The position numbers were made by a program, and so were the translations under genes. The notes under the pieces were generated by a model. It worked only from the letters and a program-made list of their open reading frames with translations. It did no database searches and was not told the DNA's origin. From a virus: DNA of 22,929 nt. Of the stretch, positions 1-22,929 are shown in pieces. Position 1 is the first letter of the stretch. Each line of letters starts with the position of its first letter. Where the stretch lies: the IMG/VR virus record IMGVR_UViG_3300042923_000742, positions 1-22,929 of that record; one strand, given 5' to 3'.

Positions 1-101
1 ATGGCCGTCAGCTTCGCTTCCGCCATCCGATGCGGGCGGTCATTCATCGACAACGGTGGACGCGTCCACGGGAACGACACCAACCTGTACTGAGCAGTCA
101 T
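1..101 (-). CDS. RusA-like Holliday junction resolvase, N-terminal part (runs off the left edge)
   Basis: The gene starts at an ATG at 101 that overlaps the stop of the upstream gene as ATGA, and it leaves the window after about 33 codons. The visible protein has the segment SFPWTRPPLSMNDRPHRM near its N-terminus. A short strand, then P-W-T-R/K-P-P-L and N-D-R-x-H, is the opening usual in RusA-type resolvases of actinophages. RusA enzymes are small Mg-dependent nucleases that cut four-way DNA junctions made during recombination and replication. Its place at the end of an operon with Erf and replication-initiation genes fits. The catalytic aspartates lie outside the window, so the family call rests on the N-terminus only. 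Confidence 0.68.
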   Translation of the reverse strand, partial: MTAQYRLVSFPWTRPPLSMNDRPHRMAEAKLTA

Positions 102-982
102 GCTGCTGGCCTTTCTTGCTTGTCGAGCGCGTAGAAGCGGGTGGCGATGTCCGGCCGGTTGTGGTGGCGGGCCAACTTCGCTAGCGACCCCGCAGTCCGG
201 CCCAGCGCCTTCGTGACATGCGCGGGGGTTTCGCCTGAGCCGAGGAGCCATTCGGCGTCCTCAAGGACCCCCAGCCCCCGCACCTGCGTGTCATCCACGG
301 TCACGACAGGTTCGTCGTCAGCATCGATGTCCTCCCAGTCGAGCGGGCCAGACCATCCCCTGTGTGCCGCACGGCGTTTGGTAAGAGCGATCTTGGAAGC
401 TACGTACGCGTTCGGGGCAGGTGGCGTCTTATCCCAGAGAGCGTCGTACGCGTCTCGAATGGTCCGTGCCGTCTTCGCCTCGATACCCACCCGTCCAGCG
501 GCGAACACTCTGCTGAGGATCCGGTAGTCGATGCCGGTGTGTTCACCGATCGCCGCCCACGTCCAACCCATGCGGGCGAGCGCCTGCAAGCGGCGACGGC
601 TTCCGGTGATCGCAGTTAGTGCTGACGGGGCGAGAGCGTCCAGGTCGGGTCGGATTGCGAGGATCTTGGCGGCTGTTTCTGTTTTGACCCGTTCGTTTGG
701 TGGGTTCCCACCGCGACCCCAGATGATCGCGCCGATAGTCGCCGCGTACAGCCCTGTGCGTGCCGCGATTGTCTTCGCGCCCATCCCGTTAGCCCGCAGG
801 TATTCGATGTGCTTGCGGACCGGTTCAGCGTCAACCATGCCGGAGTTGTAGCGTCCGTAGGCTTGCAGTTTCCGGCGGCGACGCATCCCGTCAACGTGCG
901 CGGTCTTGCAGGGCTGACAGCGGCACCCGTGGCTATAGCACGTGTGCGTTTCGGCGTGCTTGTGGTCAGGTCCGCAAATCAT
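98..982 (-). CDS. Multi-HTH DNA-binding protein with N-terminal Cys/His cluster
   Basis: The protein has 294 residues. I chose the ATG at 982 because it overlaps the stop of the HNH gene upstream as ATGA; the frame stays open further upstream, but that stretch runs inside the HNH gene. The N-terminus (C3, H7-H9, C15, H18, C20, C22, C25) looks like a small metal-binding cluster. It is followed by at least two helix-turn-helix-like stretches (around GMGAKTIAARTGLYAATIGA and MGWTWAAIGEHTGIDYRILS). A third, weaker one lies near the C-terminus (GETPAHVTKALGRTAGSLA). Proteins of this layout are common in actinophage early regions and are annotated only as HTH DNA-binding. The specific role is unknown; a regulator of late or host transcription is possible. 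Confidence 0.72.
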   Translation of the reverse strand: MICGPDHKHAETHTCYSHGCRCQPCKTAHVDGMRRRRKLQAYGRYNSGMVDAEPVRKHIEYLRANGMGAKTIAARTGLYAATIGAIIWGRGGNPPNERVKTETAAKILAIRPDLDALAPSALTAITGSRRRLQALARMGWTWAAIGEHTGIDYRILSRVFAAGRVGIEAKTARTIRDAYDALWDKTPPAPNAYVASKIALTKRRAAHRGWSGPLDWEDIDADDEPVVTVDDTQVRGLGVLEDAEWLLGSGETPAHVTKALGRTAGSLAKLARHHNRPDIATRFYALDKQERPAA

Positions 983-1548
983 GCGATCTCCATAAGTTCT
1001 CGGTACTTGCGGTCGGCGCCGTCTGGGTCGAACGGGCGACCCCACTTGTGCGCAAGCTTGAATTCGCAGTAGCACGCGCGACAGTTGCGCCACCCACGGC
1101 GCAGTTGCCCGGGGATCAGGTTCGGTTCAATCAAGCGGTGATTGCGAGGGCAGTGTGTCTTGCGCGCCTGCGGATGGTTCCCGTTCGCGACCTTGTCGAG
1201 TTGGTTGTTGCGGCGCGTGTCCCACCGAAGGTTTGCCAGCGCGGGATTCGACGAGTCGTCGTCAGCGTGACATGCCTCAAGTCCGGACGGACATGTGCCG
1301 ACGAACGCTTCAAGAACGAGTCGGTGCACCTTGTGGGTCTTAGCCCTTCCGGATCGGGTGAGAACCACCCGCGGGTATCCATGGTGGTCCGGGAACGTCT
1401 TCCGCATTACGCCGCGGATCCGGGCGAACCCGTGTAGACCATGTGGAACCACTCGATCAAGAGACCGGACTCTTCCGAAGCTGGACACCTCGTATAGCCC
1501 CTCGTAGCCGGGTATTGGTGCCCAGCGTTCTGCATCGGCGGTTATCAT
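979..1548 (-). CDS. HNH homing-type endonuclease with NUMOD4 motif
   Basis: The protein has 189 residues. The ATG at 1548 has an AGGAG six bases upstream and overlaps the previous stop as ATGA, so longer in-frame starts are unlikely. Residues 9-30 carry the NUMOD4 signature (W-x-P-I-P-G-Y-E-G-L-Y-E-V-S), a DNA-binding module of mobile HNH nucleases. A HNH core follows (HRLVLEAFVG, then EACHADDDSSNPALANLRW and RRNN). The C-terminal part holds a second cysteine pair (C-P-R-N-H and C-R-A-C). The family nicks or cuts DNA and is usually a selfish homing gene, sometimes domesticated in packaging or recombination. It is one of three unrelated HNH genes in this early region. Confidence 0.88.
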   Translation of the reverse strand: MITADAERWAPIPGYEGLYEVSSFGRVRSLDRVVPHGLHGFARIRGVMRKTFPDHHGYPRVVLTRSGRAKTHKVHRLVLEAFVGTCPSGLEACHADDDSSNPALANLRWDTRRNNQLDKVANGNHPQARKTHCPRNHRLIEPNLIPGQLRRGWRNCRACYCEFKLAHKWGRPFDPDGADRKYRELMEIA

Positions 1549-1820
1549 GTTGCTCTCCTGTACCGTCGGTTCGCCGGAAGTCCCATGCCGCGTCGTGCGG
1601 CGGCAACGGTCCCAACCGTGGGCCACACGAGGTCCGCGGCGATGTCGGCGTCACACATGCCCGTCTTTACGCGCGCCCGGACGGCGTCCAGGAAGTCGCG
1701 TCCATGGCGGGTGCGGGTCATCTCGTCGCGCATCACCTCACCGGGTGTGACGCCGCGCCGTTCCGCCATCTCCTGGATGCGCCAGACGTCCTTGGGGTCA
1801 AGGTCGACCATGATTTTCAT
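1545..1820 (-). CDS. Small DNA-binding protein (RHH-like N-terminus, HTH-like C-terminus)
   Basis: The protein has 91 residues. The ATG at 1820 is preferred because the protein then opens with MKIMVDLDPKDVWRIQEMAE, a strand-helix pattern typical of ribbon-helix-helix proteins; the ribosome site (GAAAGAAC) is weak. The second half, around CDADIAADLVWPTVGTVAAA, resembles a HTH of the type that lets a helix enter the major groove. It is the first gene after a probable terminator and an intergenic gap, and it overlaps the following HNH gene by ATGA. It may therefore head a separate transcription unit that ends with the RusA gene. Function beyond DNA binding is not known. Confidence 0.6.
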   Translation of the reverse strand: MKIMVDLDPKDVWRIQEMAERRGVTPGEVMRDEMTRTRHGRDFLDAVRARVKTGMCDADIAADLVWPTVGTVAAARRGMGLPANRRYRRAT

Positions 1821-1947
1821 TGCGGGTTCTTTCAGGGTCGGAGGAGGTGAAGGATCCAGCCCCACACCCCCAAACCGGGGAAACGGGCGTGGGATCGGTC
1901 GTTGGTTTTCGAGTGAGGCACCGGCGAGAGTGTCTTCCTGTGGGTAT
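1821..1947 (-). other. Intergenic gap, possible promoter region of the distal early unit
   Basis: There is no gene between the terminator-like hairpin and the ATG at 1820. On the minus strand I see no convincing -35/-10 pair. The gap, lying right after a terminator in an otherwise overlapping operon, is the natural place for a promoter driving the 1820-to-left-edge genes. Confidence 0.3.
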
Positions 1948-1977
1948 GAGAAAGGGCCACACCGGATGGTGCGACCC
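1948..1977 (-). terminator. Rho-independent terminator after the helicase-loader gene
   Basis: On the minus strand GGGTCGCACC pairs fully with GGTGTGGCCC (two G-T pairs) around an ATCC loop, and the stem is followed directly by TTTCTC. It lies 20 bases after the stop of the gene at 1998-2336. This is the clearest intrinsic terminator in the early region. Confidence 0.7.
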
Positions 1978-1997
1978 TGGGTTTCGGTGGAACGTGT

Positions 1998-2336
1998 TCA
2001 GTTGTCGGACTTGAGCGCCTTGAGTCGGCGTACTTCTTCCCAGTAGGCGTTGAGCCCTTCCTGGGAGAACTCTGGTTCAGGCGCCGGGTTCAACTGCCGT
2101 TGGATGCGTGCATGTCTTGCTTCGGCTTCACGGATCTTCTTCACGTTCGCGATCACATGACCGGGCATCAGCCAGGCCGTGGTTTCGCGGTAGTGCATGC
2201 GGGCCGCTTCGACAGCATCAGTGAGGTTCACTTGTGCGAGGTCGTCTGCCCACACGATCGCAACCTCTTTGTCGACGGTTCTCCCGTCACGGGCTGACGC
2301 CAGGGTCAAGAGCTGAAATGCCTCTTGCAGGTTCAT
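1998..2336 (-). CDS. Probable helicase loader (LIG40P-like small replication protein)
   Basis: The protein has 112 residues. The ATG at 2336 follows AGGAGG at ten bases. The N-terminal 75 residues (NLQEAFQLLTLASARDGRTV, W-x-D-D-L, DAVEAARMHYRETTAWLMPG) match the pattern of small all-helical phage proteins linked to helicase loading, in which a conserved H-Y/F-R-E-x-x-x-x-L-M-P stretch is typical. The C-terminal tail is charged and probably flexible. The gene overlaps the end of the replisome-organizer gene by about 50 bases, the usual pair order. The inferred role is bringing host DnaB helicase to the phage origin. The family call is from pattern only and could be confirmed by profile search. 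Confidence 0.55.
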   Translation of the reverse strand: MNLQEAFQLLTLASARDGRTVDKEVAIVWADDLAQVNLTDAVEAARMHYRETTAWLMPGHVIANVKKIREAEARHARIQRQLNPAPEPEFSQEGLNAYWEEVRRLKALKSDN

Positions 2337-3117
2337 CTCCGAACAACCTCCTGTATTCGGCCGCGTTCTGGGCGGCCTTCGAAACCTTCGGGGCGCCACC
2401 GCGGGTGGTGTCGCCATGTTTGCGGCGCATCCAGTTCCGCCACGTCGCTTCCCAGTCCAACTTCACGCCCTTCGCGCCAGGCTGGGCGATCCAGTAGTCG
2501 ACGAACGTGGCGTGTTCACGGCGGTAGTCGACGCCTGGGCATTCGGTTTGGATCTTGTCGACGGTTTCCTGTGAGGGGCGCCAGTCGATGTGTAGCCGAG
2601 ACCCCCGCGTAGCGGGTTCTCTCTTCTTCGTAGAAGAAGAGGTCGGGACGGGATGGGACTGGGATGGGGCAATGCGAACTTCTTCGGAACTTCGCTCGTT
2701 GTTCGCGGGAAGTTCGGCAGAACCGGGATGCTCTTTCGTGACACCCTTCTTCGCGGCGCGGACCTTCTTCATCCGGTCCCGCGCAGCCTGCCGTTCCGCT
2801 TCAACCTCAGCCTTTGAGGGCTGGTAATCGGTCCAGTCCTTGAACTGCCAGCCACCGTTGCTCGCTTCCCACAGCCCAGCGGCGTACAGCTCGCCGGCAA
2901 GGTCCGGCCCTCCCCCGAGGCGCCGCACCGTCTTCTCTGGAACGAACCCGTCAGTGAGGTACTTCGCGCACCACGAGCCGGCGAGGGTCCAGAGTCCGAC
3001 CGCTTCTACGGACAGGTCCATGACCTTGGGGTGGCCGTGGAACCCGTCGTCTACTTTGAACCAGGGGATATCAATCGCCTCCCTTCGGTGTTGTGTCGTG
3101 GGGCCATCCGTAGTCAC
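2287..3117 (-). CDS. Probable replisome organizer / replication initiation protein
   Basis: The protein has about 276 residues. The start is uncertain: an ATG at 3150 has no ribosome site, and I prefer the GTG at 3117 because it shortens the overlap with the small gene at 3071-3220. The N-terminal domain (IPWFKVDDGFHGHPKVMDLS, GLWTLAGSWCAKYLTDGFVP, LAGELYAAGLWE, W-Q-F-K-D-W) is the winged-helix domain of actinophage replication initiators. A charged, low-complexity linker follows (residues ~110-165). The C-terminal domain (YRREHATFVDYWIAQPGAKG, LDWEATWRNWMRRK) is DnaD/DnaT-like and is expected to recruit the helicase loader encoded next. It probably binds the phage origin, which may lie inside its own gene; I did not find iterons there. 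Confidence 0.78.
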   Translation of the reverse strand: MTTDGPTTQHRREAIDIPWFKVDDGFHGHPKVMDLSVEAVGLWTLAGSWCAKYLTDGFVPEKTVRRLGGGPDLAGELYAAGLWEASNGGWQFKDWTDYQPSKAEVEAERQAARDRMKKVRAAKKGVTKEHPGSAELPANNERSSEEVRIAPSQSHPVPTSSSTKKREPATRGSRLHIDWRPSQETVDKIQTECPGVDYRREHATFVDYWIAQPGAKGVKLDWEATWRNWMRRKHGDTTRGGAPKVSKAAQNAAEYRRLFGDEPARGISALDPGVSP

Positions 3118-3220
3118 GGCGGTCTCGTTCCCCTTCGCACCAGCACCCATCGCACGAGTGTGGGTAGGTGGTGGAGGGGCGGGGATGGTGGTAGCCGTGC
3201 GGGCATTGCTCGAGCGGCAC
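3071..3220 (-). CDS. Small Cys/His-rich protein (49 aa), putative zinc knuckle
   Basis: This short gene begins with GTG at 3220, nine bases after a GAGGGG ribosome site, and ends inside the 5' part of the replisome-organizer gene. The protein has C6, H8, H11, H12, H21, C23, C26 and C28, in the pattern C-P-H-G-Y-H-H followed by H-S-C-D-G-C-W-C, which suggests a small zinc-binding fold. Its strong ribosome site and metal-site pattern make it a better candidate for the 3150-3220 stretch than an N-terminal extension of the replication gene. No function is known. It belongs with several other tiny cysteine-paired proteins in this operon. Confidence 0.6.
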   Translation of the reverse strand: MPLEQCPHGYHHPRPSTTYPHSCDGCWCEGERDRRDYGWPHDTTPKGGD

Positions 3221-3232
3221 TAGCCTGTTCCC

Positions 3233-3248
3233 CTCATTGGTTGTCTCC
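3233..3248 (-). repeat. Start-associated repeat, copy 1 (second copy at 3398-3413)
   Basis: The 16-base sequence GGAGACAACCAATGAG (minus strand) occurs exactly here and at 3398-3413. It contains a GGAG ribosome site and an ATG, but both ATGs open reading frames of only 5 and 12 codons. A relative (GGAAACCAACCATGAG) initiates the real gene at 6494. It looks like a translation-start cassette that has been copied with small genes. Confidence 0.6.
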
Positions 3249-3380
3249 GCGCGCCGGGCGGGCTGTGAACACGGGAAGTATCTGCTTCTCAGCGGCGCCG
3301 GCTGCGGCCCGCGCCTCAGCCTCCGTCGCGCCGCCCTGCATGTACTTCTCGGTCAGGTAGTCCTCAAGTGACTCGCTCAT
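3234..3380 (-). CDS. Small hypothetical protein (48 aa)
   Basis: The ATG at 3380 has GAGG five bases upstream and overlaps the stop of the previous gene (ATGA). The protein opens with MSESLEDYLTEKYMQGGATE, continues with an alanine/glutamate-rich helix, and ends in a basic, proline-containing tail with GDNQ. I do not recognise it. Its stop codon lies within a 16-base repeat shared with 3398-3413. Confidence 0.55.
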   Translation of the reverse strand: MSESLEDYLTEKYMQGGATEAEARAAAGAAEKQILPVFTARPARGDNQ

Positions 3381-3508
3381 TGCGGCCTCGCTTCGTGCTC
3401 ATTGGTTGTCTCCTGTCGGGCGGGGATTTCTACGCATCTGTCGGTGCAGTCCGCGCCCTCGACATGGTCATGCAGCACGACATGTGCGGACGTCCAGGGC
3501 CAGCTCAT
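3377..3508 (-). CDS. Small hypothetical protein (43 aa)
   Basis: The ATG at 3508 overlaps the previous stop as TAATG, and GGAG lies eight bases upstream. The protein begins MSWPWTSAHVVLHDHVEGAD and holds two cysteines (C21, C25) and several histidines, so weak metal binding is possible. It shares an ATGA junction with the next gene. There is no recognisable family. Confidence 0.5.
   Translation of the reverse strand: MSWPWTSAHVVLHDHVEGADCTDRCVEIPARQETTNEHEARPQ
3398..3413 (-). repeat. Start-associated repeat, copy 2
   Basis: This is an exact copy of the 16-base sequence at 3233-3248 (minus strand). Here it lies inside the 3' end of the gene at 3377-3508, so it no longer drives a long reading frame. 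Confidence 0.6.
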
Positions 3509-3717
3509 TAGTCGTCTCCGGTTCGTTTGGTGGCGTGCCCGAGGATCGCCTGCTGCACCCGCCACATGGGGAGGCCGGAAGCATCCGCGATCTCGGGCAC
3601 GGTGAATCCGTAGTTGAAGGCGGTCCTGCAAGCGGCGATCTTCGCGGGACCGAAGTCCGTGGCAAGCCGGGACTCGATGTATGCGACCTGCCAAATGGTG
3701 AGGCTCTTGTCGGGCAT
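3508..3717 (-). CDS. Small HTH protein (69 aa)
   Basis: The ATG at 3717 follows AAGGGA at about eight bases. The protein reads MPDKSLTIWQVAYIESRLAT, then FNYGFTVPEIADASGLPMWR and VQQAILGHATKR. The segment T-V-P-E-I-A-D-A-S-G-L-P-M-W-R-V-Q is a good helix-turn-helix, so sequence-specific DNA binding is likely. Its length is close to a single HTH domain. Target unknown. Confidence 0.65.
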   Translation of the reverse strand: MPDKSLTIWQVAYIESRLATDFGPAKIAACRTAFNYGFTVPEIADASGLPMWRVQQAILGHATKRTGDD

Positions 3718-3731
3718 GGCCGGGATCCCTT

Positions 3732-4094
3732 CTAGAACGGTGTGTCAGGTGGGGCTGGTTCAACCCGGCCCTCTGCTGTGAGCCAGGACTGCTCGCCGCG
3801 CCACAGTGCGGGTGTGAGGCGAGGGTCGCCCCAAGAGTTGACGGACCAGCCGAGCTCATGGCCTTCGGCGGAGTGCGCGACACCGTGGCAGCCGGAGTGG
3901 TTTCCGCCCGCCATCCCACCGGCCCCGCCGCAGAATGCGATGAGGTTCCACACGTCGTGCGTGCCACCCCGGGACTTGTACTTGCGGTGGTGGACGTCGG
4001 TTGCCGGTCGTTTCCCGCAGCCCTCACAGATACCGCCGCACCGTTCTTGGACGATGCGGCGGTTGCGGGCCGGGATAGGTGTGGCGCGGGTCAT
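3732..4094 (-). CDS. HNH endonuclease
   Basis: The protein has 120 residues. The ATG at 4094 overlaps the upstream stop as ATGA, and the open frame further upstream is discarded. A zinc-bound HNH domain is visible: C-G-G-I-C-E-G-C-G-K, then D-V-H-H-R-K-Y-K-S-R-G-G-T-H, V-W-N-L-I-A-F-C-G and a late C-H-G-x-x-H. These give the paired cysteines, the catalytic H of D-V-H-H, the N of W-N-L, and the final H. An insertion rich in glycine (GGAGGMAGGNHSG) separates the last zinc ligands. HNH nucleases in phages act in packaging, recombination or homing; being far from any terminase here argues against packaging. Confidence 0.88.
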   Translation of the reverse strand: MTRATPIPARNRRIVQERCGGICEGCGKRPATDVHHRKYKSRGGTHDVWNLIAFCGGAGGMAGGNHSGCHGVAHSAEGHELGWSVNSWGDPRLTPALWRGEQSWLTAEGRVEPAPPDTPF

Positions 4095-4339
4095 ATCTTC
4101 ACGACCGTCCAGCACAGGCGAACGTTCTTGCCGCAGTGTCCGCAGGTGGCGCGGCCCTTCGCGATCCGGCCCGCTTGCAAGATTGCCCCGGACGGGCAAG
4201 CCGCGACGTTGTGGCGGCAGGACGTGACGATCATGTGGGTGGCGTGGATCGTGCACAGGTGGCTTGTCATGCCGCACTCGAGCGTGTCGTCTAGCCAGGT
4301 TTCGTTGAGGGTGTCCGACTTATCGAGAACGTCAGGCAT
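4091..4339 (-). CDS. Small cysteine-rich protein (82 aa)
   Basis: The ATG at 4339 has CAGGAG about seven bases upstream, within a repeated start-associated sequence; a GTG one codon earlier is possible. The upstream stop overlaps as TGATG. The protein holds seven cysteines, including a classic knuckle C-G-H-C-G-K near the C-terminus, plus T-S-H-L-C, T-S-C-R-H and A-A-C-P. Two small zinc sites are plausible. The family is unknown. Confidence 0.6.
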   Translation of the reverse strand: MPDVLDKSDTLNETWLDDTLECGMTSHLCTIHATHMIVTSCRHNVAACPSGAILQAGRIAKGRATCGHCGKNVRLCWTVVKI

Positions 4340-4584
4340 CACGGTTCTCCTGTCGTGTCAGCAGGAACAGCTTGGTAGGGGTTCTCGACTTCCTCGACGG
4401 CACCGATGTATCGGCACAGCAGCCGAACTTTCCCGCGCGCCTGCAATTGGCGGCGCGTGTCGTAGGCGACCATCTCCGCCATCTGCCGCCGCGCCTCAGC
4501 CTCGGAGTCAACCCAGTTCACTCCCTGCGAGTGTCGGATTCCCCAGATGATCGACTCAGCGTCCTTCTGCATCGCGCGACTCAT
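4339..4584 (-). CDS. Hypothetical protein (81 aa)
   Basis: The ATG at 4584 is seven to eight bases after AAGGAG, in the sequence AAGGAGAACCGTGATG; the GTG directly before it is an alternative. The sequence is helical and charged (EAEARRQMAEMVAYDTRRQL) with a final strand-like part (KVRLLCRYIGAVEEVENPY). Its last residues (PADTTGEP) are also the last residues of the gene at 6255-6494, because the two gene junctions share a repeat. No known domain is visible. Confidence 0.6.
   Translation of the reverse strand: MSRAMQKDAESIIWGIRHSQGVNWVDSEAEARRQMAEMVAYDTRRQLQARGKVRLLCRYIGAVEEVENPYQAVPADTTGEP
4341..4362 (-). repeat. 22-base start-associated repeat, copy 1 (copy 2 at 6260-6281)
   Basis: A 22-base stretch is identical at 4341-4362 and 6260-6281. 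On the minus strand it spans the last codons of the upstream gene (A-D-T-T-G-E-P), an ACAGGAGAACC ribosome site and the base next to the following start. A shorter version (CATCACGGTTCTCCT on the plus strand) lies at the junction near 4582. Confidence 0.75.
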
Positions 4585-4730
4585 CACGGTTCTCCTTGTT
4601 CGCCGGCGCAGTAGGTGGATGTTGCGTGCTTCTTACGGGTGCCGCAGAAGTAGCAGACCTTCAGGGGTGTCCACACGTGTTCGCGTTGCAGTGCGGACGC
4701 GTGGAGGTCGTCGATACGGTCCCAGGTCAT
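4584..4730 (-). CDS. Small putative zinc-ribbon protein (48 aa)
   Basis: The ATG at 4730 overlaps the previous stop as ATGA. The protein has MTWDRIDDLHASALQREHVW followed by C-Y-F-C-G-T-R-K-K-H-A-T-S-T-Y-C. That gives a CxxC pair, a histidine and a later cysteine, consistent with a single zinc site. Its opening MTWD is shared with the protein at 5538-5873. The role is unknown. Confidence 0.6.
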   Translation of the reverse strand: MTWDRIDDLHASALQREHVWTPLKVCYFCGTRKKHATSTYCAGEQGEP

Positions 4731-4912
4731 GTCAGGCCCTCGAATACGTCGGTGAGGACGTTGCGGAGACGTGCGGCGGTGTACGCGTAGTCGAACGCGT
4801 CCCTCCACCGGGTGAACCATCGGGGCGCGTCTCCGGGGACAGTGGCAACCCACTCGTGGACACCGTTGTTGAACTTCACACAACGAACCTTGGGCTTCTC
4901 AGTGGCGTTCAT
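4727..4912 (-). CDS. Hypothetical protein (61 aa)
   Basis: The ATG at 4912 overlaps the stop of the Erf gene (ATGA), and an AGGA site lies about a dozen bases upstream. The protein is basic and aromatic (VKFNNGVHEWVATVPGDAPR, WFTRWRDAFDYAYTAARL). No domain is recognised. Tight coupling to Erf suggests co-translation but does not prove a shared function. Confidence 0.6.
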   Translation of the reverse strand: MNATEKPKVRCVKFNNGVHEWVATVPGDAPRWFTRWRDAFDYAYTAARLRNVLTDVFEGLT

Positions 4913-5535
4913 GATTTGCTTCCTGGTTCAGCGGCGGCCCAGTGGTCGACCAGCGGGCCGTCTTCCTTGGGGAGTTCCTTGGCGCGCGCGTCGTACGCGG
5001 CCTTCAGTTCGGCTATACCGTCGAGCCCCCCCTGACGGACCCGAACCCACACACCGTCAAGGTCGGTGAGGCTGGTTGCGTCGGTGATGGCCTTGTGTGC
5101 GGCGGCGATACGTTCCGGGGCAGACGGTTGCGCGTTCCGGCGTGGTGCCGCACCCGGCCCCTTCGAAGCCGCGTTGCCGTCGTCGTCCTCATCGGGTGCG
5201 ATCCCGGTCACCGCGGAGAGGGTGTACCGCTTCGCGTAGGTGACAGCGGACCCCATCTGCTGGGGGGTTGCTTTCTCCGGGTCTGGCAGGGGCCACGTCC
5301 CAGTGATCGACTCCCCCGACGCGTGCCGCAGTTCGTAGGACAGCACGAAACCGTCATCGCTGACGTTCGGTGTGGTGAACCATGCGAGCCCCTGTTTCGC
5401 GAGGGCTGGGAGGACAACCGAGACGATGTCGGCAAGGTCGGCGTACTTCGACTTGAACGCCGGGTTCGTGGACCCCTTACCCACCTTCGGCAGGTCCGTG
5501 TGGAAGGCGGCCAACGCCTTTGCGAGCTCACTCAT
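4909..5535 (-). CDS. erf: Erf-family single-strand DNA annealing protein
   Basis: The protein has 208 residues. The ATG at 5535 has GAGG five bases upstream; the frame is open further left but inside the previous gene. The N-terminal 130 residues are typical of the ERF family: L-A-K-A-L-A-A-F-H/Q, S-x-x-N-P-A-F-K-S-K-Y-A-D-L-A-D-I, then L-A-K-Q-G-L-A-W-F, the strand Y-E-L-R-H-A-S-G-E-S-I, and P-Q-Q-M-G-S-A-V-T-Y-A-K-R-Y-T-L. These proteins form rings that anneal complementary single strands in phage recombination and genome circularisation. A linker rich in alanine and proline precedes a helical C-terminal domain. No partner exonuclease is evident in the window. Confidence 0.93.
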   Translation of the reverse strand: MSELAKALAAFHTDLPKVGKGSTNPAFKSKYADLADIVSVVLPALAKQGLAWFTTPNVSDDGFVLSYELRHASGESITGTWPLPDPEKATPQQMGSAVTYAKRYTLSAVTGIAPDEDDDGNAASKGPGAAPRRNAQPSAPERIAAAHKAITDATSLTDLDGVWVRVRQGGLDGIAELKAAYDARAKELPKEDGPLVDHWAAAEPGSKS

Positions 5536-5537
5536 CG

Positions 5538-5873
5538 TTACCTCATCCAGTCGTGCCCGCACCGGTCGCAGTACCCCTCTACACCGACCGTTACCCGGCC
5601 GTCGGAGGGGCAGTCTGCCCAGACGCGTGCTTCGTTCATGAACAAGGGCCAGAACAGACTGTCCTGGCCCTTGCGGAGTTCGTGGATCGCTTCCCTCTCG
5701 GTGAGCGAGTCCCATTTCGTTTGCTGTTCGACAACCCATCGGGTGCCGGCGAGGAACGCTTGCTGTGACCATCGGCCGGTGCCGTGACCTCCTGACTTCT
5801 TCCACCATTCGTGGTGGGCTTCGACGGGGTCGTTGGCTCGCATCTCGTGCGCGACCATTGCGTCCCAGGTCAT
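5538..5873 (-). CDS. Hypothetical protein (111 aa) with C-terminal CxxC
   Basis: The ATG at 5873 overlaps the stop of the previous gene (ATGA). The protein shows HHEWWKKSGG, then SQQAFLAGTRWVVEQQTKWD, and ends with Y-C-D-R-C-G-H-D-W-M-R, a small zinc-like knuckle. The A-F-L-A-G-x-x-W segment is also in the protein encoded just upstream (5870-6025), so the two may share a small helical module. No family is recognised. Confidence 0.65.
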   Translation of the reverse strand: MTWDAMVAHEMRANDPVEAHHEWWKKSGGHGTGRWSQQAFLAGTRWVVEQQTKWDSLTEREAIHELRKGQDSLFWPLFMNEARVWADCPSDGRVTVGVEGYCDRCGHDWMR

Positions 5874-6025
5874 TCCGGGTTCTCCTGGTGTCCTCTGGCC
5901 CATTCGACGCCAGCAAGGAACGCGTCCTTCTCGGCTACCCGGATGAGGTTGGTGTCGGGTCCGAAGTTGATGGGGAGTCCGACGTAGGTGTCTGCTGCGG
6001 CCGAAGCGGCAGGATCAGTGGTCAT
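5870..6025 (-). CDS. Small hypothetical protein (51 aa)
   Basis: The ATG at 6025 and the stop at 5870 overlap both neighbours as ATGA, which supports this short gene. The protein is MTTDPAASAAADTYVG, then LPINFGPDTNLIRVAEKDAF, LAGVEWARGHQ. The E-K-D-A-F-L-A-G-V-E-W helix is common in short actinophage proteins of unknown role. Its first residues (MTTD) match those of the gene at 6022-6258. Confidence 0.65.
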   Translation of the reverse strand: MTTDPAASAAADTYVGLPINFGPDTNLIRVAEKDAFLAGVEWARGHQENPE

Positions 6026-6258
6026 CGTTCATATCCGTCCCGGTCGAGTTGGATCGCGGACCCACCCCACGACAGGGGGCGGTCGTCGATGAGGATGTTG
6101 CACCCCGGGCAGCGCCACGTAGAGCAGTCGGAGTAGCGGCCCACGACCGTGACCTTCGCACCGTCGTGAACGGTTCGACACCACTTGCACTTCACCGGGA
6201 AGCCCATGCCCGCCACGTCGGCGGCTTCGCTCAACCAGCCGTGCCGGTCAGTGGTCAT
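6022..6258 (-). CDS. Small zinc-ribbon protein (78 aa)
   Basis: The ATG at 6258 lies after the repeated CAGGAGAACC ribosome site and overlaps the stop upstream (ATGA). Two cysteine pairs, C-K-W-C and later C-P-G-C, with a cysteine and strand residues between (TVVGRYSDCSTWRCPGC), give a treble-clef or zinc-ribbon outline. Such domains bind nucleic acid or protein partners. Its specific role is unknown. Confidence 0.68.
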   Translation of the reverse strand: MTTDRHGWLSEAADVAGMGFPVKCKWCRTVHDGAKVTVVGRYSDCSTWRCPGCNILIDDRPLSWGGSAIQLDRDGYER

Positions 6259-6494
6259 GACGGTTCTCCTGTCGTGTCAGCCGGGGCGGGGCGCGTTCTG
6301 ATCGCCCGAGCGGCTAGCGAGCGCTTCAAGTTCGCCATCAGGTCCTCCAAGGTTCCGCCCGCTGTCGGACAGCAGTAGTGGTCGCCGTCGTGATCGCGCG
6401 GGAGGTGGCAGACATGTGGGCATGTGGGGTCGTTTGCCGACCAATCCGCGCCACACACGGCGTCCGGGTTCTTTTCGCGCCGAGTGCGGCTCAT
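6255..6494 (-). CDS. Small Cys/His-rich protein (79 aa)
   Basis: The ATG at 6494 follows AAGGA at nine bases. The first half has C14, C25, H27, C29, H30, H35, H39, C41 and C42 (V-C-G-A-D, T-C-P-H-V-C-H-L-P-R-D-H-D-G-D-H-Y-C-C), clearly a metal-binding pattern. Actinophage and actinobacterial proteins with P-C-x-x-x-x-x-H-x-x-H-x-C repeats are common but uncharacterised. The C-terminal half is a charged helix and ends in P-A-D-T-T-G-E-P-S within the duplicated junction. Confidence 0.65.
   Translation of the reverse strand: MSRTRREKNPDAVCGADWSANDPTCPHVCHLPRDHDGDHYCCPTAGGTLEDLMANLKRSLAARAIRTRPAPADTTGEPS
6260..6281 (-). repeat. 22-base start-associated repeat, copy 2
   Basis: This stretch is identical over 22 bases to 4341-4362 and sits at the same place relative to genes: end of one gene, ribosome site, start of the next. 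Confidence 0.75.
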
Positions 6495-6512
6495 GGTTGG
6501 TTTCCTTCTTGG

Positions 6513-6692
6513 TCAGCCAGAGCGTCGCGGGCTGAAGATCACGGTTAGTACGGCGTGAACAATGAGGGCGATGAGTAGCCCGTTCCTTACCGCGAGTGAG
6601 ATGGCGTGCCGTTTGTGGAGTCGCACTAGTCCCCCGTAACCATCGAGAGCTGGACGACGACCCCAACGACGCGGGGGCTGAACGATAGTCAC
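6513..6692 (-). CDS. Small single-pass membrane protein (59 aa)
   Basis: A GTG at 6692 opens a 59-residue frame. An alternative GTG at 6626 has GGGGG four bases upstream and would give 37 residues. The N-terminus is basic with prolines (VQPPRRWGRRPALDGYGG), and a hydrophobic helix follows (NGLLIALIVHAVLTVIF) before a basic end. One membrane span with positive residues on both sides is predicted. The role is unknown. It is the first gene after the hairpin at 6718-6750. Confidence 0.5.
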   Translation of the reverse strand: MTIVQPPRRWGRRPALDGYGGLVRLHKRHAISLAVRNGLLIALIVHAVLTVIFSPRRSG

Positions 6693-6717
6693 GGTTGACC
6701 GGCTTTCGAGATAAGCG

Positions 6718-6750
6718 AGGGCCGGTCCCCACCAGGTGAAGACCGGCCCT
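6718..6750 (-). terminator. Hairpin after the DGQHR gene, possible terminator
   Basis: AGGGCCGGTC and GACCGGCCCT form a perfect 10-bp stem around 13 bases, shortly after the stop of the gene at 6774-7616. On the minus strand the following bases (CGCTTATCTC) are only weakly T-rich, so termination may be partial. Confidence 0.55.
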
Positions 6751-6773
6751 CTTCGGTTGAACCCGCCAGGGGG

Positions 6774-7616
6774 TCAGATGGGGCGCGGGATGGTAATAGA
6801 TCCGTCCGCGTTCTGTGAGAACTGCATCTTGGAGAGCGGCTTGCCCTGCCGCCGGTAGTTCCATGCACGGAAGACGGCGGCGACGAGCGTCCCGGGGTTG
6901 ATCTTTTCTCGCTGACGACGCGCCTGGGCGAGGCGGTGGGTAAGCGCGTTGACCGGGTCGCCGTGGGAGAGCCCGATCTTCTCCGCGGCGTCCCGCCAGA
7001 AGGCTGTCGCCTCGCCCAGATCCAGCCGGGACAGAGTGAAGTGAGTGAACGCAACGACTGAAGCGGGGGCGTCTGCTCGGTTCGCGTACTGCACGGCGAC
7101 GTGAGCGGATCGGATGATGTCCGGGTTGTCCGCGATCCACTCTTCAACGGCGGCGTTGGTCACACCGAGAGTCCCGCCACTTGGACGACCCATAGCAATG
7201 CGGATCGCCAGGGATGCGCCCGACGCCACAACGTGAGCGTTCTTCACGCCATGGATGGTCAGGTTGTCCGCGACGGTGCGCTTCGCACCCGAGTCCATCG
7301 TCCCCTGCGCGTCCTCATCCACGCCGAACACGATCAGCATGCGAACCGGGATGCCCGCCTTCAGCACTGCATGGAGTCGGTTCTGCCCGTCGAGCAGCTT
7401 CGTCGGAGCGAAGGGCGGACCAGCGAGCTTGATCGCCTCGCCGTTCGTCCTCCATCGCCCTTCCACCATGTCGCGAGCAAAGGCGGTGACGTTCGCCGCC
7501 TTCAGCTTCCGGTTGGCGGTGTTCACACCCAACCAACGCTGCGCGAGGTCGGGTGTGACGTTGATGAACTCTGCGATTTCGGTATCCACCACAGGCGGTG
7601 CCTCTAGGATGGTCAT
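6774..7616 (-). CDS. DGQHR/ParB-like domain protein
   Basis: The protein has 280 residues. The ATG at 7616 is about eight bases after GAGGAG and follows the stop of the HTH gene closely. Residues 20-105 show V-T-P-D-L-A-Q-R-W-L, A-F-A-R-D-M-V-E-G-R-W-R-T-N-G-E-A-I-K-L, then L-L-D-G-Q-N-R-L-H-A-V-L-K-A-G-I-P-V (D76-R80). This is the D-G-Q-H/N-R loop of the ParB-like/Srx fold used for nucleotide binding in ParB proteins and related DNA-acting enzymes. The rest is helical, with no second known domain. It forms a pair with the HTH protein upstream. A role in DNA partition, regulation or DNA processing is possible; the sequence does not decide. Confidence 0.75.
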   Translation of the reverse strand: MTILEAPPVVDTEIAEFINVTPDLAQRWLGVNTANRKLKAANVTAFARDMVEGRWRTNGEAIKLAGPPFAPTKLLDGQNRLHAVLKAGIPVRMLIVFGVDEDAQGTMDSGAKRTVADNLTIHGVKNAHVVASGASLAIRIAMGRPSGGTLGVTNAAVEEWIADNPDIIRSAHVAVQYANRADAPASVVAFTHFTLSRLDLGEATAFWRDAAEKIGLSHGDPVNALTHRLAQARRQREKINPGTLVAAVFRAWNYRRQGKPLSKMQFSQNADGSITIPRPI

Positions 7617-7618
7617 GA

Positions 7619-8326
7619 CTAGTTCTCCTCGTTCTGGTTGAGGTCATCGAGGATTCCCTGGCAGGTTTCGATGACGTAGATGAGGTGGCCGCGAATCAAC
7701 TCGGCCACCTCGTTCTTGTTTCGGGAGTAACGGTCGTCCTCCCGGACCCGCTCAAGCCTTTCCACGGCCTTGCGGATGTCCCACCCGGTGTCTCGGGCGA
7801 CGTCTGTGAGTGCACGACGGTTCGGCTTACGCGGTTCCGGCGCGGTGTACGTCTTTCCGTCCATGCCGGTGATCCTCCGGGGAGGCTCCGGCGAGAGAGA
7901 CGTCACGAACGCTTCGGCCGTCTCGTAGACCGTCCCGCCCCCGTACTCGCCCTCGGCATCCCACGTCGCCACCGGGTCTCGCTCAGGTGATACCTGAGGT
8001 ATCACCTGCAAGTCCTTCACGATCGTCTTTTGCGTAACGCCGACGATTGGTGCGATTGACCTCGTGCTCATGCCCTCGGCAGACAGTTCCGCGACCAGTT
8101 CCTGCCGCGCGTCGCGTTCTAACCGCAACGGCGTCTCGCCGAGCACGTCCGCGAGATACGCCGTCCACGATGCGAACCCGAGCAGTTCGGCCGCACCCCC
8201 CTCCCGAGCCTCATGCAGAGTCGCTATGACCTTCTCGCGCGTTTCCTGGTAGTTGGTGGCCTGCAACCGCAGGCGTTCTGTGATCTTCCGCGCCCATGCG
8301 AGGTCGCGGGTTGCCAGTTCAGTCAT
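7619..8326 (-). CDS. HTH DNA-binding protein, partner of the DGQHR protein
   Basis: The protein has 235 residues. The ATG at 8326 has a strong GGAGG five bases upstream. The N-terminal half is helical (ARKITERLRLQATNYQETRE, LGFASWTAYLADVLGE), and a HTH follows (LSAEGMSTRSIAPIVGVTQK, TIVKDLQV). The middle has the I-T-G-M-D-G-K-T-Y motif seen in many actinobacterial ParB-like and HTH regulators, and the C-terminus is a charged helix. It is the first gene after a 485-base non-coding stretch, so it may bind there. A perfect 11-bp-arm palindrome lies inside its own HTH-coding part. Confidence 0.75.
   Translation of the reverse strand: MTELATRDLAWARKITERLRLQATNYQETREKVIATLHEAREGGAAELLGFASWTAYLADVLGETPLRLERDARQELVAELSAEGMSTRSIAPIVGVTQKTIVKDLQVIPQVSPERDPVATWDAEGEYGGGTVYETAEAFVTSLSPEPPRRITGMDGKTYTAPEPRKPNRRALTDVARDTGWDIRKAVERLERVREDDRYSRNKNEVAELIRGHLIYVIETCQGILDDLNQNEEN
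7984..8008. repeat. Perfect 11-bp inverted repeat with 3-bp centre
   Basis: CAGGTGATACC (7984-7994), TGA, then GGTATCACCTG (7998-8008) forms a perfect palindrome just after the HTH codons of the gene at 7619-8326. Twelve bases of it (minus strand 7999-7988, CCTCAGGTATCA) recur on the plus strand at 10958-10969, in front of the HTH regulator gene. Confidence 0.7.
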
Positions 8327-8337
8327 TTGAACCTCCA

Positions 8338-8362
8338 GTGGGTGCCGGGGACTCGAACCCCG
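8338..8362 (-). other. tRNA-like T-arm and acceptor 3' strand (remnant or mimic)
   Basis: On the minus strand a perfect T-stem CGGGG/CCCCG surrounds the loop TTCGAGT and is followed by GCACCCA, as in the 3' quarter of a tRNA. Upstream, GGAGTGC near 8425 would pair with the acceptor strand at only five of seven positions. The middle does not form a normal anticodon arm, although a CGGGTG/CACCCG stem with a 9-base loop is present. I therefore call it a tRNA remnant or tRNA-like structure and do not call it a gene. Confidence 0.45.
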
Positions 8363-8397
8363 GGTGTATGCCGTTCACCCGCCCGCGTCTTCATTTC

Positions 8398-8461
8398 CCC
8401 GACTTGTTCGTTCAGCACTCCATCCGCACGGTGGCGTTCAGCGCCCGACAAGTTCGTTCAG
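8398..8461. repeat. Direct repeats upstream of the HTH/DGQHR pair
   Basis: CCCGACTTGTTCGTTCAG (8398-8415) and CCCGACAAGTTCGTTCAG (8444-8461) match at 16 of 18 bases, 46 bases apart. A further CGTTCAG lies between them at 8435-8441. They could be binding sites for the downstream HTH protein. Confidence 0.55.
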
Positions 8462-8825
8462 GAAATCCCTCGACGCGATGTATCAGGGCACCGCTCGGGT
8501 GCTCCTGTAAATCGTTGGTTCCCTTCGACAGAAACCCCCACCTCAACAGCGCCGCATCTCACCAGCGAAAGCCCGTAGACAGATGGTCTATTCGTCGCCG
8601 CCCTGCTCCTGACCGGCCCCTGAGCGGGGATCGGAGAGCCCTTGAACCCTTGGTTCCTCACCCGTACAGGGGTGGGATGGTTCATCGGATTGCCCTGCAT
8701 CCGCAGGACGGCTATGTAGTTTCTTGCGTGCGTTGCCGCCGTCGTGAACGGTCGTCACCTGCGTGAAGGCAAAGCAGTGGCTAGGCTCCGACCCCGAGGG
8801 GCCGAAACTGAGCGGTTGAGGCGGG
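8462..8825. other. Gene-poor stretch of about 360 bases
   Basis: No reading frame here has both a ribosome site and protein-like composition. The best candidates (minus strand, ending near 8588 and 8458) lack start signals. Several short hairpins are seen, for example CGGCCC/GGGTCG near 8800 and GGCCCC-type stems near 8625. It could hold a promoter, a structured RNA or the decayed remains of a gene. Confidence 0.4.
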
Positions 8826-9068
8826 TTATTCGCGGTCGGCGGGAAGTGTCTCCAACACCGGGTCAACAGGGTCGCCGAACGTGTACGCTTCCCCCGTGCC
8901 AGGGTGCGCAACCCACAAGTGCCGGGAACCCCAATGGACGGTGTACGACACGTGGTCGATCTGGACGACGATGCCGTGCACGTCATGGCCTAGGTAGGTG
9001 GCGGGGAGTTCCCCGATCTCGTCCCGGAAGGTGACCGGGTCACCCACACGCAGCGTCGCGGCGTTCAT
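8826..9068 (-). CDS. Hypothetical protein (80 aa), small beta-barrel-like
   Basis: The ATG at 9068 overlaps the previous stop (ATGA). The sequence is rich in strands (LRVGDPVTFRDEIG, ATYLGHDVHGIVVQIDHVSY, TVHWGSRHLWVAHPGTGEAY) and resembles small SH3/KOW-like or Tudor-like barrels. That resemblance is a weak inference. It is the last gene of the upstream early block before the gene-poor stretch. Confidence 0.6.
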   Translation of the reverse strand: MNAATLRVGDPVTFRDEIGELPATYLGHDVHGIVVQIDHVSYTVHWGSRHLWVAHPGTGEAYTFGDPVDPVLETLPADRE

Positions 9069-9433
9069 CGTGCGGCCTCCGCAGCTTCGACCGGCTCCCA
9101 CGAGTGCTCGATCTTCGTTCCGAGCACAACGAGGTCGGGACGCCCATCTGGCTCGCCCTCCTCGATAGACTTCCACCTCTTCACGTCCGCCTCGGCGTAC
9201 TCCCGCACCACAGTCGCGGATTCGAGTTCGTTGTATGTGCCGTTCTCGTCGCGATAGCACGCGGCATACCATCGCCGCCCGCCGGCGTCGTCGGTGATCG
9301 GCCGCTGTCGGCGCAAGCCAGCCACCTCATCCAGCAGTTCCCGGATTAGGTTGCATGCGTCGGTGGACTCTTCGGGCGACCAAGGGAAGTACGCCTTCCG
9401 CAGCGTCTGCAAGCGCGCTTCGCGTGCGTTCAT
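9065..9433 (-). CDS. Hypothetical protein (122 aa)
   Basis: The ATG at 9433 has a strong AGGAGG six bases upstream and overlaps the prior stop (ATGA). The N-terminal part is helical and basic (NAREARLQTLRKAYFPWSPE, LIRELLDEVAGLRRQRP). The middle (GRRWYAACYRDENGTYNELE) and the end (PDLVVLGTKIEHSWEPVEAA) are strand-like. No domain is recognised. Confidence 0.65.
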   Translation of the reverse strand: MNAREARLQTLRKAYFPWSPEESTDACNLIRELLDEVAGLRRQRPITDDAGGRRWYAACYRDENGTYNELESATVVREYAEADVKRWKSIEEGEPDGRPDLVVLGTKIEHSWEPVEAAEAAR

Positions 9434-9555
9434 GACACACCTCCTGATGCGTCCCAACCAGCGTTGAACACGGCCTGCACCAGATCCCGTTCCAGTTCCG
9501 TCAACGGTTCAAGGGTCAACGTGTACTGTGCGAACGCGAACTCACGATCACTCAT
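9430..9555 (-). CDS. Small hypothetical protein (41 aa)
   Basis: The ATG at 9555 overlaps the preceding stop as ATGA, and its own stop does the same to the next gene. The protein has EFAFAQYTLTLEPLTELERD and LVQAVFNAGWDASGG. The A-V-F-N-A-G-W-x-A-S motif is frequent in tiny actinophage proteins of unknown role. A purine-rich GGGGG stretch lies at ribosome-site distance. Confidence 0.55.
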   Translation of the reverse strand: MSDREFAFAQYTLTLEPLTELERDLVQAVFNAGWDASGGVS

Positions 9556-9743
9556 GACGCACCCCCGCTTGTGATGACGGGCTCGGGAAGATCGCCGCGG
9601 TCCGTCATCCGTGACTGGCAGCGAGCACATGTGACGTTGACGCGAAGCTCGGTTTGCCGCTCAGGGTGGCGCCGGTCGGCGATGTAGTCGCACGGCGCGA
9701 AGTACGAGCCATAAGGGATGAAGTGACGCGACCGATCGTTCAT
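9552..9743 (-). CDS. Small hypothetical protein (63 aa) with cysteine pair
   Basis: The ATG at 9743 is about four bases after GGAGGG and overlaps the preceding stop (ATGA). Cysteines occur at Y-F-A-P-C-D-Y-I and C-A-R-C, with histidine between (R-R-H-P-E-R), which may form one zinc site. The family is unknown. Confidence 0.58.
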   Translation of the reverse strand: MNDRSRHFIPYGSYFAPCDYIADRRHPERQTELRVNVTCARCQSRMTDRGDLPEPVITSGGAS

Positions 9744-9952
9744 GACGCCCTCCCCGCGTGATCGGTGTCGAGCGGGCGGGCCTGCCGGCAAACCTGCTCC
9801 TGGTGTTCCTCGATCATCAGATCTACGGCGATCAAACCGACACCCACGAACGCGAGAACCGTCCACCCATCCGCGGTCCACGTGAACATGGTGAGGAAGA
9901 TCCCCACGGTGAACAGGAGGCCACCGACGATCGCGTTGAGAGCACGAAACAT
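9740..9952 (-). CDS. Small membrane protein, two TM segments (70 aa)
   Basis: The ATG at 9952 follows GGAGG at six bases and overlaps the HNH stop as TGATG. Two hydrophobic helices are clear (NAIVGGLLFTVGIFLTMFTW and TVLAFVGVGLIAVDLMI). A polar, charged C-terminal tail (EEHQEQVCRQARP) is probably cytoplasmic. Early expression and membrane location would suit a superinfection-exclusion or host-interaction role, but this is a guess from position only. Confidence 0.65.
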   Translation of the reverse strand: MFRALNAIVGGLLFTVGIFLTMFTWTADGWTVLAFVGVGLIAVDLMIEEHQEQVCRQARPLDTDHAGRAS

Positions 9953-10428
9953 CACGCACCTCCAAGCAGGTCGCGGTAGCGCGGACGCTGGCGAAGCTTG
10001 ATCTTCGACACCGTCTGGCGCTTCACGCCGTAGTCAGCTGCTATCGCGTCTTGCTGTTCGCCGGTCGCGCAACGGCGGTCAATCTCACGGACCTCGTCAT
10101 CGGTCAGGACGACGGGGCGCGCTGCTCGAGCGGCCGCGAGGTTCAGCCGGCCCTTGTCTCGGGCATCACGCATATTGTCTGCGCGGGTTCCGAGAAAGAG
10201 GTGGCGGGGGTTGACGCACTTTCGGTTATCGCAGGCGTGGCAGATGTCCATGCCTTCCGGAATGTCACCCCGCGTGAGGATCCACGAAACTCGGTGCGTG
10301 TCTACAGCGCGGCCCTCAAATTTGACCTTGCCGTATCCGGTGGTTGATGTGATTGCCCCCTGCCACTCGACGCAACCAGAGGTGGCCGAGGCGGTGCGGC
10401 TGAAGAAGTGGCCCAGGAAGGAAGACAT
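9952..10428 (-). CDS. HNH endonuclease fused to a C-terminal HTH
   Basis: The protein has 158 residues. The ATG at 10428 overlaps the preceding stop as TGATG. The HNH_3-type core is visible: C-V-E-W-Q-G-A, T-G-Y-G-K-V, H-R-V-S-W, then [23 protein letters not shown], with three zinc cysteines and catalytic histidines. After it comes [11 protein letters not shown] and the HTH ([20 protein letters not shown]). That is the usual order of a mobile HNH gene, nuclease first and DNA-binding tail second. It is inserted between the Xis-like regulator and the early small genes. Confidence 0.9.
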
Positions 10429-10853
10429 CAGGCCACCCGCTTCCTTGAACGCGACCGCGCGGACTGGGCCCACGGGTCTGCCTTGGGTGCCTTGACGTGC
10501 GCCTTCACCTCTGAAGGGAAGAAGCGCCAGACGCCCTTCATCTTGAATCCAGGGATGTCTCCCTCACGGGCCATCCGGTAGATCGTGTCCGTTGAGACAC
10601 CGAGCAGGGACGCTATCTGAGGAATGCCCACGGCGACCTCGTCAGTCCCATGAATGAGAAACGGGAGTTCGCATCCGAGGGCGCCGGCAATGACCGCAGC
10701 GTCCTCGAATGTGAGGGGCTGGACGCCGTCCACGATGACTGTTTGAAGCTTCTCGGCGTCGATGCCGGATGCCTGCGCCAGCCAGTCGTAGTCGCGCCCC
10801 TGGGAGGCGAGGAGCCGGCTGATGTGCTGGGCCGGTAGTGACTGGTGTCTCAT
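10428..10853 (-). CDS. Early regulator: XRE-like HTH fused to excisionase-type HTH_17
   Basis: The protein has 141 residues. The ATG at 10853 has no ribosome site, but a promoter ends right before it (see 10847-10889). Residues 5-70 resemble a phage XRE/Cro fold ([20 protein letters not shown], then [20 protein letters not shown]). Residues 76-120 are the excisionase/MerR-like HTH_17 domain ([40 protein letters not shown]). The end is basic. It may act both as a Cro-like repressor and as a recombination directionality factor. It heads the leftward early operon and faces the rightward regulator gene at 10998. Confidence 0.8.
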
Positions 10854-10889
10854 AAATGAGACTGTACGCGCGCCAGAGAGTGCTGTCTA
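10847..10889 (-). promoter_or_regulatory. Leftward early promoter with a palindromic operator over the start codon
   Basis: On the minus strand TAGACA (10889-10884), a spacer of exactly 17 bases and TACAGT (10866-10861) give a fair sigma-70 type promoter. The -10 box ends seven bases before the ATG, so the transcript would begin at or next to it (leaderless). The perfect palindrome GTCTCATAAATGAGAC (10847-10862, given on the plus strand) covers the -10 edge and the start codon. Confidence 0.6.
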
Positions 10890-10931
10890 CCGCTTGATAC
10901 GGCCAATCTGCGGAACTTCGGATTCCCACTA

Positions 10932-10969
10932 TTGAGACACCGAATGTTTGTAGGATCCCTCAGGTATCA
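10932..10969 (+). promoter_or_regulatory. Operator-like motifs before the rightward HTH gene
   Basis: TTGAGACACCGA (10932-10943) repeats the TGAGACACC half-site found at the leftward start codon and again at 10592-10603. It is followed by a weak -10-like TAGGAT (10951) and by CCTCAGGTATCA (10958-10969), shared with the palindrome at 7984-8008. The promoter itself is not clear. Confidence 0.4.
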
Positions 10970-10997
10970 GACCCAAAACTGGGAACTCTAACCAACC

Positions 10998-11294
10998 ATG
11001 ACTGTAGAATCGACGCTCATGGGGACTGCTACTCGCAGGGAAGTCGCGCGCGCGCGGACGGTGGAAGTCATGCGGATGCTCCAAGAGAACATCGCTAACG
11101 ACCAAGATGTGAACGTAACTCGCGCCGCGGAGGAGGTCGGTGTTGCCCGATCCACGTTCTACCGGTGGCTGAAGACCCCTCCGGCGAAGATTGACGTCAT
11201 CCAGGTTGCAAGTCTGGCGGACTACCTACATGAGGCTTACGGGCACCCGAACTTCGCTGCACTCTGGCGCGACGTTGAGGCTCGAATCAAGTAG
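10998..11294 (+). CDS. HTH transcriptional regulator, candidate immunity repressor
   Basis: The protein has 98 residues (91 if the ATG at 11019 is used); a weak GGGAA precedes the first ATG. The centre is a TetR-like or Fis-like HTH: D-V-N-V-T-R-A-A-E-E-V-G-V-A-R-S-T-F-Y-R-W-L. A helical tail follows that could dimerise (QVASLADYLHEAYGHPNFAA). It is transcribed away from the early operon and shares the 143-base divergent control region with it, which is the usual place of the repressor gene. The family alone does not prove that role. Confidence 0.65.
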   Translation: MTVESTLMGTATRREVARARTVEVMRMLQENIANDQDVNVTRAAEEVGVARSTFYRWLKTPPAKIDVIQVASLADYLHEAYGHPNFAALWRDVEARIK

Positions 11295-11582
11295 CAACGC
11301 GAGGTCCAACATGCTCAGAGAGCACTCTGCTCCCGGCTTCATTGCCGGACAGATCAGCTCGCAACTTAGGCCTCTACCGCAAACGCTCATATGTAGCTCT
11401 CCCCCAAGGAACGCCCCGAAATCCCCCCGTGGGGATGGCGCTTCCCTACGGCTTGGAAGAACGATAACCCTACCTACTGACACGTAGGGCCGGAAGCGTC
11501 GCCAACCCTGTCCCCCATTCGGAGGACAAACGTCCCATTTCCAATAACGATTCGGTAACTCGCTAGCCAAGCTGTAGTTGAT
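11295..11582. other. Intergenic stretch without a gene
   Basis: I find no supported gene here. Short inverted repeats are present (CCGGC/GCCGG near 11337, ATCCCC/GGGGAT near 11422, CCCTAC/GTAGGG near 11469). One may terminate the regulator transcript, though none has a clear T-tract. Confidence 0.4.
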
Positions 11583-11695
11583 TTGACATCTGTTCATACA
11601 GATCTGTGGTAAATCAACCCCGTTGAGGTGTTCATACACCCCGAGTATCCTCCGGTGTATGAACACCTGATGTGGGGAGGCATCTGTATGAACAG
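11583..11695 (+). promoter_or_regulatory. Promoter with four palindromic operators of the RHH gene
   Basis: A consensus TTGACA lies at 11583-11588; the -10 is unclear (TGTGGT after 16 bases or GTAAAT after 20). Four palindromic sites share the core TGTTCATACA or its complement: 11591-11600, 11629-11638, 11656-11665 and 11685-11694. Each sits in a longer mirror, for example ATCTGTTCATACAGAT and GGTGTTCATACACC. The last covers the start codon at 11688. The outer pair and the inner pair are exact inverted copies of each other. Confidence 0.75.
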
Positions 11696-11894
11696 CGGTG
11701 GCAGACTGTCGCGTATGCCAAACCAGCCGGCGACGACCATACGCGGTATCCGAGTTCCCGACGCGCTCTGGGAAGAGTCCAAGGTCGTCGCGAAAGCCGA
11801 AGGGTTCAAGGGAGTGAGTGAGATGGTTCGCGACTGCCTGGAGAGACGTGTGGCGGAGTACCACGCTGGCCTTGAGTCGTCCGACGAGACGTAG
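11688..11894 (+). CDS. Ribbon-helix-helix transcriptional regulator (68 aa)
   Basis: The ATG at 11688 follows GGGGAGG at seven bases; a second ATG at 11715 is possible. The core T-T-I-R-G-I-R-V-P-D-A-L-W-E-E-S-K-V-V-A-K-A-E-G-F-K-G-V-S-E-M-V-R-D-C-L is a CopG/Arc-type RHH domain: one strand that pairs in the dimer and reads DNA, then two helices. The short N-terminal arm is basic. RHH repressors bind tandem short palindromes, exactly what lies upstream, so self-repression is likely. The gene lies next to attP and the integrase and may control integration or lysogeny. Confidence 0.8.
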   Translation: MNSGGRLSRMPNQPATTIRGIRVPDALWEESKVVAKAEGFKGVSEMVRDCLERRVAEYHAGLESSDET

Positions 11895-12114
11895 GCGTGC
11901 CTACATTTGATAGTCCAGACGGGCATGGTTTTGCCCAGTCCAATCCGGCGAGACCAAGCATTGACCCGCGTAATTCCGCGGGTTATCCGACACCGAGGGT
12001 TGTTGGGGTAACTGGTTCGAGTCCCGTTACTCACCCCAATTATTAGCCCGAAATCACGCGGGTGTCGGTAGGCAGAAGTAGGCTACGCCTACAGGGATGC
12101 CTACACGCGTAGGT
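11891..12114. other. attP: attP: tRNA-3'-end-like core flanked by GTAGGC arm repeats
   Basis: The core is 12014-12038. It reads as the T-loop (TTCGAGT), T-stem strand (CCCGT), acceptor strand (TACTCAC) and a CCA end of a tRNA; the 5' T-stem (ACTGG) has one mismatch, as expected where host identity ends. GTAGGC or its complement occurs at 11891, 11899, 12068, 12078, 12087 and 12099, with GTAGGT at 12109, mostly as inverted pairs on both sides of the core. These are probable arm-type integrase sites. The integrase gene starts 26 bases later. Insertion into a host tRNA gene is inferred. Confidence 0.72.
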
Positions 12115-12139
12115 CTCGCTCCAACAACAAGGAGTGAAG

Positions 12140-13336
12140 ATGGCTAGTGTCACCGCACGGCAGAACAAGGACGGCTCCGTCTCATGGCGGGTCCAATTCC
12201 GCATCGACGGCAAGGGTCCGTTCCAAGAAACCTTCGACGACAAGAAGGCGGCGGACCAGTTCGGGGATCTCGTCGACAGGATAGGTGGCCGCGCTGCACG
12301 CGAAGTCCTCGAGACGCGCGCCGGCGGCGGTCGGGGTGTGCCAACGCTCAACGAGTACACCGCCCGGTACCTTGACCCCACCTCCGGCCTGCTGACGGGC
12401 ATCAGCGAAGGCACCCGCGCCGGATACGACAGGATCGCGGCGCGGTCGTTCCTGCCCATCCTTGGCGAGTACCCCATAGACGCCATTCAGAAGGCCGATG
12501 TTGGCAAGTGGGTGGCGTGGCAGGAGGCGCAACCTTCTACGGCGCGCAGGGGGCAACTGGTGTCCGCTAAGACCGTCCGCAACTACCATGCGTTGCTGTC
12601 GGCTGTCCTGGCCTCGGCGGTTGAGGAGGGGAAGCGTCCTGACAACCCGGCTCACCGCACACGACTCTCCCGCGGTCGCAAAGAGGAGTCCGTGTTCCTC
12701 ACGTCGGAGGAGTTCGCGACACTGCTGCACTTCGTCCCTCAGCGTTACCAGTCGCTCGTGCTGTTTCTTGCCGGCACCGGGTGCCGGTGGGGTGAGGCGA
12801 CGGCTATCACGTGGGGGGACCTGAACCTGCGAGCCGCCCAGCCCACCGTGCGCATCGACAAGGCGTGGAAGAAGGGGGCGACAGGAGCACCCGTTCTCGG
12901 GCACCCCAAGTCGGCCCGCGCCATCCGAACCGTGTCGCTGTCCCCCGACGTCGTACATGCGCTTGGGGCGCCGGGGAAGGCCAACGAGCTCGTGTTCCGC
13001 GGAGAGAAGTCTGGCGGGCACCTTTGGTACGGCCGGTTCCGCACAACCACGTGGGTTCCCTCTGTCCAGAAGGCGCAAGACGTCGACCTGTGCGAAGCGG
13101 AAGGGCTCCCCCCGCTCACCAAAACCCCCACGATCCACGACCTACGCCACTCGCACGCGTCATGGCTCGTCGGTAATGGTGTTCCCCTCCCCTACGTTCA
13201 GGCTCGCCTGGGCCACGAGAACATCGCCACGACCGTTCAGACGTACACGCATCTCCTACCCGATGCTCACTCGCAGATGGCGGCAGTCGTGGCAGGAGCG
13301 TTGAGTGGAGTGCGCCCGCTGAAGCGCCTCGAGTGA
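12140..13336 (+). CDS. int: Tyrosine recombinase (phage integrase)
   Basis: The protein has 398 residues. The ATG at 12140 is five bases after AAGGAG; a GTG at 12134 is too close to that site. Residues 1-60 are the arm-binding domain (VTARQNKDGSVSWRVQFRID) and 65-170 the SAM-like core-binding domain. The catalytic domain shows R216 (G-C-R-W-G-E-A), K257 (H-P-K-S-A-R), H333-x-x-R336 (I-H-D-L-R-H), H359 (L-G-H-E-N) and the nucleophile Y369 (T-Y-T-H-L). All active-site residues are present, so it should be active. It would join attP, just upstream, to a host tRNA gene. The Xis-like protein at 10428 is the likely partner for excision. Confidence 0.97.
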   Translation: MASVTARQNKDGSVSWRVQFRIDGKGPFQETFDDKKAADQFGDLVDRIGGRAAREVLETRAGGGRGVPTLNEYTARYLDPTSGLLTGISEGTRAGYDRIAARSFLPILGEYPIDAIQKADVGKWVAWQEAQPSTARRGQLVSAKTVRNYHALLSAVLASAVEEGKRPDNPAHRTRLSRGRKEESVFLTSEEFATLLHFVPQRYQSLVLFLAGTGCRWGEATAITWGDLNLRAAQPTVRIDKAWKKGATGAPVLGHPKSARAIRTVSLSPDVVHALGAPGKANELVFRGEKSGGHLWYGRFRTTTWVPSVQKAQDVDLCEAEGLPPLTKTPTIHDLRHSHASWLVGNGVPLPYVQARLGHENIATTVQTYTHLLPDAHSQMAAVVAGALSGVRPLKRLE

Positions 13337-13534
13337 CCGTGGCTTGAAACCCAGAACCCACTGGTAGAGGGTGAGGGATGGCCTGAGGGTTATTTTCATG
13401 GCCTGACGTGCGGTTTTTCGGGGTAGCCCAGCCTGGGTGAGATATCCCAACATCTACTGGTTATCCCATAGATTCGCCCGATAGACGATTGGAAAGTAGC
13501 TACTAAGTAGCCACCTTGCCCGGGAACGACGAAA
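13337..13534. other. Intergenic stretch between integrase and membrane module
   Basis: No gene is supported here. Direct repeats ATGGCCTGA (about 13378 and 13399) and TATCCCA (about 13443 and 13462), and a 10-base palindrome AGTAGCTACT near 13496, are present. A promoter for the plus-strand membrane module should lie here, but I see no convincing -35/-10. Confidence 0.35.
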
Positions 13535-13574
13535 GACGCCCTCGAGCTCTCCCGAAGGAAAGCCGGAGGGCGTC
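13535..13574 (+). promoter_or_regulatory. Long hairpin that includes the ribosome site of the membrane module
   Basis: GACGCCCTC (13535-13543) pairs perfectly with GAGGGCGTC (13566-13574), and an inner stem CTCTCC/GGAAAG (one mismatch) closes a CGAA loop. The GGAGGG ribosome site for the ATG at 13581 lies in the right arm, so the hairpin would mask it. There is no T-tract, so an intrinsic terminator is less likely. Confidence 0.55.
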
Positions 13575-13580
13575 AAACGA

Positions 13581-13886
13581 ATGCGTTATTTCACGCAGGA
13601 TCAGAGGAACATGATTCGCGGAACCAGGATGTCCAAGACGGCAACCCGCTACTCTCGATGCGTGGAGCCGAACACAGAACAGAAGCCGCGGGCGCTGATC
13701 GAGACGCGGAACGGGAAGATCTACGTCGCCCTGGCGCTCGTCCCGGTGCTACTCGGGATGCTGTTGCAGTTCATCCTCGCGCCGGGCGCCCCTGCCTGGG
13801 GTTTCTATGAGGTGGTGGGCATCGGAGTCGCGGTCTTCCTTTGCGGGGGCCGCGCGATCCTTGCCGCCTTGCATCGACACCGATGA
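13581..13886 (+). CDS. Small membrane protein, two TM segments (101 aa)
   Basis: The ATG at 13581 is ten bases after GGAGGG; ATGs at 13611 and 13629 are alternatives. About 55 polar residues are followed by two hydrophobic helices (IYVALALVPVLLGMLLQFIL and FYEVVGIGVAVFLCGGRAIL) and a short basic end. The stop overlaps the next start as ATGA, so the two proteins are translationally coupled and probably work together in the membrane. No family is recognised. It is a lysogenic-conversion candidate because it stands on the opposite strand to the late genes. Confidence 0.65.
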   Translation: MRYFTQDQRNMIRGTRMSKTATRYSRCVEPNTEQKPRALIETRNGKIYVALALVPVLLGMLLQFILAPGAPAWGFYEVVGIGVAVFLCGGRAILAALHRHR

Positions 13887-15085
13887 GAACTCGTCCCGAG
13901 GTGCCGACTCGCAGCCGAAGCACCACAGGTGCTGCTGTGATCGCATTGCTCTGCCTCGTCGCGGTACCGTCATCAGCCACCGCGGGACTGCCGTTTGGTG
14001 GCTTGTTGCCGATCGTCGTTGCGATCGTCGTGCAGGTTGTCGGTCTCATCCGTGCGCGGCGCAGCCTGTCCTGGCCGCCTGGGTTCATCTTCGCGCCGGT
14101 ATTCCTCGGACTGACTGCCCTCGGCACCGACCCGTTCTATGCGCTCATCGCGCCGGTCTCGTTGATGCAGTACGTGCTTGCGTGGTCGGCCCCGGACTCC
14201 GGTCGTCGGGTCATTCGGAACTGGCTCATCGCGATCGCGGCCGCGGCTTCTCTGCTCGGCATGGTCGAGGGACTCACCGGCGCAGGACCGCTGCTCGGCG
14301 AAGCCCGAACGATCGACGCCACCAACCCTTTCCTCACAGGCTTGCAGCGATCCCAGGCAACCCTTGGTCATCCACTCGTGCTCGCGCTGCTCATCCTCGT
14401 CGGCCTTGGTCTTGCCGTCGCAGCGAGAGACCTCCGCATGCGGTACCGATTCTCCGCAATCCTGATCCTGCTCGCGGGTTCGATCTTCACCGGCAGCACA
14501 ACGACCGTCCTCATCGCGGCCGCAATCGTCGTTCTCGCTCTGATCTTCCGTCGCGGCCTAGCCGGGGCACTCTACGCGACGCTGTGGATGGTGATCGCGT
14601 GCCTGTTCCTTGCGGCTGCCAACCTTTGGCCGAGCTTTCTTCTGTCGGACCTCAATGAGCGCACGGCAGCGCACCGACTGAACGCGATTGCTTCGATCCC
14701 GGACCTGTTTGACGAGCGGCGCGTCATCGAGGTTTTCTTCGGCTCATCATCGGTGGAGGCCTTGTACGACCGAGGCGTGCTCATCAACGACGGATTCTTC
14801 GCAGTCGACAACCAAGCGGTGACTACCCTGGCGCTCGGCGGCCTGATCGGCATGCTGGCCGCGATCGCCTTCACCGTCACCGTATTCGTCCGCACGAAGG
14901 ATCGGCTCATGTGGGTCGTCTACGCGGTGTTCGCTCTCACCGCGCTCAGCTTCGATTTCCTGCTGTGGTACGTCGGGGCGGCCCTACTATTCACCGTGGC
15001 CGGGATCGCTCAGACCCCCGCCGCGGTGCCACGTCAGTTGACGACCGTCCAGTCAGCGGACGACGCAGTACCCGTCGCGAAGTAG
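13883..15085 (+). CDS. O-antigen ligase/polymerase (Wzy/WaaL)-like membrane protein
   Basis: The protein has 400 residues from the ATG at 13883, which overlaps the previous stop (ATGA). I see about ten hydrophobic helices. The family-like features are the R-S-Q-A-T-L-G-H-P-L-V-L-A-L-L stretch before a helix, a large external loop (about residues 250-310, LLSDLNERTAAHRLNAIASI and FGSSSVEALYDRG), and its end F-F-A-V-D-N-Q-A-V-T-T-L-A-L-G-G-L-I-G. Such enzymes join or polymerise lipid-linked sugar repeats on the outer face of the membrane. In a phage, a member may change the cell-surface polysaccharide. The last ~16 residues are read from the antisense of the tailspike 3' end, so the C-terminus looks hybrid. 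Family call moderately sure, substrate unknown. Confidence 0.75.
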   Translation: MRTRPEVPTRSRSTTGAAVIALLCLVAVPSSATAGLPFGGLLPIVVAIVVQVVGLIRARRSLSWPPGFIFAPVFLGLTALGTDPFYALIAPVSLMQYVLAWSAPDSGRRVIRNWLIAIAAAASLLGMVEGLTGAGPLLGEARTIDATNPFLTGLQRSQATLGHPLVLALLILVGLGLAVAARDLRMRYRFSAILILLAGSIFTGSTTTVLIAAAIVVLALIFRRGLAGALYATLWMVIACLFLAAANLWPSFLLSDLNERTAAHRLNAIASIPDLFDERRVIEVFFGSSSVEALYDRGVLINDGFFAVDNQAVTTLALGGLIGMLAAIAFTVTVFVRTKDRLMWVVYAVFALTALSFDFLLWYVGAALLFTVAGIAQTPAAVPRQLTTVQSADDAVPVAK

Positions 15086-16752
15086 ACCTTCTTGCCCGTC
15101 GTATCGACGTGCATCTGACCGACGTACGACGGAGTGGTCGACGGGGCCGCTGCGGACACGCTGGGGCGGTCTCGTGAAATGGCCTCGATGACCCAGACAT
15201 CCGGTGCCAGACCGAACTTGACGAGCGTGACCACCGCGTTCTGCGGGATCGTGATAGGCGACGGGTTGCCGCCGACGTTGATGTTCCCGCCCGTCGCGAG
15301 TGTGATCGGACCGCCTTCAGCGCGGAGCGCGATGCGCTCACCGACCGTGAGTTGCGAGTTGATCGTCTGTAGGCTGCTCGCGCTCGTCGTGACCGAGACC
15401 GTGGATAGGTTGTCGGTGCTGATCGCGTTGGACGCGATGGCCACTGTCCGACTCATATCGAGCGTCACCGGGTTCGTCGTGCTGACGCTGCCTCCGACAA
15501 CCACGAGAGACCCTGCGGACGAGTCGCCGCGGTAGTGGTAGTCGGCGTTGCCCTGAAACACGTTGTCTTCGGCGAACACCCGCGACCCACCAGAGGAGCG
15601 GATGCCCCAGCCGGTGCCGTCAAGCGCGTACGCCTGCGCCGCGTTGTTGAACGAGCACCCGCGGACTGCGATACCGTGAGCTGTCGTCGCGGCAAGGACT
15701 GACCGGTCAATGTTCTCGAAGTAGCAGCCGTCGAGGGTGATGGCTTTTGCTCGGTCGATGTCCACGCCGCGCCGGTTGTTCTGGATCGTGACGTTCTGGA
15801 ACAGGACGTTGTACGGTGCCGAGTCTGACTTCACACTGAGATCGTCGTTCCGCTCCCGCTCGATGCGGATGTTCACGCCGTCGTAAGACTGGTTGATCGC
15901 GGCAGACCCGGAGAACTCCGAATGCCCGTACACCTGTACCTGCCCCACCTGCCCCGACATGCGAAGAGCGGCCCGCCCGTTGGGGTTCGAGAACGCCTGA
16001 ATGTCCTTCATGGTGAGGAACTGGTGCGGGGTCTGGTCGCCAGGCGCGCCACCGCGGAGCCAGATCGCGTCCCCGCTGAACCCGGTCACTCGCAGCCCTT
16101 CGAGCCGTGAATACCACAGCCCCGCAGGGGTTCCGGGGGTCGTGGGCACGGCCTTGAAATAGATCCCGTGCTGCCCGCTGTTCCCGTTGCCCTCCACGAA
16201 CAAGTCGAGGACGCCGGCGCGGTGAACCGACCCCGTGTCGAGCAGGATGACGCCCTCCGCAGTGCCCCCGGACTTCGCCTTCAGGATCGTGACGCGCGAG
16301 CCTTCACCCTTGATCGTTACGAGCGCCTTCAGCACGATGCCGTCGACGATGTACGTGCCCCTGGGAATCCAGACCAGCCCACCGCCAGAAGCCGCCATCG
16401 CGTCGATCGCGGCCTGAATCTCAGCGGTGTCATCGGCTGTACCGTCGCCCACAGCGCCGAACGTCTTGACCGAAACACCACGCCCATATGTGGCGCTTAG
16501 TGCAGCCCCCGTGTCGGTTTCACCGTCTGCTACGAGGGCTGCGGTGTCAGCGTCAAGGGCTGCGGCTACCTGTGCGGCGTCCGCTGTGCCCTGTGCCGCG
16601 GCAGCGGCAGTCGCCGCCGCAAGAGACGCCGCCGCTGCACTGTCCGCGGTTGCTGCCGCAATGAACAGTCCGTCTTCAACATGGGTGAGACGGTTCGCGT
16701 CAAGTGGCTTGGAGGGGTCGTTGTTGACCCACGTTTGTTTGGTGTAACCCAC
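15034..16752 (-). CDS. Tailspike with pectate-lyase-like beta-helix
   Basis: The protein has 572 residues and starts at a GTG at 16752, four to five bases after AAGGGGG. Residues 1-90 are an alanine-rich helical stalk (YTKQTWVNNDPSKPLDANRL, then long Ala/Thr repeats), as in tail-attachment parts. At ~94 comes V-K-T-F-G-A-V-G-D-G-T-A-D-D-T-A-E-I-Q-A-A-I-D-A, the hallmark of Pectate_lyase_3 right-handed beta-helices, followed by ~350 residues of short strands rich in N, G and V. The C-terminus (QMHVDTTGKKVYFATGTASS, ADWTVVN) resembles ends of other actinophage tail proteins. It probably binds or cleaves a host surface polysaccharide. It is separated from the other tail genes by the lysis genes. 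Confidence 0.87.
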   Translation of the reverse strand: MGYTKQTWVNNDPSKPLDANRLTHVEDGLFIAAATADSAAAASLAAATAAAAAQGTADAAQVAAALDADTAALVADGETDTGAALSATYGRGVSVKTFGAVGDGTADDTAEIQAAIDAMAASGGGLVWIPRGTYIVDGIVLKALVTIKGEGSRVTILKAKSGGTAEGVILLDTGSVHRAGVLDLFVEGNGNSGQHGIYFKAVPTTPGTPAGLWYSRLEGLRVTGFSGDAIWLRGGAPGDQTPHQFLTMKDIQAFSNPNGRAALRMSGQVGQVQVYGHSEFSGSAAINQSYDGVNIRIERERNDDLSVKSDSAPYNVLFQNVTIQNNRRGVDIDRAKAITLDGCYFENIDRSVLAATTAHGIAVRGCSFNNAAQAYALDGTGWGIRSSGGSRVFAEDNVFQGNADYHYRGDSSAGSLVVVGGSVSTTNPVTLDMSRTVAIASNAISTDNLSTVSVTTSASSLQTINSQLTVGERIALRAEGGPITLATGGNINVGGNPSPITIPQNAVVTLVKFGLAPDVWVIEAISRDRPSVSAAAPSTTPSYVGQMHVDTTGKKVYFATGTASSADWTVVN

Positions 16753-16784
16753 AACGCCCCCTTCGGGCTAAAACGGTTGGAGCG

Positions 16785-17018
16785 TCAGTTAGTAGAGGTG
16801 TTGGCGACAGCGAGCGTGCCGACCGGGACACCCAGGTACGCAAGAACAGCGAGGGAAGCGACAAGCCAGTCAGGCTGACCCTGCTCGAGCGACGCATACG
16901 CAACCTGAGTTGCACCGGCCGCGATGATCGCCACCACATAAGTGCCGTAGATCGCGGCACGGGCCTTCGCGTTCTTCACGATCACACCGAGATGCGACGG
17001 GTTGGGAATGTCAGTCAT
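16785..17018 (-). CDS. Holin-like membrane protein, two TM (77 aa)
   Basis: The ATG at 17018 has GGAGG at four bases. After a polar start (MTDIPNPSHLGVIVKNAKAR) there are two hydrophobic helices (AAIYGTYVVAIIAAGATQVAY and WLVASLAVLAYLGVPVGTLAV) with a short loop containing GQPD. Size, topology and a position right after the endolysin and another small membrane gene fit a holin, which times lysis by opening the membrane. Many actinophages have two such genes, and which one is the true holin cannot be said from sequence. Confidence 0.7.
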   Translation of the reverse strand: MTDIPNPSHLGVIVKNAKARAAIYGTYVVAIIAAGATQVAYASLEQGQPDWLVASLAVLAYLGVPVGTLAVANTSTN

Positions 17019-17036
17019 GGTTCCTCCAGAAATGGG

Positions 17037-17059
17037 AAACGCCCCCCAAACGGGAGGCG
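17037..17059 (-). terminator. Terminator-like hairpin between the two holin-like genes
   Basis: On the minus strand CGCCTCCC pairs with GGGGGGCG (one G-T pair) around GTTT and is followed by TTTCCC. It lies 12 bases after the stop of the gene at 17072. The short T-tract suggests partial termination, lowering expression of the following gene and the tailspike. Confidence 0.55.
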
Positions 17060-17071
17060 CAAATACTTCGA

Positions 17072-17380
17072 TCACATAGGCAGCGTCTGTGGCCAGATAG
17101 GTCGGGGACGCTCGGGCGTCTCCACGTGACCGCCCCACTCATGGAGGACGTGCGCGTGGGAACGGTAAGCGTCCTTCTCGTTCTCGAGCCGGTCGACACG
17201 GGTTTCGAGCTTCTTGATGTCATCGCGCAGCCCGGTCGCGTACTCAAGGGCAAGTTGACCGGCGTCGACCTTCGCGACACGTCGGTCCTTCAGCCACCCC
17301 CCGAAGAGTGCTGTCACCGCACCAGCTACCAAACCGAGCGCGCCCCATGCACCCGCGGGGATCTGGTTGAGCCATTCCAT
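17072..17380 (-). CDS. Membrane protein with TM and coiled coil, possible second holin (102 aa)
   Basis: The ATG at 17380 overlaps the endolysin stop as TGATG. An N-terminal hydrophobic helix (GAWGALGLVAGAVTALFGGW) is followed by a charged coiled coil (residues ~45-70, TGLRDDIKKLETRVDRLENE). A short tail rich in proline and histidine ends the protein. One TM plus a coiled coil recalls lysis accessory proteins. A holin or holin regulator role is likely from position. Confidence 0.62.
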   Translation of the reverse strand: MEWLNQIPAGAWGALGLVAGAVTALFGGWLKDRRVAKVDAGQLALEYATGLRDDIKKLETRVDRLENEKDAYRSHAHVLHEWGGHVETPERPRPIWPQTLPM

Positions 17381-18285
17381 CAGCCAGCTATCTTCGTGAA
17401 AGCGGCCTTGAGTGCGTCGTCCACGACCTGCCGGATAACGGCAGGGTCTGTCGCCTCATCGATCTCCGACAGACGACTCGCAAGCGCCTCCACATCCACG
17501 GTGACATTCGCCGGCGGGTGAATACCCTGCAAGTAGCCCTTCACAATGTCGAGCTCAACAGCCAACATCAGATCGTCACCGTTGTTAGCGCGTGCACGAC
17601 GCAGCAACCCAAGGTGGTATGTGTTCGCGACCCTGATGCGGGTGCCCGTGATGAGCGAGAACACATCAATGCCGTCGCCCACCGGGACAAGGCTGAACAC
17701 CTCGCCGGACCGGTTGAGTTCTTCCCGGATCAGAGTCCGGATCTCTTCGGGTGAAGCCATTTCATCCCACTCCTTCACGGGTGTTGCGTTGATACCGGCC
17801 GGAACCGCGGCCCACGGGTCAAGGTCGATCACATGCCAAGGCTCATCCGGGTACCCTCGAGCCTTCGAGATGAGCCCGGGAGAGAGACCCACAGCACGAC
17901 AGTCAGCGAAGAACCGGTCCCGGTTCCCGCCGTACACGGCCGACCAGTTGGCGTAATCCATCGCCATCGTTTCCCGGCGCTCCCACCACCCACCATGTGA
18001 CGAGGTGCTGACAACGGCTGCACCGTTCCCGTACAGTGTCCGGGCGATCTGCTGCCCATAGATGGGGCGGTAGCAGGAGAATCCCGACGCCAGATGCAGA
18101 GTCTTGCCGGTGTTCCTCTTCGCCAGCGCGACGAGAGCGAGATGTTTCCGGTACGTGGCCGGGGTGAGTCCCTGGAACCAGTTCTCGACAATCACCCGCC
18201 CATCGGCGAGCCGGTGCGTAGTCGTCCCCCGGTTGAAGATGTGCAGCTCGCTGTCTGGGATCTGCCCGTTCGGATACCTAGGCAT
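17380..18285 (-). CDS. Endolysin, M15 (VanY-like) peptidase
   Basis: The protein has 301 residues. The ATG at 18285 has AGGAGG four bases upstream. Residues 60-155 carry the LAS/M15 zinc site: S-G-F-S-C-Y-R-P-I-Y-G-Q-Q, then S-S-H97-G-G-W, M-A-M-D110-Y-A-N-W, and D-E-P-W-H151-V-I-D. H97, D110 and H151 bind zinc, and E148 is the probable base. Such enzymes cut peptide cross-links of peptidoglycan. The C-terminal 125 residues start with a charged helix (SPEEIRTLIREELNRSGEVF) and end with another (VDVEALASRLSEIDEATDPA); they may bind the cell wall or oligomerise. No signal peptide is seen, so a holin should release it. Confidence 0.9.
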   Translation of the reverse strand: MPRYPNGQIPDSELHIFNRGTTTHRLADGRVIVENWFQGLTPATYRKHLALVALAKRNTGKTLHLASGFSCYRPIYGQQIARTLYGNGAAVVSTSSHGGWWERRETMAMDYANWSAVYGGNRDRFFADCRAVGLSPGLISKARGYPDEPWHVIDLDPWAAVPAGINATPVKEWDEMASPEEIRTLIREELNRSGEVFSLVPVGDGIDVFSLITGTRIRVANTYHLGLLRRARANNGDDLMLAVELDIVKGYLQGIHPPANVTVDVEALASRLSEIDEATDPAVIRQVVDDALKAAFTKIAG

Positions 18286-18293
18286 GGGTCCTC

Positions 18294-18935
18294 CTACACG
18301 ATCGGGATCAGCGCGGAACCGACAACCCGATCACCACTCGTCCACGCGAACGGGGTAGCCGTATCTGACATCGGAGCCATCTGCCCATTCGCAGCGTTCA
18401 TCCGAACAAACCGCAAATACCCGGACACACCCTCCTGCAAAGCCCCCCGGTATCGGCCACCCACACCAGCGGAAACGTCTTGCAGATACAGGTCCCCAAC
18501 AAGCGCCGTCGACCCGAGGTGATCGAACCCGGACGGCAGAGACACGTTCGGGTCAGTGATCGCAAGCCCCGACCCGAACGTGATGTCAATGTCGACCCGC
18601 AGGAAGCCGCCAACGATCGCGTAAGTGGCCGTCGCGGTCCCACCAGACCCCACCGTGATACCCGTCAGTGTCGGCGTATACGTCGCACGCTTCCGGTACA
18701 CCGGAGACCACCCAGAACCGTTATTCACATACAGGGTCTTTGTGGTCGTGTCGAACCACTCAAGCCCCTCACGGTCATACGAATAGGCGGTCCGCTCAGC
18801 GGTCGTCCCGATAAGCCGGGTCCCCACCTGGCCCGCATACGCGGCCACCTGTGAAGGGTTGACGGCCGGGTCTGGTGCGTCCGAGTCCAAGAACACGGGA
18901 CTTCCGGTCACGGGGTCCAGGGATGAATATGCCAT
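18294..18935 (-). CDS. Minor tail / appendage protein (213 aa)
   Basis: The ATG at 18935 follows GGAGGGCAC. The N-terminal half (RLIGTTAERTAYSYDREGLE, WFDTTTKTLYVNNGSGWSPV) is the small repeated module often present at the end of actinophage tail proteins. The rest (RKRATYTPTLTGITVGSGGT, TATYAIVGGFLRVDIDITFG) is a beta-rich collar-like domain seen in receptor-binding or baseplate parts. It is the last gene before the endolysin. Confidence 0.7.
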   Translation of the reverse strand: MAYSSLDPVTGSPVFLDSDAPDPAVNPSQVAAYAGQVGTRLIGTTAERTAYSYDREGLEWFDTTTKTLYVNNGSGWSPVYRKRATYTPTLTGITVGSGGTATATYAIVGGFLRVDIDITFGSGLAITDPNVSLPSGFDHLGSTALVGDLYLQDVSAGVGGRYRGALQEGVSGYLRFVRMNAANGQMAPMSDTATPFAWTSGDRVVGSALIPIV

Positions 18936-18944
18936 GTGCCCTCC

Positions 18945-18974
18945 AAAGCAGAAGGCCGCCCCAGGGGGACGGCC
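18945..18974 (-). terminator. Hairpin between two tail genes, terminator-like
   Basis: On the minus strand GGCCGTCCC pairs with GGGGCGGCC (one G-T pair) around CCT and is followed by TTCTGCTTT. It lies between the stop at 18993 and the ribosome site of the next gene. Full termination here would block the lysis genes, so partial attenuation or mRNA-end protection is more likely. Confidence 0.5.
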
Positions 18975-18992
18975 AGAAAGTGAAAATGAGTG

Positions 18993-19868
18993 TCAGCGAG
19001 TGCCTTGGACGCGGAGCGCGCCAGACCACGCGTCTGGGGACGGTGCGCCACGCCACTTGGTGAGACCACCAGCCCCAGCGTTGACCCCGATACCACGGCC
19101 ACCCGCAAGCAGGTACGTAGCGAACGACACGGGCAGCTCCACCCACCCGCCACGCGGGCTCAGGGGAATCGCGTCGTGAATCGACGGGGCACCGCTCAAC
19201 CCCCCGAGGTCGTGCAAACCGATGTTGCAGTTACCGGTCTGAGAGACCAGGGGAAGGTAGATCCAGATCCGAGAAATGGAAGCACCCGAACCGACACCGT
19301 CACGGAACGCGTTCCCGTACACCCACACACCATGCGTGGTGTTCCCCGCCCACACCTCCGAACCACCGAAGTAGTTCGAGTAGGAAGTGGACCACTTCCC
19401 CGAAGCCGCGGCGAGGATGTTCACGTCGAACGGCGCCGCCCCGCCGCCGCCCGGGGCCGCTGGCTCCTCTGGCGCATCAGGCGAGGTCGACAGCTTCCCA
19501 ACGATGATTTCGTTCCACCAGTCGACCTTCACCTCATCCGACACGACTGGCGTGTACCAAGCCTCGTACGGCAGCAAGTACGCCACCCCGTCGACTGTGA
19601 CCTCAGCCTTCGGCGACCCCGTGCCTGTGATCGTCCCAATCGGGTTCCTAGTCACCGCCGGCCCGATCACCGCGCCGCGCCCGGCCCGCCACTCCACCTG
19701 AACAGTCATGCCCGTCCGCGGCGGAGAGAACCCCGGGCAAGGGATCTTGATCTGCGTATCGCCCGTATTGATGACCGCGAGACCGTCCTCCATGCGAACA
19801 AACGTCGCCGTATGCGACCGCACCGCAGGGATGGCTGCGACCTGGGCGCGTATACGATCACCTGTCAT
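18993..19868 (-). CDS. Minor tail protein (291 aa)
   Basis: The ATG at 19868 is about five bases after AGGGGG; the upstream open frame lies inside the previous gene. The N-terminal domain (FVRMEDGLAVINTGDTQIKI, PGFSPPRTGMTVQVEWRAGR) looks like a small OB-like or barrel fold. A linker rich in proline and glycine (APEEPAAPGGGGAAP) separates it from a C-terminal beta-rich domain (SGKWSTSYSNYFGGSEVWAG, SRIWIYLPLVSQTGNCNIGL). This modular make-up is typical of baseplate or fibre proteins in actinophages. Confidence 0.72.
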   Translation of the reverse strand: MTGDRIRAQVAAIPAVRSHTATFVRMEDGLAVINTGDTQIKIPCPGFSPPRTGMTVQVEWRAGRGAVIGPAVTRNPIGTITGTGSPKAEVTVDGVAYLLPYEAWYTPVVSDEVKVDWWNEIIVGKLSTSPDAPEEPAAPGGGGAAPFDVNILAAASGKWSTSYSNYFGGSEVWAGNTTHGVWVYGNAFRDGVGSGASISRIWIYLPLVSQTGNCNIGLHDLGGLSGAPSIHDAIPLSPRGGWVELPVSFATYLLAGGRGIGVNAGAGGLTKWRGAPSPDAWSGALRVQGTR

Positions 19869-19876
19869 GGCGCCCC

Positions 19877-20986
19877 CTACAGTGGACGTTCGACGCGGAG
19901 CGTCACTGTCATAAATTCCGAGTTCGAGATGTTGAACGCCACCACACGCCCCACCAGCGGACGCGTCCACCCCTCCAACTCGACAACATCCCCGAGCTCC
20001 ACGAGAGGGTTGATGTGACACTGGACCGGAACGTCGTACTGTTGCGAACCCGTCGACAACGCGAGGATCGACTGGACGGCCGTCTCGGCCTGGGCCTTCG
20101 TCTTCACAAAGTCAGACGAGTAGTAGCGGGTGTTCTCCCCGAACAACCCATCCGTCGCGAGATCACCGTCGAAGACCTGAGCAACCGCCCAAATCTCGTT
20201 CCGCTGGTCATCCTCGAAGTGACCGACGACGACGTTGTACACCTCGTCCGTGTCAACCGAGTACCCAACGTCAACGACCGTGCCGCGGTCCCCGAGTCGA
20301 ATCGTCCCGACCACATCCCCGAGTTCGTCAGGGATGATCGTGAACGCGCCGGCCGAGTTCACCACAGGAATCCCGCCGAGCACATCACCGAGACGCTGCA
20401 CAGCACCCAACCGGCCGCCCTGCTTCGCCTCCCACACCGTAGAAGCAGGAATCGGTTGATCATCCACGGACTCCATCACAGGGAACCCAGTGATACGCCG
20501 CAACTCGTCAAAACACGAATCCAACGATGCAGGATGCTCCGGAGAACGAAACCCACGCCGGCGAACCCGAGAATCCAAAGACGAGAACTCAATAGCCACC
20601 CGCGAAGCCGTCACAACCTCACGCCCCGCAACATCCGCGACCGTGTCATACGCCGACGTGATCCGGTCCAGATCAAACAGACCCAACGAAACAGACTCAG
20701 AGAACTTCCCCGCACTGATCGTCATCACCAGCTCAAGCGTCGCCCGAAACGGAGACAGGACACCCTTCGTCCCCTCCGGCACCAACGACTCCCCATTCAC
20801 CGAGTCGTACACGATCACACCAGAACCAGTGCAAGCGATCTCACTGTCCAGGTCGCCACGCAGCGACCATGACTCGAACCGCAGCCCCTCCTTCACCCGA
20901 TCCGGACCATGCAACACATTCACCGTCACCGACCGGTCAAACGAACCCGTGAGAACATCCAGCAGTGCATCTGAGTGCCGCCGCAT
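19877..20986 (-). CDS. Minor tail protein (369 aa), DUF5047-like
   Basis: The ATG at 20986 is after GGAGGGG and overlaps the prior stop as TGATG. The N-terminal part (DALLDVLTGSFDRSVTVNVL, SWSLRGDLDSEIACTGSGVI) and the rest are beta-rich, with V-D-V-G-Y-S-V-D-T-D-E-V-Y-N-V-V-V-G and L-V-E-L-G-D-V-V-E-L-E-G. These features are common to the tail hub proteins that follow the distal tail protein in siphoviruses of actinobacteria. The function is structural, probably part of the baseplate hub. The DUF name is from memory of the family and should be tested. Confidence 0.7.
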   Translation of the reverse strand: MRRHSDALLDVLTGSFDRSVTVNVLHGPDRVKEGLRFESWSLRGDLDSEIACTGSGVIVYDSVNGESLVPEGTKGVLSPFRATLELVMTISAGKFSESVSLGLFDLDRITSAYDTVADVAGREVVTASRVAIEFSSLDSRVRRRGFRSPEHPASLDSCFDELRRITGFPVMESVDDQPIPASTVWEAKQGGRLGAVQRLGDVLGGIPVVNSAGAFTIIPDELGDVVGTIRLGDRGTVVDVGYSVDTDEVYNVVVGHFEDDQRNEIWAVAQVFDGDLATDGLFGENTRYYSSDFVKTKAQAETAVQSILALSTGSQQYDVPVQCHINPLVELGDVVELEGWTRPLVGRVVAFNISNSEFMTVTLRVERPL

Positions 20987-21912
20987 CAAGCCCCTCCGAA
21001 TCCGGCCAAATCGTAGCGACGCGCCAGGTCGGCATTCGTAGCGTTGTCTGCCTTCATGGCCGCGTTAGTCGCGTAGTACGTCTTGAGGTCGAGGTTGGTC
21101 AGCAACGGCACGAAGAGGCCGGGCACTGGAGGACTGACCTCGTCCCCCACCATGTGCTGCACGGTGGCCTCTCCGGTCGCCCGGATGTCCAGGTCTTCCT
21201 CAACGATGTCCATAACCCCGAGGAACATGGGCTTCGGGATCCGCATCCGCGACTCATGCCCACCGACGCGAAGACAAACCACCGGCACAGCCGTTGTGGT
21301 GTAGTCGCCGAGGAGCGCCTGCACCTTGTCGGCAGTGTCCTCATCCGGCGCGTATACGTCGTATGTGAACCCCTGGAGACCCCCGCGCCCCTGCGACAGA
21401 ACAACCCCAACCCGACGTCCGATCGGGCGCGAAATGCCACCGCTGACAGGCCGCGACAGCTTCCGTGCGGTCGTGTTCAACGCAGTCACCTTCACCGCAC
21501 CCTGCGGGTCCAGCGGGTTATGGAGCCACGTGTCGACCGACACCAGCCCGGTCCCCAAGAACACCGAGAACGGGTACAGGTCGATATCCGGCGGCAGGTC
21601 CTCTTCAGGCTCGAGCCCGTCGAACACTTCGCCCAACGTCGTTGGATCCGTGAACCCCAACGACAACCCGTCAGCATCGAACATTTCCGCCCGATAGATG
21701 ACGGGGATGTTGAACGGGCACTCGAAATCGATGCGCGACAACGAACCCGCCGTCGGCGCATCCACCGCGCCCCGGACAAGGTACTCGCGGCCCGCCGCGG
21801 AACGGTACACAGTAACCGTGGCCGTACCGGGCGCGAACTCCTCAAAGAACACCTCAGTGCGAGGGCACGGATCCGCGTCCATGTACGGCGTGATCGTCGG
21901 CGCGTAGGCCAT
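20986..21912 (-). CDS. Minor tail protein, distal-tail-like (308 aa)
   Basis: The ATG at 21912 overlaps the tape measure stop as TGATG. The sequence is beta-rich (TEVFFEEFAPGTATVTVYRS, SRIDFECPFNIPVIYRAEMF), and later R-R-V-G-V-V-L-S-Q-G-R-G-G-L and V-V-C-L-R-V-G-G-H-E-S. Its position right after the tape measure gene is that of the distal tail protein, which joins tail tube and baseplate. The gene stops just inside the next one. Confidence 0.75.
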   Translation of the reverse strand: MAYAPTITPYMDADPCPRTEVFFEEFAPGTATVTVYRSAAGREYLVRGAVDAPTAGSLSRIDFECPFNIPVIYRAEMFDADGLSLGFTDPTTLGEVFDGLEPEEDLPPDIDLYPFSVFLGTGLVSVDTWLHNPLDPQGAVKVTALNTTARKLSRPVSGGISRPIGRRVGVVLSQGRGGLQGFTYDVYAPDEDTADKVQALLGDYTTTAVPVVCLRVGGHESRMRIPKPMFLGVMDIVEEDLDIRATGEATVQHMVGDEVSPPVPGLFVPLLTNLDLKTYYATNAAMKADNATNADLARRYDLAGFGGA

Positions 21913-22929
21913 CAGTACCCCCTATTGCGCCAGCCGGCGTTGTCCCTCTGGCTCACCGCGGCGTTAGCTGCGACGATCCGACCGTCCACGAGTTCCACGA
22001 ACCCGTTTCCCATCTCAAATCGGCCAGCGACAGCCATTCCCTCAACCCCGGACGCGGCGGCAGATGTCAACCCAGACGTCGCAGCACGAACCATCGCGTA
22101 CTCGGACTGAATACCGCGTGCGAAACCCTGCGACGTGTACTCACCGATCTGCTGGAAAACCTTCGACGGCGACGCAATCCCGAGGAGATCCTTCGCCCAA
22201 CTGATAGCCCCACCGACCGTGTCAGTGATTGCCCGCTGAATCCGGCCCACCATCGAAGTGATGCCGTTCACAAACCCCTCAATGACCTGGCGACCCGCGT
22301 TGTACAGCCACGATCCGGCGTTTCCGACTGCCGCGGCAATTCGGCCGGGGAGCTGCTGGAACCAGGACACTGCCGTAGCAAGGTGCTGCTGAACCTGATC
22401 GGCGAAGATCTTAATGCCCTGCGTGGTGTTGAAGATCACCTGACCGACGCCCTTGCCGGCGTCTGCCGCTGCGCGGAACAGGTTCCCCCAGAACCCGGGC
22501 AGCTCCATCATGTGGTTCTTGAACTCTTCGAACGAGAACCCATTCAGCAGCCCCACGAAACCGGCGATCAGACCGCCCGTGTCAGCTGCGCCACGACCCA
22601 GATCCCGAAGGAAGTTGAGGAGTTCGCCGATCGCCTGCCCAAGACCGTCGATGCCCTCTTGCGTCTCCGGCTTGTTCAGCCACGCGGCGAACTCCTGGAG
22701 AGCGGGTATCCCCTCGTCGAGGAACCACTTCGACAACTGCTGCGCAACAGGCAGGAATGCCGTTCCGATCTGCGTGGAGATGTTCTCCCAAGCAGCCGCG
22801 GTGCGTGCCTGCTGGCCTGCGAGAGTGTCAGATTCGGCGGCGAACGTGCCCTGCTGATCCGTGGTCTGCGCCAGGATCTCGTTGTACGCGGCAAGGATGC
22901 GCTGCTGCTGTGTCAGCGAACCATTTCCG
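21912..22929 (-). CDS. Tape measure protein, C-terminal part (5' end outside the window)
   Basis: The frame is open to the right edge, giving 338 visible residues; no start is in the window. The first part has the known pattern LAAYNEILAQTTDQQGTFAA, then D-T-L-A-G-Q-Q-A-R-T-A-A-A-W-E-N. Hydrophobic helices follow (DTGGLIAGFVGLLNGFSFEE; SWFQQLPGRIAAAVGNAGSW). The S-W-A-K-D-L-L-G-I-A-S-P-S-K-V-F-Q-Q-I-G stretch is the typical C-terminal signature of actinophage and Gram-positive tape measure proteins. They set tail length and help DNA cross the cell envelope. Confidence 0.95.
   Translation of the reverse strand, partial: GNGSLTQQQRILAAYNEILAQTTDQQGTFAAESDTLAGQQARTAAAWENISTQIGTAFLPVAQQLSKWFLDEGIPALQEFAAWLNKPETQEGIDGLGQAIGELLNFLRDLGRGAADTGGLIAGFVGLLNGFSFEEFKNHMMELPGFWGNLFRAAADAGKGVGQVIFNTTQGIKIFADQVQQHLATAVSWFQQLPGRIAAAVGNAGSWLYNAGRQVIEGFVNGITSMVGRIQRAITDTVGGAISWAKDLLGIASPSKVFQQIGEYTSQGFARGIQSEYAMVRAATSGLTSAAASGVEGMAVAGRFEMGNGFVELVDGRIVAANAAVSQRDNAGWRNRGY

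Follow-up and report, generated by a model that had tools for sequence, protein, structure and literature searches.

What role could two membrane protein genes, the larger related to polysaccharide polymerases of the cell surface, have in a phage genome in which they run end to end into the gene for the tailspike? The locus that raises this question lies in the 22,929-base virus record IMGVR_UViG_3300042923_000742, which was analyzed at its full length and is referred to here as the window. Based on sequence comparisons and on analogy to well-described phages, we propose that positions 13611-16752 represent a surface-glycan (lysogenic) conversion cassette, similar to that of phage epsilon15, in a temperate phage of Microbacteriaceae-like Actinobacteria, which are Gram-positive, soil-type bacteria. 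We assign this reading a probability of roughly 0.6.

Genomic setting of the locus

The right part of the window contains minus-strand late genes, which encode the tape measure, minor tail proteins, putative lysis proteins (upstream of the spike) and the spike. The left part contains minus-strand early genes for replication initiation, an Erf-like annealing protein, HNH endonucleases and an excisionase-like regulator. Between these two groups sit a tyrosine integrase gene and the pair of membrane protein genes, all on the plus strand. The features of this central region are as follows:

12014-12038, plus strand: attP core, an exact copy of the final 25 nt of tRNA-His(GTG) genes
12134-13336, plus strand: tyrosine integrase (PF00589, 4e-20; phrog_1, 6e-65; 56% identity to the Footloose integrase)
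13348-13596, no strand: non-coding block, left edge of the putative cassette (92% to the sister phage L020 over 249 bp)
13535-13574, minus strand: strong hairpin terminator of leftward late transcription, within the block shared with L020 (terminator scan)
13611-13886 (13581-13886 from the first ATG), plus strand: small two-TM protein gene (hydropathy, AGAGG, ATGA overlap)
13883-15085, plus strand: Wzy/O-antigen-ligase-superfamily membrane protein, 400 aa, about 10 TM (relatives, profile comparison)
15034-16752, minus strand: right-handed beta-helix tailspike, 572 aa (PF12708, 5.7e-19; PF13229; tailspike PHROGs)
16663-16752, minus strand: N-terminal anchor of the spike, 30 aa, right edge of the putative cassette (97% to L020, despite a different spike body)

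The attP core is located upstream of the integrase gene, and its 25-mer was found exactly at tRNA-His 3' ends in three of 200 Microbacteriaceae genomes. Its correspondence to the 3' end of tRNA-His(GTG) makes a temperate lifestyle most likely. After integration, the integrase gene, the membrane pair and the spike gene would then most likely be together at one prophage end. The nearest isolated relative was Microbacterium phage Footloose, which in addition to its integrase has a minor tail protein with 57% identity to that of the window. The tRNA-His core and this relative together support the Gram-positive host that had been proposed in the initial annotation, and indicate that it is of the Microbacteriaceae type. 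It is unlikely that the window is an assembly chimera.

The tailspike and the gene pair facing it

The matches of the 572-aa protein to PF12708, PF13229 and phage tailspike families were consistent with its earlier description as a beta-helix tailspike of the type that acts on polysaccharides. Its gene and the Wzy-like gene are convergent, with a 3'-to-3' overlap of 52 bp. The N-terminal anchor of this spike was also common to tandem beta-helix spikes at a further locus (L021, 4579-6402 and 6478-8313). At the other end of the locus, the region of the terminator (13520-13600) had a minimum free energy of -40.1 kcal/mol (z -5.0). The non-coding block that contains it is conserved in the sister phage though both flanking genes differ there, and the block holds the near-repeat AAGTAGCTACTAAGTAGCC.

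Both of the plus-strand open reading frames reported initially (13581-13886 and 13883-15085) are present and converge on the tailspike gene. The product of the smaller gene has two hydrophobic segments and would be 91 aa in length from ATG 13611 or 101 aa from the first ATG at 13581. We consider ATG 13611 the likelier start, as AGAGGAAC is found just 5' of it, while ATG 13581 follows the terminator hairpin and is without a ribosome site. The stop codon of the small gene and the start codon of the 400-aa gene overlap as ATGA at 13883-13886, in agreement with the translational coupling initially claimed for the pair. A promoter scan produced no match upstream of the pair. Weak matches to the small protein in 18 of 400 genomes were rejected as relatives, being generic membrane stretches without matching context.

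Kinship of the 400-aa membrane protein

The 13883-15085 reading frame is coding, as judged by a third-position GC of 0.78, 400 open codons and the occurrence of homologs (27 of the 400 Microbacteriaceae genomes searched), and its product has ten hydrophobic segments, where superfamily members would be expected to have about 10-12 TM helices. The initial annotation had likened this product to O-antigen ligases and polymerases and pointed to PF04932. In profile searches, the phage protein itself had no match in Pfam (including PF04932), PHROG or NCBIfam; only its relatives match PF04932. A search of PDB sequences returned nothing useful, and a single-sequence AlphaFold model (pLDDT 47.6) was too poor for a fold search, and so for a comparison with the GT-C fold of the superfamily. 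Since there was no direct family match, assignment of the protein rests on its relatives and on profile comparison.

Of the aligned relatives, 14 of 18 matched PF04932 (Wzy_C) at E<0.01, and at least two close relatives scored above the curated cut-off of that family. The chromosomal relatives that were sampled adjoin glycosyltransferases, AT3 acyltransferases or a Wzz-type chain-length gene, which encodes a Wzz-domain kinase. When the phage protein was compared by hhalign to a profile of the 18 relatives, from which it had been left out, the match had a probability of 99.8% over 331 columns (E 5e-28), whereas an unrelated multi-TM transporter used as a control, ArsB, gave 0.2%. In addition, the two stretches singled out initially, the GHP stretch (R-S-Q-A-T-L-G-H-P) and D-N-Q...G-L-I-G, proved to be conserved stretches of the relatives. 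By these sequence criteria, the 400-aa protein is a diverged relative within the Wzy/O-antigen-ligase superfamily and not a member of PF04932, so the kinship suggested earlier stands without the direct family match. Most likely it derives from Actinobacteria.

With the phage protein alone as the query, no relative was identified in collections of viruses, genomes, phages or plasmids, and viral and phage scans with the chromosomal relatives as queries likewise gave no match. At the sensitivities used, no relative was detected in 50,697 deposited phages or, by single-protein and alignment-guided scans, in 2.9 million viral contigs. The window phage was the only one with a Wzy-like polymerase of this kind found in the collections scanned.

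Exchange of the spike and its neighbors among related phages

It had been proposed that related phages would swap the tailspike and the membrane module together. This was seen once, in the sister phage L020 (a 38.9-kb contig), which has 84-96% identity to the window over matching late-gene stretches; the evidence for exchange consists of this close pair and of more distant cases. Between the conserved flanks the two phages differ almost throughout: the L020 spike has the 30-residue N-terminal anchor of the window spike, followed by an unrelated body. In place of the membrane pair, L020 has a 372-aa multi-TM membrane acyltransferase of the HGSNAT/OpgC type (15738-16856), which is co-directional with the spike gene, whereas the window pair is convergent with it. 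The edges of the cassette in this comparison were sharp. Beyond the 13348-13596 block the integrase of L020 also differs from that of the window, and we infer that it was replaced separately from the cassette. No relative of the L020 acyltransferase was identified among deposited phages, and exact-pattern scans found no further sister phages.

A more distant prophage, L110, has at 9436-10920 a small two-TM gene and an Acyl_transf_3 (AT3) gene (4.6e-30), convergent with a BNR_4 spike gene and with an integrase gene adjoining. This AT3 protein has relatives among phage proteins annotated as O-antigen acetylases. Footloose, which has an esterase-type spike, carries a GDSL hydrolase gene in the same cargo slot. 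The interval from the late genes to the integrase is variable among relatives, and several related prophages had no recognizable converter in it. The spikes of L020 and L110 had no detectable relation to each other, and neither did their acyltransferases, so that no rule connecting spike type to converter type can be drawn.

Comparison with known conversion systems

The closest likeness to the locus was in epsilon15, whose components are the gp20 spike, an O-antigen ligase family protein and gp22, an inhibitor of the host alpha-polymerase. The epsilon15 beta-helix spike is convergent with a ten-TM PF04932 protein of 392 aa, compared to 400 aa for the window protein, and a small two-TM protein (gp22, 66 aa, compared to 91 aa) is encoded just upstream of the polymerase on the same strand. 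There, too, a terminator is close by and the integrase is near. The two phages differ in that neither membrane protein had detectable similarity to its epsilon15 counterpart by direct comparison, in that the lysis genes of epsilon15 are between the cassette and the integrase gene and those of the window are upstream of the spike, and in the host, which for the window phage is Gram-positive and without O-antigen. Based on its position, size and TM number, we consider the small two-TM protein a candidate analogue of gp22. The order, orientation and sizes of the genes are among our grounds for reading the locus as a probable actinobacterial counterpart of the seroconversion cassettes of epsilon15 and Pseudomonas phage D3.

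In both of those phages, an inhibitor of the host alpha-polymerase acts together with a phage-encoded polymerase producing beta-linked chains, and the result is resistance to further phages (PMC4815439). The iap/wzy-beta system of D3, likened here by its description, corresponds to the window in this logic of inhibition and replacement and differs in acting on a Gram-negative O-antigen. The Acinetobacter prophage polymerases wzy1Ph and wzy2Ph, which alter the host capsule (PMC13228068), are by description likewise prophage-type polymerases, in a Gram-negative capsule host. SPN1S and MG40 have a converter convergent with the spike and near the integrase, as in the window, but their converters are acetylase genes and not polymerase genes. 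Closer in host range, the cluster N mycobacteriophages are temperate phages of Actinobacteria with prophage defense genes in an accessory region (e.g., Butters gp30/31), but no glycan polymerase has been described in their central variable region (PMC7542560).

If the locus is a conversion cassette, a lysogen would express the plus-strand pair co-directionally with the integrase and opposite to the late genes. In this scenario, the small two-TM protein would inhibit or redirect the polysaccharide polymerase of the host, and the Wzy-like protein would join the lipid-carried repeat units of a host exopolysaccharide via a different bond, or alter chain length. The resulting glycan would no longer fit the spike, related phages would fail to adsorb to the lysogen, and released progeny would be spared from sticking to lysogens or debris. 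Spike and converter may be exchanged as one block because both must address the same polymer.

Conserved residues and alternative explanations

Whether the 400-aa protein is an active polymerase is uncertain, as it has changes at three of the seven columns that are invariant among 24 of 24 relatives. It retains R156, R265, D309 and G320. The three changed columns are R206 (to T), S261 (to T) and a Gly of the GSGxGS loop, which is deleted in a loop shorter by two residues; in other relatives at a comparable distance, 0-2 of the seven are changed. Conserved arginines of the WaaL and BP-Pol families have been ascribed a role in diphosphate binding (PMC10920833), and the changes are hints that catalysis was altered or lost. 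They would suit an inactive, Wzy-like decoy that interferes with the host polymerase by competition or poisoning, shortening the chains and removing the receptor by inhibition without rebuilding it. We consider this explanation unlikely in view of the four retained residues and of two further observations. The Arg of the S/T-R-S motif was also missing from six of 29 other Microbacteriaceae PF04932 proteins (loci L111-L140), in which it is replaced by D, A, Q or G, and we consequently dropped the idea that its absence alone denotes inactivity. In addition, pneumococcal Wzy23F tolerates alanine changes in its GN1 motif (PMC12502699). A version in which the altered or dead homologue is a dominant-negative inhibitor of exopolysaccharide polymerase, paired and exchanged with a spike that reads the same polymer, seems if anything slightly less probable. 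We know of no described phage in which the receptor is removed by a decoy polymerase.

A host exopolysaccharide polymerase gene could also have been gained beside attP by chance and have no relation to the spike, in which case the L020 differences would simply reflect a variable region. The variability of the interval, the several relatives that hold no glycan gene in it, the differing integrases and the restriction of joint change to one close pair would all fit such a passenger. However, membrane enzymes of the surface-glycan type occupy the slot in three different phages (the window phage, L020 and L110), which argues against chance, as do the sharply defined borders of the cassette in L020 and a layout equal to that of the seroconverting epsilon15. 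We therefore regard a passenger origin as doubtful. Far more improbable, in our opinion, is that the pair blocks DNA entry and leaves the glycan untouched, in the manner of SieA of P22, an exclusion protein expressed from the prophage (PMC10883804). Two membrane proteins in a cargo slot oriented to lysogeny would be compatible with exclusion, but the large protein belongs to the Wzy superfamily. That superfamily has no known role in blocking injection. Glycan conversion remains our preferred reading, given a Wzy-superfamily polymerase gene that adjoins the spike gene in a phage that is most likely temperate, as judged by its tRNA-His attP core.

Implications for phages of the Microbacteriaceae

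Conversion of a receptor polysaccharide via Wzy is already known in Gram-negative phages. The altered conserved residues of the window protein make the distinction between an active and a decoy polymerase directly testable. If the conversion reading is correct, the same architecture would here be built from sequences that are unrelated or very distantly related, and the pairing of spike and converter would be one that arises repeatedly wherever phages read a lipid-linked polymer. Exopolysaccharide of the Wzx/Wzy type would then be a candidate phage receptor in Microbacteriaceae, and the interval between spike and integrase would be a place to seek many more converters.
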